Below, piece by piece: positions 1 through 64,000 of a stretch of DNA of 64,000 nt. A program made the translations under genes and the position numbers. Numbering within the stretch: the stretch's first letter is position 1; every line of letters begins with the position of its first letter. A model generated the notes under the pieces. That model worked only from the letters and a program-made list of their open reading frames with translations, was not told where the DNA came from and searched no databases. The DNA is from Candidatus Syntrophopropionicum ammoniitolerans (GTDB taxonomy: Bacteria > Bacillota > Desulfotomaculia > Desulfotomaculales > Pelotomaculaceae), in contig JABMJD010000001.1 in NCBI GenBank assembly GCA_013201395.1, positions 62,001 to 126,000 on the forward strand, written 5' to 3'.

Positions 1-2
1 TG

Positions 3-542
3 ATTAATCCCTATTTTAGGGTCAGGCAGGTCAAAAATGATTTTGCCGAAAAAGGGATTGCAGTGATCAGCCCGCCGGGAAAACTCGCCGGCGCCGATAT
101 TCCGGCGCTGCCGCCAACCATCCACAGTGTTTTAGAGAATCCGGCAATTTATGGTGTTTTTGATGTTGGTGGCGGGGATATTGGGGCTACTGTTTTAGGC
201 CGTTTTAAAAATAAATTGCCCGATGGGGCTTTTAATCTTTTTTTGGTGGTAAATACCTGCCGTCCCTATAGTAGTAGTGTGTCGGATATAATCAACATCA
301 CACGGATGATTGAAGGGTCCTCCAGGTTAAATGTAGGCGCCCTGGTCAGCAATACCAATCTCGGTATGGAAACTGATGTGGCGACTATTCTGGCCGGGCA
401 CCGGGTTATAGCACAGGCCGCAGCACAAATGGCTTTGCCTGTGGCCTTTATCGGTTTACATGAGGGCCTGGCACCGGCCATGGGGAATATTGGTGTGCCC
501 TTGCTGCCCCTGACAATGTTTATGAAAACCCCCTGGCAGTGA
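3..542 (+). CDS. P-loop ATPase-like protein next to 2-oxoacid oxidoreductase genes (5' end cut off)
   Basis: The frame is open to the left edge of the window, so the true start lies outside. The visible part begins with NPYFR, which in this family follows the DLD element of a Walker-type ATPase. Later come DVGGGDIGAT and SNTNLG. The P-loop itself would lie upstream and is not seen. From memory, similar cytosolic ParA/CobQ-like nucleotide-binding proteins occur beside ferredoxin-dependent 2-oxoacid oxidoreductase genes in Clostridia and archaea; their job is unknown. It ends 61 bases before the ferredoxin subunit gene, so co-transcription is likely. An internal GTG at 63 could be mistaken for the start, but the sequence upstream also fits the family. 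Confidence 0.7.
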   Translation: MNPYFRVRQVKNDFAEKGIAVISPPGKLAGADIPALPPTIHSVLENPAIYGVFDVGGGDIGATVLGRFKNKLPDGAFNLFLVVNTCRPYSSSVSDIINITRMIEGSSRLNVGALVSNTNLGMETDVATILAGHRVIAQAAAQMALPVAFIGLHEGLAPAMGNIGVPLLPLTMFMKTPWQ

Positions 543-603
543 AAGAGGATTATATAGATATAGATTAGAAGCAAGTGAAGATATTTTTTAGGAGGGAGAA
601 ACT

Positions 604-822
604 ATGGCAAGGGTTATTTTTTTAGAAGAACGTTGCAAAGGATGCCAACTGTGCACGGCTGTATGCCCCAAAGGCATCATAGTGATGTCCGACAGCACAA
701 ATGGGATGGGCTATCACCCGGCCTCAGTGCCCGAGCAGGATAAATGCACCGGTTGCGGCATCTGCGCTCTAGTTTGTCCGGACATGGCTATTGTAGTGGA
801 GAGGGAGGAGAAAGCGGTTTGA
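604..822 (+). CDS. korD: 2-oxoacid:ferredoxin oxidoreductase, delta (ferredoxin) subunit
   Basis: A 72-residue ferredoxin with two CxxCxxCxxxCP clusters (CKGCQLCTAVCP near residues 11-22 and CTGCGICALVCP near 48-59), enough for two [4Fe-4S] centres. It passes electrons from the thiamine-diphosphate subunit to soluble ferredoxin. A strong ribosome site (GGAGGGAG) sits just before the ATG. The stop codon overlaps the TTG start of the alpha subunit, which suggests translational coupling. The order delta-alpha-beta-gamma is that of kor/vor-type operons. Whether the substrate is 2-oxoglutarate or a branched-chain 2-oxoacid cannot be told from sequence alone. Confidence 0.9.
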   Translation: MARVIFLEERCKGCQLCTAVCPKGIIVMSDSTNGMGYHPASVPEQDKCTGCGICALVCPDMAIVVEREEKAV

Positions 823-1883
823 GAGTCTTAATGAAGGGAAATGAAGCCATCGGAGAAGGTGCGGTAAGGGCCGGCTGCCGCTATTTTTTTGGCTATCCGA
901 TTACACCCCAGAGCGAACTGACTCACTATCTGGCCAAACGGCTACCCGAGGTAGGAGGACTATTCCTACAAGCAGAAAGTGAAGTGGCATCCATCAATAT
1001 GGTCTATGGTGCTGCCGCTGCCGGGGCTAGAGTGATGACCTCCTCCTCCGGTCCGGGGATCAGCTTGATGCAGGAAGGCCTATCATATTTAGCCGGGTCC
1101 GAGCTGCCCAGTGTAATAGTCAACCTGATGCGGGGCGGACCGGGACTGGGTAATATTGCCCCTTCCCAATCCGATTATTTTCAAGCTGTTAAAGGTGGCG
1201 GTCACGGTGATTACCATATGATTGTGCTGGCCCCTAATACTGCCCAGGAAATGTTGGACACTATGGGCAAAGCCTTTGATTTGGCGGATCAGTATCGCAA
1301 CCCGGTAATGGTGATGGCTGATGGGATCATGGGGCAAATGATGGAAGCGGTTGATTTGGCTGGGGATACAAAGATTGAGATTCCTCCCAAACCATGGGCC
1401 ACTACCGGTATGGCCCACCATACAGGTAAAAATGTGATCAACTCCTGCCTGGTGATTCCGGAAGAAATGGAGGAGTTAAACCTCAGGCTGGAGAAAAAAT
1501 ACAAAGTGATCAGCCAAAAGGAGCAAGCCTGTGATCAATATATGTTGGCCGATGCCGATATTGTATTAGTGGCCTTTGGGTTGGTGTCTAGAATCTGCAT
1601 GTCGGCAGTGGAAAAGGCGCGGGCCATGGGCATCAAGGCCGGTTTGATCAGGCCCATCACCCTGTGGCCTTTCCCTACCGAGTTAATTGAAAAAACAGCA
1701 GACAAAACCAGGGCTTATCTGACGGTGGAGATGAACATGGGCCAGATGATTGAAGATGTGCGGCTGGCCGTAAGAGGACGGGCTCCCGTTTTTCATTATG
1801 GTCGTTTGGGCGGCATGGTTCCGGAACTAAAGGATGTCCTGGCGGAAATAAAGAATTTACATGAGGGGGGTACCGGACGTTGA
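819..1883 (+). CDS. korA: 2-oxoacid:ferredoxin oxidoreductase, alpha subunit
   Basis: A 354-residue protein with the pyrimidine-binding domain of pyruvate/2-oxoglutarate ferredoxin oxidoreductases ([11 protein letters not shown] near residue 25, then a [11 protein letters not shown] segment) and the transketolase-C-like domain II. With the beta subunit it oxidatively decarboxylates a 2-oxoacid to acyl-CoA and reduces ferredoxin; in anaerobes it may also run in reverse to fix CO2. I chose the TTG at 819 because GGGAGGAG lies 8 bases upstream and the TTGA overlap with korD is typical; the ATG at 831 is an alternative. An in-frame start at 744 would lie inside korD and is unlikely. Confidence 0.92.
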
Positions 1884-2629
1884 AAAAAGCATTTTCCAGA
1901 CCCCAATCACTCCTAGACGTGCCCTTCCATTATTGCCCGGGTTGTACTCATGGTGTTGCCCACCGCCTGGTCGGTGAGGTGATTGATGAGCTGGGCATCC
2001 AGGACAATGTTATTGGCCATGCACCGGTGGGATGCGCCGTCTTTACCATGGATTACTTTGATTTCGATATGATTTCCGCTGCTCACGGCCGGGCGCCGGC
2101 GGTAGCAACCGGTGTCAAACGTGTCCTGCCCGATCGGGTGGTTTTTACCTATCAAGGTGATGGTGACCTGGCGGCTATAGGCACCGGTGAATTCGTTCAC
2201 GCGGCGGTCAGGGGGGAAAAGATCACCTGTATTTTTATCAATAACGCTGTCTATGGCATGACCGGTGGGCAAATGGCACCCACTACCCTGCCCGGGCAGA
2301 AGACCAAGACTACCCCCTTTGGTCGCGATAGTGTAATCAGTGGTTACCCGATTAAGGTTTGCGAGATGTTGACCCCTCTTGACGGGGCTGCCTACATTGC
2401 CCGGGCTGCTGTGCACAGTCCCCGGGCCATCATACAGGCCAAGAAGGCTATCAAAAAAGCCTTTCAGGTACAGATGGCCGGGCTGGGGTTTTCTCTGGTA
2501 GAAATTCTCTCCACCTGTCCCACCAATTGGGGCCTGACGCCTTTAGAGGCGGTAAAATGGCTGGAAGAAAACATGATCCCCTATTTTCCCCTGGGAGAAT
2601 ACAAGGTACCAGCGGCGGGGGTGATATAG
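1880..2629 (+). CDS. korB: 2-oxoacid:ferredoxin oxidoreductase, beta (thiamine diphosphate) subunit
   Basis: A 249-residue subunit that binds thiamine diphosphate: the motif GDGDLAAIG followed about 25 residues later by NN ([13 protein letters not shown]) is the TPP signature. CPGCTHG near residues 19-25 matches the start of this family. The TTG start overlaps the alpha-subunit stop (TTGA), and GAGGGGGG lies upstream. It forms the catalytic core with korA. The sequence [11 protein letters not shown] is typical of the 2-oxoglutarate/2-ketoisovalerate branch rather than pyruvate oxidoreductase, an inference from pattern only. Confidence 0.92.
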
Positions 2630-3190
2630 ATGATGGAAGCAATCTACATTGCCGGCCATGGGGGCCAGGGGACACTTTCCACCGGCCAGTTGCTGGCCAA
2701 CGCCTGTTTGAAGGAGGGTAAATTTGTAGCATATTTGCCCCATTATGGTGTAGAAAAGCGTGGCGGTGTGTCTAACTGTGGGGTGACTATTTCCAATCAA
2801 CAGATTAGTTCCCCTTTTGTTACTGAGCCCACAGTTTTAATAGTCATGAACAACCTATCTCTGGAAAGGTATGAAAAGGCAGTGGTCCCGGGCGGGCTGT
2901 TGATCACCAACAGCTCACTGGTGGAAAATGCTGTTACCAGGAATGATGTCCGGGTTGTGCCTATAGCGGCTAACGAAGAGGCGGAAAGAATGGGCCACCC
3001 CATGGTGGCGAATAATATAATCCTGGGTGCTTTACTTGAGCTCACTGGGGTGGTGTCAGTGGAAACTGTGGCCGATTCATTGAAAGAGGTGCTGCCCGAG
3101 CGACACCACGGCAAGATTCCCGCCAACCTGCAGGCTTTGGAAAGAGGGGCAGCACTGGCCAGAAAGCATAAGCTGGTTGATCAGAGGTAG
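2630..3190 (+). CDS. korC: 2-oxoacid:ferredoxin oxidoreductase, gamma subunit
   Basis: A 186-residue gamma (domain III) subunit. GHGGQGTLSTGQLLA near residues 9-23 is the family signature, followed by YGVEKRGG. This domain completes the CoA-binding surface of the enzyme. It starts directly after the korB stop codon, so the four subunits form one operon. After the stop, CGGGGT (3190-3195) and ACCCCG (3230-3235) can pair across a wide loop, but there is no T-run, so a terminator there is doubtful. Confidence 0.9.
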   Translation: MMEAIYIAGHGGQGTLSTGQLLANACLKEGKFVAYLPHYGVEKRGGVSNCGVTISNQQISSPFVTEPTVLIVMNNLSLERYEKAVVPGGLLITNSSLVENAVTRNDVRVVPIAANEEAERMGHPMVANNIILGALLELTGVVSVETVADSLKEVLPERHHGKIPANLQALERGAALARKHKLVDQR

Positions 3191-3264
3191 CGGGGTGGCA
3201 GGGCATATCTTATAGAACTAAAGATTCTAACCCCGCACCTGGAAAACGTTAAGGTGGTGGTGTT

Positions 3265-4389
3265 GTGGTCAATGCCAAAAGGATAGTGGAAGAGTTTTTT
3301 GAATTGGTTCAGATCGATAGCGTATCCGGCAAGGAACGGCGGATAGCGGACTTACTCAAGAAAAAACTGGCTGCTCTGGGCCTAGAGGTGTTTGAGGACG
3401 GGGCCGGCCGGAAGGTGGGTTCCGATACCGGTAATATTATTGCCAAAATGCCGGGCAGCGGTAGTGGCCCGGTGCTCATGCTTTGTGCTCATATGGATAC
3501 GGTGGAGCCGGGCAGTGGGATTAAGCCCCGCATAGAAGGTGATGTGATCCGTTCCGCCGGTGACACTGTGCTGGGGGCTGATGATAAAGCCGGTATAGTG
3601 ACCATTTTAGAAGTTTTACGGGTGATCCGGGAGCAAAACATTAACCATAGCGGCCTGGAGGTTGTTTTTACCATCTGGGAAGAAGGAGGGCTATTTGGGG
3701 CCAAAAACCTTGATTTTAGTCAGCTGGAAGCCAGGGTTGGTTTTGTTCTTGATGGTGATGGTTCACCGGGTTCTATTATTGTCAAGGCCCCGTCCCAGGA
3801 TCGGATTGGGGCCACGATTAGAGGCCGGGCGGCCCATGCGGGAATAAATCCGGAAGATGGTATTAATGCCATCCAGGTAGCCGCACACGCCATAGCGCAA
3901 ATGAGATTAGGCCGCATAGATCATGAAACTACCAGTAATATCGGTGTGATTACCGGTGGGAAAGCTACCAATATAGTGCCGGCAAGCGTTACCCTGGACG
4001 GTGAAACCAGGAGCCTGGACAGCTATAAGCGTGAAACCCTCACTACCGCTATGTGCGGGCTGATTAAAAAAACGGCCGTCAAATTCGGCGCCGGTGTGGA
4101 TATAGTGACGGAAACAGTCTATGAAGGTTATGATCTAGACGCCGATTCTCCGCCTGTACAGCTGGCCGTTGAGGCTGCTTCCAGGCTGGGACTAACAGCC
4201 AGCCGGGAAAAAACGGGGGGCGGTAGTGACGCTAATGTATTCAACTGTAACGGAATTGAGACCACTGTGCTGGGCATCGGCATGAAAAAGGTGCATACCA
4301 CAGAGGAGTATATCGCCTTAAAGGATATGTACCAAAACGCCGTTTATTTGCTGGAAATAGTAAAATCTGCCCAGAAGAGAGCACGCTAG
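3265..4389 (+). CDS. M20/M42-family metallopeptidase (tripeptidase/PepT-like)
   Basis: A 374-residue cytosolic zinc aminopeptidase of the M20 PepT-like group, similar in layout to Bacillus YqjE. Metal ligands are visible: H in CAHMDTV near residue 74, D in LGADDKAG, the catalytic EE in WEEGG, D in DGDG and a late H in KKVHTTEEY. The dimerisation domain lies in the middle (RGRAAHAG). It probably trims short peptides. The start is a GTG preceded by AAGGTGG. The stop overlaps by four bases the stop of the minus-strand mciZ-like gene, so the two converge. Confidence 0.85.
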   Translation: MVNAKRIVEEFFELVQIDSVSGKERRIADLLKKKLAALGLEVFEDGAGRKVGSDTGNIIAKMPGSGSGPVLMLCAHMDTVEPGSGIKPRIEGDVIRSAGDTVLGADDKAGIVTILEVLRVIREQNINHSGLEVVFTIWEEGGLFGAKNLDFSQLEARVGFVLDGDGSPGSIIVKAPSQDRIGATIRGRAAHAGINPEDGINAIQVAAHAIAQMRLGRIDHETTSNIGVITGGKATNIVPASVTLDGETRSLDSYKRETLTTAMCGLIKKTAVKFGAGVDIVTETVYEGYDLDADSPPVQLAVEAASRLGLTASREKTGGGSDANVFNCNGIETTVLGIGMKKVHTTEEYIALKDMYQNAVYLLEIVKSAQKRAR

Positions 4390-4514
4390 TTAAACATTTC
4401 CATAATTAGCTCCCTGACAGTCCGGTGCCTGTTTTTGTAATGAATAAGCAGCTCCCGGACTTCTTTTATCCTGCCACAGATAAACAGTCCCTCATTTTGG
4501 ATGTAAATCTTCAT
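4386..4514 (-). CDS. mciZ: MciZ-like small FtsZ-ring inhibitor, 42 aa
   Basis: A 42-codon minus-strand gene with a strong ribosome site (GGGGAGGTG, 4520-4528) before its ATG. The protein begins MKIYIQNEGLFICGR and continues with KEVRELLIHY. A short beta-strand, then G[KR]..E[IV]R..L..Y and a basic-amphipathic helix match the layout of Bacillus MciZ, a 40-residue sporulation peptide that caps FtsZ filaments and blocks Z-ring formation in the mother cell. As I recall, mciZ in Bacillus also lies near spoIIM and xerD, as here. It is too short for most gene finders. The homology is my reading of pattern and context and needs a profile search. Confidence 0.75.
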   Translation of the reverse strand: MKIYIQNEGLFICGRIKEVRELLIHYKNRHRTVRELIMEMFN

Positions 4515-4656
4515 AAATTGCACCTCCCCGTGATCCTTTTCCCTTTAACTGCGAGCCTGTTTAATATATGAGCCGGGGGTGGGGTTTATACCGGCTTGGA
4601 AAGGTTTTGTTTGCTTCTGTACAGAGTGAATATGAAAAACATCCCCCTGGCCGTTA

Positions 4657-4687
4657 GTCATAATGTTTTAGGCTCGGCCATAAAAAT
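4657..4687 (+). promoter_or_regulatory. Putative sigma-E promoter of spoIIM
   Basis: GTCATAAT (4657-4664), 14 bases, then CATAAAAAT (4679-4687). The Bacillus sigma-E consensus is about GTCATATT, 14 bases, CATACAAT. The match and spacing are good, and spoIIM is a classic sigma-E gene. No start-site data are available. Confidence 0.6.
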
Positions 4688-4747
4688 AAACAGCAACAGC
4701 AAATACCTAATAATAATATGCTCGTGCAGGCAAAGGGGGGTAAAAGG

Positions 4748-5377
4748 ATGGGCAACAGGCTCCTGCTTCTCTGGGCCGGTTCCCTCCGGCAGAGCTGGCC
4801 TGCCTATTTGCTAATTTTGCTTCTGTTTGCCCTGGGCCTGGCACTAGGGGTTTATGGCGCCCAGAGGTTACATGGCGATCAGGTGCAGGAATTGGGCTTG
4901 TTTCTGGATCAGTTTATGATCCAGGCGGGTACGATGGAGATCGATGCCATAAAAGCCCTGCAAGATTTCTTTTATCGGCATGTCGTGGTCATAGTGGCGG
5001 TTTATCTCCTGGGTATTACGGTAATAGGTATCCCGGTGATACTGGGGATAATAGTAACCCGTGGTTTTGTGCTGGGATATACGGTCAGCTTTTTAGCCGG
5101 CACAAAGGGTGCCCAGGGGATTGCCTTAATCTGTGCCGCTGTTTTGCCCCAAAACCTGATTCTGATCCCCGCTCTTTTGCTGGCCGGGGTGGCGGCACTG
5201 TCCTTTGCCGTGCTGCTGATCAGAAGATTTAATAACTCGGCTCTAACCATCTGGCCCAGTTTTGTCGGGTATAGCGGTCTTGCTATTGTGGTTTTGCTCT
5301 GTGTGGCAGCAGCAGGTCTGATAGAGGTTTATTTGACACCATACTTGGTGCGGTTGGCGGCAAATTATATTTTTTAA
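4748..5377 (+). CDS. spoIIM: Stage II sporulation protein M
   Basis: A 209-residue membrane protein with an N-terminal transmembrane helix (LLILLLFALGLALGVYGA), a short extracytoplasmic part and about four more helices, the SpoIIM/DUF95 plan. SpoIIM scaffolds the SpoIIDMP peptidoglycan-degrading machine that drives engulfment of the forespore. The ATG at 4748 follows AAGGGGGG with 7-base spacing; an upstream in-frame start at 4718 would lie before the ribosome site. A sigma-E-like promoter sits about 60 bases upstream and a hairpin terminator follows the gene. Confidence 0.88.
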   Translation: MGNRLLLLWAGSLRQSWPAYLLILLLFALGLALGVYGAQRLHGDQVQELGLFLDQFMIQAGTMEIDAIKALQDFFYRHVVVIVAVYLLGITVIGIPVILGIIVTRGFVLGYTVSFLAGTKGAQGIALICAAVLPQNLILIPALLLAGVAALSFAVLLIRRFNNSALTIWPSFVGYSGLAIVVLLCVAAAGLIEVYLTPYLVRLAANYIF

Positions 5378-5420
5378 AAAATGGTCTGGTGGTATTTTTA
5401 TTTTGTAAAGGAATGTTCCG

Positions 5421-5454
5421 ACCCATGTGGAAGAAGAAACATGGGTTTGTTTTC
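5421..5454 (+). terminator. Intrinsic terminator after spoIIM
   Basis: ACCCATGT (5421-5428) pairs perfectly with ACATGGGT (5439-5446) over a 10-base loop and is followed by TTGTTTTC. It lies between spoIIM and xerD, so xerD may depend partly on read-through. Confidence 0.65.
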
Positions 5455-5470
5455 TATAAGGGGTAAAAAA

Positions 5471-6355
5471 ATGGATCAACTCGTAGATGAATTTTTATAT
5501 CATTTGACAGTGGAACGTGGTTTAGCCGAAAATACGCTGCAATCCTACCAGTCGGATCTGACCGCTTACCTGGCATTTTTGCGCCAGGAGGAAATAAATT
5601 GTCTGGAGCAGGCGGATCGGAATATGGTGATGACCTATATTTACCGGTTGCAATTAAAAGGGCGCTCACCGGCAACGATATCCCGCCGCCTGGCTTCATT
5701 GCGCTCATTTTACAAATTCCTAATTAGAGAAGAACTGCTGGAACGGGATCCGACTACGGATCTGGAATCGCCCAAACAGCGCCAGAAACTGCCCCGGGTG
5801 CTTACCATTGAGGAAGTGGACCTGCTGCTGAAACAACCCAAAACTGAGGAGCCGGCCGGTTTAAGGGATCGGGCTATGTTTGAGCTCCTGTACGCTACCG
5901 GAATAAGGGTTTCTGAGCTGGTTTCCCTGAACCTGGATCAGGTTCATATTGATCATGGCTTTATCCGTTGTTTTGGCAAAGGCGAGAAGGAACGAATTGT
6001 GCCCCTGGGCGACATAGCTGCCCGTTATCTGCGGGAATATCTGGCCCGGGGCAGGTGCAAACTGGTCAGAAGGAATAACCCTTCGTTTTTTTTGAACCAT
6101 CATGGTAGAAGGTTAACCAGACAGGGTTTTTGGAAAATCATTAAAAAACATGCCCGCCTGGCAGGGATTGCCAAGGATGTGACACCCCACACTATCAGAC
6201 ATTCCTTTGCCACCCACCTGCTGGAAAATGGTGCCGATATCCGGTCGGTGCAGGCCATGCTGGGCCATGCCGATATCAGCACTACGCAAATATATACCCA
6301 TCTTACCAGGAACAAATTGAAAGATATTTATGACCGGACCCACCCCAGGGCTTGA
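5471..6355 (+). CDS. xerD: Tyrosine recombinase XerD
   Basis: A 294-residue tyrosine recombinase. The N-terminal SAM-like DNA-binding domain covers about residues 1-85 and the catalytic domain follows, with R (ATGIRVSEL), K (CFGKGEKER), HTIRHSFATHLL, H in LGHADISTTQ and the nucleophile Y in QIYTH. With XerC it resolves chromosome dimers at dif. The ATG at 5471 has AAGGGG 6-7 bases upstream; earlier in-frame starts run through the spoIIM terminator. The spoIIM-xerD-deoB-pdp-dacF order is conserved in sporulating Firmicutes, which favours XerD over XerC. A second Xer protein is encoded at 38963. Confidence 0.9.
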   Translation: MDQLVDEFLYHLTVERGLAENTLQSYQSDLTAYLAFLRQEEINCLEQADRNMVMTYIYRLQLKGRSPATISRRLASLRSFYKFLIREELLERDPTTDLESPKQRQKLPRVLTIEEVDLLLKQPKTEEPAGLRDRAMFELLYATGIRVSELVSLNLDQVHIDHGFIRCFGKGEKERIVPLGDIAARYLREYLARGRCKLVRRNNPSFFLNHHGRRLTRQGFWKIIKKHARLAGIAKDVTPHTIRHSFATHLLENGADIRSVQAMLGHADISTTQIYTHLTRNKLKDIYDRTHPRA

Positions 6356-6470
6356 TGCCTGGAAATAATAATGAACTGATGTTAAGGGGACAGTTGGCGA
6401 ACAATATCCTAACTGCCCTGCTAAGATAGGGTTAGTAAAAATTTTTTTTGCACACGATGGGGGGAACAAG

Positions 6471-7649
6471 ATGATGATCAACAGGGTAGCATTGTTTGTG
6501 CTTGACAGTGTCGGTGTAGGAGAATTACCCGATGCCAGGGACTATGGGGATTGCGGCAGCAACACCCTGGGGAATATATCCCGTGCTGTAGGTGGACTGA
6601 ATATGCCCCACCTGGGCCGGCTCGGTCTGGGGAATATAATCCCCATAGAAGGTGTACCCCCGGCGGCCGCTCCGGCGGCCTCATACGGACGTATGGCGGA
6701 AAAGTCTCCGGGTAAGGATACCACTACCGGCCACTGGGAAATGGCCGGCATGATCCTCAAACAGCCCTTCCCGGTATACCCCCATGGTTTTCCTGCTTTT
6801 TTGATCAAATCCTATGAGGGGAAAATAGGCCGCCGGGTCCTGGGCAACAAGGCTGCTTCCGGTACCGCCATCATTGAGGAACTTGGTGCTGAGCATATGG
6901 CCACAGGTTCTCCCATTGTCTACACATCCGCCGATAGTGTTTTTCAGGTAGCTGCCCATGAGGAAGTAATCCCCCTGGAGGAATTGTACCGGATCTGTCG
7001 TATAGCCAGGGAGATGCTCAGGGGCGAACATGCCGTCGGCCGGGTGATTGCCAGGCCCTTTGTCGGTCAGCCGGGGAATTTTCGCCGGACGGTCAACAGG
7101 CATGATTTTTCTCTTAAACCACCAGGTTACACCCTGCTGGATCTGCTGGTGGACAAAGGTATACCAGTGACTGCTGTTGGTAAAATTAGGGATGTTTTTG
7201 CCGGACAGGGTATCACACATACCGTATCAACGAAGGGTAATGATGAGGGTATGGACAAGTCCCTGCAGTTAATCAAGTCCGACACCAGGGGATTGATCTT
7301 TACCAACCTGGTAGATTTTGATATGCTCTACGGCCACCGTAATAACCCGCGGGGATACGGTGATGCCCTGGAGGAGTTCGACTGCTGGTTACCCCGGCTT
7401 TTAGAGGCGCTCAAAGAAGATGATGTTTTAATGATCACCGCCGATCACGGCTGTGATCCCACCACTCCTTCTACAGATCACTCCCGGGAATATGTACCTA
7501 TCTTGATATATGGCAAAAGGATTTTGGGTGGTGTTAACCTGGGTGTGAGAGAGACCTTTGCCGATATAGCTGCTACCATAGCAGAAGCCTTCGGCCTGCA
7601 GTTTGATGTGGGACAGAGCTTCTGGCAGCAGGTATATAGGGGCCAATAG
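6471..7649 (+). CDS. deoB: Phosphopentomutase
   Basis: A 392-residue alkaline-phosphatase-superfamily enzyme that interconverts (deoxy)ribose-1-phosphate and -5-phosphate in nucleoside salvage. Metal ligands are visible: [14 protein letters not shown] at the N-terminus, the active-site T in [10 protein letters not shown], and TADHGCDPT with a later H (STDHSREY). The length is normal. ATG-ATG at 6471 follows GGGGGGAAC. It is 24 bases from the nucleoside phosphorylase gene, with which it forms a pathway: phosphorolysis, then isomerisation. Confidence 0.95.
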
Positions 7650-7673
7650 GCGACAAAAAGGGAATGTTACAAT

Positions 7674-8999
7674 ATGCGCATGTATGAACTGATCCAAAAA
7701 AAGAAAGAAGGCCGGGCCCTGGCCACAAAAGAAATTTATTATTTTGTGCAGGGCTATATGGACGATCTGATACCTGATTATCAGGTGTCCGCTCTGCTGA
7801 TGGCCATATATTTTTGTGGTCTTAATAAGAGAGAAACTACCGATCTCACTATGGCCATCTGTAACTCCGGAGAGCAGGTAGACCTGTCTGCTATTCCCGG
7901 TGTCAAGGTGGATAAGCACAGCACCGGCGGGGTGGGAGATAAAACTACCCTGGTACTAATACCACTGGTAGCGGCAGCGGGGTTGCCGGTGGCCAAAATG
8001 TCCGGCCGGGGACTGGGTCATACCGGTGGCACTGTGGACAAGCTGGAGTCCATACCTGGTTTTCAGGTGGCCCTTGATTCCGAGGGGTTTATCAGCCAGG
8101 TGCGCCGGATTGGTGCCGCGGTAGTAGCCCAGACAAACCTGCTGGCACCGGCGGATAAAAAACTATATGCCCTCAGGGATGTAACGGCCACTGTGGACAG
8201 CATTCCTTTGATTGCCAGCAGTATCATGAGTAAAAAAATTGCCTCCGGCGCCGATGCTATTGTCCTGGATGTCAAAGTGGGCAGCGGTGCCTTTATGCCT
8301 GATCAACAAAGGGCGATCAAACTGGCCCGGACCATGGTGGATATCGGGAACCAGGCCGGAAGGCGGACTGCCGCCCTGGTGACAAATATGGATCAGCCCC
8401 TGGGTTTGGCCGTTGGTAATGCTCTGGAAGTGCAGGAAGCTATTGATACATTGCAGGGGCAAGGCCCCGGGGACCTGCTGGAAATCTGCCTGGAGCTGGG
8501 AGCAATGATGCTGTTGCTGGCGGGAAAGGTGGCTGATTTGCCGGCCGGAAGGGGAAAACTGCTTAACCTACTAAAAAATGGCATGGCTCTTAACAAACTG
8601 CAGGAGTTAATTATGGCCCAGGGAGGTGACCCCCGGGTAGTAAGACAGGATGGCTTACTACCCGGGGCTGAGTTTACACTGGCTGTTCCTGCACCTTCTA
8701 CGGGTTATATCAGGGGGATAAACGCAGCGGCTATTGGTCGTGGGGCTATGCTGCTGGGCGCCGGCAGGGAAAATATAGCATCAGTGATCGATCCATCTGC
8801 CGGTATCGTTTTGCAAAAAAAAGTTGGCGATACTGTAAAAACCGGGGCCACCCTGGCTTTGTTACATGCCAATAGCACAGAGGGGCTGGAACAAGTGGCG
8901 GCAGATGTGCGTAATGCTTATCAAATTGGTGTCGATAAGCCCCGGCCGGCACAGCTTATACTGGGCACGGTCCCAGTGGAACTGTCCAGGCCGGGCTGA
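7674..8999 (+). CDS. pdp: Pyrimidine-nucleoside phosphorylase
   Basis: A 441-residue member of the thymidine/pyrimidine phosphorylase family. The signature KMSGRGLGHTGGTVDKLE (residues 108-125) and the phosphate-binding KVDKHSTGGVGDKTT (from about residue 79) are intact. It cleaves uridine or (deoxy)thymidine with phosphate to the base and (deoxy)ribose-1-phosphate, which DeoB then converts. The C-terminal domain with a lipoyl-like fold is complete. It ends 91 bases before dacF, and a sigma-G-like promoter lies between them. Confidence 0.93.
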   Translation: MRMYELIQKKKEGRALATKEIYYFVQGYMDDLIPDYQVSALLMAIYFCGLNKRETTDLTMAICNSGEQVDLSAIPGVKVDKHSTGGVGDKTTLVLIPLVAAAGLPVAKMSGRGLGHTGGTVDKLESIPGFQVALDSEGFISQVRRIGAAVVAQTNLLAPADKKLYALRDVTATVDSIPLIASSIMSKKIASGADAIVLDVKVGSGAFMPDQQRAIKLARTMVDIGNQAGRRTAALVTNMDQPLGLAVGNALEVQEAIDTLQGQGPGDLLEICLELGAMMLLLAGKVADLPAGRGKLLNLLKNGMALNKLQELIMAQGGDPRVVRQDGLLPGAEFTLAVPAPSTGYIRGINAAAIGRGAMLLGAGRENIASVIDPSAGIVLQKKVGDTVKTGATLALLHANSTEGLEQVAADVRNAYQIGVDKPRPAQLILGTVPVELSRPG

Positions 9000-9025
9000 T
9001 GGAGTGAGGGTTTGATATCTCCGGT

Positions 9026-9054
9026 GTATAACTTTAGTTATTGTAAACATAATA
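9026..9054 (+). promoter_or_regulatory. Putative forespore (sigma-G type) promoter of dacF
   Basis: GTATA (9026-9030), 17 bases, CATAATA (9048-9054), close to the sigma-G pattern GnATR-N17/18-CATnnTA. Bacillus dacF is expressed in the forespore. The same arrangement appears before the dodecin gene and, less perfectly, before the gerW and ku units. Confidence 0.6.
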
Positions 9055-9089
9055 GAAAATGACTAAAAGATAGGAGGAGGTATCACTAC

Positions 9090-10280
9090 TTGAATAAAAA
9101 ACGGTTACTTATTGTATTGGTGGCTGCTCTGGTTTTCAGCCTGAGTATCGGTATCAGTCAGGCGGCGTGGGCGGAGCCGGAGGCAGCAAAGGTAAATGCC
9201 GGCACCAAGGTAACCAAACCGGCAGGTTTGGAAACCACTGCCGATGCGGCAGTGCTATTGGAACCGAAAAAAGACATCATTATCTATGAAAAAGAGAAAG
9301 ATAAACAATTGCCCATGGCCAGCGTAACTAAATTAATGACCCTGTTGCTGGCTACCGATGCCGTGGAAAAGGGAGATTTTAAACTCACTGATCAGGTGGT
9401 CACCAGTGAAAATGCCTGGGAAATGGGTGGTTCGCAGATCTATCTTGAACCGGAGGAAGAGATGAGCCTTTGGGATATGCTGACGGCCATTGGCCTGCAG
9501 TCTGCCAACGATGCCAGCGTGGCTGTAGCCGAACACATTGCAGGTACTGAAGAAGCCTTCATTGAAGCGATGAACGAAAGGGCCCGGTCCCTGGGATTGA
9601 AAAATACTAATTTTGTTAACTGTCATGGGCTGACAGCAGATAACCATTATACCAGCGCCCATGATATGGCGGTAATCTTAAAAGAAGGCCTCAAGAACCC
9701 GCTTTTTAGAAAAATAACTGCCATGCAGGAGTATGACCTGCGGGGCGGCGCCTTCAAACTCTGGAATACAAATAAACTTCTCTGGTGGTATGAGGGGGCC
9801 GATGCCGGTAAGACAGGCTGGACAGAAGCAGCTAAATATTGCCTGGCTTCATCTGCGGAAAGAGATGGTCTCAGGCTGATCTGTGTGGTCCTGGGCACGG
9901 AACAGGTGCGCAGCCATTTTAGTGAATCAATGAAAATTTTAGATTATGGCTTTGCCCGGTATAAATCTGTAAACTTTGCCGAGCAGGGTGCGGTAGTGGG
10001 GCAGCTCAAGGTAAGCAAAGGACAAGCTGAGCATGTTGATATTTTGGCTGCTGATCGGGTGAGCGTGGTAGTGCCTAAAGGTGAAGAAAAAGGATTTGAA
10101 ACAAACATGGAGCTGCCCGACAACATTAGCGCTCCGGTGCAAAAGGGACAGGAACTGGGGAAATATGTGGTCACCAAAGGCGGACAGGAAGAATTGCGGG
10201 TAAAATTGGTGGCCGGGGCTGATATTCCCAAAGCATCCTTGGGTCAGCAGATCAGAAATATTTTAGACAGCGTATATTAG
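9090..10280 (+). CDS. dacF: Serine D-Ala-D-Ala carboxypeptidase, DacF type
   Basis: A 396-residue low-molecular-weight penicillin-binding protein exported by a signal peptide (KKRLLIVLVAALVFSLSIG, cleavage near AWA). Catalytic motifs are SVTK (MASVTKLMT), SAN (LQSANDAS) and KTG (DAGKTGWT), followed by the C-terminal beta domain (PBP5_C) and a likely amphipathic anchor. It trims spore peptidoglycan stem peptides and controls cross-linking. The start is TTG with TAGGAGGAGGT upstream. It precedes spoIIAA as in Bacillus, but here a terminator and a separate promoter intervene. Confidence 0.93.
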   Translation: MNKKRLLIVLVAALVFSLSIGISQAAWAEPEAAKVNAGTKVTKPAGLETTADAAVLLEPKKDIIIYEKEKDKQLPMASVTKLMTLLLATDAVEKGDFKLTDQVVTSENAWEMGGSQIYLEPEEEMSLWDMLTAIGLQSANDASVAVAEHIAGTEEAFIEAMNERARSLGLKNTNFVNCHGLTADNHYTSAHDMAVILKEGLKNPLFRKITAMQEYDLRGGAFKLWNTNKLLWWYEGADAGKTGWTEAAKYCLASSAERDGLRLICVVLGTEQVRSHFSESMKILDYGFARYKSVNFAEQGAVVGQLKVSKGQAEHVDILAADRVSVVVPKGEEKGFETNMELPDNISAPVQKGQELGKYVVTKGGQEELRVKLVAGADIPKASLGQQIRNILDSVY

Positions 10281-10356
10281 GACATGTTAAATAGGGACAC
10301 AACCTTGATCAAATAAATCCTGGTGGTAGTGGATTTATGTTACCAGGTTTTAATGA

Positions 10357-10385
10357 ACGGGTCTATTAAACTAGGCCCGTTTTTA
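10357..10385 (+). terminator. Intrinsic terminator after dacF
   Basis: ACGGGTCTA (10357-10365) pairs with TAGGCCCGT (10372-10380), one pair being G-T, over a 6-base loop and is followed by TTTTTA. It separates dacF from the spoIIA genes. Confidence 0.75.
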
Positions 10386-10413
10386 TAATACTTGCTTTTT
10401 AAGAAATTATTTG

Positions 10414-10440
10414 GTAGGATTTAACAAAACAATAGTAATT
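10414..10440 (+). promoter_or_regulatory. Possible sigma-H promoter of the spoIIA operon
   Basis: GTAGGATTT (10414-10422) matches the sigma-H -35 box (RnAGGAWWW). About 10-11 bases on, TAGTAAT only loosely resembles the -10 GAAT box. In Bacillus spoIIA is driven by sigma-H with Spo0A. The -35 match is good and the -10 match is weak. Confidence 0.4.
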
Positions 10441-10479
10441 ACAGTATAATTGATTGACAAGGGGAAGAGGAGGAGAATT

Positions 10480-10818
10480 GTGCTTCTAGATATTGAGATG
10501 AAAAAGGACACCCTTTTTGTCAGACCCAACGGGGAACTTGATCTGGGGGTTGCTGATCAGCTCAGGAGGACCCTGGACGAAACAATTGAAAAGGGCCAGG
10601 CCAAAAACCTGGTGATCAACCTGGCCAAGGTGTCCTTTGTTGACAGCTCCGGATTGGGTGTGCTGCTGGGGCGTTATAACCGTGTTTCTAAAAATGGTGG
10701 CCAGGTTTTGATTGTTTCACCACAGCCCCAGGTGCGAAAGGTCCTGGATCTTTCCGGGCTTTTGCGGATTATGAATGAATATCCAAACGAGAATGAAGCT
10801 CTGGGTAAAATTGGGTAG
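10480..10818 (+). CDS. spoIIAA: Anti-sigma F factor antagonist
   Basis: A 112-residue STAS-domain protein. VDSSGLGVLLGRY (residues 48-60) contains the serine that SpoIIAB phosphorylates. Dephosphorylated SpoIIAA frees sigma-F from SpoIIAB in the forespore. I chose the GTG at 10480 because AGGAGGAG lies just upstream and because the encoded start fits the family; an in-frame start at 10450 would lie before the ribosome site and add a basic stretch not usual in SpoIIAA. It forms an operon with spoIIAB and sigF. Confidence 0.92.
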   Translation: MLLDIEMKKDTLFVRPNGELDLGVADQLRRTLDETIEKGQAKNLVINLAKVSFVDSSGLGVLLGRYNRVSKNGGQVLIVSPQPQVRKVLDLSGLLRIMNEYPNENEALGKIG

Positions 10819-10831
10819 GGAGGACGACATA

Positions 10832-11281
10832 ATGCAGTTAATGAACCAGATGAGGCTTGAATTTCTTAGCATACCGGCTAATGTGGCATTTGCCCGGGTG
10901 GCGGTAGCAGCCTTTGCCTCCCAGCTTGATTTCACATTGGCTGACCTGGAGGAAATAAAGGTAGCTGTATCAGAAGCAGTGGGCAATGCCATTATCCATG
11001 GTTATGGGCATGTGCCCGATCGCCTGGTTAGAGTGTATGCCGCACTGACCCAGGATACCCTGGAGTTAAGGATAGAAGATGAGGGCAGGGGTATTGAGGA
11101 TATAGAAAAGGCCTTGGAGCCGGCATTCTCCACAGATGCAGAACGCCTGGGACTTGGTTTTGTGTTTATGCAGTCCTTTATGGAAAACTTTCGCCTGGAG
11201 TCAAAAAGGGGCCGGGGCACAACGGTGATTATGAGCAAAAGCACAGGCAACAACATGGTCCGCGCCGGCGAGGCCACATAG
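10832..11281 (+). CDS. spoIIAB: Anti-sigma F factor / serine kinase
   Basis: A 149-residue GHKL ATPase/kinase with the N box (EAVGNAIIHGYG), the G1 box (EDEGRGIED) and the G2 box (RLGLGFVFMQSF). It holds sigma-F inactive and phosphorylates SpoIIAA. The ATG at 10832 has GGGAGGA 8 bases upstream; a longer reading frame from 10775 would overlap the end of spoIIAA and is not supported. The gene is 13 bases from spoIIAA. Confidence 0.93.
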   Translation: MQLMNQMRLEFLSIPANVAFARVAVAAFASQLDFTLADLEEIKVAVSEAVGNAIIHGYGHVPDRLVRVYAALTQDTLELRIEDEGRGIEDIEKALEPAFSTDAERLGLGFVFMQSFMENFRLESKRGRGTTVIMSKSTGNNMVRAGEAT

Positions 11282-11365
11282 GATGCAGGCAATGATGTGC
11301 TATAATTTACCGCTATCAACAGAAATGTTTAAAAACTACTGGGGTTGTGGACTGGAGATGGATTT

Positions 11366-12142
11366 ATGAGCAGCAGGTTGGTCGATATGAACCTGCCCCG
11401 CTTTCCGCTATTAAAGGACAAGGAGACACGTGAGTTGCTAATCAGGTCCAAGGCGGGCGATAGTTTTGCCCGGGAGAAGCTGGTTAACTGCAACTTGAAG
11501 CTGGTGTTTAACATTGTACGGCGTTTTCAAAACAGGGGCCATGAACTGGAAGACTTATTCCAAATCGGTTGTATCGGCTTGATGAAGGCTATCGATAAAT
11601 TTGATCTAAGCTACGGGGTTAAATTCTCCACCTATGCTGTGCCCATGATTGTGGGTGAGATCAGGAGGTTCCTACGGGACGACAGCCCGGTTAAGGTTAG
11701 CAGATCGGTCAAGGAAACTGCCTATAAAATACATCAGACCAGGGAGTTGTTGACAGCACGTTTGGGTAGGGAACCGGCGATTAGTGAGGTGGCAACAGAA
11801 CTGGGTCTCTCCCGGGAAGAAGTGGCCAATGCTATGGGGGCTATCCAGTCTCCCACCTCAATCTATGAGACGTTACACCAGGAGGATGGGGATCCAATCT
11901 ACCTGCTTGATCAGCTGAAGGGTGAAGAAAACGGTGATGGGTCCTGGCTGGAGGGTCTGGCCATGAAGGAGCTGTTAAATAATTTGCCGGAAAGGGACAG
12001 AAAAATCATCACCTGGCGTTTTTTTGAGGATCAAACCCAGACGGAAATCGCCGGCAGGCTGGGTTTATCACAGGTGCAGATTTCTCGTTTAGAAAGACAG
12101 GCCCTAAAGAAATTGCGGGACTTGCTGGGCGGTAGTACCTAG
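11366..12142 (+). CDS. sigF: RNA polymerase sporulation sigma factor F
   Basis: A 258-residue sigma-70 family factor. Region 2 is clear (LVFNIVRRFQNRGHELEDLFQIGCIGLMKAIDKF in part, with KFSTYAVPMIVGEIRR), then region 3 and region 4 with the helix-turn-helix (TQTEIAGRLGLSQVQISRLE). It directs the first forespore-specific genes. The ATG at 11366 follows GGAG by 8 bases and starts MSSRLVDMN; a TTG at 11345 is a less likely start. The gene ends just before a strong terminator that closes the operon. Confidence 0.93.
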   Translation: MSSRLVDMNLPRFPLLKDKETRELLIRSKAGDSFAREKLVNCNLKLVFNIVRRFQNRGHELEDLFQIGCIGLMKAIDKFDLSYGVKFSTYAVPMIVGEIRRFLRDDSPVKVSRSVKETAYKIHQTRELLTARLGREPAISEVATELGLSREEVANAMGAIQSPTSIYETLHQEDGDPIYLLDQLKGEENGDGSWLEGLAMKELLNNLPERDRKIITWRFFEDQTQTEIAGRLGLSQVQISRLERQALKKLRDLLGGST

Positions 12143-12151
12143 GGTATGGTC

Positions 12152-12177
12152 AAAAAGGACCGGTAGGTCCTTTTTTT
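12152..12177 (+). terminator. Intrinsic terminator after sigF
   Basis: AAAAAGGACC (12152-12161) pairs perfectly with GGTCCTTTTT (12166-12175) over the loop GGTA, with a run of T. A textbook terminator. Confidence 0.9.
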
Positions 12178-12205
12178 GTTCCTATAAATCAGTATGCAGA
12201 TGTTC

Positions 12206-12234
12206 GCATAAAAAACGTTTATTTACACATAATA
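12206..12234 (+). promoter_or_regulatory. Putative forespore (sigma-G type) promoter of the dodecin gene
   Basis: GCATA (12206-12210), 17 bases, CATAATA (12228-12234). The -10 element and the spacing are identical to those before dacF. It lies 35 bases before the dodecin start. Confidence 0.55.
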
Positions 12235-12268
12235 CAAATTGTTGAAAAACAAAAAAGGGGGCAAAAAA

Positions 12269-12463
12269 ATGCATGTTAAGGTGTCGGAACTGGTGGGAGG
12301 TTCTCCTGATAGCTGGAAGGGAGCGGTCCAATCAGCCATAACAGAGGCTGCAAAAACAATGGATAACATTGTGGCCGTGGAAATTATAAATTTCACGGCT
12401 AATGTGGAAAATGGCCGCCTGACCGAGTATAAGGCCAATGTTAAAATAGCCCACACCAAGTAA
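12269..12463 (+). CDS. Dodecin family flavin-binding protein
   Basis: A 64-residue protein of the dodecin family: one beta-strand, an amphipathic helix (SWKGAVQSAITEAAKT) and a two-strand hairpin containing VEIINFTANVENG and the end EYKANVKIAHTK. Dodecins form hollow 12-mers that store or buffer flavins, CoA or similar compounds. The ATG at 12269 lies after AAGGGGGC; an in-frame TTG at 12239 is rejected because it has no ribosome site. It sits between sigF and spoVAE with its own promoter and terminator. The placement suggests expression in the forespore, which is an inference. Confidence 0.85.
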   Translation: MHVKVSELVGGSPDSWKGAVQSAITEAAKTMDNIVAVEIINFTANVENGRLTEYKANVKIAHTK

Positions 12464-12468
12464 CACAT

Positions 12469-12494
12469 GGGGACACCGGCAGGTGTCCTTTTTT
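12469..12494 (+). terminator. Intrinsic terminator after the dodecin gene
   Basis: GGACACC (12471-12477) pairs with GGTGTCC (12482-12488) over GGCA and is followed by TTTTTT. Confidence 0.85.
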
Positions 12495-12548
12495 GTATAA
12501 CAGCGTCTAAACAGGGAAACAATGAAAAAGGGGACGGGGGTAGGATAT

Positions 12549-13106
12549 ATGTCCGCCGATAAAAGGAAAGTAATCATTGTCACCGATGGTGACAGGAATG
12601 CGAGAAAAGCGGTGGAAATAGCCGCCCGAAATGTAGGAGCCCGGTGTATTTCCTGTTCGGTGGGCAATCCGACCAGACAAACAGGGGAAGAATTAGTAGA
12701 GCTGATTAAAACTGCACCCGCGGATCCGGTGGTGCTCATGCTTGATGATCGGGGATATTGCGGTATGGGCAACGGTGAGAGGGCTTTGGCCTATATCAGC
12801 AGGCATCCGGACATACAGGTGCTGGGGGTTTTGGCAGTAGCCTCCAATATAACCGGAGGGGGCGGCTGTACAGTCGATCTTTCAGTGGCCGGGAACGGGG
12901 AAATTGTTAGGGAGCCAGTGAACAAGGTGGGTAAGCCCGGAGGTAAACTGCTGAGAGGCGATACTGTAGAGATTGTGGATCAATTGAATATACCCTTAAT
13001 TATTGGTATCGGTGATATCGGTAAAATGAACGGGGCAGACGACGTGAAAAAGGGGGCACCATTGACCACAAAAGCCCTGCAAAACATTTTATCCAGGAAC
13101 CTATAG
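12549..13106 (+). CDS. spoVAE: Stage V sporulation protein AE (SpoVAEA-type, soluble)
   Basis: A 185-residue protein matching the soluble SpoVAEa family: VIIVTDGDRNARKAVE at the N-terminus, a GARCIS-GNPTRQTGEELVELI segment and DDRGYCGMGNGE in the middle. Products of the spoVA operon act in dipicolinate uptake and in germination. The ATG at 12549 follows GGGGGTAGG; an in-frame ATG at 12522 is possible. The membrane partners SpoVAC/SpoVAD are absent from this window, so here it stands apart from the rest of the operon. In other Clostridia a lone spoVAE near sigF is also seen, as far as I recall. Confidence 0.75.
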   Translation: MSADKRKVIIVTDGDRNARKAVEIAARNVGARCISCSVGNPTRQTGEELVELIKTAPADPVVLMLDDRGYCGMGNGERALAYISRHPDIQVLGVLAVASNITGGGGCTVDLSVAGNGEIVREPVNKVGKPGGKLLRGDTVEIVDQLNIPLIIGIGDIGKMNGADDVKKGAPLTTKALQNILSRNL

Positions 13107-13171
13107 CCCAGTGGAACATATCGTTCCTTTGCTTTAATTATCTGATTTTTTTGCTAAGGAGTTTAATTTAG

Positions 13172-14146
13172 ATGAGAATTGGCATCCCCAGATCTCTTTT
13201 GTATTATTATTACTATCCCTTGTGGCGGGTGTTTTTTGCAGAGCTTGGTGCGCAGGTTGTTTTATCATCACCATCAACCAAAGGGATCCTTGCTGCCGGG
13301 TTAAAACATGCCGTGGATGAGGTATGTTTGCCGGTTAAAATGTTTTATGGTCATGTCCTGGATCTGGTAGGTCAGGTAGATATGATTTTTTTGCCCCGGA
13401 TCGTTAGTGTGGAAAAGCGGGAATACATTTGCCCTAAATTTTTAGGGCTGCCGGACATGATTCGTTGTTTAAAGGACTTGCCTCCTTTAATCGAGGTGGA
13501 CATAAATCTCTATAAGAATAACAGAGACTTTTATCGGGCAGTAAAAAACATAGGTAGTATTTTTACTAAAAATCATTTGGCCATCGGGCGGGCATGTTTT
13601 AAGGCCCTGCAGGCCCAGAAGAAATATTTCCGCCTGCTAAACATGGGATTGATGCCCGCTGAGGCTTTGGCCCTGGTTGAAGGCCGGACCGGGGATAAAT
13701 CTCAGCGCAAAAAGGAAAGATTAAACATTGCCCTGCTGGGCCACCCTTATAATGTTTACGATCCTTATATCAGCATGGATATTATCGATCGCCTGCATAA
13801 AATGGGCGTTGGGGTTACTACAGCGGAGCATGTGCCGGATAAAATTACTAGAAGCTATGCCGCCCGCCTGCCAAAAAAACTATTCTGGACCCTGGGTAAC
13901 CGCATGATTGGGGCGGCCTTTCACTATCTGGAACAGCCCGGTATCTCCGGTATGGTTCATCTAGCTGCTTTTGGCTGTGGTCCCGACTCCATGACCGGCG
14001 GGATTATAGAAAGATACGCCCATAGCTCCGGTATACCTTTTTTAAGCCTGACCCTGGATGAACATACCGGTGAAGCCGGCATTATGACCAGGCTGGAGGC
14101 TTTTCTGGATATGGTGCAATGGAGAAAAGCCGCATTCAGTTCGTAG
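13172..14146 (+). CDS. 2-hydroxyacyl-CoA-dehydratase activase-related protein (DUF2229 type)
   Basis: A 324-residue cytosolic protein beginning MRIGIPRSLLYYYYYPLW, the DUF2229 signature, with EVCLPVKMFYGH near residue 50 and a late LDEHTGEAG motif. In many Clostridia this domain forms the C-terminal part of a giant fused activase of about 1,400 residues. Conserved Cys (CLP, CPK, GCGP) could hold an iron-sulfur cluster. It is the first of three adjacent genes with related motifs. The ribosome site AAGGAG precedes the ATG. The reaction is unknown; family members are related to BcrC/HgdB-type subunits. Confidence 0.75.
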   Translation: MRIGIPRSLLYYYYYPLWRVFFAELGAQVVLSSPSTKGILAAGLKHAVDEVCLPVKMFYGHVLDLVGQVDMIFLPRIVSVEKREYICPKFLGLPDMIRCLKDLPPLIEVDINLYKNNRDFYRAVKNIGSIFTKNHLAIGRACFKALQAQKKYFRLLNMGLMPAEALALVEGRTGDKSQRKKERLNIALLGHPYNVYDPYISMDIIDRLHKMGVGVTTAEHVPDKITRSYAARLPKKLFWTLGNRMIGAAFHYLEQPGISGMVHLAAFGCGPDSMTGGIIERYAHSSGIPFLSLTLDEHTGEAGIMTRLEAFLDMVQWRKAAFSS

Positions 14147-14177
14147 AATTGGGGATCAAGTCATGAAGGAGAAAATT

Positions 14178-15269
14178 ATGCGTGTTACTTTTCCTCATAT
14201 GGGGAATTTATTTATTCCTGTCAAGGGAATGTTGCAATATTTGGGTCTCGATGTTGTAGTACCGCCCCCTTCCAGTAAAAAAACCCTGACCATCGGCGCC
14301 AAATATGGACCGGAGTTCGCCTGCTTGCCTTTTAAATTAAACCTGGGCAACTTTGTTGAAGCCCATGAACAGGGAGCCGATACGATCGTGATGGCCGGTG
14401 GGTGCGGACCGTGCCGTTTTGGCTATTATGCCCAAATCGAACATGCTATTTTAAAGGATTTGGGCTATGATATGCGTCTGATTGTTTTGGAACCGCCGGA
14501 AAAGCATTTGTCGGAGTTGCTGGCTAAAATAAGGGAATTAGCGGGCAACAAATCCTGGTGGCACATTTTTCAGGCGGTGCGCTTCGGCTACCGGAAAGCC
14601 AAGGCAGTTGATGAGGTAGAAATGGCTGCCTTGTGGGCCAGACCGCGGGAGATAACACCGGGTGACACGGAAAAAGCCTACACCAAGGCATTGAAAATGT
14701 TGGACAAAGCCACCTCAACAAGGGAGCTGATGCAGGCTGAAAAAAGCGCCGATCAGCTCCTATCCGCCGTAGCTGTGGACAATAAAAAGACAGTCGTCAA
14801 AATTGGGCTGGTGGGTGAAATATACACACTGTTGGACCCTTTTTCTAATCAATACATGGAAAGGTCACTGGGCCGTTTGGGGGCCGAGGTGGATCGTTCC
14901 ATATACCTGAGTGAATGGGTTAATGAACACATATTCAGGGGATTGGCCCGGGGGATGCGAACAAGAAAGAAGGCATGCCTGGCAGCACGTCCCTATTTGC
15001 GCCATTTTGTCGGTGGTCACGGCCAGGAAAGTGTCGGTAATGCCGTTAACTTCGCCCAGGCAGGTTACGACGGCATCATTCAGGTTTTTCCCTTTACCTG
15101 TATGCCGGAAATAGTAGCGGAAAGTATTTTGCCAAAAATGAGAGCTGACTACGGCACCCCGGTGATGACCATTATTGTGGACGAACATACGGGTGAGGCA
15201 GGGACACTGACCCGCCTGGAGGCCTTTGTTGACCTGCTGGCCAGGAAAAAGGAAGCTAAGGAGGCATGA
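14178..15269 (+). CDS. 2-hydroxyacyl-CoA-dehydratase/activase-related protein
   Basis: A 363-residue protein that shares the end motif DEHTGEAG with the preceding gene and has FACLPFKL and GGCGPCRFGYY, a Cys-rich segment that could bind an iron-sulfur cluster. It resembles the HgdB-like half of the large fused CoA-enzyme activases. I prefer the ATG at 14178 because AAGGAG lies at the right distance; the ATG at 14163 is also in frame. It ends six bases before the ATPase partner. I infer that the three proteins form one complex. Confidence 0.7.
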   Translation: MRVTFPHMGNLFIPVKGMLQYLGLDVVVPPPSSKKTLTIGAKYGPEFACLPFKLNLGNFVEAHEQGADTIVMAGGCGPCRFGYYAQIEHAILKDLGYDMRLIVLEPPEKHLSELLAKIRELAGNKSWWHIFQAVRFGYRKAKAVDEVEMAALWARPREITPGDTEKAYTKALKMLDKATSTRELMQAEKSADQLLSAVAVDNKKTVVKIGLVGEIYTLLDPFSNQYMERSLGRLGAEVDRSIYLSEWVNEHIFRGLARGMRTRKKACLAARPYLRHFVGGHGQESVGNAVNFAQAGYDGIIQVFPFTCMPEIVAESILPKMRADYGTPVMTIIVDEHTGEAGTLTRLEAFVDLLARKKEAKEA

Positions 15270-15274
15270 TTTAA

Positions 15275-16249
15275 ATGAAGGGCTATATCGGCATCGATGT
15301 TGGTTCGGTGAGCATCAATATTATTTTTATAGATGATGGCGGGGTTGTGGTTGAGGCCATTTACCTGCGCACCCAGGGTCAGCCGATTACTATGGTACAA
15401 AAGGGTTTAAAAGAACTGCACGGCCGGCTGCCTAAAGGCAGCAAGATCAGGGGGGTGGGCACCACCGGCAGCGGCCGGAATTTGGCCGGGATTATTGTTG
15501 GCGCCGACGCGATCAAAAATGAAATCACCGCCCATGCTATTGCTACCTCCCAGGTGGTGCCTGGTGTACAGACGATTTTGGAGATTGGGGGCCAGGATTC
15601 CAAGATTATTATACTGCGTAACGGTGTGGTGACGGATTTTGCCATGAATACGGTGTGTGCTGCGGGTACAGGCTCCTTTCTGGATCAGCAGGCGGCCCGC
15701 CTGAATATTTCTATTGATCAGTTTGGGAAAATTGCCCTGGGGTCTAAATCAGCAGTAAGAATTGCCGGCAGGTGTGCTGTTTTTGCTGAATCGGATATGA
15801 TCCATAAGCAGCAGATGGGTTGTGGATTGCCCGACATATTGGCCGGCTTGTGTGAAGCCCTGGTACGCAACTATCTGAACAATGTGGGTAAGGGCAAAGA
15901 AATTTTACCACCGGTAGTTTTTCAAGGCGGTGTGGCTGCCAATGTGGGCATGATTAAGGCTTTTGAACGGGCCCTGGAACTGCCAATCAAGGTGCCGCCA
16001 TATTACAATGTTATGGGGGCGGTGGGGGCGGCCCTGCTGGCCCGGGAGTCGGCAGCAAAAAGGGGCTATAGCCTTTTTAAGGGTTTCGGTATATCAGATA
16101 TGAGGTACAAAACGGGCAGTTTCGAATGTACAGGATGTTCCAACCTGTGTGAGGTGGTTCAGGTAACAGAAGATGGGGGAGTAATTGCCCGCTGGGGCGA
16201 CCGTTGTGGCAAATGGTCCAATGCAGTTCGGGAAGAGAAAATAAGCTAG
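15275..16249 (+). CDS. BadF/HgdC-type ATPase activase of a CoA-dehydratase-like system
   Basis: A 324-residue member of the ASKHA ATPases. [11 protein letters not shown] is the phosphate-1 motif, and [19 protein letters not shown] and [12 protein letters not shown] carry the two cysteines that in HgdC dimers bridge one [4Fe-4S] cluster. GGVAANVGM is a later ATPase motif. The C-terminal tail has [10 protein letters not shown] and GDRCGKW, a segment that in fused homologues links ATPase and DUF2229 parts. Activases inject a low-potential electron using ATP. No HgdA/HgdB dehydratase gene lies nearby, so the target is unknown. Confidence 0.85.
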
Positions 16250-16349
16250 TGGGAGCCGGAAATATATTTCCTATTGCCAAAATAGTTGTTCACAGGTTAA
16301 AATATACCAAGTATCTGAAAAAAACCAGAGCAGAGAGGAGAAAGATGAG

Positions 16350-17705
16350 TTGAGCAAAGTTAAGGTTTTCCTAGAAGAGAAAGACATACCCCGGGCCTGG
16401 TACAACATCCAGGCCGACATGCCCAACCTGCCCAAGCCGGCGATGCATCCCGCTACCAAAAAGCCGGTGGTTCCTGAGGATCTGGCCCCAATTTTCCCCA
16501 GGGGCTTAATAGATCAGGAAATGACCCGGGACAGGTGGGTAGAAATTCCCGATGAAGTAAGGGAAATATACAAACTGTGGAGGCCGTCGCCGCTAATCAG
16601 GGCCCTGCGATTGGAACAGGCCCTTGATACCCCGGCAAAAATATATTTTAAGCATGAGGGTGTTAGCCCGGCCGGCAGCCATAAGTTGAACACAGCAGTA
16701 CCCCAGGTTTACTATAATAAAATCGCAGGAACGAAAAGACTGACTACGGAAACAGGGGCGGGCCAGTGGGGTATAGCCCTTTCCCAGGCCTGTAAGTTCT
16801 TTGATTTGGCATGCATTGTATATATGGTCAAAATCAGCTTTCAACAGAAGCCCTATCGGCGGACCATGATGGAGGTTTTTGGCGCCCAGATGTATGCCAG
16901 CCCCAGTGAGAATACCAATACCGGCCGGCACATACTTGAGGAAGATCCGGACAACATGGGTAGCCTGGGTATGGCTATCAGTGAAGCGGTGGAAGATGCC
17001 GTAGGGCGTGACGACACCCACTATGCCCTGGGCAGTGTTTTGAACCATGTTCTGCTGCATCAAACGATAATCGGGCTGGAAGCCAAAAAACAGCTGGAGC
17101 TGGTGGATGAATATCCTGATCTGGTTATTGCCTGCTGTGGTGGCGGCAGTAACTTTGGCGGGATTGCCTTCCCCTTTGCTTACGATAAGATTAGGGAAGG
17201 GGCCCCGGTGAGGTTGATTGCTGTGGAGCCCAGCGCTTGTCCCACACTTACCAGAGGTCATCATGGCTATGACTACGGAGATGTGGCCGGATACACACCA
17301 CTATTGTGGATGTATTCTTTGGGCAAAGACTTTATGCCGCCGGGAATTCATGCCGGTGGGTTGCGCTATCATGGTGCTTCACCTTTGGTCAGCCAGCTGA
17401 TCAAGGACGGTATCGCCGAAGCCCAGTCATACGGACAGAGCACCGTATTCGACTCCGGAGTGCTTTTTGCCCGGTGTGAAGGGATCATACCGGCCCCGGA
17501 ATCATCCCATGCCATCCATAGTGTGGTGGTAGAGGCTCTGGCTGCCAGGGAAGCCGGTGAGGCCAAGACCATATTGTTTAATCTCAGTGGGCATGGCCTC
17601 TTGGATTTGCCTTCTTACGAGTCTTACCTGCACCAAGGGTTGGTGGACAGCCCCATATCTGAGGAAGGTTTAAAAAAAGCCCTGGCCAATCTACCACAGA
17701 TATAG
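16350..17705 (+). CDS. trpB: TrpB2-type tryptophan synthase beta chain
   Basis: A 451-residue PLP enzyme of the TrpB2 group, longer than TrpB1 (about 400). The PLP lysine is in GSHKLNTA near residues 109-116, and the phosphate-binding loop is [10 protein letters not shown]. It condenses indole or an indole equivalent with serine to give tryptophan; some TrpB2 are thought to salvage indole or to use phosphoserine. No trpA or other trp gene is adjacent. The start is TTG with GAGAGGAGA upstream; the nearby ATG at 16345 leads straight to a stop. trpS lies 3.5 kb downstream but is not in the same operon. Confidence 0.88.
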
Positions 17706-17730
17706 TAAAATTTGTTAACAAACGATACTG

Positions 17731-17824
17731 GGGGGCGCCTTAAAAGAGGCGCCCCTAATTAAATTTGTTGCCCTGGGGGCCGTTTCTGTTCTAACCTGAT
17801 TCACCTGGGTGGGGCGCTTTTTTT
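17731..17824 (+). terminator. Double hairpin region after trpB, possibly mutually exclusive
   Basis: GGGGCGCCT (17732-17740) pairs with AGGCGCCCC (17747-17755). A third segment, GGGGCGC (17811-17817), is followed by TTTTTTT and could instead pair with the GCGCCCC of the second segment. The first hairpin has no T-run; the third segment does. The layout can end trpB transcription or act as an attenuator for the gene at 17867. The alternative pairing is visible; its function is inferred. Confidence 0.5.
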
Positions 17825-17866
17825 GTATGGGCCGGTGTGATATAATAAAATGCATATTTTGTAAGG

Positions 17867-20521
17867 GTGGTGCCAACCATAGAAATTATCACCAGTCATA
17901 CCAACACAGATATGGATGCTCTGGCCTCGATGGTCGCCGCCCAAAAGATCTATCCTGACGCCATAATGGTTTTCCCCGGGCCCCTTTTGAAAAACGTGGC
18001 TGCTTTCATGGCCCTGCATAAAGATACGCTTAATGTCCGGACAGCCAAAGACATTGACTGGGATTTGGTCAAAAGAATCATTCTTGTTGATACCAAAAGA
18101 GCAGCACGTCTGGATAGGCTGGCCGATTTACTGCAAAAACCCGGCATGGAAATACATATTTATGATCACCACCCACACAGTGAAGATGATGTCGGCGGAA
18201 ACATAGAAGTGGTAGAAATGGTTGGGGCCGCCGTCACCTTACTTATAGAAAAAATAATTAAAAGGGGTATTGCCATCACCCCCATGGAGGCCACAGTTTT
18301 CGCCCTTGGTATTTATGAGGATACCGGTTCTCTGGTTTTCCCCAGTACAACGGCGAGAGACGCGGCAGCGGTGGCTTTTCTGTTGGAACAGGGGGCTAAC
18401 CTGGCAGTGGTGGCTGAGTTTTTAGAACGTCCCCTGTCCACTAAACAACGTACTCTGCTAAAGGATCTGCTGGTATCGGCCGAACATTATGAAATAAACG
18501 GCATTAAAATATTGCTGGCTAAAGGGAATGTAGACGAATTTGTCGCCGGTCTTGACCTGCTGACCCATAAGCTGGTGGACTTTGCCCACCTGGATGGGGT
18601 TTTTACCGTGGTGGAAATGGATGATCGGGTGTATATTGTGGCCCGCAGCAGCATCCCTGAGCTCAGCGCCAGGGAAATACTGGCCGATTTTGGTGGTGGG
18701 GGGCATCCCGCCGCGGCCTCAGCGATCATACGCAAGGCCAGGGTGGATGAGGTGGCGGATCTCCTGTTGCAGGCGATCCACTCCAAGATCAAGCAGCCGG
18801 TAAGGGTTGCGGCAATAATGTCCAGCCCAGTGAAGACGATAACCCCGGAAACAATAATTGAGGAAGCCGGACGGCTGATGCTGCGCTATGGTCACAGTGG
18901 CCTGCCGGTGGTGCGGGGCGAACAGGTGGTGGGTGTAATCTCCCGCCGTGATGTGGAAAAAGCCATTCATCATGGCCTGGGACATGCCCCCGCCAAAGGT
19001 TTTATGACCAGCAATATGATCACCGTTAGCCATGCTGATCCTGTTTCAGTAGCCCGGGAGCTGATGATACGCCATGATATCGGACGGCTGCCCGTCTTGA
19101 AAGAAGGAAAACTAGTGGGCATTGTGTCCCGCACCGATGTACTGCGTACCCTGCACGGTCAGGTTCAAGTCAGGCACAAAAAGGTTTACCGGGACGGCCC
19201 TGCCACTAATAAACAGCATAAGAATATAAGGGGACTTATGTGCCGGGGATTAGTGCCTGAATACATGGAAATTCTCGAACATGCAGGCCAAATAGCCTCT
19301 TCTATGGGCTATAAAATATACGCCGCCGGGGGTATTGTGCGCGATCTCTTGCTTGGTATGGAATGCAGTGACATCGACCTGGTGGTGGAGGGGGATGCTA
19401 TTGAATTGGCCAAAAGCCTGGGTGAGAAATTGGGCGGTAGGGTGCGGGTGCACCCGAAATTTTTTACCGCCACTGTCCGTTTTCCCCAGGGCCGACAGGT
19501 GGATGTGGCCACAGCACGGGTAGAATTCTATCAATATCCGGCGGCCATGCCGCAAATAGAAGCATCATCCTTACACCAGGATCTCTACCGGCGGGATTTT
19601 ACCGTCAATGCTATGGCCGTATCCCTGAACAGTGATGATTTTGGGGACATTGTTGACTTTTTCGGCGGCCGGGAAGATCTGGAGCAAGGCTTACTGCGGG
19701 TACTGCATAACCTCAGTTTTGTGGAAGACCCGACAAGGATTTTGCGGGGCGTCAGGTTTGAAAAAAGATATAGTATTGTGTTTGAACCCCAGACCCTCAA
19801 GTTGATCCGGGAGGCTGTGCATAACAATATGCTGGCCCGGGTTTCCAAGGAGCGGGTGTGGGAAGAATTAAGGTATATCCTGCTGGAACCACGACCGGGA
19901 GCCGTACTGTCCCGTCTGGAAGAATTGCAGTTGTGGGACAGCATTTTCGCCGGTGTGACCTATGAAAGAATTAAAGATGTGTTGGATGATATCCATTGTT
20001 CCATTGAGTTGGTTAGATCCTGGGATGTGGCTGAACCCGATCTGCCCTGGATGGTTTATTTCATTGCCGTGCTGCACCGGTCCAACTGGGAGACGGCCCA
20101 GGGAATCTGTATGCAGTATAGCCTCAATAAAAGGCAGATGGAAAAAATAATGGCGGCACTTAATGAGTGGAACCATGCTGTGGCAGGCTTAGAAGACCCT
20201 GCCGATCTGTCCACCAGTGAACTGGCCAGGCGCGTAATAGCTCTGCCCAGGGAATCTTACCCACTGGTTCTTTGCTATTTGCCACATCCTGCTGCCAGGC
20301 AAAGATTCCGCCGGGTGCTCACCGCTATTTATTATGATCAGCCATCGATCAATGGCCGGGACCTGCGTGAACTGGGCTTTAAACCAGGCCCCATTTTCAA
20401 AAAAGCCTTAGATGCCGTATGGCAAGCCCGGTTGGATGGAATAGTGCATACCAGGGAGGAGGAGCTCAGTTACGTGAAAGAGTATCTTTCCGGCTACGAA
20501 AGGGCGATAGACAGTGTTTAA
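17867..20521 (+). CDS. DHH phosphoesterase-CBS-poly(A)/tRNA nucleotidyltransferase fusion
   Basis: An 884-residue fusion. Residues 1-310 are a DHH/DHHA1 phosphoesterase (TNTDMDALAS, DHHPHS, GGGGHPAAAS). Residues 315-440 hold two CBS domains (MSSPVKTI..., MTSNMITV...), possible adenine-nucleotide sensors. Residues 460-884 are a class II nucleotidyltransferase (GGIVRDLLLG, DIDLVVEGDA, RRDFTVNAMA, DPTRILRGVRFE). From known cases in Aquifex and some Firmicutes this architecture adds the terminal A of tRNA CCA ends or acts on RNA 3' ends. The start is GTG (17867 or 17870) with a weak ribosome site; a TATAAT box lies only 22 bases upstream. Confidence 0.85.
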   Translation: MVPTIEIITSHTNTDMDALASMVAAQKIYPDAIMVFPGPLLKNVAAFMALHKDTLNVRTAKDIDWDLVKRIILVDTKRAARLDRLADLLQKPGMEIHIYDHHPHSEDDVGGNIEVVEMVGAAVTLLIEKIIKRGIAITPMEATVFALGIYEDTGSLVFPSTTARDAAAVAFLLEQGANLAVVAEFLERPLSTKQRTLLKDLLVSAEHYEINGIKILLAKGNVDEFVAGLDLLTHKLVDFAHLDGVFTVVEMDDRVYIVARSSIPELSAREILADFGGGGHPAAASAIIRKARVDEVADLLLQAIHSKIKQPVRVAAIMSSPVKTITPETIIEEAGRLMLRYGHSGLPVVRGEQVVGVISRRDVEKAIHHGLGHAPAKGFMTSNMITVSHADPVSVARELMIRHDIGRLPVLKEGKLVGIVSRTDVLRTLHGQVQVRHKKVYRDGPATNKQHKNIRGLMCRGLVPEYMEILEHAGQIASSMGYKIYAAGGIVRDLLLGMECSDIDLVVEGDAIELAKSLGEKLGGRVRVHPKFFTATVRFPQGRQVDVATARVEFYQYPAAMPQIEASSLHQDLYRRDFTVNAMAVSLNSDDFGDIVDFFGGREDLEQGLLRVLHNLSFVEDPTRILRGVRFEKRYSIVFEPQTLKLIREAVHNNMLARVSKERVWEELRYILLEPRPGAVLSRLEELQLWDSIFAGVTYERIKDVLDDIHCSIELVRSWDVAEPDLPWMVYFIAVLHRSNWETAQGICMQYSLNKRQMEKIMAALNEWNHAVAGLEDPADLSTSELARRVIALPRESYPLVLCYLPHPAARQRFRRVLTAIYYDQPSINGRDLRELGFKPGPIFKKALDAVWQARLDGIVHTREEELSYVKEYLSGYERAIDSV

Positions 20522-21131
20522 CCTACCAAGTCTGCACCAAATTGTATTAATGCTACCGGCTATTGTTGTCGGGCTGACCTTTCATGAATATGCCCATGGC
20601 CTGGTGGCCCACTGGCTGGGAGATGATACTGCCCGCCTCCAGGGCCGGCTGACGATTAACCCGGCAGCCCATGTTGATCCGGTAGGGCTGCTGATGCTTT
20701 TTCTGGCCGGATTTGGCTGGGCCAAACCAGTGCCGGTAAATCCCCTCAGTTTTACGGGGGATATGCGCCGGGGTATGCTCCTGGTGTCCCTGGCCGGGCC
20801 GGTGATGAATATAGTGATGGCTGTGGTGGCCGTGGTCGTTCACCTGGCCCTAATGGACCTGGGGCTTCCTTACTTTACTGAAATCATGTTTTACATCATT
20901 TATATCAATATAGTACTGGCTATTTTTAACCTGCTGCCTATACCGCCCCTAGACGGATCTAAAATCCTGGCCGGCATTTTACCCGGCCGACAGGAATGGT
21001 TGTATCACCTGGAGTCATATGGAATAATTATATTGATTCTGCTGGTGTTTACAGGGGCCATAGGCTATATCTTCAGAATTTTTGTCATCCCCCTGGCTAA
21101 TATTTTATTAAAAATGGCTCAAATTATCTAA
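20514..21131 (+). CDS. Site-2-protease-like M50 membrane metalloprotease
   Basis: A 205-residue membrane protein. HEYAHG in the first helix region is the zinc site HExxH, and NLLPIPPLDGSK carries the distant Asp ligand. It has about five hydrophobic segments and no PDZ domain, like Bacillus YwhC. Intramembrane proteases of this kind cut membrane regulators; the substrate is unknown. The GTG start overlaps the preceding gene by 8 bases, and trpS begins 44 bases downstream, a neighbourhood common in Desulfotomaculum-type genomes. Confidence 0.85.
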   Translation: MFNLPSLHQIVLMLPAIVVGLTFHEYAHGLVAHWLGDDTARLQGRLTINPAAHVDPVGLLMLFLAGFGWAKPVPVNPLSFTGDMRRGMLLVSLAGPVMNIVMAVVAVVVHLALMDLGLPYFTEIMFYIIYINIVLAIFNLLPIPPLDGSKILAGILPGRQEWLYHLESYGIIILILLVFTGAIGYIFRIFVIPLANILLKMAQII

Positions 21132-21175
21132 CGGCTGATCCCAGCCGGGTATATACAACAGCAAGGAGGGCAATA

Positions 21176-22150
21176 ATGCGTATTCTTTCCGGCATTCAAC
21201 CTTCGGGTTCCCTGCATCTGGGCAATTATTTCGGCATGATGAAAAGGATGGTGGATTATCAGGAAAACAATGAGTTGTTCTGTTTTCTAGTGAATTACCA
21301 CGCCCTGACATCTGTTTTCGATGCCCCTTTTTTGAGGCGTCAGACCTTCGAGGCAGCCTGTGACTTTTTGGCCCTGGGGTTGGATCCTGATAAAACAGTT
21401 TTTTATATCCAATCAGACGTGCCTGAGGTAACTGAATTGACCTGGCTTCTTTCCAACATTACCGGTATGGGTCTTCTGGAGCGCAACCATTCCTATAAGG
21501 ATAAGGTCGCCAAGGGGCTGCCCGCCAGCCACGGCCTGTTCTCTTATCCGGTGCTGATGGCGGCGGACATCCTGCTTTATGGGGCAGACAAGGTGCCGGT
21601 GGGTAAGGATCAGAAACAACATCTGGAAATCGCCAGAGATATCGCCATCCGTTTTAACTCCACCTACGGTGAGACTTTCGTGGTGCCGGAACCGGATATA
21701 GAGGATGACCTGGCTACCGTACCCGGTATCGACGGTCAGAAGATGTCCAAGTCATATGGTAACGCCATCGAAATTTTCAGTGATGAAAAATCATTAAAAA
21801 AGAAAATTATGAGCATCAAGACTGATTCCACACCTGTTGATCAACCAAAACCAATAGAGGAGAACCTCCTTTATGACATTTATGCCCTTTTTCTGGATAC
21901 CCAGGGTCAAGAGGAACTTAAGGAAAGATTGCTTACTCCCGGCCTCAAATACGGTGAACTGAAAAAGGAACTGTGCAGTGTGGTTTGGGATTACTTCGCG
22001 CCCTATCGCCAAGAGCGGAAAAGGCTGGCGGCAGATGGCGGATTTGTGGTGGAGACCATGCAGGAAGGGGCCCGCAAGGCGCGGCAGGTTGCTGCCGTCT
22101 ACCTGGATCGAGCCAGGCGTAATGTGGGTCTGGATTATTGGCACAAGTAA
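21176..22150 (+). CDS. trpS: Tryptophanyl-tRNA synthetase
   Basis: A 324-residue class I synthetase. The HIGH-type motif is PSGSLHLGNY and the KMSKS motif is KMSKSYGN near residue 192. The length is standard for bacterial TrpS. AAGGAGG precedes the ATG. There is no room for a T-box leader between it and the protease gene (44 bases), so it does not have the tRNA-sensing leader seen in some Firmicutes. Confidence 0.96.
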   Translation: MRILSGIQPSGSLHLGNYFGMMKRMVDYQENNELFCFLVNYHALTSVFDAPFLRRQTFEAACDFLALGLDPDKTVFYIQSDVPEVTELTWLLSNITGMGLLERNHSYKDKVAKGLPASHGLFSYPVLMAADILLYGADKVPVGKDQKQHLEIARDIAIRFNSTYGETFVVPEPDIEDDLATVPGIDGQKMSKSYGNAIEIFSDEKSLKKKIMSIKTDSTPVDQPKPIEENLLYDIYALFLDTQGQEELKERLLTPGLKYGELKKELCSVVWDYFAPYRQERKRLAADGGFVVETMQEGARKARQVAAVYLDRARRNVGLDYWHK

Positions 22151-22220
22151 TGTAACGGCCGCCTGACCTTTACGGAAGAACACCCCCATGTATCATGGCG
22201 GGAAGCATACAAGCAGCACT

Positions 22221-22249
22221 GTATATTCCAGCTGATAGGTGGCAAAATA
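22221..22249 (+). promoter_or_regulatory. Putative forespore (sigma-G type) promoter of the DUF2953-gerW unit
   Basis: GTATA (22221-22225), 17 bases, CAAAATA (22243-22249). It has the same spacing as the dacF and dodecin elements with one mismatch in the -10 part. It lies 21 bases before the likely GTG start, a short but possible leader. Confidence 0.45.
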
Positions 22250-22270
22250 TGCCCGGGGAGGGTGAAACAG

Positions 22271-22933
22271 GTGAATAGGCTGTATCTACTGATCATACTG
22301 ACGATTATTTTCCTGCCGGCCATTCTTTTCACCACAATAACCCTGCGGCTGCGTTACTGGAAACAAGGGAAGAATGATCAATTTACCTTTGATCTATCAA
22401 TCTGGCGTGGATTAATCCATTACCGGATGGCCATACCGGTGATCAAGGTGCAACAGCAACAGCCTGCCGGGGAGCAAAAAAAAAAGCTGCAGACGGGTTT
22501 CTGGAACCGCCTATGGCCCCGGCCTGCCTATAAAATTAGGACGGAGCAGGTCAAAAGGAAGGGCGACCGGCTGTTATTTAATATTCTCTACCTGGCTACC
22601 TCGGAAACGAGAAGATATTACCCCACCATTTTGTATTTAATCAACCGTGTTAAAATGAGACGTTTTAATTGGAGTACTGAAATTGGGCTGACGGAACCTG
22701 CCCTTACAGGAATGTTAGCTGGTACTGCCTGGAGTTTAAAGGGTTTTGTTTCTAGTTATTTTTATCGTTTGTTTGCACCTGGAAGGGCAAAACCGGTGTT
22801 GAACGTCAAGCCTAATTTTAAAACAGCTTGTTTTAACACTAATCTGGACTGCATATTTGCGGTCAGATTTGGCTATATTATCTTCACAAGTCTTAAGGCT
22901 CTGGTAGTTACATTAAAACAAAAAGGTGGGTGA
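22271..22933 (+). CDS. DUF2953 membrane-anchored protein
   Basis: A 220-residue protein with one N-terminal transmembrane helix (LYLLIILTIIFLPAILFTTI), a basic middle part and a C-terminal hydrophobic stretch (FGYIIFTSLKALVV). DUF2953 proteins often precede ytfJ/gerW in spore formers, as here, and B. subtilis YtfI is of this family. Its role is unknown, presumably in spore assembly or germination. I chose the GTG at 22271, 8 bases after GGGAGG; the GTG at 22262 overlaps the ribosome site. Confidence 0.7.
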   Translation: MNRLYLLIILTIIFLPAILFTTITLRLRYWKQGKNDQFTFDLSIWRGLIHYRMAIPVIKVQQQQPAGEQKKKLQTGFWNRLWPRPAYKIRTEQVKRKGDRLLFNILYLATSETRRYYPTILYLINRVKMRRFNWSTEIGLTEPALTGMLAGTAWSLKGFVSSYFYRLFAPGRAKPVLNVKPNFKTACFNTNLDCIFAVRFGYIIFTSLKALVVTLKQKGG

Positions 22934-22939
22934 CATGGC

Positions 22940-23389
22940 TTGCCTGAGCAGCATCCGATAGAAGGCCTAATGAAGACAGCGATGGAAAGCATTAAGGAAA
23001 TGGTGGATGTAAATACTGTGGTTGGGGATCCGGTTGAGGCTCCCGACGGCACTGTGATCATTCCAATTTCCCGTGTAGCATGTGGTTTTGCTGCCGGTGG
23101 TGGTGAGTTCGAAATTAACGCCGGCAGCGATAAGAAAAACGAGGATGCCCAGATGCCGGCCTTTGGTGGTGGTAGTGGGGCCGGCGTATCCGTCAAACCG
23201 ATTGGTTTTTTAGTGGCGGGTAATGGGCAGGTTCGCCTGTTGCCGGTAGATGGGAATGCTGTTGTGGACCGGTTAATAGATGTGGCGCCCCAGGTAATGG
23301 CCCAGATCCAGTCTATGCTCGGCGCCGGTGGAGAACATAAACCTCCTCCCCAGCCCCAGAGCAACCCCCCCCAACCGGCACTGTCCTAA
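22940..23389 (+). CDS. gerW: GerW (YtfJ) family sporulation protein
   Basis: A 149-residue protein of the GerW/YtfJ family: residues 1-25 resemble HPIEGLMKTAMESIKEMVDV, followed by DGTVIIPISRVACGFAAGGGE and a Gly-rich GGGSGAG segment, then IGFLVAGNGQVRLLPVD. GerW is a forespore protein needed for germination of spores with certain triggers, such as L-alanine, in Bacillus. The start is TTG after AAGGTGGG; the ATG at 22935 is out of frame. It lies 6 bases after the DUF2953 gene and is followed by a terminator. Confidence 0.88.
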   Translation: MPEQHPIEGLMKTAMESIKEMVDVNTVVGDPVEAPDGTVIIPISRVACGFAAGGGEFEINAGSDKKNEDAQMPAFGGGSGAGVSVKPIGFLVAGNGQVRLLPVDGNAVVDRLIDVAPQVMAQIQSMLGAGGEHKPPPQPQSNPPQPALS

Positions 23390-23397
23390 TAAACTAG

Positions 23398-23427
23398 ACC
23401 CGGGTGAATTAGCGGCCCGGGTTTTGT
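23398..23427 (+). terminator. Intrinsic terminator after gerW
   Basis: ACCCGGG (23398-23404) pairs with CCCGGGT (23415-23421) and is followed by TTTGTTTT. Confidence 0.7.
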
Positions 23428-23439
23428 TTTCCCCCGGCC

Positions 23440-23468
23440 GCATTACTTTACTATTAGGGGAAATAATA
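23440..23468 (+). promoter_or_regulatory. Possible forespore (sigma-G type) promoter of ku
   Basis: GCATT (23440-23444), 17 bases, AATAATA (23462-23468). It differs by one base in each box from the dacF and dodecin elements. B. subtilis ku (ykoV) belongs to the sigma-G regulon, which supports the reading, but the match is the weakest of the four. Confidence 0.35.
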
Positions 23469-23503
23469 GTTTTAATAGCAGCAATAAGTTTTGAGGTGAA
23501 AAG

Positions 23504-24382
23504 ATGCGTTCGATGTGGAAAGGGGCGATCAGTTTTGGCCTGGTTTATGTGCCGGTCAAGCTGTATGCAGCCACAGAGCAGAAAGATATCAGGTTTAATT
23601 ACTTGCATGGGGTATGTAAAAACCCTGTGCAATATAAAAGATATTGCCCCCACTGTGAAACAGAAGTAACCATGGATGAGATTGTGCGTGGTTATGAATA
23701 TGAAAAAGGTAAATATGTAGTCCTTACGGAAGAGGATTTTGCCCGGGATAAGGCCGGCGGCCCGGGAAAAAGCATCGAAATCCTTGACTTTGTTGACCTG
23801 GCCGAGATTGAACCCATTTATTATCAAAAATCATATTATCTGGCCCCGGCCGACGGAGGGGCCAGGGTATACGAACTGTTGAAAAAGGCTATGGACGAAA
23901 CCGGTAAGGTGGCTATTGCCAGAGTAGTAATCCGCACCCGGGAAAGCCTGGCGGCGATTAGGGTCAGTGATCGGGCCATTGTGATGAGCACTATGCATTA
24001 TCCTGATGAGATCAGGCAGCAGGACCGGCTGGCCGAACTGAATTATGATGTGGATCTCCATGATCATGAGATTAAAATGGCTGTAAATCTAATTAACAGC
24101 CTGTCGGCCCAATTTCAACCGGAAAAATACACGGATACGTATAGACAGGGCTTAATGGATAAAATTCAGGCGAAAATAGCCGGTGATGTGATTGAAACTC
24201 CGGCCAGGCCGGAAAGCGGCAAGGTGGTAGATCTGATGGAAGCCTTGCAAGCCAGTATTAATATGGCCCAGGTGGAAAGGAAAGAGAAAAAAACAGCTGC
24301 AAAGGAAAGGGAATCCAAGGCAAATGTGGGCGGGGCCAAAAAAGCCACAGCAAAATCACAGGCCCGGAAGAAGACATCCTGA
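23504..24382 (+). CDS. ku: Ku DNA end-binding protein
   Basis: A 292-residue bacterial Ku homodimer subunit. WKGAISFGLVYVPVKLY at the N-terminus and the RYCPHC segment fit the core ring fold, which covers about residues 1-255. The C-terminal tail is rich in Lys and Ala (KKTAAKERESK... to RKKTS) and probably helps DNA binding. Ku threads onto double-strand ends and recruits the ligase for non-homologous end joining. The ligase gene starts 25 bases downstream. The ribosome site is GAGGTG. Confidence 0.94.
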   Translation: MRSMWKGAISFGLVYVPVKLYAATEQKDIRFNYLHGVCKNPVQYKRYCPHCETEVTMDEIVRGYEYEKGKYVVLTEEDFARDKAGGPGKSIEILDFVDLAEIEPIYYQKSYYLAPADGGARVYELLKKAMDETGKVAIARVVIRTRESLAAIRVSDRAIVMSTMHYPDEIRQQDRLAELNYDVDLHDHEIKMAVNLINSLSAQFQPEKYTDTYRQGLMDKIQAKIAGDVIETPARPESGKVVDLMEALQASINMAQVERKEKKTAAKERESKANVGGAKKATAKSQARKKTS

Positions 24383-24407
24383 TGGGACTTTCCCCTAACA
24401 CCCGCTG

Positions 24408-25373
24408 GTGGTAAAAAGCATGGTAGATCTGCCCCTGCTCCGCCCGATGCTGGCCACCGGCTCTCCACCATACGATAGTGAAGAACATCTTTTTGAAGTG
24501 AAATGGGATGGGTATCGTTGCTTGTCTTATCTCTGGGAGAATGCTACCACCCTGTATTCAAGAAACTGCATTGACCTGACGCCCAGGTTTCCCGAACTGG
24601 CCCAACTGCACCTGGGGGTTAACAGCATGCCGGCCATACTTGATGGAGAAATAGTGGCCCTAGTAGAAGGAAAACCATCCTTTGCCGCCCTGCAATCCCG
24701 GGGCAGGATGCAGGATAGCAAAGCAATCGGTAGGGCCTGCCGGGTACACCCGGCCACCTTGATAGTTTTTGACGTGCTTTATGCCGGTGGTAAAAATGTG
24801 ATGAATTCACCCCTGGAAGAGCGCAAAAAACTGCTGGCGGAAATGGTAAAGAAAAAGGAACAAGGGATGATCATCTCTCAATATGTGCATGAACATGGAC
24901 TTGATCTATACCAGGCCTGTATCTCCCAGGGCCTGGAAGGTGTGATGGCCAAAAAGCTTGGCAGCCTCTACCAGCCCGGCAGGCGTTCCTCTCACTGGCA
25001 GAAATTCAAACATATCCGGCAGGCAGACCTGATTATCTGCGGCTATCAACATAGATCCGGCGGTGGGCTGGGCTCTCTTGTACTGGGTGGCTACCAAGGC
25101 AACAGGTTGGTTTACCAGGGAAAAGTGGGCACCGGTTTTAGTGAGCAAGAGGGGGCAATCCTTCTTGCCGCCCTGGACAAGCTGGCGGCAGTAAAGGAAA
25201 CGGTACCGGTGCCCCAGAAGGAACGGCGGCATACTATTTTTGTCCAACCGCTGCTGGTTTGCTCTGTAGATTACCTGAACGTCACTACTGAAGGTTTTCT
25301 CCGTCACCCTGTTTACCGGGGTATACGCCGGGATAAATTACCCGGGGAATGCACCTTTATAGAACAGCAATAG
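24408..25373 (+). CDS. ligD: ATP-dependent DNA ligase (LigD ligase domain, stand-alone)
   Basis: A 321-residue ligase containing only the LigD ligase module. The adenylated lysine is in FEVKWDGYRC near residues 28-37, motif III is ILDGEIVAL, motif IV is LEGVMAKK and motif V lies in HWQKFK; the OB fold follows. It seals breaks held by Ku. The polymerase module, fused to it in Bacillus YkoU and mycobacterial LigD, is encoded alone at 33205; no phosphoesterase module is seen. The GTG at 24408 and the ATG at 24420 are both possible starts, and neither has a clear ribosome site. Confidence 0.92.
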   Translation: MVKSMVDLPLLRPMLATGSPPYDSEEHLFEVKWDGYRCLSYLWENATTLYSRNCIDLTPRFPELAQLHLGVNSMPAILDGEIVALVEGKPSFAALQSRGRMQDSKAIGRACRVHPATLIVFDVLYAGGKNVMNSPLEERKKLLAEMVKKKEQGMIISQYVHEHGLDLYQACISQGLEGVMAKKLGSLYQPGRRSSHWQKFKHIRQADLIICGYQHRSGGGLGSLVLGGYQGNRLVYQGKVGTGFSEQEGAILLAALDKLAAVKETVPVPQKERRHTIFVQPLLVCSVDYLNVTTEGFLRHPVYRGIRRDKLPGECTFIEQQ

Positions 25374-25456
25374 GCGGAAAAAGATGTTATAATGATGCCA
25401 TATCACAAATATGCAAATCATGGTAAAACAAATATAACAGGGGAGTGTGAGTAGCG

Positions 25457-26644
25457 ATGAAAAAACAGGTTAAGAATAATGTTTACTGGGTGGGCAAGGT
25501 TGACTGGGAGCTGCGGAAGTTTCACGGCGAAGAATATTCTACCCATAAGGGTTCCACCTACAACTCCTATTTGATCCAGGAAGAAAAGACTGTGCTCATT
25601 GACACTGTTTGGTCTCCCTTTGCCCAGGAATTTGTGGACAATCTGGCCGGGGAAATTGATTTACAAAAAATTGATTTTGTCATTGCCAACCATGGTGAGG
25701 TTGACCATAGCGGTGCCCTGCCGGCCTTGATGAAGCGTATACCGGATAAACCAATTTACTGCACGGCAAATGCAGTTAAATCTCTCAGAGGACAATATCA
25801 TCAGGATTGGAATTTTAAGGTTGTCCGGACGGGGGACAAAATAGACATCGGCAATGGAAAAGAGCTGGTGTTTGTGGAGATGCCGATGCTCCATTGGCCG
25901 GATAGTATGGCTACTTATCTCACCGGGGATAATATCTTGTTCAGTAATGATGCCTTCGGCCAGCATCTGGCAACGGAAAAGCTCTTTAACGATCAAGTGG
26001 ATCAGTGTGAATTGTATGAGGAATCAATTAAATATTATGCTAATATACTGACCCCCTTTAGTGGCCTACTGACGAAAAAACTAGAGGAAATAACGGCTTT
26101 GAAACTGCCTATAGAAATGATTGCCACCAGTCATGGCGTTATTTGGCGGGATAACCCCGTACAGATAATTAAAAAATATGCTGCCTGGGCCAATGACTAT
26201 CAGGAAAACCAGATTACCATTGTCTACGACACCATGTGGAACGGAACAAAACTGCTGGCGGAAAAGATCGCGGCAGGAATCACCCAGGCCGATGATAAGG
26301 TAGTGGTCAAGGTTTGCAGTTTAGCCAAGAGTGATGAGAATGATGTCATCACCGAGGTTTTCAAGTCCAAGGCAGTGATCATCGGCTCACCGACCATTGC
26401 CAGGAGCATCCTGCATTCAGTGGCCGGTTTCATTCAACTAATGAAAGGATTGCGTTTTAAAGGGAAGAAGGCGGCGGCATTTGGTTGCTATGGTTGGAGC
26501 GGTGAATCAGTAAAGGTTTTAAATGAATTAATGGTCGACGCCGGTTTTGAGGTTGCTGTTGAGGGCCATAAGAACCTGTGGAATCCTGACAGCGACGCCC
26601 AAAAGGTGGCCGTGGGCTTTGGTCAAATGCTGGCCAGGATATAA
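25457..26644 (+). CDS. fprA: FprA-type flavodiiron protein
   Basis: A 395-residue A-type flavoprotein. The N-terminal metallo-beta-lactamase part has the diiron ligands H-x-E-x-D-H (NHGEVDHSG, near 79-87), HWPD, SNDAFGQH and SHGVIWR. The C-terminal flavodoxin part begins near residue 250 with YDTMWNGT and holds FMN. Such proteins reduce O2 to water or NO to N2O and protect strict anaerobes. The gene is single, with AGGGGAGTG upstream and a clear terminator downstream. Confidence 0.95.
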   Translation: MKKQVKNNVYWVGKVDWELRKFHGEEYSTHKGSTYNSYLIQEEKTVLIDTVWSPFAQEFVDNLAGEIDLQKIDFVIANHGEVDHSGALPALMKRIPDKPIYCTANAVKSLRGQYHQDWNFKVVRTGDKIDIGNGKELVFVEMPMLHWPDSMATYLTGDNILFSNDAFGQHLATEKLFNDQVDQCELYEESIKYYANILTPFSGLLTKKLEEITALKLPIEMIATSHGVIWRDNPVQIIKKYAAWANDYQENQITIVYDTMWNGTKLLAEKIAAGITQADDKVVVKVCSLAKSDENDVITEVFKSKAVIIGSPTIARSILHSVAGFIQLMKGLRFKGKKAAAFGCYGWSGESVKVLNELMVDAGFEVAVEGHKNLWNPDSDAQKVAVGFGQMLARI

Positions 26645-26675
26645 AGGCAAAATAATATCGAATCAGTCACCTCAG

Positions 26676-26705
26676 AAAGCCCTTTGCTGCTCAAAGGGCT
26701 TTTTA
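26676..26705 (+). terminator. Intrinsic terminator after fprA
   Basis: AAAGCCCTTTG (26676-26686) pairs perfectly with CAAAGGGCTTT (26692-26702) and is followed by TTT. Confidence 0.9.
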
Positions 26706-26774
26706 CTATTTTTGACCCAAGTTATGTTTTTTACATTTCTTCCTGTCCCTTTATGTCACCTCTTATACATTCTA

Positions 26775-26976
26775 TTGATTTGCTATGGACGGGCCAGCTA
26801 TTATGTATTATACTTTTCTTATTAGTCTAGTCATCCCATAATTGTCTTCATACGCCTGTTGTTTAGTCTTGTTGCCTGTTGCCCGGTGGGATAATTCAGG
26901 CCGGTTGGTTAGCGGGTACATTTTTAGGTGCTGGTGGACGCTGGAAGATCCTCCCGGCAAAAAAGCTAATTTATTT
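26775..26976 (+). promoter_or_regulatory. Promoter and possible structured leader of the accessory cluster
   Basis: This gap of about 290 bases has no convincing gene. TTGATT (26775-26780), 18 bases, TATTAT (26799-26804) can serve as a sigma-A promoter. Further on, TTGCC-GG-GGG near 26873-26890 can pair imperfectly with CCTCCCGGCAA (26950-26960), enclosing about 60 bases, with a small inner AGCG/CGCT stem. I cannot assign it to a riboswitch class. The stretch is GC-richer than its upstream half, which fits a folded leader. Confidence 0.35.
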
Positions 26977-26994
26977 ATGAAAGAGTGGGTGAAG

Positions 26995-27690
26995 ATGCGT
27001 TTTGTTATTGTTGCCGGCACGCCTTCATCGGGCAAAACATCTGTAATGGTACATACCATCCGCCATCTATTAAAAAACAATCTGGTGGTGACGGCTTGTA
27101 AAATCGACTGTTTACAAACCTCGGATGATGCCCGGTATCGCCGCCTGGGGATACCGGTGGCTGTGGGTCTTAGTGACTATATTTGCCCGGATCATTTTTA
27201 TGTGGCTAATCTGGAGGAAATTGAAGCCTGGGCCCGGGAGAAGCAAGCGGATGTGTTGGTTTTGGAAACTGCCGGGCTGTGTCACCGCTGTGCTCCGGCA
27301 GTGTATGGTTGTCTATCTATTTGTGTCATTGATAATTTGGTTGGCGTTGATACCCCAAGAAAGGTCGGGCCGATGCTTAGCTCCGCCGATATTGTGGTTA
27401 TTACCAAGGGGGATATCGTTTCCCAGGCCGAACGGGAGGTGTTTCGCTACCAAGTGGAACTGGAGAATAAACAAGCCCGTATTTTAGATTTTAATGGGCT
27501 GACAGGCCAGGGGGCCCTGGCCCTGAAGAAGGAAATTCTCAACAGCCCTGCTTTGGCCGGTATTAGCGGCAGGGAGCTGAGAAATCCCATGCCGGCAGCC
27601 AGCTGTTCCTACTGTGCCGGGGAAACTATTGTGGGCAAGGATTACCAGATGGGTATTGTCAAAAAAGTGGACTTTGGGAGAGGTAATTAA
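26995..27690 (+). CDS. UreG/HypB-like SIMIBI GTPase with Cys pairs
   Basis: A 231-residue P-loop NTPase: Walker A GTPSSGKT (residues 8-15), ETAGLCHRC (91-99) in the place of the switch/Walker B element, IDNLVGVDTPRKVGP (112-126), which parallels the metal-GTPase region of UreG/HypB, and a base-recognition motif TKGD (137-140). CxxC pairs at 96-99 and near 209-212 (CSYC), plus C35 and C39, could bind a metal. UreG and HypB insert nickel into urease and hydrogenase. No nickel enzyme lies nearby. The ATG at 26995 gives the expected start; the one at 26977 is also in frame. The stop overlaps the next start (TAATG). Confidence 0.7.
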   Translation: MRFVIVAGTPSSGKTSVMVHTIRHLLKNNLVVTACKIDCLQTSDDARYRRLGIPVAVGLSDYICPDHFYVANLEEIEAWAREKQADVLVLETAGLCHRCAPAVYGCLSICVIDNLVGVDTPRKVGPMLSSADIVVITKGDIVSQAEREVFRYQVELENKQARILDFNGLTGQGALALKKEILNSPALAGISGRELRNPMPAASCSYCAGETIVGKDYQMGIVKKVDFGRGN

Positions 27691-28538
27691 TGCTGGACAA
27701 AATCACTATTTTAGGCGGACGGGACAAAGGTGGCCGGCGGGAGAAAATCAGCAGACTGGAAATTGCTGCCGGTGATGTGCTGGCTGTAGTGGGGCCTACA
27801 GGTTCCGGCAAGACACAGTTAATATCCGATATTGAACAGTATGATGAAAAAGAAACATTGACCGGCAGAAGTGTGCTGATCGCCAATCAATTGGTCGGTA
27901 GGAATGAAAACAAAAAATCCAGGCGTTACCTGGTGGCCCAGGTGTCCCAAAATATGAATTTTGTGATTGATATGTCTGTGGCAGAGTTTCTCCTCATGCA
28001 TGCCCGGGTTAGAGGCATTGAAGATCCTGAACGCATCATTGAGAAGGTGCTGGCAATCACCAACCACTTGTCGGGGGAACCGGTGGCCTTTTCTACTAAT
28101 TTGACCCAGCTCAGCGGCGGACAATCCCGGGCGCTGATGGTGGCGGATGTGGCCATCATCAGTAACGCGCCGGTGGTATTGATTGATGAAATCGAAAATG
28201 CCGGCATTGATCGCCTGCAGGCCCTGGAAATATTGAGGGGGCAGGGAAAAATTGTGCTGGTGGTTTCTCATGATCCGACACTGATGCTGATGGCCGGAAA
28301 AAGGGTAATAATGAAAAACGGCGGCATGGAGAAAATTTGCTGCACCACGGCAAAGGAGAAGAGAATACTGGCGGATCTGGTTAAGATCGAGAAACGGGTG
28401 GCCGGCCTGCGGGAGCAGCTGCGCCGGGGGGATAGTATCGGCCACGGTGACAATAATGTAGAGGACAGAGAAAGGGAGGTCGGACTATATGGCCAGGGTG
28501 TTAGTGCACCTGCCCCTGAATATCAGCAGGGCGATTGA
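27690..28538 (+). CDS. ABC-type ATPase, atypical soluble class
   Basis: A 282-residue single ABC ATPase with Walker A GPTGSGKT (35-42), signature LSGGQ (141-145), Walker B VVLIDE (162-167) and a switch His in VVSHD. It lacks the usual transporter D-loop context (ENAGID follows Walker B), and the C-terminal 60 residues are rich in charged, coiled-coil-like sequence. No permease gene is directly next to it. It is locked between the GTPase (1-base overlap) and the binding-protein-like gene (50-base overlap), so the three products are probably made in fixed ratio. Whether it powers transport or a cytosolic assembly step is unknown. Confidence 0.7.
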   Translation: MLDKITILGGRDKGGRREKISRLEIAAGDVLAVVGPTGSGKTQLISDIEQYDEKETLTGRSVLIANQLVGRNENKKSRRYLVAQVSQNMNFVIDMSVAEFLLMHARVRGIEDPERIIEKVLAITNHLSGEPVAFSTNLTQLSGGQSRALMVADVAIISNAPVVLIDEIENAGIDRLQALEILRGQGKIVLVVSHDPTLMLMAGKRVIMKNGGMEKICCTTAKEKRILADLVKIEKRVAGLREQLRRGDSIGHGDNNVEDREREVGLYGQGVSAPAPEYQQGD

Positions 28539-29379
28539 GGAAATGCTCAAGGATTTCGGCCGGGGGATGAAACAAAAACACGGGATTAAGCTGGAAATTG
28601 CCAATCTGCACAAATGTTTTGCTGCCGGCGGGCAAGGCCGGGATGGGGATCAGGAAGGTCTGCCCGATTTGCTAATCGGCAATGCCAATTACATTTTGCA
28701 GTTGGCAGGAGATAATTTGGTAGAACATGTGCGCCCATTGGCGGGTAGATTTTCATTGCGTCCGGAACTAGTCAGGGCCGGGTTTGCCGATTCCCAGGGA
28801 TATTTTCACCCCTTTACCATTGTACCATTTGCTATATTTTACAACCCCCATGTAGTAAAGGAAGAGGATCTGCCCCGGGTGTGGGCTGATCTGCTGGATG
28901 CTGCCTGGCGGGGCAAGATCCTTATGCCTGCAGAACACCACATGGCGCCGAAAATGATCAAGGCCCTCATGCAGGCCTATTATCCGGAAAAGGCAGCTGC
29001 CCTGGAGCAGAATATGGTTTTTGCCGGGGCTCCCATCAATGTGGTTAACGCTGTGGACCAAGGGCATTACCCATTGGGCATTACCAATGTTACTTTTGCC
29101 CGTGTTTCCCGCAACAAAAATATTAGCATGTTGTGGCCGGAGGATGGGTTATTCTGCATGCCTTTAGTGATGGTTTGGCATAAAAAAGCAGAAGATCGCC
29201 TGTTGGCAATCGGCGATTATTTGCTATCCGACCGGGTGCAGGAATACCTGGCGCTGCAAACATTCGTGCCTGTTTCCAGTGCTGTGCATACACCGCCGGC
29301 CCTGATAGAAAACAACTTTAACCTGATCTGGCGGGGCTGGGCAGATTTTATAAATATACTTCAAGGTACGCTGGGCTAG
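28489..29379 (+). CDS. Cytosolic protein with an iron(III)-type solute-binding fold
   Basis: A 296-residue protein that reads like a class II periplasmic binding protein (AfuA/FutA-like): LLIGNANYILQLA, PFAIFYNPHVVKEEDLPRVWADLLDAAWRGKI and a late VPVSSAVH segment. It starts MARVLVHLPLNIS with no signal peptide or lipobox, so it should stay in the cytosol. GGGAGG precedes the ATG. It overlaps the end of the ABC ATPase gene by 50 bases. A soluble binding domain beside a GTPase and ABC ATPase is unusual; it may hold a metal complex or anion inside the cell. The fold call is from pattern, not from a search. Confidence 0.65.
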   Translation: MARVLVHLPLNISRAIEEMLKDFGRGMKQKHGIKLEIANLHKCFAAGGQGRDGDQEGLPDLLIGNANYILQLAGDNLVEHVRPLAGRFSLRPELVRAGFADSQGYFHPFTIVPFAIFYNPHVVKEEDLPRVWADLLDAAWRGKILMPAEHHMAPKMIKALMQAYYPEKAAALEQNMVFAGAPINVVNAVDQGHYPLGITNVTFARVSRNKNISMLWPEDGLFCMPLVMVWHKKAEDRLLAIGDYLLSDRVQEYLALQTFVPVSSAVHTPPALIENNFNLIWRGWADFINILQGTLG

Positions 29380-29393
29380 GAGGGGGATTACAG

Positions 29394-30113
29394 TTGTTTG
29401 GCCTGTGTGACATTAAATTGCAATACGGGGATCTGAAGGTTTTGGATCATTTTAACCTGGACTGTGAAAGGCAGCAATTTATTTGTCTTTTTGGCCCTTC
29501 GGGAACGGGCAAAACCAGTATATTAAATATATTGGCCGGCATTATCATGCCTGCCTCGGGACAGGTTACATCGGCGAGTATGCGACTGGCTTATGTTTTT
29601 CAAGAACCACGATTGTTGCCCTGGTTGACAGTGGTGGAAAACCTCCAAATAGGCTTGTATAGCCATGGATTACCGGCCCGGGAGCGCCGGCAGCGGGTGG
29701 AAAACCTGTTGCCTTTGCTGGGGTTAGATGGTTTCGGCGGTTACTATCCGGAACAATTAAGCGGCGGTATGAAGCAGCGTGTTTCCATCGGGCGCGCCTT
29801 TGCCGTGGAACCGGACCTGCTTTTGTTGGATGAACCATTTTCCGGCCTGGATGAAGAGATAAAAAGAGATATGCAAGAACTTTTATCTTCCCTGGGGCAA
29901 TGGCATGCCTGCACTACGGTGATGGTCACCCATGATCTCAAAGAGGCGGTAAGGCTCAGTGACCGGATAGTGGTGTTACGCGGTCGACCCTGCCAAATCA
30001 TAAGGGATCTTCATCTGGAGCCGGAACAAAGATACCAGGCTTCTTATATTCAGCGCATGGAAAAGGTGTTGAGCGATGCGCTAAATCCGCTAGAAGCGGG
30101 GGCATTGATCTAA
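29394..30113 (+). CDS. ABC importer ATPase, SsuB/TauB-like
   Basis: A 239-residue importer ATPase: Walker A GPSGTGKTS near 34-42, Q-loop VFQEPRLLPWLTVVENL, signature LSGGMKQRVSIGRA, Walker B LLLLDEPFSGLD and switch HDLKEA. The layout matches the nitrate/sulfonate/taurine (NMT1-linked) family. The TTG start follows AGGAGGGGG. It probably pairs with the permease at 31301 and the lipoprotein at 30298, although a folded leader of about 180 bases separates it from them. Confidence 0.88.
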   Translation: MFGLCDIKLQYGDLKVLDHFNLDCERQQFICLFGPSGTGKTSILNILAGIIMPASGQVTSASMRLAYVFQEPRLLPWLTVVENLQIGLYSHGLPARERRQRVENLLPLLGLDGFGGYYPEQLSGGMKQRVSIGRAFAVEPDLLLLDEPFSGLDEEIKRDMQELLSSLGQWHACTTVMVTHDLKEAVRLSDRIVVLRGRPCQIIRDLHLEPEQRYQASYIQRMEKVLSDALNPLEAGALI

Positions 30114-30140
30114 AAACTATAATTAGCAGATTAAACGAAA

Positions 30141-30255
30141 GGTTGGTTCTTCAGCCGAACAGAGATTACCCCGATTTGGGCTCGGAAGGGAGGTGTGTTG
30201 CTGTTTTTCCCTGGCTAACCAGTGCCGGTAATCGCGAGGAACGGGGGAACAAGGA
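30141..30255 (+). promoter_or_regulatory. Structured leader RNA candidate before the binding lipoprotein
   Basis: A 185-base gap that holds a nested fold: GATTACC (30164-30170) pairs with GGTAATC (30227-30233). Inside lie CCGA/TCGG (30171-30174 and 30182-30185), AGGGA/TCCCT (30187-30191 and 30208-30212) and the alternative CTGG/CCAG (30211-30214 and 30219-30222). GTTC/GAAC (30146-30149 and 30157-30160) sits before the junction. The tail GCGAGGAACGGGGGAAC looks riboswitch-like, but I cannot match it to a class. There is no T-run, so control, if any, would be at translation. Confidence 0.4.
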
Positions 30256-30297
30256 TATTTTTTTCAGCAGATGCAATAAAAAGGGGGGAAGTAATAA

Positions 30298-31329
30298 ATG
30301 AAAAGGGGTGCCATAATCCTATTGGCTGCTGCTCTGGCCCTGATATTTTTCCTGGGGGGCTGTACGCAAAAAGGCAGCCGGGAGTCACCGGTTACGGCAG
30401 CACCGTCGCCCCAGGCTGCCGGTGAGGTTGATTTTGCGGATTTAAAACTTGCTGTCGGTAGTGCACCGGGTCCGGTTACATATCCACTGGCGCAAATGGC
30501 CGAACTAAACAACAATATTGTCCTTAAACCCTGGCAGGGCACTGAACAATTAACAGCCATGATATCCGCCCGGGAGGTGCAGCTATGCAGCACACCGCTC
30601 CATAATGCCGTGCTTTCCTATAATAAGGGGTTGGATACACAGTTACTAATGGTTACTGTTTGGGGGATGCTCTATGTAATGAGCACCGAATCAGAGGTGG
30701 CATCATTACAGGATTTAAAGGGGAAAGAGGTAGCGCTGTCCGGGAAAGGCAGTATTCAGGACCTGATTTTTCGCCATTTGCTGCTCCAAAACGATATTAA
30801 CCCGGACAATGATCTGACCCTTAGTTACCTGGATATGTCCGAAGCTTCCTCACGGTTAGCCACGGGCAAGCTAAAATATGCTGTCTTAAATGAGCCTCAG
30901 TCCAGTATAGCAATCCTGAACGCCCAAAAGGCCGGCATGCAATTGCACCGGGTGCTGGATCTAACTCAGGAGTGGAACAAGCTTCCCGGACAGGAAGAAG
31001 CATCCATGCCTATGGCCGGCATCATCGTTATCGGCGGTAGCGGCATCACAAATGAAGAGGCGGCCGGCTTTGCTAAAGCCTATATTGATACTGGGGAGTG
31101 GGTCAATAATAACCCGGCGGAGATCGGGCCCATAGTGGAAAAACATGTGCCGGCCATGAAGGCAACCGCAGTAAGCCAATCCCTGGAATATGCCCGTCTC
31201 AAGCCGCGGTATGCTGCTGACTGCCAGGTGGAGGTGGAGGCTTTCCTTGAGGAATTAAGCCGCACTGCAGACATGCGGGCCTTTGGCGGCAAAATACCCG
31301 ATGCCAAATTCTACTGTCAAACTAACTAA
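30298..31329 (+). CDS. ABC importer substrate-binding lipoprotein (NMT1/SsuA-like)
   Basis: A 343-residue lipoprotein with a signal peptide ending in the lipobox FLGGC (Cys at residue 21), then a short Ser/Ala/Pro linker and a class II binding fold of the NMT1/SsuA type (LKLAVGSAPGPVTYPLA, LSGKGSIQDLIFRH, NEPQSS). It would sit on the outer face of the membrane and deliver ligand to the permease. The ligand is unknown; relatives bind sulfonates, nitrate, thiamine precursors or bicarbonate. AAGGGGGG precedes the ATG. Confidence 0.85.
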   Translation: MKRGAIILLAAALALIFFLGGCTQKGSRESPVTAAPSPQAAGEVDFADLKLAVGSAPGPVTYPLAQMAELNNNIVLKPWQGTEQLTAMISAREVQLCSTPLHNAVLSYNKGLDTQLLMVTVWGMLYVMSTESEVASLQDLKGKEVALSGKGSIQDLIFRHLLLQNDINPDNDLTLSYLDMSEASSRLATGKLKYAVLNEPQSSIAILNAQKAGMQLHRVLDLTQEWNKLPGQEEASMPMAGIIVIGGSGITNEEAAGFAKAYIDTGEWVNNNPAEIGPIVEKHVPAMKATAVSQSLEYARLKPRYAADCQVEVEAFLEELSRTADMRAFGGKIPDAKFYCQTN

Positions 31330-32071
31330 ACGACATTACTATCTTGCCGGTGTGTTTTTGTTGGTGCTGGGCTGGCAGGGACTGTCAATGCGCTACAGCC
31401 AGGTGCTGGTTCCTTCCCCCGTGGAAACGGTAAAAGCCATGGCCGAGCTCTATACAAGCGGTGAACTAAAAGAAAATTTAATCATTACCTTCCAGCGCCA
31501 AATAGCGGGGGTAAGTATTGGGGTTACCTGCGGATTGATTGGTGGTCTGCTGGCCGGCTGCTTTAAACGGTTGGAATTGCTGATGCAGCCGCTAATCAGC
31601 TTTCTGCTGGCCGTACCGGCCATTATATTTGTCACTATGGCTATGGTTTGGCTGGGCATGGGGACTAATATGACCATTTTTTTGGTGTCCTTGCTGGTAT
31701 TCCCGGTAATGCACACCAATACCGTAGAAGGGCTCAAGTCTATTGACCGGACCTTATTGCAAATGGCTCAAGTGTATCGCTTGCCCCGGCTATGTACGAT
31801 CAGCAAGATTTACCTGCCGGGCATGCGGCATTGCCTGGTGGCCGGGTTGTCCCTGGCCCTGGCTTCGTCTATTCGCCTGACGATCATGGCCGAAATGCTG
31901 GGTGCCCGGGAAGGAATGGGGCAAAGAGTGGCCATTGCCCGGGCCTATCTGGAAACGGATCATCTTTTTGCCTGGGTTATGATATTGCTGGCAATCCTGG
32001 TCTGTCTGGAGTTCATAGTTGTCCGTCCCTTAAAACGATGGGGGGTTTATGGGCCGCAGCAGACTGAATAA
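31301..32071 (+). CDS. ABC importer permease, SsuC/TauC-like
   Basis: A 256-residue integral membrane permease with about six helices and the EAA-type loop (EGLKSIDRTLLQMAQVYRLPRLCTISKIYLP in part) near residues 140-170. It continues the importer with the ATPase at 29394 and the lipoprotein gene, which it overlaps by 29 bases. The ATG at 31301 is taken; a TTG at 31283 is in frame and longer. The overlap suggests tight coupling with the lipoprotein. Confidence 0.85.
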   Translation: MPNSTVKLTKRHYYLAGVFLLVLGWQGLSMRYSQVLVPSPVETVKAMAELYTSGELKENLIITFQRQIAGVSIGVTCGLIGGLLAGCFKRLELLMQPLISFLLAVPAIIFVTMAMVWLGMGTNMTIFLVSLLVFPVMHTNTVEGLKSIDRTLLQMAQVYRLPRLCTISKIYLPGMRHCLVAGLSLALASSIRLTIMAEMLGAREGMGQRVAIARAYLETDHLFAWVMILLAILVCLEFIVVRPLKRWGVYGPQQTE

Positions 32072-32104
32072 TAATAGTATGTGTAACCTAAATGAGAGGT
32101 GGGG

Positions 32105-32749
32105 GTGGCTAAAATGGATACCACTGCGGAGCAATTTGACCAACTGGCCCGCCAGTTTTTTGCGCCGGTTTATCCGGTGATTGCCGCACAATTTTTAGAG
32201 ACCAGCAAAATATCCGGTGGCTTATGCCTTGATCTGGGTTGCGGCAGCGGCTATCTGGGCCTGGCCATAGCAAGACTAAGCAACCTTGTGGTCAGTCTGG
32301 TAGACAGCAACCCGGAAATGCTGGCTTTGGCCCGGAGAAACATAAAGGAGCACCGGCTGGAGAAAAGGGTGTCTACACTATTGGCGGATGTGCACAGGAT
32401 TCCCCTGGCCGATTGTACGGTGCAGCTGGCGGTAAGCCGGGGTTCCGTATTCTTTTGGCAGGATCTGCCCCAGGCCTTTAGTGAAATATACCGGGTGATG
32501 GCGCCGGGGGGCCGGGCCTTTATTGGGGGTGGATTTGGTACCCCGGAGATAAAAAAGCAGATTGATGAGGAAATGGTGCAGCGGCAACCCAATTGGTTTG
32601 AACATCTGCGTGAAAATATCGGTCCTGCTGCCCCTGATAAATATCACACCGCGATGTCCCAGGCGGGTATTGCCGACTATTATATTGATCATAGCCCCAT
32701 TGGCCTGTGGGTAGTGATTAAGAAAAATAATTCATCGGTCGAATTCTAA
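32105..32749 (+). CDS. Class I SAM-dependent methyltransferase
   Basis: A 214-residue Rossmann methyltransferase: motif I LDLGCGSGYLGLA near residues 42-54, an acidic end to strand 2 (LVDSNPEM), motif II LLADVHRIPLAD and SRGSVFFWQDLPQA. It resembles the UbiE/type-11 group. The substrate is unknown. It ends the accessory cluster, 33 bases after the permease, and may modify the imported ligand. I chose the GTG at 32105, about 5 bases after GAGAGG; starts at 32099 and 32114 are alternatives. A gap of 455 bases follows. Confidence 0.8.
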   Translation: MAKMDTTAEQFDQLARQFFAPVYPVIAAQFLETSKISGGLCLDLGCGSGYLGLAIARLSNLVVSLVDSNPEMLALARRNIKEHRLEKRVSTLLADVHRIPLADCTVQLAVSRGSVFFWQDLPQAFSEIYRVMAPGGRAFIGGGFGTPEIKKQIDEEMVQRQPNWFEHLRENIGPAAPDKYHTAMSQAGIADYYIDHSPIGLWVVIKKNNSSVEF

Positions 32750-32779
32750 AAAAGTCATCCCATCAATAGTATTGACTTT

Positions 32780-32950
32780 TTATTTCCAGCTCTGTATTTC
32801 GATAATATTTCCTTCCGGGTCTCGGGCGTAGACTACCGTCAATAGTCCTGCGCCTGTTATTTTTTTCTCCACTATTTTACCCACTTTCCCGCCGCCGTTT
32901 TCCAATAGTTTATTGTAGTAAGATTGGCTAAAATATATCACGGGACAACC
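32780..32950 (-). pseudogene. Remnant of a VOC (glyoxalase/bleomycin-resistance fold) gene
   Basis: The minus strand holds a 56-codon open stretch, closed upstream by a stop at 32951-32953, that ends VYARDPEGNIIEIQSWK. The DPEGNxIE motif and the preceding LLENGGGKVG are hallmarks of the C-terminal half of vicinal-oxygen-chelate proteins, normally 130-150 residues. No start with a ribosome site is seen and the N-terminal half is missing, so this is a decayed gene. The rest of the 455-base gap (32951-33204) holds a CCGGC/GCCGG hairpin (near 32967-32985) and AT-rich sequence with no gene. Confidence 0.75.
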
Positions 32951-33204
32951 CTAACCTCAAATAGAACCGGCTGCAAACCGCCGGCCATAGTGTGGCTTTA
33001 GCCAAAAAAGACGTGCTTGTTCTCCATCATACTTTTATCCTGTGTTTACTGAACACTATGCATGTGATAAACTACTTGTCCCAAAGGCCCTCCCCATGAA
33101 TTGTGTTTTTTCCCCTTGTATTTCCTTGTTTCCCCTTTATTGTTTTTGGCCTGGGCGTTTGCCGGGGCTTATTTCGGTAAAGGCTAAAAACGAGGTGTTT
33201 TTAG

Positions 33205-34119
33205 ATGAATGTAGCCAATAAAACTAGAGAATCTTTCGTAAATGTGGATGGCCATGAAGTCAAACTGACCAGCCTGGACAAACCAATCTGGCCAGAGGGA
33301 TTTACCAAGGCCCACCTAATCAGGTACTATTCTGATGTGGCTCCCTATATACTGCCCCATCTTCGCCACCGGCCGATTGTAATGAAACGTTATCCCCACG
33401 GCCTGGCGGGCGAGGCCTTCTACCAGAAGGAAACGCCTACCTATGCACCTGATTGGATCCCCAGGCAACCTGTTCAGCATACTGAAAAGGTAGTAAACTA
33501 TATGATCTGCAATAACAGGGCGACCCTTGTTTGGCTGGCCAACCAAACCTGCATCGAAATGCACGCCTGGTTAGCCCGGATGGAGAATCTGGAATGTCCC
33601 GATATTGCAGTGATGGATATGGATCCGGCGGTGGGTGCCTCCTTTGCCGATATATTGAAGCTGGCCCTTCTGGTCAAGGAAATTTTGGCTGACTTTAATA
33701 TTGAATGTTTCCCCAAAACTTCCGGCTCCCGCGGTTTGCACCTTTTCATTCCTTTAGAACCCGTCTATCCCTGGCCCCAGGTTACTGCTTTTATGAAATA
33801 TATTGCCGAGTTAGCACAGAATGTTTGCCCAAATCAAGTTACCCTGGAAAGAAAAATAGAAAAAAGAGCCGGCAAGGTTTATCTAGACTACCTGCAAAAT
33901 GGCAGGGGGAAGACAATGGCCTTTCAATACAGCCTGCGTCCTCTGCCGGGAGCACCGGTGTCCACCCCTTTGCTGTGGGAGGAAATAGAAACAGGCGGCC
34001 TGAAACCGGGGGATTATAATATTAATACTGTCCGGGACAGATTTAGCCGGCTGGGCGATGTTTTCGCCGGGGTATTGGAAAAGAGGCAGAAAATAGACAA
34101 TTTATTGGACCTGATCTAG
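33205..34119 (+). CDS. ligD: LigD-type primase-polymerase, stand-alone
   Basis: A 304-residue archaeo-eukaryotic-primase family polymerase: the metal ligands are in VMDMDPA near residues 135-141, and SGSRGLHLFIPL carries the nucleotide-binding SxxGxH. N-terminally, KPIWPEGFTKAHLIRYY is typical of LigD polymerase domains. It fills gaps at broken ends with ribonucleotides during end joining. It lies 8 kb from ku and the ligase gene, with the GTPase/ABC cluster and fprA between. The ribosome site is GAGGTG. It is followed by a short gap with a 29-codon reading frame that I do not support as a gene. Confidence 0.93.
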   Translation: MNVANKTRESFVNVDGHEVKLTSLDKPIWPEGFTKAHLIRYYSDVAPYILPHLRHRPIVMKRYPHGLAGEAFYQKETPTYAPDWIPRQPVQHTEKVVNYMICNNRATLVWLANQTCIEMHAWLARMENLECPDIAVMDMDPAVGASFADILKLALLVKEILADFNIECFPKTSGSRGLHLFIPLEPVYPWPQVTAFMKYIAELAQNVCPNQVTLERKIEKRAGKVYLDYLQNGRGKTMAFQYSLRPLPGAPVSTPLLWEEIETGGLKPGDYNINTVRDRFSRLGDVFAGVLEKRQKIDNLLDLI

Positions 34120-34225
34120 CCATGGCGGATCATAAAAAAAAAGAAAACAGCACCGATATGCAGGAAGATTTTGTTTGTACCCCGAAAGGAATGGGATTAA
34201 AGACAACTTGAGGGGAGAATAACCG

Positions 34226-35317
34226 GTGGAGGATAGATTGTGCCTGCTGGCCTGGCAGTGCTTGATGTCGGAACAAGGGAAAAAGCTGTGGTCCCTGCTA
34301 AAACATTTTGGTTCGGCGCGGGTGGCCTGGGGAGCCGGTGTTAAGGAGCTGGCCAGGGTACCCGGGCTCAGACCAAAAGATCCGGAAAAAATTGTGCACA
34401 ACAGGGCTAAACTGGATCCCGCTAAGGAAGCAGCCAAACTTCGGCATGCCGGCATAGATTTTATTTGTTATGATCAACCCGGTTACCCGGAGAACCTTCT
34501 CCAGATTTTTGACCCACCCCCGGTTATTTTCATTAAAGGCTCCCTAAAACCTGCGGATAATCTGGCTATTGCCGTGATTGGTTCACGCAAGCCGTCACCT
34601 TATGGACTATTGGTTGCTGAAAAACTGGCCAAGGATCTGGCGGCGGTTGGCGTAACTGTGGTCAGCGGCATGGCCCGGGGCATAGATACTGCCGGCCATA
34701 AAGGAGCCCTGGCCGGCGGCGGAAGAACAATAGCAGTATTGGGCAGCGGTCTGGATGTAATTTATCCCCGGGAAAACAAACGACTTATGGATAAAATCGC
34801 TACAAATGGGGCCGTGATTAGCGAATATCCACTAGGGACTCCGCCGGAACACTGGCATTTTCCCGCTAGAAATAGGATTATTAGTGGGCTATCCCTGGGC
34901 ACTGTGGTTACCGAGGCTGCTGAAAGAAGCGGTGCCTTAATCACGTCTGACTTTGCCCTTGATCAGGGACGTGACGTAATGGCTGTGCCGGGAAACATAG
35001 TTAACCCTTTAAGCCGTGGGCCTCACAAATTAATTAAACAAGGAGCCAGGTTAATTGAGGGTGCTGCCGATATTATAGAAGAACTGGGACTGGAAAGGCT
35101 ATTCCCGATCCAAGAGGTAAAAGCCGGCGGAAAGGTTAAAATGAGTGAAGAGGAAAAAGCGTTGTACAATTTGTTGTCACTAGAACCTGTTTCATTAGAT
35201 GAACTAATTGACAGGACAGGTTTTCCAGCACAAAAGGTTTTAGCGGCTCTGGCTTACCTGGAGATAAAAGGCTTTACCAGGCAAATGCCGGGCAAATTAT
35301 ATATTCGCGCTGATTAG
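34226..35317 (+). CDS. dprA: DNA processing protein DprA
   Basis: A 363-residue DprA/Smf protein: an N-terminal SAM-like domain (residues 1-75), a Rossmann domain with GSRKPSPYG, SGMARGIDTAGHKGAL and EYPLGTPPEHWHFPARNRI, and a C-terminal winged-helix (about 300-363). It loads RecA on incoming single-stranded DNA in transformation and is widespread in non-competent cells. The start is a GTG after GGGGAG. It heads the dprA-topA-trmFO-xerC-hslVU-codY order also known in Bacillus. Confidence 0.93.
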   Translation: MEDRLCLLAWQCLMSEQGKKLWSLLKHFGSARVAWGAGVKELARVPGLRPKDPEKIVHNRAKLDPAKEAAKLRHAGIDFICYDQPGYPENLLQIFDPPPVIFIKGSLKPADNLAIAVIGSRKPSPYGLLVAEKLAKDLAAVGVTVVSGMARGIDTAGHKGALAGGGRTIAVLGSGLDVIYPRENKRLMDKIATNGAVISEYPLGTPPEHWHFPARNRIISGLSLGTVVTEAAERSGALITSDFALDQGRDVMAVPGNIVNPLSRGPHKLIKQGARLIEGAADIIEELGLERLFPIQEVKAGGKVKMSEEEKALYNLLSLEPVSLDELIDRTGFPAQKVLAALAYLEIKGFTRQMPGKLYIRAD

Positions 35318-35412
35318 AATCCGTTCTAAAATATTTCCATAATGGATAGATTTAAGAAAAATAGTAATAATAGATGGCAATTTAAGAAGGGCGAATAAAA
35401 AGAGGTGTTTTC

Positions 35413-37584
35413 TTGTCTAAGATACTGGTTATTGTGGAGTCACCGGCCAAAGCGAAAACAATCGGCAAGTTCCTGGGAAAAAGATATATTGTGAAGGCTT
35501 CTATGGGCCATGTGAGGGACCTGCCGAAAAGCCAATTTGGGGTAAATGTAGAAGAAAATTTTACACCCAAATATATAACCATACGCGGCAAAGGCGACAT
35601 CATCAAGGACCTGAAAGGTGCGGTAAAAAAATCCAGCAAGGTATTAATAGCATCTGACCCGGACCGTGAGGGGGAAGCCATCGCCTGGCATCTACAGAAC
35701 ATTCTGGGTATCCCTGCTGAAAAACCTTGCCGCATTGTATTTAATGAAATTACCAAACAGGCCATTCAAAATGCCACGAGAAACCCGTTACCCATTGATT
35801 TTAATCGGGTCAACGCCCAGCAGGCACGCCGCATTCTGGACCGCCTGGTGGGTTACAACCTGAGCCCGCTTCTCTGGCGCAAGGTGAAAAAGGGGCTGAG
35901 TGCGGGTCGGGTGCAATCAGTGGCCATGCGGCTGATTTGTGATCGAGAGGCGGAAATCCAGGCTTTTGAACCGGAGGAGTATTGGACCTTGAACGGGCTA
36001 TTTCTCAAGACTGGATGGGCGCCTTTCGAGGGTAAGCTTTTAAATTACAAGAATAAAAAAATTAAAATAACTAATGAAAACGCTATGCAGCAGGTGCTGG
36101 ATGAACTGAAGGGCGCCCACTACATGGTTTCTAAGGTTGTGCGCAAAGAAAAGACGCGCCGTCCGGCCCCGCCTTTTACGACCAGTACCCTCCAACAGGA
36201 GGCGTATCGCCGGTTGAATTTTACCGCCAGAAAAACAATGATGATCGCACAACAACTATATGAGGGCCTTGATTTGGGCAAAGAGGGTACCTCCGGCCTG
36301 GTCACGTATATCCGCACAGATTCAATACGGGTGTCACCTTCGGCCCAGGAAGAAGCACAAAAATATATCACGGAACGTTTCGGGGCCCCATATGTAGGCC
36401 GGGAGGGTCAGGCAGCTGCTGCTAAAGGAAAGGCCAAGGTGCAGGATGCCCATGAAGCGATCCGCCCAACTACAGTTCACAGGGAGCCGCTGCAGGTCAA
36501 AGGGTTTTTAACTAATGATCAGTATCGACTTTATAAGCTGATCTGGTCCCGCTTTTTGGCCAGCCAGATGAGCCGGGCGGTGTATGATACAACCAGCATA
36601 GATATTAGTGCCGCTGCATATGTTTTCCGGGCCACCGGTTCGATCATCGTTTTCCCCGGCTTCATGAAGATTTATACTGAAAACCCGGATAAAACAGAGG
36701 ATAATAGTAAGGATAGCTTATTGCCCGAGTTAAAGGAAGGGGAGAAGGTTGAGGCACGCTCCCTGACCCCCAAACAGAACTTTACCCAGCCGCCGCCCCG
36801 TTATACAGAGGCGACTCTGGTTAAAATGCTGGAGGAAAAGGGTATCGGCAGGCCGAGCACCTACGCTCCAATCATCGAAACAATTATCAAGAGAGCTTAT
36901 GTAGTAAGGGAAAATAAGCAATTTTGTCCCACAGAGCTTGGTGATATCGTTGTAGACATGTTAAAAAACCATTTCAAGGATATTATTGATGTCCAATTTA
37001 CTGCCGGTTTGGAAGAAAAACTTGATAAAATTGAAGAAGGGGAGCAGGATTGGGTTCAGGTGCTGGACAATTTTTACCAACCCTTTAGCCAGACCCTGGA
37101 AAAGGCAGAAGAGGAAATTGGCCATATCAAGGTCCCCGATGAGATAACCGAGGAAATTTGTGAACAATGCGGTCGCAATTTGGTCATAAAAATGGGCCGT
37201 TACGGCAAATTCTTAGCCTGCCCCGGTTTCCCCGAATGCCGCAATACCAAACCCCTCTTGGAACCGGTGGGGGTAGATTGTCCACGTTGCGGTGGCGAAC
37301 TGGTAGCCCGCCGGAGCAAAAAGGGCCGGAAATTTTTTGGCTGTAGCCGTTTTCCGGAATGTGATTTTGTTACCTGGGATAAGCCCGCCAAGACCAAATG
37401 TCCGGAGTGCGGTGAATTGATGGTGGAAAAAAAGCGGCGGGGAAAGGGTGGCTATCTCCTTTGCATTAACAAGGAATGCGGCTGCAAGGTAGAGCCTGAA
37501 AATCAGGTGGAACTTAAAAACAGCTCGAAACCAGTCCCAGCCGCCGAAGCAAATTTAAACCTGGTGGGTGAAACAAGGACATAG
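35413..37584 (+). CDS. topA: DNA topoisomerase I
   Basis: A 723-residue type IA topoisomerase. TOPRIM motifs are [10 protein letters not shown] near residue 7 and the acidic triad region [12 protein letters not shown] near 75-86; the active-site Tyr is in [10 protein letters not shown] near 297. The C-terminus has three Cys4 zinc modules (CEQCG...CPGFPEC, CPRCG...CSRFPEC, CPECG...C..ECGC). It relaxes negative supercoils. The TTG start follows AGAGGTG. The AT-rich 95-base upstream gap probably holds its promoter. Confidence 0.95.
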
Positions 37585-37585
37585 G

Positions 37586-38935
37586 ATGAATGGGGGAGCT
37601 GATAGAATAAAACATTTGGCTGAAAAACCACTGATTACTATTGTCGGGGCCGGTCTGGCCGGCTCTGAGGCCGCCTGGCAGGCTGTAAAAAGGGGTGTTA
37701 GGGTTAGGCTTTACGAAATGCGTCCTAACAAGCTGACGCCTGCCCATCAGGGCGGAGATTTTGCCGAACTTATCTGCAGTAATTCTTTTCGGTCCACGGC
37801 CATGGAAAACGCGGTGGGATTGCTCAAGGAAGAAATGAGGCGTTTAGGTTCACTGATTATTAGCTGTGCTGATGAAACAAGGGTTTCGGCGGGTGGGGCC
37901 CTGGCTGTGGACAGGAATCTCTTTGCCCAGCGGGTGACTGAAAAACTAGTGACACACCCACTGGTTGAAATTGTCCGCTGTGAGTTAGACGGGATACCCG
38001 ATGGGGGCCCAACAATACTGGCCACAGGGCCTCTAACCTCAGAGGCCCTGAGCAATGCTATACGCCGCTTTACCGGCAAGGAATATCTCTATTTTTATGA
38101 CGCTGTGGCACCCATTGTAACCACGGAATCAATTGCTCAAGACAAGGTTTTTCGTTATTCTCGCTATGGTAAAGGTGACAACGCCTATCTAAACTGCCCC
38201 TTTACCAGGGAGGAATATGATCTTTTTTGGCAGGCGTTGGTTAAAGCTAAAAAAACGCCAAAAAAAGAATTTGAACGGGAAATGCATTTTGAGGGTTGTA
38301 TGCCGGTGGAAATTCTCGCTGCCCGGGGCCCGAACACGCTTCGTTATGGTCCCCTGAAGCCGGTGGGATTGACCAATCCCCGTACAGGTAAGGGTTCTTA
38401 TGCTGTAGTGCAGTTGAGGCAGGAAAATAATGAAGGTTCGCTTTTCAATCTAGTGGGGTTTCAAACCAGTTTGAAATGGGGCGAACAGCAAAGAGTATTT
38501 CGCCTCATCCCCGGTCTTGAACAAGCAGAATTTGTTCGTTACGGTGTGATGCACAGGAATACCTACATCAATTCCCCAGTGTTGCTGCAGCCTACCTACG
38601 AGAGCAAGGGCCGGCCCGGCCTTTTTTTTGCCGGCCAGATTACCGGGGTGGAAGGCTATGTGGAATCAGCTTCATCGGGATTGGTAGCAGGTATTAACGC
38701 TGCCCGGGCCGTACAGGGTCAGGAACAGGTTGTATTTCCCCGGGGCACTGCCCATGGTGCCCTGGTGCATTATATAACGAGTGCTAATCCCAAACGCTTT
38801 CAGCCGATGAATATTAACTTCGGTCTTTTTCCTCCCATCAAGGTAAAATTCAAGGATAAAAAGGAGCGCAACCTGATCATATCGGCAAGGGCGCTAGAAC
38901 TAATTGACAGCTATAGAGAGTTTTCAGCAGGCTAG
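37586..38935 (+). CDS. trmFO: Folate-dependent tRNA (uracil-54) methyltransferase TrmFO
   Basis: A 449-residue FAD enzyme: [14 protein letters not shown] binds FAD, and the motifs [11 protein letters not shown] and EGCMPVE and the late [14 protein letters not shown] are family signatures. It uses methylene-tetrahydrofolate to make ribothymidine-54 in tRNA. The ATG at 37586 directly follows the topA stop and has AAGGA 6 bases upstream; a GTG at 37568 inside topA is less likely. A 16-base palindrome at the stop codon (38926-38941) is probably incidental. Confidence 0.94.
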
Positions 38936-38962
38936 CCTGCTTCTTAAGATGGTGATATAAAA

Positions 38963-39895
38963 ATGTACTGTCATATTGATAATTTTTTAATCTACTTGCA
39001 GGTGGAAAGAAACGCATCCCCCAGGACAATAGAAAGCTATCAAAAGGATCTTTTCAATGGACTTGATTTTTTTTCCTTACAACTGGCAAAAAAGGATTAT
39101 GATATCAAACCGCAAGAAATAGATCACCGGCTATATCGTCACTATCTTGCTTCCCAGCATAGCCGGGGTTTAGCCCGTAGCACCATGGCCAGAAGGCTTG
39201 CGGCCTGGCGATCATTTTATAAATATTTGTTAAGAGAAAAGGTCATCGCGGAAAATGATTTGGCCAAAATCATTTCTCCCAAGTTGGAAAAGCGGCTGCC
39301 ACGCTTCTTATATGAAGGGGAAGCGGCAATACTGGTGGAAGCACCGGATTTGAAACGTCCCCTTGGCGTTCGGGACCGGGCGCTGTTGGAGATGTTATAT
39401 GGAGGCGGGTTGCGGGTTAACGAGTTGGTGCAGCTTGATTTATGGGATCTAGACCTGAGTGCCGGGTATGTGCGCGTATTAGGCAAAAAATCCAAGGAAA
39501 GGTTGGTGCCGCTAGGTTCCCAGGCTATTAAGGCGCTGCGGAATTATCTGGTGGACGCCCGGCCGGAGATTTTGGCCCGAGCACAGGGAAAAAAAATAGA
39601 CAATGGGATTTTTCTCAACTACTGCGGTGAGCGGCTCTCGGCCCGGGGGATCCGTAAAATATTAGATAAATATGCCCGGGGAACAAAGCTGACGAGGGAG
39701 ATTAGCCCCCACACTTTGCGCCATACCTTTGCCACACACCTTTTAAACGCCGGAGCAGATCTGCGTGCGGTGCAAAAACTGTTGGGTCATGCCCGCCTGT
39801 CCAGCACCCAGATCTATACCCATGTAACCTCTGAAAAACTGAAACAGGTTTACCGTCAGGCTCACCCGCGAGCTAAAGAAAAAATAGACACTTAG
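38963..39895 (+). CDS. xerC: Tyrosine recombinase XerC
   Basis: A 310-residue tyrosine recombinase with R (YGGGLRVNELVQ), K (VLGKKSKERL), HTLRHTFATHLL, LGHARLSSTQ and Tyr in QIYTH. The placement between trmFO and hslV is that of B. subtilis codV (XerC). It partners the XerD at 5471 in dimer resolution at dif. The ATG lies after GATGGTGATA, a weak ribosome site. No dif-like site was noticed in the window. Confidence 0.92.
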   Translation: MYCHIDNFLIYLQVERNASPRTIESYQKDLFNGLDFFSLQLAKKDYDIKPQEIDHRLYRHYLASQHSRGLARSTMARRLAAWRSFYKYLLREKVIAENDLAKIISPKLEKRLPRFLYEGEAAILVEAPDLKRPLGVRDRALLEMLYGGGLRVNELVQLDLWDLDLSAGYVRVLGKKSKERLVPLGSQAIKALRNYLVDARPEILARAQGKKIDNGIFLNYCGERLSARGIRKILDKYARGTKLTREISPHTLRHTFATHLLNAGADLRAVQKLLGHARLSSTQIYTHVTSEKLKQVYRQAHPRAKEKIDT

Positions 39896-39942
39896 CAATT
39901 TGCGTGGGCGAGTTTAAAAATTGTTTTTGAAGGGAGACTATT

Positions 39943-40473
39943 ATGTTTCACGCTACTACTATAGTTGCGGTCAAAAGAGACGGCCGGGTAGCTGTTGCGG
40001 GCGACGGACAGGTTACCTTTGCTCAGAACACGGTCATTAAAAAAGGAGCCAGGAAAATAAGACGCCTGTACAAGGATCAGGTAGTGGCGGGTTTTGCCGG
40101 TTCTGTTGCCGACGCCTTTACCCTGTTTGAAAAGTTTGAGGGAAAGCTGGAAGAGTTTCATGGTAACCTGCAGCGGGCGGCAGTTGAATTAGCAAAGGAT
40201 TGGCGAACCGATAAGGTACTGAGGAGGTTGGAAGCCCTCTTAATTGTGGCCAACCAGGAGGATCTGCTGATCATATCCGGCGGCGGGGAAGTAATAGAGC
40301 CGGATGACGGAGTGGCAGCCATCGGCTCCGGTGGTCCCTATGCCCTGGCTGCAGCCCGGGCGTTGGTCAAACATACCTCCCTCAGTGCAGGCGATATTGC
40401 CCGGGAGGCTCTTTTAGTAGCTGCCGATATATGCATTTACACTAATGAGAATATAATAGTAGAAGAAATTTAG
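39943..40473 (+). CDS. hslV: ATP-dependent protease subunit HslV (ClpQ)
   Basis: A 176-residue proteasome-like peptidase. The protein begins [12 protein letters not shown]: mature HslV begins at TTI, so a four-residue propeptide (MFHA) is removed and Thr-5 is the nucleophile. B. subtilis ClpQ uses Ser instead, so this one follows the classic Thr type. [10 protein letters not shown] and [14 protein letters not shown] are family motifs. It forms a two-ring dodecamer capped by HslU. AAGGGAG precedes the ATG. Confidence 0.95.
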
Positions 40474-40490
40474 GTATGGAGGGCAAGCAA

Positions 40491-41888
40491 GTGAAGGAAT
40501 TAACTCCGCGCCGGATAGTTGAGGAACTTGATAAATACATTATAGGCCAGCATAAGGCGAAGAAGGCTGTGGCTGTGGCTCTGCGCAACAGATACCGGCG
40601 TAAGCTATTGCCGGAAGATTTTAAAGATGAAGTAATACCTAAAAACATATTGATGATTGGCCCCACCGGTGTGGGTAAAACGGAGATCGCCCGCCGTCTG
40701 GCCAGGCTGGTCAAGGCGCCCTTTGTCAAGGTTGAAGCTACTAAATTTACTGAAGTTGGCTACGTGGGGCGGGACGTGGAAAGTATGGTCAGGGATCTGG
40801 TGGAAACTTCGATCCGGATGGTCAAACAAGAGAAGATGAACATGGTGCAGGACCGGGCCGAAAGGCTGGCCAATGAAAAAATTATCGAGTTGTTGGCCCC
40901 CTATCCGGTACGGGAGACTCCAGCCCGCAACCCACTGGAAATGCTATTTGGATCAAATAAACCGGTAGAGCAGCAGGTTGATCAGGACCAGGAGCAGCGG
41001 GTAAAAAGGATTCATTTTGAACGGGATATGCTGACAGAGAAATTAGCCCGGGGTGAGCTGGAAAATGAATTCATAGAAATAGAGGTCGAGGATACTAAAC
41101 CACCTATGTTAGAGGTGTTCAGCGGTTCCGGTATGGAGGAAATGGGGATCAATATTCAGGATATGCTTGGTGGTTTTTTGCCCAAGAAAAAACGCAAGCG
41201 CAAAGTTTCAGTGCAGGAAGGCCGTAAAATATTAACCCAACAAGAAGCGCAAAAGCTGATTGATATGGACGAAGTGACTACGGCAGCGGTTAAACGGGCC
41301 GAGGAAGATGGAATTGTATTTTTGGATGAAATTGACAAGATCGCCGGGCGCGAGGGTTATGGACCCGATGTATCCAGGGGTGGTGTACAGCGGGACATTC
41401 TGCCCATTGTAGAGGGATCCACAGTAATGACCAAGTATGGGCCGGTGAAAACTGACCATATGTTGTTTATTGCTGCAGGCGCCTTTCATACCACAAAGCC
41501 TTCAGACCTAATACCGGAATTGCAGGGACGCTTTCCGATTAGGGTCGAATTAGAGAGCCTCAGCCGGGAAAATTTTCAACAAATTCTGACAGAGCCAAGA
41601 AATGCCATAGTCAAGCAGTACACAGAATTGCTGGCGGCAGAAGGCGTAAAGATTAAATTTTCACAAAATTCTCTTGTAGAAATTGCTGATATCGCTTATA
41701 CTGTAAATGAACAAACAGAGAACATAGGCGCCCGCAGGCTGCATACTATACTGGAAAAACTTCTAGAGGATATATCCTTCGAGGCGCCGGAATTGACTAT
41801 AAAAGAGATAAATATAGACGAAAATTATGTTGTCGAAAAATTAGATGAACTAGTGAAAAATGAAGATTTAAGCCGATATATTTTGTAG
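40491..41888 (+). CDS. hslU: ATP-dependent protease ATPase HslU (ClpY)
   Basis: A 465-residue AAA+ unfoldase: Walker [10 protein letters not shown] near residue 58, the pore GYVGRD (about 88), a long I domain (about 105-240), Walker [12 protein letters not shown] and sensor II in NIGARRL. It feeds substrates to HslV. I take the GTG at 40491 because GGAGGG lies 7 bases upstream and the encoded start [10 protein letters not shown] fits the family; the ATG at 40476 would add five residues and lacks a site. The gene follows hslV closely. Confidence 0.94.
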
Positions 41889-41903
41889 GGAGAGGCGGAA
41901 CAG

Positions 41904-42689
41904 ATGAGAGTTCTACTGGAAAAAACCCGGGATATTAATAAGATACTGCAGAAGTCGGCAGGCAATACTTCTGTGGATTTTACTGAGGTGGCCGTTGTTT
42001 TAAGCGAAAATATCGGCGCCAGTATCTACATCCTGGACCGGGAAGGTAGGGTTCTGGGATATTCATACCTTAAAGGTTGGAACTGTGACATTATGAGGGA
42101 TATTGTTGAAGGTCGTGGCGGTTTTCCTGAAGATTATAATGAAAATCTGATGCTGGTTGTGGAAACCCGGGCTAACTTTTGCCAGACCAAAAATGCCTGC
42201 CTTTTTGTGAAGGAAACCTGTCGTTACAATAATAAGGTATCGACCATTATTCCCATTGTGGGGGCCGGAACTAGAATTGGGACCTTAATTTTGGGAAGAT
42301 TCGAAAAACATTTCACAGATGAGGACCTTATCCTGGCGGAATATGGCGCTACTGTAGTGGGTATGGAAATCCTTAGATCCCGGGCCGATAAAATGGAAGA
42401 AGAAGCCCGCAGGCTGGCAGCCGTGCAGGTGGCCCTGGGTACCCTATCATATTCTGAGCTGGACGCCGTGCAGCATATTTTTGCTCAACTAGAAGGTGAC
42501 GAGGGGCTTCTGGTAGCCAGCAAAATTGCCGACCGGGTTGGTATTACCCGTTCTGTTATTGTTAATGCTTTACGAAAATTTGAAAGTGCCGGGGTGATTG
42601 AATCCAAATCCCTGGGTATGAAAGGCACATATATAAAGGTACTGAATGATCGGTTAACCGAAGAACTAGACAAGCTTAAACAACAATAA
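41904..42689 (+). CDS. codY: Global regulator CodY
   Basis: A 261-residue repressor. The GAF domain (about 1-155) is followed by a helix and a winged helix-turn-helix; [28 protein letters not shown] is close to the recognition helix of Bacillus CodY. It senses branched-chain amino acids and GTP and controls nitrogen and stationary-phase genes. Four cysteines occur in the GAF domain: C61, C93, C99 and C106, with C-x5-C-x6-C where the Bacillus protein has none. These could bind a metal or iron-sulfur cluster or be redox-active. The gene ends the hslVU operon. Confidence 0.93.
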
Positions 42690-42721
42690 GTAATTCGATC
42701 TAGCTAATAGTGAGCTGCTTT

Positions 42722-42803
42722 GGGCGGGATTGTTTCCCGCCTTTTCTAATGGTTTTGAGCCTTAATTTGAGATTTGTAAAAACCCGGCTTGCAGCGGGGT
42801 TTT
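42722..42803 (+). terminator. Two hairpin terminators after codY
   Basis: GGCGGGA (42723-42729) pairs with TCCCGCC (42735-42741), followed by TTTTCT. About 35 bases on, AAAACCC/GGGTTTT hairpin sequence (42778-42803) follows, ending in TTTTCT. Together they separate codY from rpsB. Confidence 0.7.
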
Positions 42804-42853
42804 CTATGTGGTAAAATACCAAATGGTGTGAAATACACACGTTACCGGATTTG

Positions 42854-42881
42854 TGCAAGGGTGCCCCGCCGGGGCCTTGCA
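42854..42881 (+). promoter_or_regulatory. Hairpin in the rpsB leader
   Basis: TGCAAGG (42854-42860) pairs with CCTTGCA (42875-42881), and inside CCCC pairs with GGGG over GCC, with GTG bulged on one side. No T-run follows, so it is not a terminator. Ribosomal-protein S2 leaders in other bacteria have autoregulatory hairpins, so control by S2 is possible. No -35/-10 pair was clear just upstream. Confidence 0.4.
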
Positions 42882-42935
42882 GGAGATGATGGGAACGGAG
42901 GACAAAAACCACAGGGGGAGGAGGTGTAATAATAA

Positions 42936-43634
42936 ATGGCTGTAGTAACAATGAAACAGCTCCTGGAAGCAGGAGTTCATTTTGGACACCAAACCCGCCG
43001 CTGGAATCCCAAAATGGCCCCCTATATTTTTACTGATCGTAATGGCATCTACATTATAGACTTACAAAAAACGGTAAGAATGGTTGATGAGGCCTATAAC
43101 TTTGTCAAACAGCTGTCTTTAGATGGGGATACCATTCTTTTTGTCGGCACCAAAAAACAGGCCCAGGATTCAGTGAGAGAAGAAGCTGAACGTTGTGGGA
43201 TGTTTTATGTCAACCAGCGCTGGCTGGGTGGCATGTTGACCAACTTCCAGACTATCAGGCGTCGGATTGACCGCCTGCTAAAATTGGAAAAAATGGAGAC
43301 TGACGGTACCATGGAGGTCCTGCCCAAAAAAGAAGTAGCAGAATTAATGCATGAAAAGGAAAAACTGCAGAAGTTTTTGGGTGGAATCAAGGAAATGAAG
43401 CGCCTACCGGCGGCAATGTATGTGATTGATCCGCGGAAAGAGCGTATTGCGGTAGCTGAGGCCAGAAAACTTGGTATACCCATTGTGGCCATAGTAGATA
43501 CAAATTGTGATCCCGATGAAATAGACTATATTATACCGGGAAACGATGACGCCATAAGGGCTGTTCGCCTGTTAACCAGCAGAATGGCAGATGCTGTTCT
43601 GGAGGGAAAACAAGGGGAACAAATTGAAGAATAG
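42936..43634 (+). CDS. rpsB: 30S ribosomal protein S2
   Basis: A 232-residue S2 protein: [22 protein letters not shown] near the N-terminus, [12 protein letters not shown], the family signature [13 protein letters not shown] and the [19 protein letters not shown] segment. Start ATG, with GGGGGAGGAGGTG upstream, a very strong site. S2 assembles late on the 30S subunit. It is followed by a terminator and then tsf, as in almost all bacteria. Confidence 0.97.
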
Positions 43635-43646
43635 TCAGGGAATAAC

Positions 43647-43686
43647 GGCGGGGGACATTCGAAATAAAGCAACCCCTGCCTTTTTT
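43647..43686 (+). terminator. Terminator between rpsB and tsf
   Basis: GGCGGGGG (43647-43654) pairs with CCCCTGCC (43673-43680), one G-T pair, over an 18-base loop, then TTTTTT. It can act as an attenuator that lowers tsf relative to rpsB. Confidence 0.7.
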
Positions 43687-43770
43687 CTGCCTGTTGGTGG
43701 CCAATTTTAACCCATTTTAAATAAATTTTTTTAATTAATATCGGATCAAGACATCTCTTTGATAAATATG

Positions 43771-43780
43771 GTTATAATAG
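43771..43780 (+). promoter_or_regulatory. Possible -10 box for tsf
   Basis: TATAAT (43773-43778) lies 43 bases before the tsf start. A -35 match at the right distance (AAGACA, 19 bases upstream) is poor. It would explain transcription past the rpsB terminator. Confidence 0.35.
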
Positions 43781-43820
43781 CATATGCAGGTTTAAATTGC
43801 CATAAGGGGGATATTATTAA

Positions 43821-44480
43821 ATGTCAATATCTGCAAGTCAAGTCAAGGAGCTCCGGGGTCGCACCGGGGCGGGAATGATGGATTGCAAAAGAGCTTTGGC
43901 TGAAACGGGTGGAGATCTGGAAAAAGCGGTGACCTACCTGCGGGAGAAAGGGCTGGCCGCTGCTGCGAAAAGAGCCGGCCGAGTTGCGGCCGAAGGTTTG
44001 ATTGAATCTTACATACATGGTGTAGGTAAAATTGGTGTGCTGGTCGAGGTTAACTGTGAAACGGATTTTGTGGCCAAGACTGATGAGTTTAAGGCTTTGG
44101 CCAGAGATATAGCGATGCAGATAGCTGCCACTAAACCAGAATTTGTCAGCCGAGAAGAGGTGCCCGGGGAAACATTGGATAAAGAAAAAGAAATCCTACG
44201 TGCCCAGGCCCTCAATGAGGGAAAACCGGAGAAAATAGTAGAAAAAATGGTTACCGGACGTATTGAGAAATATTACAAGGAAATTTGCTTGCTGGAACAA
44301 CCCTTTATTAAAGACACAGATATCACAGTACAGCAGTTAATGACAGAAAAAATTGCTAAAATCGGGGAAAACATCAGCATCAGGCGTTTCACCAGGTATG
44401 AGTTGGGCGAAGGAATTGAAAAGAAACAAGGTGATTTGGCGGCTGAAGTAGAGGCAATGACCAAAAACGTCGGTAAATAA
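43821..44480 (+). CDS. tsf: Elongation factor Ts
   Basis: A 219-residue EF-Ts: the N-terminal UBA-like part [19 protein letters not shown] (near 8-26), then [15 protein letters not shown], which contacts EF-Tu, and the C-terminal dimer module. It exchanges GDP for GTP on EF-Tu. AAGGGGG precedes the ATG. The length (219) fits Firmicutes with a short coiled-coil domain. Confidence 0.96.
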
Positions 44481-44513
44481 AAATTCCCAAAAGGAGTTTT
44501 GAGCGAGTTGTAG

Positions 44514-45825
<1,312 letters not shown>

Positions 45826-45827
45826 TA

Positions 45828-46207
<380 letters not shown>

Positions 46208-46221
46208 TAATCATATCACTT

Positions 46222-46250
46222 AACCCCCTCATGCATGAGGGGGTTGTTTG
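46222..46250 (+). terminator. Palindromic terminator between ferredoxin and uppS
   Basis: AACCCCCTCATG (46222-46233) pairs with CATGAGGGGGTT (46234-46245), a perfect 24-base palindrome, followed by GTTTGT. Confidence 0.75.
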
Positions 46251-46338
46251 TATAACTTCGTTTATGGGAAATAACATAGTATATCCGAGACCTGCCTTGT
46301 TCGTTACTTTTTGTGAAACCGGGAGTGGTAAATGTATC

Positions 46339-47130
46339 ATGTTCAATAAAATAGCTCGCCTGTGGCATCAAAAGGAACCGAAAGGGCATGGCGGGGCTGA
46401 TCTAGGAGAATTATTAGCCAGAGTGGACTGGGATCGGATGCCCAGGCATATCGCCATTATTATGGATGGAAATGGCCGCTGGGCCAACGGCCGTGGTTTG
46501 CCCCGGTTTTATGGACATAAAGCCGGTGTGGAATCCCTGCGGGACATTGTTAGGGCTTGTTCTGAGTATAATATACAAGTTTTAACTGTCTATGCATTTT
46601 CAACGGAAAATTGGAAACGCCCTGTGGAAGAGATTAATGTACTCATGGATCTTTTGGTAGAATACCTTCACAAAGAAATAGATGAATTATGCCAAAAAGG
46701 TGTAAAAATAAATCCCATCGGCAAAATAGGGGATTTACCTACCGATGTTATTGGGGCCCTGGATATGGCAGTGGAGCGCAGTAAGGCCAACAGGGGTCCT
46801 GTCCTGAACCTGGCTTTAAACTACGGCGGACGCATGGAAATCGTTGAGGCTGTGCGTACAATTGCCTTACAGGTTAACAAGGGTGATTTGTCTGTTGACC
46901 AGATTGATGCCAACACTATGTCCCAATACCTTTACACATCCGGTCAGCCTGATCCGGATCTGCTGATTAGACCCTCGGGTGATTTTCGGATCAGTAATTT
47001 CTTGCTCTGGCAGCTGGCCTATACCGAATTCTGGCATACTACCGTACTCTGGCCCGATTTTCGCAGGGTGCATTTAGTTAGAGCTATAGTTGAATACCAG
47101 AGCCGGGAAAGGCGTTTCGGCGGTTTATAA
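46339..47130 (+). CDS. uppS: Undecaprenyl diphosphate synthase
   Basis: A 263-residue cis-prenyltransferase. IIMDGNGRWANGRGLPR near residue 40 has the catalytic Asp; STENWKRP, GGRMEIVEA and LIRPSGDFRISNFLLWQLAYTEF are family motifs. It makes the C55 carrier of cell-wall precursors. I took the ATG at 46339 because earlier in-frame starts lie in the terminator hairpin. GGGAGTGG is 11 bases upstream. It heads uppS-cdsA-ytvI-dxr-rseP-ispG-proS. Confidence 0.94.
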   Translation: MFNKIARLWHQKEPKGHGGADLGELLARVDWDRMPRHIAIIMDGNGRWANGRGLPRFYGHKAGVESLRDIVRACSEYNIQVLTVYAFSTENWKRPVEEINVLMDLLVEYLHKEIDELCQKGVKINPIGKIGDLPTDVIGALDMAVERSKANRGPVLNLALNYGGRMEIVEAVRTIALQVNKGDLSVDQIDANTMSQYLYTSGQPDPDLLIRPSGDFRISNFLLWQLAYTEFWHTTVLWPDFRRVHLVRAIVEYQSRERRFGGL

Positions 47131-47153
47131 GACAATAGAACAAACCAGACGGG

Positions 47154-47954
47154 TTGGTGAATGTTTTGCTTGCGCAAAGGATTATAAGCGCCCTTGTCGG
47201 TATTCCCCTGGTTGTGGTCGCTGTATGGTTTGGGGGCATCCCTTTAATACTGCTGATAGGGCTGATTATTGTCCTGGGCCTCAGGGAAATAAATGAAATG
47301 CTAACCAAACTGGGGTTAAAGCCCTCTCTCTGGCTGACCCTGGCCGGTGGGTTAATCATGACCGCCGGATCATATCTGTATATTGACGGCTACCCCGGCC
47401 CAACTATTACCATTATCCTGTTCATGTACCTCCTGGCTACTGTAGCCTTATACCCGCGATATTCACTTCTGGACAGTGCAGGCGCCATGATGGGTGTATT
47501 GTATGTGGGGCTGTTGAATTATTTTTACCTTCTCCGCATGATGCCCGACGGTTGGATTTGGCTAATTTTCACCCTTACGGCAACCTGGGGTACTGATACT
47601 GCTGCCTATTTTGTGGGGACACTTTTCGGCAAGAGAAGGATAGCCCCTACCTTGAGTCCCAAAAAAACAGTAGAAGGGGCCATTGGTGGTTTCGCCGGAA
47701 GCATTCTGGTAGCAGCCGTATTTTCTGTTATATATAAATTTTTGCCCATGTCCAAGGTCTTAATTCTAGGTTTGTGCCTGGGTGCTGCGGCACAGGTAGG
47801 GGATTTGTTGGAATCAGCTTTTAAGAGGCAAGCCGGTGTGAAAGACAGCAGCGATTTAATACCGGGACACGGTGGTATTATGGATCGTATTGACAGTATG
47901 CTATTTACTGCACCGCTGGTTTATTATTTTGTGCTCTTATTTATAGGAAATTGA
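47154..47954 (+). CDS. cdsA: Phosphatidate cytidylyltransferase
   Basis: A 266-residue membrane enzyme with eight or so helices, which makes CDP-diacylglycerol. The CDP-OH transferase signature is in the C-terminal part (SAFKRQAGVKDSSDLIPGHGG, near 220-240, with DRIDS). TWGTDTAAYFVGTLFGKRR and SPKKTVEG are also typical. The start is TTG 47154 or GTG 47157 with a weak ribosome site. It lies 23 bases after uppS. Confidence 0.92.
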   Translation: MVNVLLAQRIISALVGIPLVVVAVWFGGIPLILLIGLIIVLGLREINEMLTKLGLKPSLWLTLAGGLIMTAGSYLYIDGYPGPTITIILFMYLLATVALYPRYSLLDSAGAMMGVLYVGLLNYFYLLRMMPDGWIWLIFTLTATWGTDTAAYFVGTLFGKRRIAPTLSPKKTVEGAIGGFAGSILVAAVFSVIYKFLPMSKVLILGLCLGAAAQVGDLLESAFKRQAGVKDSSDLIPGHGGIMDRIDSMLFTAPLVYYFVLLFIGN

Positions 47955-47964
47955 GGTGGACCGG

Positions 47965-49008
47965 TTGCCCAGACCATTATTGCTCATTATATACACGGCT
48001 GTAGCTATCCTGGCCGGTATAGTCTTTTTAAAATATGCGCTGCCGATTTTGGTACCTTTTATTATTGCTATCATTATCGGCATGTTTATGGAGCCGTTGA
48101 TCAGGCTGTTGCAAAAAATGAAGATGTCCAGGGGTGTAGCAGTCCTTGTCGCTATGGTGCTTGTATTCGGCAGCGCCGGTGTAATTATGTCCCTGCTTGT
48201 GATCCGCCTGGCTACCGAGCTGATCCACCTTTCTGCTACATTGCCGGGTCTGACGGTAGAAGTTAAAAATTATCTACATGTTTTTATTGAAAAGATAACC
48301 GCCTTTTATGTCACATTACCTGCGGCCATCACCTCATCAATTGAACAAAGCCTGAACAGCCTTTCCTACAGCATGCAGGTAATGGCAACCAGGCTTGCCA
48401 ATTCAATGCTTTCATTTATTTCCATGGTGCCGGGTACACTTGTCCTGCTGCTGGTGATTCTGTTGTCATCATATTTTATTGCCCGGGACAAGAAAATGAT
48501 TATGAATTTTATCGCGCACCTGTTACCCGACCCATGGGGTGAAAAAATCATTAACGCTTCCAGGGATGTGGCAGCTGCTTTTATGGCCTACATAAAGGCC
48601 CAGGCCATTTTGGTTTTCATATCCACAAGCATGAGTGTTACCGGTCTATATTTAATAGGTGCTGATTATGCTCTGGTGGTTGGTTTAACGATTGGCATTT
48701 TTGATCTGATTCCGGTCCTGGGGCCGGCGACTATTTATCTACCCTGGTTGATTTGGTCCTTTGCTACCGGCGCAACTATATTTGGCATAAAGTTATCAAT
48801 CCTCTACCTGATTGTACTGGTGGTGAGGCAAATCCTGGAGACCAAAATTGTCTCCGGCAATCTGGGTCTACACCCGCTGGCTACCCTCATTTCTATGTAC
48901 GCCGGCTTATGGACCCTGGGCTTGCCGGGCCTGGTACTCGGCCCTGTTTTTTTAATTGCCATCCAATCTTTCTATAAGGCGGGGATACTCCTACCCAGGG
49001 CGAAATAA
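47965..49008 (+). CDS. AI-2E-family transporter, YtvI-like
   Basis: A 347-residue integral membrane protein of the AI-2E exporter family: about seven or eight hydrophobic segments, with LPILVPFIIAIIIGMFMEPLI near the N-terminus and GLTIGIFDLIPVLGPATI near 240. Bacillus YtvI, a mother-cell sporulation membrane protein, is the closest pattern, and in related genomes a member of this family stands between cdsA and dxr. The TTG at 47965 follows GAGGTGG; a GTG at 47956 is a longer alternative. The transported compound is unknown. Confidence 0.75.
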   Translation: MPRPLLLIIYTAVAILAGIVFLKYALPILVPFIIAIIIGMFMEPLIRLLQKMKMSRGVAVLVAMVLVFGSAGVIMSLLVIRLATELIHLSATLPGLTVEVKNYLHVFIEKITAFYVTLPAAITSSIEQSLNSLSYSMQVMATRLANSMLSFISMVPGTLVLLLVILLSSYFIARDKKMIMNFIAHLLPDPWGEKIINASRDVAAAFMAYIKAQAILVFISTSMSVTGLYLIGADYALVVGLTIGIFDLIPVLGPATIYLPWLIWSFATGATIFGIKLSILYLIVLVVRQILETKIVSGNLGLHPLATLISMYAGLWTLGLPGLVLGPVFLIAIQSFYKAGILLPRAK

Positions 49009-49013
49009 ACAGG

Positions 49014-49075
49014 GCCCCGGTATAAGACAGGGTCAGGCAGCGGGCTTTGGGAAGGGAAGCCCTGTTTTCCGGGGC
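49014..49075 (+). terminator. Nested hairpin terminator before dxr
   Basis: GCCCCGG (49014-49020) pairs with CCGGGGC (49069-49075). Inside, GGGCTT (49042-49047) pairs with AAGCCC (49057-49062), followed by TGTTTT. Either stem can form; the inner one resembles a terminator. Confidence 0.55.
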
Positions 49076-49160
49076 ATTAATCATTTATTTGATGGTAAAA
49101 TAGTGAAAAGGCTTATTTCTAATATTTTTTTGTATGTAGAGAAATTAATTGGAGAATGTT

Positions 49161-50342
49161 ATGAAAAGAATTGTCTTACTTGGTAGTACCGGTTCTATTG
49201 GCAGGCAAACACTGGATGTAATCAGAAATTTGCCGGGTGAATTTAAAGTCACGGGCCTGGCCGCAGGGGAAAACTGGTCTCTGTTGGCCAAACAGGTCAG
49301 GGAATTCCAACCACTATGTGTGACCCTATCTGAACCGGAGAAACTGGATCTGTTGAAAAAGGAGCTGGGTCCGGGGAAAATCCCCGATCTGGGGTGGGGG
49401 AGGGAAGGTTTGGAAACCCTGGCCTCTATGAGCGAGGCTGATCTGGTAGTTGTGGCAGTGACCGGGTCGGTGGGCATTTTTCCCACTGTAGCTGCCCTCA
49501 AGGCGGGTAGAAATGTGGCTCTGGCGAATAAAGAAACCCTGGTGGCCGCCGGTTCGCTGGTGATGGATTTATCCTTACAAAATAAAACCAAAATATATCC
49601 GGTGGATAGTGAACACTCCGCATTGTGGCAGTGCTTGGAAGGTAATAGTTGGGAGGCTATCGAGAAAATAATTTTGACTGCTTCCGGCGGGCCTTTTCGC
49701 CGGCTAAGCCCGGCGGCGTTGAAGAATGTAACAGTAGAAATGGCACTGCACCATCCCAATTGGCATATGGGTCCCAAGGTGACTATTGATTCGGCAACCC
49801 TTATGAATAAAGGTTTAGAGGTAATCGAAGCAAAATGGTTGTTTGGGGTAGATTATGATCAGATAGAGGTGCTTGTCCACCCCCAAAGTATCATTCATTC
49901 CGCCGTTGAGTTTGTTGATGGGGCGGTTATAGCCCAAATGGGGGCAACAGACATGCGTCTGCCTATTCAATATGCTCTTACTTATCCGCAGCGTATAAAG
50001 GGGCCGGCTACCAGACTGAAAATGAAAGAAATTACGGGGTTAACCTTTGAGGCGCCGGACTGCAAAAGGTTTCCATCTCTACGGTTAGCATTTGAGGCCG
50101 GCCGGACAGGCGGCACAATGCCGGCTGTATTAAATGCTGCTAACGAGGTGGCTGTAGGGGCATTTATCAATGGGGTTCTTTCCTTTACCGATATCCCGTT
50201 TGTTGTGGGGGACGTTATGTGTAAACACGATATAATGAAAGCAACAGTACTGGAAGAAATTATAGAAGCCGACCTGTGGGCCAGGAGAACGGCAGAAACA
50301 ATTATTAGGAATCAGCCTAAGGGCTATGGGGGGCTGTTATGA
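49161..50342 (+). CDS. dxr: 1-deoxy-D-xylulose 5-phosphate reductoisomerase
   Basis: A 393-residue enzyme of the non-mevalonate isoprenoid pathway. LLGSTGSIGRQTLDVI near residue 6 binds NADPH, metal ligands are in PVDSEHSALWQ, and TASGGPFR, HPNWHMGPKVTIDSATLMNKGLE in part and QMGATDMRLPI are family motifs. The ATG at 49161 has GGAG 6 bases upstream; a TTG at 49149 is less likely. It overlaps rseP by ATGA. Confidence 0.96.
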   Translation: MKRIVLLGSTGSIGRQTLDVIRNLPGEFKVTGLAAGENWSLLAKQVREFQPLCVTLSEPEKLDLLKKELGPGKIPDLGWGREGLETLASMSEADLVVVAVTGSVGIFPTVAALKAGRNVALANKETLVAAGSLVMDLSLQNKTKIYPVDSEHSALWQCLEGNSWEAIEKIILTASGGPFRRLSPAALKNVTVEMALHHPNWHMGPKVTIDSATLMNKGLEVIEAKWLFGVDYDQIEVLVHPQSIIHSAVEFVDGAVIAQMGATDMRLPIQYALTYPQRIKGPATRLKMKEITGLTFEAPDCKRFPSLRLAFEAGRTGGTMPAVLNAANEVAVGAFINGVLSFTDIPFVVGDVMCKHDIMKATVLEEIIEADLWARRTAETIIRNQPKGYGGLL

Positions 50343-51394
50343 CCACATTTATCGCTTCAATTTTTGTTTTCGGGCTGCTGATAGTTTTCCATGAGTTCGG
50401 CCATTTCATTGTTGCTAAAATGGTGGGAATTAAGGTCTATGAGTTCAGCCTTGGATTTGGTCCCAAGCTGTTAGCTGTCCCCGGGGGGGAAACCCAGTAT
50501 ACACTGCGCCTATTTCCCCTTGGTGGGTTTGTGCGAATGGCGGGAATGGATCCGGAAGAAGAACTGGATGAAAAAGATATTAACCGGGGATTTAATAAAA
50601 AAACTGTCGGCCAGAGAATCGCCGTTATCTTTGCCGGGCCGTTCATGAACTTCCTCCTGGCGGCATTGCTTTTTGCCCTAGTGTTTTCAGTGCAAGGTGA
50701 GCCTGTGGCCTCAAACAGTACCAAAATCGGGGATATTAATGCCGGCTATCCGGCGCAAACCGCCGGCCTGGCTGCCGGTGATGAAATCCTGGCTATAGAT
50801 GGTAACCGTGTTGACAAATGGGACGAACTGGTCACCTTGATTAATGAAAGGCCGGAAGAAAATATTTCAGTGGCTGTGCTCAGAGACGGAACTGAGCTGG
50901 AGTTTGCTCTGACAACGGCAAGGGCTGAAGACGGCCGGGGTTTAATTGGTATTTACCCGGCGGAGGAATATATTCAGGTAGGATTGCTGCAGTCGATCTC
51001 TCTGGGTATAGAGTGGACGGCAAGGTTTACTGTGGCTATTATGGATTTTGTGTCTAAAATGATATTCGGGCAAATGTCGGCTGATTTGGGAGGCCCGGTC
51101 CGGGTGGTCAGTGAAATTGGTAAAGCGGCGGAGATTGGGTTTGTAATTTTGCTGAAGCTGGCAGCCATATTGAGTATCAACCTGGGCCTGTTCAATCTCT
51201 TTCCCATACCGGCCCTGGACGGCAGCCGGATCCTCTTTCTATTCTGGGAAAAAATCAGAAGACGCCCAGTTGACCCGGTAAAGGAAAATTTTATCCATCT
51301 TGTTGGTTTTGGCCTGCTCCTGTTGTTAATGGTCATTATTACTTATAAGGATATACTGCATGTTTTTACTATAGATAACGGATTGGGACCGTAG
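50339..51394 (+). CDS. rseP: RIP metalloprotease RseP
   Basis: A 351-residue membrane zinc protease. HEFGHF near residue 18 is the zinc site and NLFPIPALDGSR near 290 has the Asp ligand. A single PDZ domain lies at about 120-200 (AGLAAGDEILAIDGNRVD). Bacillus RasP cuts anti-sigma factors and leftover signal peptides. The ATG overlaps the dxr stop. The pair dxr-rseP is conserved across Firmicutes. Confidence 0.95.
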   Translation: MTTFIASIFVFGLLIVFHEFGHFIVAKMVGIKVYEFSLGFGPKLLAVPGGETQYTLRLFPLGGFVRMAGMDPEEELDEKDINRGFNKKTVGQRIAVIFAGPFMNFLLAALLFALVFSVQGEPVASNSTKIGDINAGYPAQTAGLAAGDEILAIDGNRVDKWDELVTLINERPEENISVAVLRDGTELEFALTTARAEDGRGLIGIYPAEEYIQVGLLQSISLGIEWTARFTVAIMDFVSKMIFGQMSADLGGPVRVVSEIGKAAEIGFVILLKLAAILSINLGLFNLFPIPALDGSRILFLFWEKIRRRPVDPVKENFIHLVGFGLLLLLMVIITYKDILHVFTIDNGLGP

Positions 51395-51453
51395 ACTACC
51401 ACCGGGGGGATATTCCTTATTCCTCTCAATAAACAGGCAAACAAGGGAATGAA

Positions 51454-52515
51454 ATGGGTGGTTTTGTGGAAAGAAGAACTACGAGAACTGTTTTTGTCGG
51501 TGGGGTGCAGGTTGGCGGTGGAGCCCCGATCAGCATTCAATCGATGACCAAAACAGATACCAGGGATGTAGCATCAACTGTTGAGCAGATCAACCAACTA
51601 GCAAAAAGCGGTTGTGATATAATCCGCGCCGCTGTACCCGATCAGGAGGCGGCGGATGCATTACCCGGGATATTAGGGAGTATAAATATACCCCTGATAG
51701 CCGATATTCACTTTGATTATCGCTTAGCACTGGCGGCTTTGCGGGCCGGTGTAGACGGCTTACGGATCAATCCCGGCAATATTGGCAGTAGGCGTAAGGT
51801 GGAAGAGGTTGTGCGGGCCGCCCGGGACCGGGGTGTACCGATTCGTATCGGTGTTAACGCCGGATCATTGGAAAAAGATCTGTTGGTAAAATATGATGGA
51901 GCGACACCTGAGGCCATGGTGGAAAGCGCCATGAACCATGTCAATATTCTAGAAGAGCTAAATTTTAAAGCGATTAAATTATCTCTTAAAGCATCTAATG
52001 TGCCACTAATGCTGGCCGCTTACCGCCTGATGGCCAAAAAAACAGACTATCCTCTACATATCGGCGTTACTGAATCCGGTACCCCCAGGTATGGTACTGT
52101 AAAGTCGGCCATCGGCATTGGCATACTATTGTCCGAGGGGATCGGGGATACCATTCGGGTTTCTCTTACCGGGCAACCCGATGACGAAGTAATTGCGGGC
52201 TACGATATCTTGCGGGCCCTGGGGTTGCGCAGCCGGGGTGTGGAGCTTATTTCCTGTCCCACCTGTGGCCGTACGGAGATAGACCTGATTGGGATTGCCG
52301 AAGAGGTAGAAAAAAAGTTACAACAGGTGGACAAGCCACTGAAGGTAGCTGTGATGGGCTGTGTGGTCAATGGCCCCGGTGAAGCGCGGGAAGCTGATGT
52401 AGGCATTGCCGGTGGAAAGGGTTTCGGTCTTATATTTCGCAAAGGCCAGATTGTCCGCAAGGTCCCGGAAGATAGTTTGGTCCAGGAGCTGCTGAAAGAA
52501 ATTGAGAATATATAA
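51454..52515 (+). CDS. ispG: (E)-4-hydroxy-3-methylbut-2-enyl-diphosphate synthase
   Basis: A 353-residue GcpE/IspG enzyme. IQSMTKTDTRD near residue 30 and the C-terminal [4Fe-4S] Cys residues SCPTCGRTEID and MGCVVNGPGEA are clear, with the EADVGIAGGKG segment. It reduces MEcPP with ferredoxin or flavodoxin electrons, following Dxr in the same pathway. The ATG at 51454 follows AAGGGAATGAA; a GTG at 51466 is an alternative. Confidence 0.96.
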   Translation: MGGFVERRTTRTVFVGGVQVGGGAPISIQSMTKTDTRDVASTVEQINQLAKSGCDIIRAAVPDQEAADALPGILGSINIPLIADIHFDYRLALAALRAGVDGLRINPGNIGSRRKVEEVVRAARDRGVPIRIGVNAGSLEKDLLVKYDGATPEAMVESAMNHVNILEELNFKAIKLSLKASNVPLMLAAYRLMAKKTDYPLHIGVTESGTPRYGTVKSAIGIGILLSEGIGDTIRVSLTGQPDDEVIAGYDILRALGLRSRGVELISCPTCGRTEIDLIGIAEEVEKKLQQVDKPLKVAVMGCVVNGPGEAREADVGIAGGKGFGLIFRKGQIVRKVPEDSLVQELLKEIENI

Positions 52516-52530
52516 TGTGGGAGGAATTTC

Positions 52531-54243
52531 ATGCGAGCGACAGCGTTATTAGCGCCGACATTAAGGGAGGCGCCCGCTGATGCGGAGGTAGTAAGCCATC
52601 GACTGTTACTACGGGCCGGTTTTATCAGAAGGGTTGCGGCAGGGGTGTACAATCACCTACCGCTATCTATGCGCGTGCTGAAAAAAATAGAGCAGATCGT
52701 CCGGGAGGAAATGGACCGGCAGGGTGGGCAGGAATTACTAATGCCCATAATCCAGCCGGCGGAACTCTGGCGGGAATCGGGCCGGTGGGACGTATACGGC
52801 CCGGAATTATTTCGGCTCAAAGACAGGCATGACCGTAATTTTGCCCTGGGTCCAACTCATGAAGAAATAGTCACTACACTGGTGCGGGGGGAGGTTAACT
52901 CATATAAGCAGTTGCCACTATTGCTGTATCAGATTCAGAACAAATATAGGGATGAAAGACGACCCCGGTTTGGTCTCATGCGCGGCCGGGAATTTATAAT
53001 GAAGGATCTATATTCTTTTGATCGGGACGAAAAGGGATTGCAAAACAGCTACATGAAAATGCATGAGGCCTATACCCGGATTTTTCAACGCTGCGGTTTG
53101 CACTTTCGCCCGGTAGAAGCCGATTCAGGTGCTATTGGCGGCAGTGAAACCCACGAGTTCATGGTGCTTGCTGAATCTGGGGAGGCATCAATCCTGTTTT
53201 GTGGAAATGAGAGCTGCGATTATGCAGCTAATGTAGAAAGGGCGGAACAGATCCACCAGCCCCGGCAGGAAAAAGAAGACATGAACAAACTGATGCCCAT
53301 AGAAACACCTGATTGCCGAACCATTGAGGAGGTAGCCCAATTCTTGGATGTCTCCCCACAGAGAATCATTAAAACACTGATCTATGAAACGGATACCGAA
53401 GTAGTGGCCGTACTTGTCCGGGGGGACCGGGATGTCAATGAAATTAAACTGCTGAACACACTGGGATGCCTGCATCTGGATCTGGCGGATGAAACGACAA
53501 TTAAAAAAGTAACGGGGGCAACTAAAGGATTCTCCGGCCCGGTCGGGTTAAAGGGGATTAAAATTATTGCCGACCTGGAGGTGTCCTCCATTGCTAATGC
53601 AGTTACCGGTGCTAATAAGGATCAGGCCCATTTCCTGAATGTAAACCCCAGCCGTGACTTTTCCATAGATATATTAACTGATGTGAGAATGGTGGAGGCC
53701 GGAGAACCATGTCCCCGCTGCGGTGGGGAATTAAAGGAAGCCAGGGGAATTGAGGTGGGCCAAATATTTAAGTTGGGTGATAAATACAGCAAACAGCTGG
53801 GAGCGACCTACCTTGATGAAAACGGCCGGGCAAAACCACTTATAATGGGCTGCTACGGTATCGGTGTGACCCGCACTATGGCTGCTGCTATTGAGCAATA
53901 TAACGATGAGGATGGTATAGTGTGGCCGGCAGCAATAGCCCCCTTTCATGTGGTAGTTGTACCGATTAACACCAAGAATAATGAGCAGATGTCTCTGGCA
54001 GAAAAGATATATGAAAACTTAACAGCAGCAAACATTGAAGTCGTCCTTGATGACCGCCCCGAAAGGGCAGGTGTCAAGTTTAAAGATGCTGATTTGATTG
54101 GTTATCCGCTGCGGGTTACTATAGGTTCAAAAGCTGTTTCGGAGCAAATGCTGGAGGTAAAAGTGCGTCGTACCGGGGAAATGTCCATGGTGCCGGTAGA
54201 AAAACTGGTACCGGAGGTACAAGAAATGTTGAAAACTCTGTAA
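52531..54243 (+). CDS. proS: Prolyl-tRNA synthetase
   Basis: A 570-residue bacterial-type ProRS. Class II motif 2 is in [24 protein letters not shown] in part near 145-168; an INS editing domain (YbaK-like) covers about 225-385, and the C-terminal anticodon domain starts near 470 ([13 protein letters not shown]). It lies 15 bases after ispG with GGGAGGAAT upstream. No T-box leader fits in this space. Confidence 0.96.
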
Positions 54244-54258
54244 TCCCTGTCATAGATG

Positions 54259-54354
54259 AGCCGTCAAAATATATTTGTACGGGTGTTGTTTCGAAAATGG
54301 CCTGGGGACACAAAAAGCAACTGTAGACCCGGGATGGCGCTATGATCGACGGCT
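54259..54354 (+). promoter_or_regulatory. Possible folded leader before the glycosyltransferase gene
   Basis: In the 188-base gap after proS, AGCCGTC (54259-54265) pairs with GACGGCT (54348-54354). Nested inside, CGGGT (54280-54284) pairs with ACCCG (54327-54331), and TTG (54286-54288) with CAA (54318-54320). The three stems stack one inside another. No known class is recognised and there is no T-run. Confidence 0.35.
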
Positions 54355-54430
54355 GGGTTTGAAATGGGAAACCAGGGGTTTTATCTATCGGATTGGGATT
54401 TGAAGCACTTTTAACTGTGGGAAAAAGGGG

Positions 54431-55600
54431 ATGGGGAAAATCAGTGGGCTAAAAAGGGTGTTAATACTGTCGGTAGCAGTCGGCTCCGGTCATATGCGTA
54501 CTGCAGAAGCGCTTAAACAAGCGGCCGGGGTCCTGTATCCCGGTGCCGAGGTAAGAATTCTGGACACCTTCCGCTATGCCAGCCCCTTTCTCGGCAAGCT
54601 AGTCCTCGGCGCTTATCTGGAAATGCTAAAAAAATCACCTTTTTTATATGAGTTTTTGTACAATCAAGCTGGGCGGGGCCGGCCTCTCTCAGGAAAGGGC
54701 AAGGCAGGCTTTAGCCATATTATCAATATTGCAGCCGCACCAAGGCTAATCAAATACATCAACAGTTTTCAGCCGGAAATTATTGTCTGTACACATGCCT
54801 TCCCCCTGGGGATAGGATCATATTTTAAGAGAAAAGGGGTATTCCAGGGTCCGTTATTGGCCATAGTAACTGACTATGATGTACACTCTTTTTACATATT
54901 TCCTGAGGTAGATTATTACATAGTTGGTGCTGAGGCTTTGATCCCCCAGTGCCGGGCATATGGTATAAATCCGGAGCGGGTGTATGCAACGGGGATACCC
55001 ATTCATGCACAATTTTCCAACCGTTATGATCAGGCCTTGTTGCGTCAACAGATAGGACTGGATCCGGAACCACCGGTGGTCCTGCTTACGGGCGGTGGAC
55101 TGGGCATGGGGTCTATCGCTACGGTGTTTAAGACATTGGGGGCCAGTAAGCTTTGCCAACTGTTATGTGTAACCGGCTCCAACAATGCATTGCGGGTGAA
55201 GTTGGACAATATGGCCCAGGGTATGTCCTGCCGGGCAAAAGTTTTTGGCTTTGTTGACAATATCCATGAATTAATGGCGGCCTCCGATCTTATGGTCGGC
55301 AAAGCGGGGGGATTAGCCTGTGCTGAAGCTATGGCTTTAGGGCTGCCGCTATTTATTGTCGGTTCACTGCCGGGTCAAGAAGTCAAAAATGCAGAATTTA
55401 TAACTGCTGCCGGTGCCGGTGTAAGAATTGACCCAGACAATTTGGGGTCTTTGGTTGAATATTACCTGCGGGATATGGCCCGGGTGCGACACCTGGCCAG
55501 CATGTCGGCGCTCCATGGTAAACCTGATGCTGCCCGTGACGCTGTCAGGCTAATGGCAGCAGTTGTGAACAGCCTGGGAGTAGTAAAAGCGACAAAATAA
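54431..55600 (+). CDS. Glycosyltransferase of the MGDG synthase / UgtP family
   Basis: A 389-residue GT-B glycosyltransferase of the MGDG_synth plus GT28-C type. Near the N-terminus SVAVGSGHMRTAEAL is typical; in the middle CTHAFPLGIGSYFKRKG; the donor-binding part has LLTGGGLGMGS, FVDNIHELMAASDLMVGKAGGLACAEAMALGLP in part and a PGQE loop. It probably adds a sugar to diacylglycerol, or makes an unknown glycolipid. It is soluble but membrane-associated by family habit. ATG at 54431, close after AAAAGGGG. Confidence 0.85.
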   Translation: MGKISGLKRVLILSVAVGSGHMRTAEALKQAAGVLYPGAEVRILDTFRYASPFLGKLVLGAYLEMLKKSPFLYEFLYNQAGRGRPLSGKGKAGFSHIINIAAAPRLIKYINSFQPEIIVCTHAFPLGIGSYFKRKGVFQGPLLAIVTDYDVHSFYIFPEVDYYIVGAEALIPQCRAYGINPERVYATGIPIHAQFSNRYDQALLRQQIGLDPEPPVVLLTGGGLGMGSIATVFKTLGASKLCQLLCVTGSNNALRVKLDNMAQGMSCRAKVFGFVDNIHELMAASDLMVGKAGGLACAEAMALGLPLFIVGSLPGQEVKNAEFITAAGAGVRIDPDNLGSLVEYYLRDMARVRHLASMSALHGKPDAARDAVRLMAAVVNSLGVVKATK

Positions 55601-55691
55601 ACCAGGCTGTATTTATACTTGTCATCAAATGTCTTCTATGATATACTAACCGTGGTTTTCAGCAAGGTAGATTTTAACTTCTTTCTAAGGA

Positions 55692-55714
55692 GTGGGTGGC
55701 GCCCACTCTTTCGT
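55692..55714 (+). terminator. Hairpin in the rimP leader
   Basis: GAGTGGG (55692-55698) pairs with CCCACTC (55704-55710), followed by TTTC. It lies about 65 bases before rimP. A GC-rich hairpin at this place is common before rimP-nusA operons in Firmicutes, and autoregulated attenuation by NusA has been proposed in other bacteria. The 170-base gap otherwise shows no gene. Confidence 0.5.
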
Positions 55715-55774
55715 CTTATGTTGGAGATAAATCACCTGATGAGCGGAAAACATATGGCCATGGAGGTTATGTAG

Positions 55775-56236
55775 TTGTCCAGAAAAAGGACTGTGGAAAT
55801 AGTTGAGGAGTTAATCAAACCCTGCGTCCTGGAATCCGGCATGGAATTGGTTGATGTAGAGTTTGTTAAAGAGGGCACCGACTGGTACCTACGAGTTTTT
55901 ATTGATCAGCCCGGAGGCATAGGGGTTGAGGATTGCGGGTATCTTTCCCGGAAGATCGATAGACTATTAGATGAAAAAGATCCAATACCCCAATCCTATC
56001 ATCTTGAGGTTTCATCCCCGGGGCTCGAAAGGCCGCTAAAAAAACTAGCCGATTTCGGCCGTTTTGCCGGCCATATGGCTGTTGTGGCCACATTTGCTCC
56101 ACAGGAGGGCAAAAGGAAAATTAGCGGGCGTATTGTAGCAGTCCGTGATGGCAATATAATCTTAGATTTAGAAGGTAAGGAGATAACGATAGATTATAAT
56201 CAGGTGGCATCAGCACGGCTGAAGGCGGAATTTTGA
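55775..56236 (+). CDS. rimP: Ribosome maturation factor RimP
   Basis: A 153-residue RimP: VDVEFVKEGTDWYLRVFID near 28-46, the core VEDCGYLSRKIDRLLDEKDPIP in part and YHLEVSSPGLERPL, then an SH3-like C-terminus. It helps assemble the 30S subunit. The TTG start follows GGAGG. It begins the rimP-nusA-ylxR-infB-rbfA operon. Confidence 0.94.
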   Translation: MSRKRTVEIVEELIKPCVLESGMELVDVEFVKEGTDWYLRVFIDQPGGIGVEDCGYLSRKIDRLLDEKDPIPQSYHLEVSSPGLERPLKKLADFGRFAGHMAVVATFAPQEGKRKISGRIVAVRDGNIILDLEGKEITIDYNQVASARLKAEF

Positions 56237-56256
56237 GAGTGCGGGGAGGAGAAACC

Positions 56257-57339
56257 ATGAATATCGATTTTTTAGAGGCTCTCAAGGATTTAGAGAAGGA
56301 AAAGGGCATCTCACTTGATATATTGTTGGAAGCAATAGAGGCGGCCTTATTGTCAGCTTATAAGAGGAATTTTGGTTCCCTGCAAAATGCCCGTGTCCAT
56401 ATAGATCGTGAGACCGGGGACTTCAAGGTGTTTACCCAACAAACAATAAAGGAAATAGTAGAAGATGAACGTCAGGAGATTACACTGGAGGAGGCCCAAA
56501 AAATAAACCCTAACTATGAGTTAGGGGATATTGTTGAGAGCGAGGTTACACCAAGAAATTTCGGCCGGATTGCCGCCCAGACAGCTAAACAGGTGGTTGT
56601 GCAGCGGATTCGCGAGGCCGAAAGGAATATAATATTCGAGGAGTTCGCCAACCGGGAAGGCGATATTGTCACCGGTATTGTCCAGCGTGTGGAACAACGA
56701 AATGTTTATATCGAATTGGGGAAGACAGAGGCCATTTTGGCCCAGTCGGAACAGATGCAGGGAGAAAATTACCGCCAGGGTGATCGGATCAAGGTTTATA
56801 TAGTAGAAGTCAGGAAAACAACCAAGGGACCGCAAATTCTTGTTTCCCGTACCCACCCCGGCTTATTAAAACGTCTTTTTGAAATGGAGGTTCCCGAGCT
56901 CCTTGAAGGCGTCATCGAACTAAAGGGCGTAGCCAGGGAAGCCAGTGCCCGTTCCAAAATAGCAGTTTATTCCAAAGATGATAACGTAGACCCGGTTGGT
57001 GCCTGTGTTGGGCCCAAAGGTATGCGTGTGCAAAATATTGTCAGCGAACTAAACGGTGAAAAGATAGACATAATCAAATGGAATACAGACCCATCCATGT
57101 TTGTGGCCAGTTCACTAAGCCCGGCCAAGGTTGTGGCCGTAGAAATATGGGAAGAAGAAAAGGTAGCCAGAGTGATTGTGCCTGACTACCAGCTTTCATT
57201 GGCAATAGGTAAAGAAGGCCAAAACGCGCGTCTGGCGGCAAAACTCACCGGTTGGCGGATAGATATTAAGAGCGAGACCCAAATGAGAGAAATATACCCG
57301 GATGAATACAGTGAAATTTTTGAGAACGAGTACGAATAG
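56257..57339 (+). CDS. nusA: Transcription termination/antitermination protein NusA
   Basis: A 360-residue NusA. The N-terminal RNA-polymerase-binding domain covers about 1-125, S1 about 130-200 ([15 protein letters not shown]) and two KH domains the rest ([17 protein letters not shown] and [24 protein letters not shown] in part). There is no C-terminal acidic repeat, normal for Firmicutes. The ATG at 56257 has GGGGAGGAG before it; a TTG at 56233 overlaps rimP and is rejected. Confidence 0.96.
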
Positions 57340-57350
57340 GGGGAATTCAG

Positions 57351-57623
57351 GTGGCGAAAGTAAAAAAAATTCCCCGGCGCATGTGTGTTGGGTGTCAGGA
57401 GATGAAACCTAAGAAACAGCTAATTAGGATTGTCCGCACACCTGATGACTCTGTGGAAATAGATCCCACAGGAAAAAAATCCGGCCGGGGCGCTTACATA
57501 TGCCCGGATTTGGCTTGCCTGAACAAGGCGTTACAGGGTAAACGCCTTGATAAAGCCCTACAGCGGAAGATTAGTCAGGAATTGGTAGAAGAGCTAAGAA
57601 AGGGGTTGGTGAGAAATGAATGA
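57351..57623 (+). CDS. ylxR: YlxR family RNA-binding protein (RNase P modulator RnpM)
   Basis: A 90-residue YlxR protein: [21 protein letters not shown] near 9-29, then [17 protein letters not shown]. The GRGAY motif and the paired Cys are typical. In Bacillus YlxR/RnpM binds and modulates RNase P. The GTG start lies after GGGGGAATTCAG. It normally precedes ylxQ, which is not intact here. Confidence 0.93.
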
Positions 57624-57690
57624 TTTTTGCACCGATTTGTTAATACCGAAACAATTCCGGAGAGGGGGGATGTGGAAATTAGATAAATAA
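57616..57690 (+). pseudogene. 24-codon reading frame in the place of ylxQ
   Basis: At the spot where other Firmicutes carry ylxQ (a ribosomal L7Ae-like protein of about 100 residues) only an ATG overlapping the end of ylxR, 24 codons ([14 protein letters not shown]...) and a stop are found, 18 bases before infB. It could be a leftover of a deleted ylxQ, or chance. There is no clear similarity to the L7Ae fold over so few residues. Confidence 0.35.
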
Positions 57691-57708
57691 AATTTTGGAG
57701 GTGATTGG

Positions 57709-60372
57709 ATGGCAAAAAAACGTGTACATGAACTTGCCAGAGAATTTAAAATAGAAAGCAAGGAAGTTATTAATAAGTTGAATGACATGGGTGTGGCGAT
57801 CAAATCCCATATGAGTACCGTGGAGGAAAACGATATAGAACGATTGCGCAAGGTTTATTTGCAAGATGCAGTAGGAGCCAAAAAATCTAATGTTTCCGAG
57901 GAAGCTGCGGAAGCTGAACAATCTGTTTCATCTAAAAAGCCCGTTCCCGGAAGAGGGGGGCAGCGTGGACAGGGTGTCGTGGGCCGTGTACCTTCCCGGC
58001 CGCCTGATAGGCGCTTTCATGAAAGGCAGTCGACGGGGTCCTCAAAGCCAAAAAGCGCCAAGAGGAGAGATCAGTTTTTTAAACCTAAGTCCGATGGACA
58101 ACAGGAAAGAACACCAACCCGGCGTGATATGCCTGCCCATTTGAATCGGGTACAACCGGTGCCTCAGCGCCAGGATCGCAGCACAGCAAAGGTGTCTGAT
58201 TCCCAGGCCCAGATACGTACCAGCCCGGCAAAAGCCGACGGCGGGACGGCTGGTCAAAAAAGGCAAGCTGCTCCCCAGGCCAAGCCGGCACGGCGTGGGA
58301 CACCACAACCAGGTGGTACCCAGGGTGCCAGAACTAAACAAGCTGACAGGCAGGGCCGTGTTATGGATCCGGTGAAACAGAGTCCGGAGGGCCCCCGGGT
58401 AGATGATCGGAGCCGCATGCCTGCTGAAAAAGCAAAAACTGCGGAAAAGTCCAAACAAGCCAGATCTAAAAAAACTGACCCAAGAAGTCGTTTTGAAAAG
58501 AAGGGTACCGCTGCGCATCAGGCTGAATCAAAACCGCGCTCGGGTGCCCAGCGTAAAAGGGGACCTGCCAGGGCGCCAAAAAAGGTGCAAAGACCGGCCA
58601 AGCCAGTGGAAAAAAAGCCTGTTGTACTTGCTCGGGAATCTGTGACTGTACAGGAACTATCGCTAAAAATGCATAGAAGCCCCGCGGAGCTAATCAAAAG
58701 ACTGATGCAATTGGGTGTTCTGGCTACAATTAACCAGGAAATCGATATTGATACTGCTACTATTTTAGCCGGCGAATTTGGCTATGAAGTGGAAGTTAAG
58801 TTGCCTGTAGACATGGAAGCGGTGCTGATGCAGGAGCCGGAAGACAGCCCTGAACTGATGGAGCAAAGGGCTAGTGTGGTAACAGTAATGGGACATGTCG
58901 ATCACGGCAAAACTTCATTGTTGGATGCTATCCGGGAAAGCAACGTTATTGCTACTGAAGCCGGCGGCATTACACAGCATATTGGTGCCTACCAGATTGA
59001 ACACAACGGGAAAAAAATAACCTTTATTGATACACCGGGTCACGAGGCCTTCACGGCCATGCGGGCGCGGGGTGCCCAGGTCACTGATATTGCTATTTTG
59101 GTGGTAGCGGCTGATGACGGGGTGATGCCCCAAACGGTAGAGGCCATTAACCATGCTAAGGAAGCTGGAGTCCCTATTATTGTGGCAGTTAATAAAATTG
59201 ACAAACCGGGCGCTAATCCCGACAAGGTAAGGCAAGAATTGACAGAGCATGGGCTTGTATCCGAAGAATGGGGCGGGGATACTATCTGTGTAAATGTTTC
59301 AGCAGCCAAAAAAGAGGGTATTGTAGGATTATTGGAAATGATCTTGCTTGTTGCGGAAGTAGAAGAGTTAAAAGCCAATGCCAACCGCCCGGCCAGAGGT
59401 ACTGTTATTGAGGCTGAACTGGATAGAGGCCGTGGTCCTGTGGCATCTGTTTTGGTACAAAACGGCACATTAAATGTGGGCGATACCATTATTGCCGGGG
59501 CGGCCATAGGCCGGGTGAGAGCTATGATGGACGACAAAGGGCGCCGGATAAAAAAGGCAGGGCCATCAACACCAGTGGAAGTTATTGGTTTTTCCGAGGT
59601 TCCTGCTGCCGGGGATGTATTCATTGTCACCGAAGATGAAAAACTGGCCCGGAATATTGTGTCCAAAAGGCAATCCAGAAGGCGTGACGAGGAGCTCAGG
59701 ACGAGCAGCAAGGTATCTTTGGAGGATCTTTTCAAACACATCCAAGAAGGCCAGGTCAAGGAACTGGGTATTATTGTTAAAGCTGATGTACAGGGTTCCG
59801 TAGAAGCCCTCCAGCAGGCACTGGAAAGGTTGAATACGGGTGAGGTAAAGGTTAATATTATTCATGGTGGTGTGGGTGCTATTAGAGAAACGGATGTGAT
59901 GTTTGCCTCCGCTTCCAACGCGATCATTATTGGTTTTAACGTGCGACCTGATGTTAATGCCCGAAAGGCAGCAGAAAGTGAAAAGGTAGACATAAGGCTT
60001 TATAGGGTGATTTATGACGCCATTGAAGATGTCAAAGCAGCCATGAGCGGCTTGCTTGACCCAGAGTATCGTGAAGTCGAGCTGGGCAGCGCAGAAATAC
60101 GTAAGATATTCAAGGCCTCCAAGATTGGTACTATAGCCGGTTGTCATGTAGTAGAAGGTAAAATTGAAAGAGATGCCGGTGTAAGAGTAGTGCGTGACGG
60201 TATTGTGGTTTACGAAGGCAAACTTGAATCCCTTAAACGTTTTAAGGATGATGTCAAAGAGGTGGTACAGGGGTACGAATGCGGTTTGGCCATAGAAAAA
60301 TATAATGAGATCGAGGAGGGTGACGTTATTGAGGCTTTCCGCATCGAAGCAATCAGACGTCAGCTGTCCTAG
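57709..60372 (+). CDS. infB: Translation initiation factor IF-2
   Basis: An 887-residue IF-2. An N-terminal IF2_N motif ([21 protein letters not shown] in part) is followed by a long Lys/Arg/Pro/Gln-rich disordered linker (about 60-310), a second IF2_N motif, and the GTPase domain with GHVDHGKTS near 394, DTPGHEAF and NKID. Domains II-IV follow ([26 protein letters not shown]). It places initiator tRNA on the 30S subunit. The ribosome site is TTGGAGGTGAT, very strong. Confidence 0.97.
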
Positions 60373-60419
60373 ACAATTATGTTTTTTTTGATTGATGATT
60401 ACAATGCGAGGTGCTCGGA

Positions 60420-60785
60420 ATGTCCTTCCGTCCCGAAAGATTGGCTGAGGCTATTAAAAAGGAAATATCAGAATTGTTAAGAGAAGAATTGAAGGATCCA
60501 AGAATAGGGTTTGCTTCTATAACGTCTGTTGAAGTGTCAAGGGACTTGCGCTATGCCAATGTGTTTGTAAGTGTCCTGGGCGAACCGGAACAGCAAAAAA
60601 TCACTGTAGAAACCTTGCAGGGGGCTCAAGGCTTTATTCGGGGGGAACTAGGCAAAAGGATTCGTCTACGTTATACTCCGGAAATAAATTTCAAGCTTGA
60701 TCAGTCAATAAGTCATGGCTCCAGAATAATTGCTTTGATGGAAAAGGTTAGGGCCGAGGACGAAGGCGGCGATCAGAATGAATAA
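60420..60785 (+). CDS. rbfA: Ribosome-binding factor A
   Basis: A 121-residue KH-like protein: [17 protein letters not shown] near 4-20, then [27 protein letters not shown] in part, and [14 protein letters not shown]. It acts in 16S rRNA 5' end maturation and cold adaptation. The ATG at 60420 has GAGGTG 6 bases upstream; a GTG at 60411 overlaps that site. It overlaps the nrnA start. Confidence 0.95.
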
Positions 60786-61755
60786 TTTGGCAGACATAGC
60801 CGCAGCTCTAAAGGGCACTGAGAGCGTTCTAATTTGCGGTCATGTTATGCCTGATGGTGATTCCCTGGGCTCAGTATTGGCTCTGGGTTTAATCCTGGAA
60901 GGTATGGGCAAAAAGGTAACTATGGCCGGAGCGGACCCGCCTCCGGAAATTTATGATTTTCTGCCGGGGTTGGCCAGATACCAGGTTGGTTTGCCCCCGG
61001 ATGTGGAATTCGATACATTGGTTATTGTGGACTGCTCCGTACCGGAAAGACTGGGTCCGGGGTTTCAGGAGCTATTAGCAGGGGATCAGGATATTATCAT
61101 CCTGGATCATCATGCCGGTTCTTCCTGCCCCGGTAAATATAGATATATAGATCCTGCTGCAGCGGCTGTGGGAGAAATCATCTATGACCTGATTATGGAG
61201 ATGGGCTTGAAAATTAGCCTGGAGGTAGGGATGTGCCTTTATACGGCCATAGTTACCGATACGGGTTCCTTTCAGTATGACAGCACCACTCCGGATACAC
61301 TGCGCCGTGTGGCTAACCTGATGGAAATCGGAGTACCGGCCGCACAGATTAATGTGCGCATTTATGAAGAAAAACCACAGGCATTTTTTCAGCTGCTGTG
61401 TTCAGCATTAAGTACACTTACCACCAGTAGATGCGGCAGAGTCTCCTGGATGACGGTTACACAAGAAACACTAGAAAATGTTGGTGCCAAGGATGAGCAT
61501 ACGGAAGGCCTCGTGAATTACGCCAGATCAATAAGAGGTGTTGAGGTGGCCATATTTTTTCGTGAGATTGAGAAAAGCAATTATAAAATTAGTTTTCGTT
61601 CCAAAGATGTTGTAGATGTAAACAAGCTGGCCCGGCAGTTTGGTGGTGGTGGACACCAACGTGCCTCGGGTTGTACCATAGAGGGAGAAATAGATAAAAT
61701 AACAAATCAGGTTGTTGCTGCGGCCAAGTTGGCAGTAAGGAACATTGGCTGGTGA
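60778..61755 (+). CDS. nrnA: DHH-family oligoribonuclease/phosphatase NrnA
   Basis: A 325-residue DHH phosphoesterase: [11 protein letters not shown] near 22-32, [10 protein letters not shown], the eponymous DHHAGSS, and the DHHA1 motif [10 protein letters not shown] near 290. NrnA degrades short RNA and pAp (CysQ-like) in Bacillus, and also pGpG or c-di-AMP products in other species. It overlaps rbfA by 8 bases and truB by 4, so it is in the operon. Confidence 0.93.
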
Positions 61756-62684
61756 ATGGGTTTATTAATGTTCTCAAACCACCCGGGATGACCTCCCATG
61801 ATGTTGTTAGTTTCCTACGCCGTTTATTGGGCATAAAAAAAATTGGACACACCGGTACGCTTGATCCGGGTGCAGCAGGGGTTATGTTCATCTGCCTGGG
61901 TAGTGCCACACGTCTGGCGAATTTTTTTATTGAAAAGGATAAGGAATACAGAGCCGAAATTATGTTCGGTATCGCAACATTATCAGGTGATGCCTTTGGT
62001 GAGACAACCGGCGAAAAAGATGCCTCAGGCTTATCTGAAGACGATGTGCGTGCAATTCTGCCGTATTTTCGTGGAAAAATAACGCAGACACCACCGATGA
62101 CATCTGCGATTAAGATTAATGGAAAGAAATTATACCAACTGGCCAGGGCCGGCATGGAAATTGACCGGCCGAAGCGGATGGTTTATATAAAAACACTGGA
62201 ATTTATCAGCGGGTATGGATGGGGTACACCCCACCCACGAGCCCTAGTGCACTTGTCCTGTTCCAAGGGTACCTATGTACGAAGCCTTTGCCTCGACATC
62301 GGGTCCAGACTGTGCTGCGGGGCTCACATGTCTTTTTTGGTCAGGACAGCAGTAGGTCCCTATAAAATATCTGACTCGCTTACATTAGAGGAAATTGAGA
62401 TCATGAGCAAGGAAAACACCTTGCTGGAGAAGGTCATCAGCATCGAGCAAGCACTTTGCGCCCTACCGGCAGTTCTGGTTAAAAACGGGGCGGTGCGGGC
62501 AGTGCTGTCGGGAGCTAAACTATATCCGCCCGGTGCAGCCTCACTACCCGGCGGATTAAACGAAGGTGACAAGGTCCGCCTGGTTGGGCCGCAAGGACTT
62601 CTGGCTATGGCGGAAACAACATGTGACAAGCAGGATGATGTGATTCGTTTTGTTTTTAAGCCTGTTTGGGTACTGCCAAGGTAA
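61752..62684 (+). CDS. truB: tRNA pseudouridine(55) synthase
   Basis: A 310-residue TruB. KPPGMTSHDVVSFLRR near residue 9 and KIGHTGTLDPGAAGVM with the catalytic Asp near 39 are clear; further on come QTPPMTSAIKINGKKLY and CSKGTYVRSLCLDIG. A C-terminal PUA-like domain ends near 300. It makes pseudouridine 55 in tRNA. The start is a GTG overlapping the previous stop (GTGA). Confidence 0.95.
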   Translation: MNGFINVLKPPGMTSHDVVSFLRRLLGIKKIGHTGTLDPGAAGVMFICLGSATRLANFFIEKDKEYRAEIMFGIATLSGDAFGETTGEKDASGLSEDDVRAILPYFRGKITQTPPMTSAIKINGKKLYQLARAGMEIDRPKRMVYIKTLEFISGYGWGTPHPRALVHLSCSKGTYVRSLCLDIGSRLCCGAHMSFLVRTAVGPYKISDSLTLEEIEIMSKENTLLEKVISIEQALCALPAVLVKNGAVRAVLSGAKLYPPGAASLPGGLNEGDKVRLVGPQGLLAMAETTCDKQDDVIRFVFKPVWVLPR

Positions 62685-62701
62685 TTTAGGGGGTCAGCAT
62701 A

Positions 62702-63637
62702 TTGCATATATATAACAGCTGGGAAAGTCTTAAGAGTAAATATGATAATATTGTGATTGGCCTTGGTAATTTCGACGGTGTTCACATCGGGCACCAGAAA
62801 TTAATTCATGATCTGGTAGCACTGGCCAAAAAGATGAAAGGTACGCCGGTCGTATTTACCTTTCATCCGCATCCACTGGCAGTATTGAAGCCCGAGAGTT
62901 GCCCACCGCATCTATTATCACAGGAATGCAAACAGGAGATATTCGCCAGGCTTGGTGTTGAAGTGCTTTTGACCATTCCTTTCAACCTGAAGTTAGCCGG
63001 TCTGTCCCCAGGGGATTTTGTTAGAAAGGTATTATGTGAAGAAATCGGTGTCCGCGGTGTGGTGGTAGGATATAATTATACATTTGGACATAAGGCACAG
63101 GGAACACCGGAATTGTTAAATGATCTGTCCAAAACCTATGGTTTTGACTTAAGGGTGATCCATCCGGTAACAGTTGATGGGCAAACTGTCAGTAGTACAG
63201 CGATCAGGAACCTGATTAAAATAGGGGATGTATCCGGAGCCGCAAAATTATTAGGGTATTACCCGTTTATGAGTGGTGAAGTAGTTGCCGGGGAAAAACG
63301 CGGTAGAAAACTTGGTTTTCCCACTGCTAATTTGGAAATCGGTCCAGAAATTTTGGTGCCTGCAAATGGCGTGTATGCAGCAAAAATTGATCATCGTGCC
63401 GATACATACCTGGGCCTGGTTAATATTGGGGTTAAACCAACCTTCCAGGGCAACAAAAGAAACATTGAAGTACATTTGTTGGATTTCTGCCAGGATCTTT
63501 ATGGTGAACAGATTAAGATTAATTTTACCAGACGGATCAGGGAGGAAAAAAAATTTGCTTCACCAACCGAACTGATTGAGCAAATCGAGATGGATGTCCA
63601 TGCGGCCAGGGTGGAATGGTTGAAAACAGGGGAATAA
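62702..63637 (+). CDS. ribF: Bifunctional riboflavin kinase/FAD synthetase
   Basis: A 311-residue RibF: the nucleotidyltransferase part has GLGNFDGVHIGHQKLI near residue 20 and VGYNYTFGHKAQGT, SSTAIRNLIKIGDV, and the kinase part has GEKRGRKLGFPTANLE and GVKPTFQGNKRNIEVHLLDF. It makes FMN and FAD. The TTG start lies 17 bases after truB; the ribosome site GGGGG is modest. This ends the nusA operon. Confidence 0.94.
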   Translation: MHIYNSWESLKSKYDNIVIGLGNFDGVHIGHQKLIHDLVALAKKMKGTPVVFTFHPHPLAVLKPESCPPHLLSQECKQEIFARLGVEVLLTIPFNLKLAGLSPGDFVRKVLCEEIGVRGVVVGYNYTFGHKAQGTPELLNDLSKTYGFDLRVIHPVTVDGQTVSSTAIRNLIKIGDVSGAAKLLGYYPFMSGEVVAGEKRGRKLGFPTANLEIGPEILVPANGVYAAKIDHRADTYLGLVNIGVKPTFQGNKRNIEVHLLDFCQDLYGEQIKINFTRRIREEKKFASPTELIEQIEMDVHAARVEWLKTGE

Positions 63638-63675
63638 ATGAGTCCCCGCCTAAATATATTTCTTAAGAGGCAACA

Positions 63676-63704
63676 TTTACATGAATACCGGATTGTGCTA
63701 CAAT
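63676..63704 (+). promoter_or_regulatory. Sigma-A promoter of the terminal small gene
   Basis: TTTACA (63676-63681), 17 bases, TACAAT (63699-63704) with an extended -10 (TGC directly before). This is the best vegetative promoter seen in the window. Confidence 0.75.
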
Positions 63705-63747
63705 TAACCTGTTAACAGTCCCGACAAAGCAAAAGGAGACGTTAACA

Positions 63748-63972
63748 TTGGGCATTCCCAAACATGATTTTCCTGATGAAGAGATTAAAAAATGGATTAA
63801 TCATATTTCTTTGATCTGTCTCAGTGAGGAGTTTCAGTCTCTTAAAAAGGAACTTGAAACTATTTATCTCCAGGCGAATATGAAGAATGTTCAGCTGGTA
63901 GCATTTCAGGATGCCCTTTATGCTTTTCTCAACCAGGGCAAGGATGAAAAGGCGCAGCCGGTCCATGCTTAG
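63748..63972 (+). CDS. Hypothetical protein, 74 aa
   Basis: A 74-residue protein, mostly helical in appearance (DEEIKKWINHISLICLSEEF, then SLKKELETIY). I do not recognise the family. The TTG start has AAAAGGAG upstream with normal spacing, and a strong promoter lies about 45 bases before it, so it is likely expressed. Fifteen bases after its stop another ATG (63987) opens a frame that runs off the window. Confidence 0.65.
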   Translation: MGIPKHDFPDEEIKKWINHISLICLSEEFQSLKKELETIYLQANMKNVQLVAFQDALYAFLNQGKDEKAQPVHA

Positions 63973-63986
63973 AGGGTTAGATTAAA

Positions 63987-64000
63987 ATGAAGGTAATTAT
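63987..64000 (+). CDS. Start of the next gene, cut by the window edge
   Basis: ATG-AAG-GTA-ATT with GAGGG about 10 bases upstream. Only four codons are visible, so no function can be read. Confidence 0.3.

Follow-up and report, generated by a model that had tools for sequence, protein, structure and literature searches.

A diverged mciZ gene adjoining spoIIM in Candidatus Syntrophopropionicum ammoniitolerans, with counterparts in many spore-forming Bacillota

In Bacillus subtilis, the small peptide MciZ shares the task of blocking a second polar division with SpoIID, SpoIIM and SpoIIP (PMC6126333, PMC8192124). Its hairpin completes the FtsZ sheet (PMC4929429), and the C-terminal polymerisation face of FtsZ is the target of SulA and MinC as well (PMC11938149). 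Within the open-access literature, we found MciZ described only for B. subtilis and other Bacillus species; a search there for MciZ in clostridial sporulation gave nothing relevant (most subscription papers were beyond its scope), and MciZ goes unmentioned in the main text of a 2012 survey that covered the sporulation genes of Bacilli and Clostridia. Public databases may already list some clostridial matches via the Pfam family PF13072 (MciZ). Here, we report that an open reading frame (ORF) in a 64,000-nucleotide stretch of the genome of the anaerobic spore-former Candidatus Syntrophopropionicum ammoniitolerans (the window, to which all coordinates refer) is a real MciZ gene, and that it belongs to the known family rather than to a new one.

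The ORF lies on the minus strand (4386–4514), where an ATG at 4514 and a TAG ending at 4386 delimit 42 codons plus stop, encoding the peptide MKIYIQNEGLFICGRIKEVRELLIHYKNRHRTVRELIMEMFN, as read from the window. A ribosome-binding site, GGGGAGGTG (4521–4529, minus strand), can be read directly six nucleotides ahead of the ATG, in agreement with an earlier note on this DNA that had proposed a 42-codon gene with a strong ribosome site, and most relatives likewise have a Shine-Dalgarno-like sequence ahead of the start. A longer version beginning at a GTG at 4523 was rejected because this codon falls within the ribosome site. On the opposite strand, a gene for an M20/M42-type peptidase (3265–4389, plus strand), identified by Pfam and by its conserved synteny, ends at 4389, so that the two genes overlap by four bases; these form a CTAG palindrome (4386–4389) that supplies each strand with its own TAG stop. 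The four shared bases had been correctly noted; of the accompanying description of the gene as antisense and convergent to the peptidase gene, the convergence holds, while antisense overstates an overlap of four bases. No RNA family was matched at the locus in an Rfam scan.

The reading frame is protein-coding and under purifying selection. Across 21 members of the organism's own family, synonymous divergence is greater than nonsynonymous divergence, with a median Ka/Ks of 0.31, and differences are most frequent at the third codon position, followed by the first and the second (0.49, 0.30 and 0.23, respectively).

Profile searches place the peptide in the MciZ family. PF13072 scores 24.7 bits against it, above the cut-off of 22.2, aligning residues 1–35 with profile positions 1–35 of 37; the ORF is the sole match in its own genome, and of the 14 control genomes, B. 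subtilis alone gives a match. Conversely, a profile constructed from 27 relatives within the class, without any Bacillus sequence, retrieved from 177,635 PDB sequences two chains of B. subtilis MciZ as its best two matches, 2mrw (1.6e-6) and 4u39_J (5.6e-6), and also matched a Bacillus-type genome (G372) at 1.5e-9. The profile search that the earlier note had named as a check was thus positive in both directions. When compared pairwise with the B. subtilis peptide, the sequence of which is printed in PMC5045927, the window peptide has just 10 identical residues, with a score of 43 that nevertheless exceeds all of 2000 shuffles (mean 9, sd 4.2); across the phylum, only G14, L23 and T32 are nearly invariant. 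A single-peptide phmmer search of the PDB missed MciZ and returned zinc-finger noise only, an NCBIfam scan of the peptide gave no match, and a weak Pfam zinc-finger match (PF23225) was dropped as it lay below its cut-off. Given the low identity and the phmmer miss, FtsZ binding cannot be assumed to be conserved residue by residue. No sequence relation to SulA or MinC was found.

The predicted structure resembles that of FtsZ-bound MciZ. An AlphaFold model of the peptide (pLDDT 92) consists of a hairpin and two helices (strands at residues 2–6 and 9–13, helices at 16–29 and 33–41); the input was a 67-row alignment that included three Bacillus-type sequences, so that the fold is not fully independent of the known family. 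When this model was compared with the PDB using Foldseek, the only credible match was 4u39_J, the MciZ chain of the FtsZ:MciZ crystal (probability 0.98, TM 0.73/0.83, rmsd 1.4 Å over 36 columns), with an E-value of 0.25 that is weak, as expected at 42 residues. The MciZ layout that had been claimed for the peptide is supported by its length, its predicted hairpin and two helices, and this fold match. The FtsZ encoded by the same genome is identical to B. subtilis FtsZ at 78 of 109 positions across the C-terminal domain.

Upstream of the gene, also on the minus strand, we identified by motif match a putative promoter consisting of a -10 element, CATATATT (4563–4570), 48 nucleotides upstream of the ATG, and a -35 element, GTATAAA (4585–4591; GGCATAATC in near relatives), with 16 nucleotides between ATA and CATA. 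In B. subtilis, sigma-E promoters have ATA and CATA boxes at this spacing. The strict form of this sigma-E-type motif occurs only three times in the window, both strands included, and the putative mciZ promoter is one of these. It was detected upstream of mciZ in 55 of 100 relatives, compared with a mean of 0.73 (maximum 3) in dinucleotide shuffles, and is thus absent in about half of them; as a background, 45 of 11,126 windows taken at random contained it, as did 20 of 642 regions ahead of other long ORFs in these loci. By group, the counts are 12/22 for the organism's own family, 10/21 for the remaining families of its class and 33/58 for relatives outside the class. A sigma-70-type site was looked for just upstream of mciZ on the minus strand, and none was found. 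Facing the other way, a candidate sigma-E-like promoter for spoIIM (4658–4686, plus strand), with TCATAATG and CATAAAAA separated by the same 16 nucleotides between ATA and CATA, fits the pattern more loosely than the strict motif.

The gene downstream of that promoter, spoIIM (4718–5377, plus strand; PF01944, 7.6e-24), is the divergent neighbor of mciZ, and is followed by a gene for an XerC/D-type tyrosine recombinase (xerD-type; 5381–6355, plus strand) and a deoB-like phosphopentomutase gene. The likely true start of spoIIM is the ATG at 4748, behind AAAGGGGGG and 10 codons downstream of the start of the longest ORF (4718). That mciZ adjoins spoIIM and xerD, as previously stated, was borne out by Pfam assignments and by conserved synteny: of 71 fetched mciZ loci spread over the phylum, 66 contain one or more of the genes spoIIM, xerD, deoB, pdp and the peptidase gene within the fetched stretch, in a relative orientation like that of the window. 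The conserved neighborhood extends to Bacillus-type loci. In one of these (L080), where genes without a domain scan were named from their sequences, mciZ lies between NUDIX and aldo/keto reductase genes, and spoIIM, a Fur-like gene and xerD are found farther out, an order that agrees with the B. subtilis arrangement, nudF-mciZ-yqkF. Synteny that includes a Bacillus-type locus points to a single ancestral locus from which these genes descend.

The class profile detects mciZ in 22 of the 25 genomes that belong to the organism's own family and in 61 of 113 across the class. Among 398 Bacillota genomes, mciZ was found in 15 by Pfam, in 68 by the class profile and in 106 by a phylum profile, although the last count is not independent for the many of these genomes whose sequences the phylum profile includes; the difference between 15 and 106 indicates that the majority of clostridial mciZ genes probably go unannotated at present. 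The nearest named related loci are from Pelotomaculum and Desulfotomaculaceae genomes, including P. propionicicum MGP, so that the host is of this lineage and not, as had been suggested, Clostridium-like in the sense of Clostridium proper.

The gene co-occurs with the sporulation gene spoIIGA, which the genome studied here also carries. The class profile found mciZ in 68 of 338 genomes with spoIIGA versus none of 60 lacking a spoIIGA match above the cut-off (Fisher p = 5e-6, an optimistic value owing to the shared ancestry of the genomes). With the phylum profile, two carriers had no spoIIGA match (G300 and G394), both of them fragmented assemblies of one family. One near-complete member of the organism's own family (G015, locus L157), assembled as a single 3.03 Mb contig, retains spoIIGA, spoIIM and the peptidase gene without any trace of mciZ between the last two. 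This is a clean loss, and mciZ is consequently not essential there. The absence of mciZ from two further assemblies (G001 and G003) is uninformative, since spoIIM is also missing from them.

Several relatives have variant frames. In three loci of one genus (L004, L007 and L008, from G018, G010 and G022), a GTA codon occupies the position at which mciZ starts in relatives, and the frame is open upstream, with an in-frame ATG 15–22 codons earlier; these genes may encode an N-terminally extended peptide or use an unusual start. In family f66 (genus g181; L086, L119, L122, L133 and L136), mciZ-like frames run on to 89–104 residues with similar tails, reflecting either overlap with the opposite-strand neighbor or a longer variant. 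In family f81 (L101, L106, L118 and L135), the mciZ-like peptides begin directly in the first strand and have 37–38 residues in three of four cases; the genes adjoin spoIIM and a gene resembling xerD, the identity of which is no higher than about 40%.

We consider it highly probable (about 0.88) that this genuine mciZ is transcribed by sigma-E in the mother cell and that its product caps FtsZ against a second division, an action proposed by analogy with B. subtilis MciZ. After formation of the polar septum, mother-cell RNA polymerase carrying sigma-E would transcribe mciZ and, divergently, spoIIM. The beta-hairpin of the 42-residue peptide would join the C-terminal FtsZ sheet near H10/S9 and obstruct one polymerisation face, capping would shorten the filaments, and the mother cell would thereby be kept from dividing again. 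SpoIIM, together with SpoIID and SpoIIP, would serve the same purpose by acting on septal peptidoglycan, and would drive engulfment, so that the divergent pair would place two brakes on a second division under adjacent sigma-E promoters.

It is also conceivable, but unlikely, that the gene is a descendant of mciZ made in sporulation whose partner or role has drifted, toward another division protein or a different face of FtsZ. Such drift would be in keeping with the large divergence from B. subtilis MciZ, with its 10 identical residues, and with the near-invariance of only G14, L23 and T32 across the phylum; however, the predicted fold matches FtsZ-bound MciZ, the C-terminal domain of FtsZ is well conserved, and promoter, synteny and co-occurrence with spoIIGA are unchanged.

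As the upstream sigma-E-type motif is a consensus match only, a genuine mciZ might instead be expressed outside sporulation, slowing division during vegetative growth or stress. We regard this as very improbable in view of the enrichment of the motif across relatives, the absence of mciZ from spoIIGA-less genomes when searched with the class profile, and the lack of a sigma-70-type site immediately ahead of the gene on its own strand. Less probable still, to the point of being negligible, is that so short an ORF, which converges on the peptidase gene, is open by chance, or that its transcript serves purely as antisense RNA on that gene: conservation at the codon level (Ka/Ks 0.31) already refutes this reading, MciZ profiles match in both directions, the gene is at the same place in dozens of genomes, the overlap is only four bases, and no Rfam family was found.

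Beyond this genome, we think it fairly likely that mciZ belongs to the ancestral sporulation genes of the Bacillota, as a spoIIM-linked FtsZ cap under sigma-E control. Vertical inheritance would have carried it into both Clostridia-type and Bacillus-type spore-formers, with losses in some lineages, and its length of only about 40 codons, together with a Pfam model tuned to Bacillus, would have kept it from being recognized. Since so many spore-forming relatives have mciZ in the same place, this division brake probably has an earlier origin and a wider distribution than its naming after Bacillus would imply. What stands out is the breadth of its distribution and its linkage to spoIIM, and its position across many Bacillota families suggests that direct inhibition of FtsZ in the mother cell was part of an early sporulation program. 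Anaerobic spore-formers thereby gain a concrete candidate for the block to a second septum, and the case illustrates how small, diverged developmental genes escape annotation.

Compared with the described systems, the gene most closely resembles that of B. subtilis MciZ (PF13072; 2mrw, 4u39_J), with which it shares its length (42 residues here, 40 there), the hairpin and two helices, a sigma-E-type promoter motif and a spoIIM/xerD/deoB neighborhood, although only 10 residues are identical. In the window, spoIIM and the peptidase gene are the immediate neighbors of mciZ, whereas in Bacillus-type genomes several genes, a NUDIX gene among them, intervene between mciZ and spoIIM. SulA and MinC, like MciZ, are FtsZ antagonists at the same C-terminal polymerisation face (PMC11938149), but are larger folded proteins with other regulation. 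SpoIID, SpoIIM and SpoIIP are likewise sigma-E products directed against a second polar division in B. subtilis (PMC6126333, PMC8192124); in contrast to MciZ, their target is septal peptidoglycan and not FtsZ.
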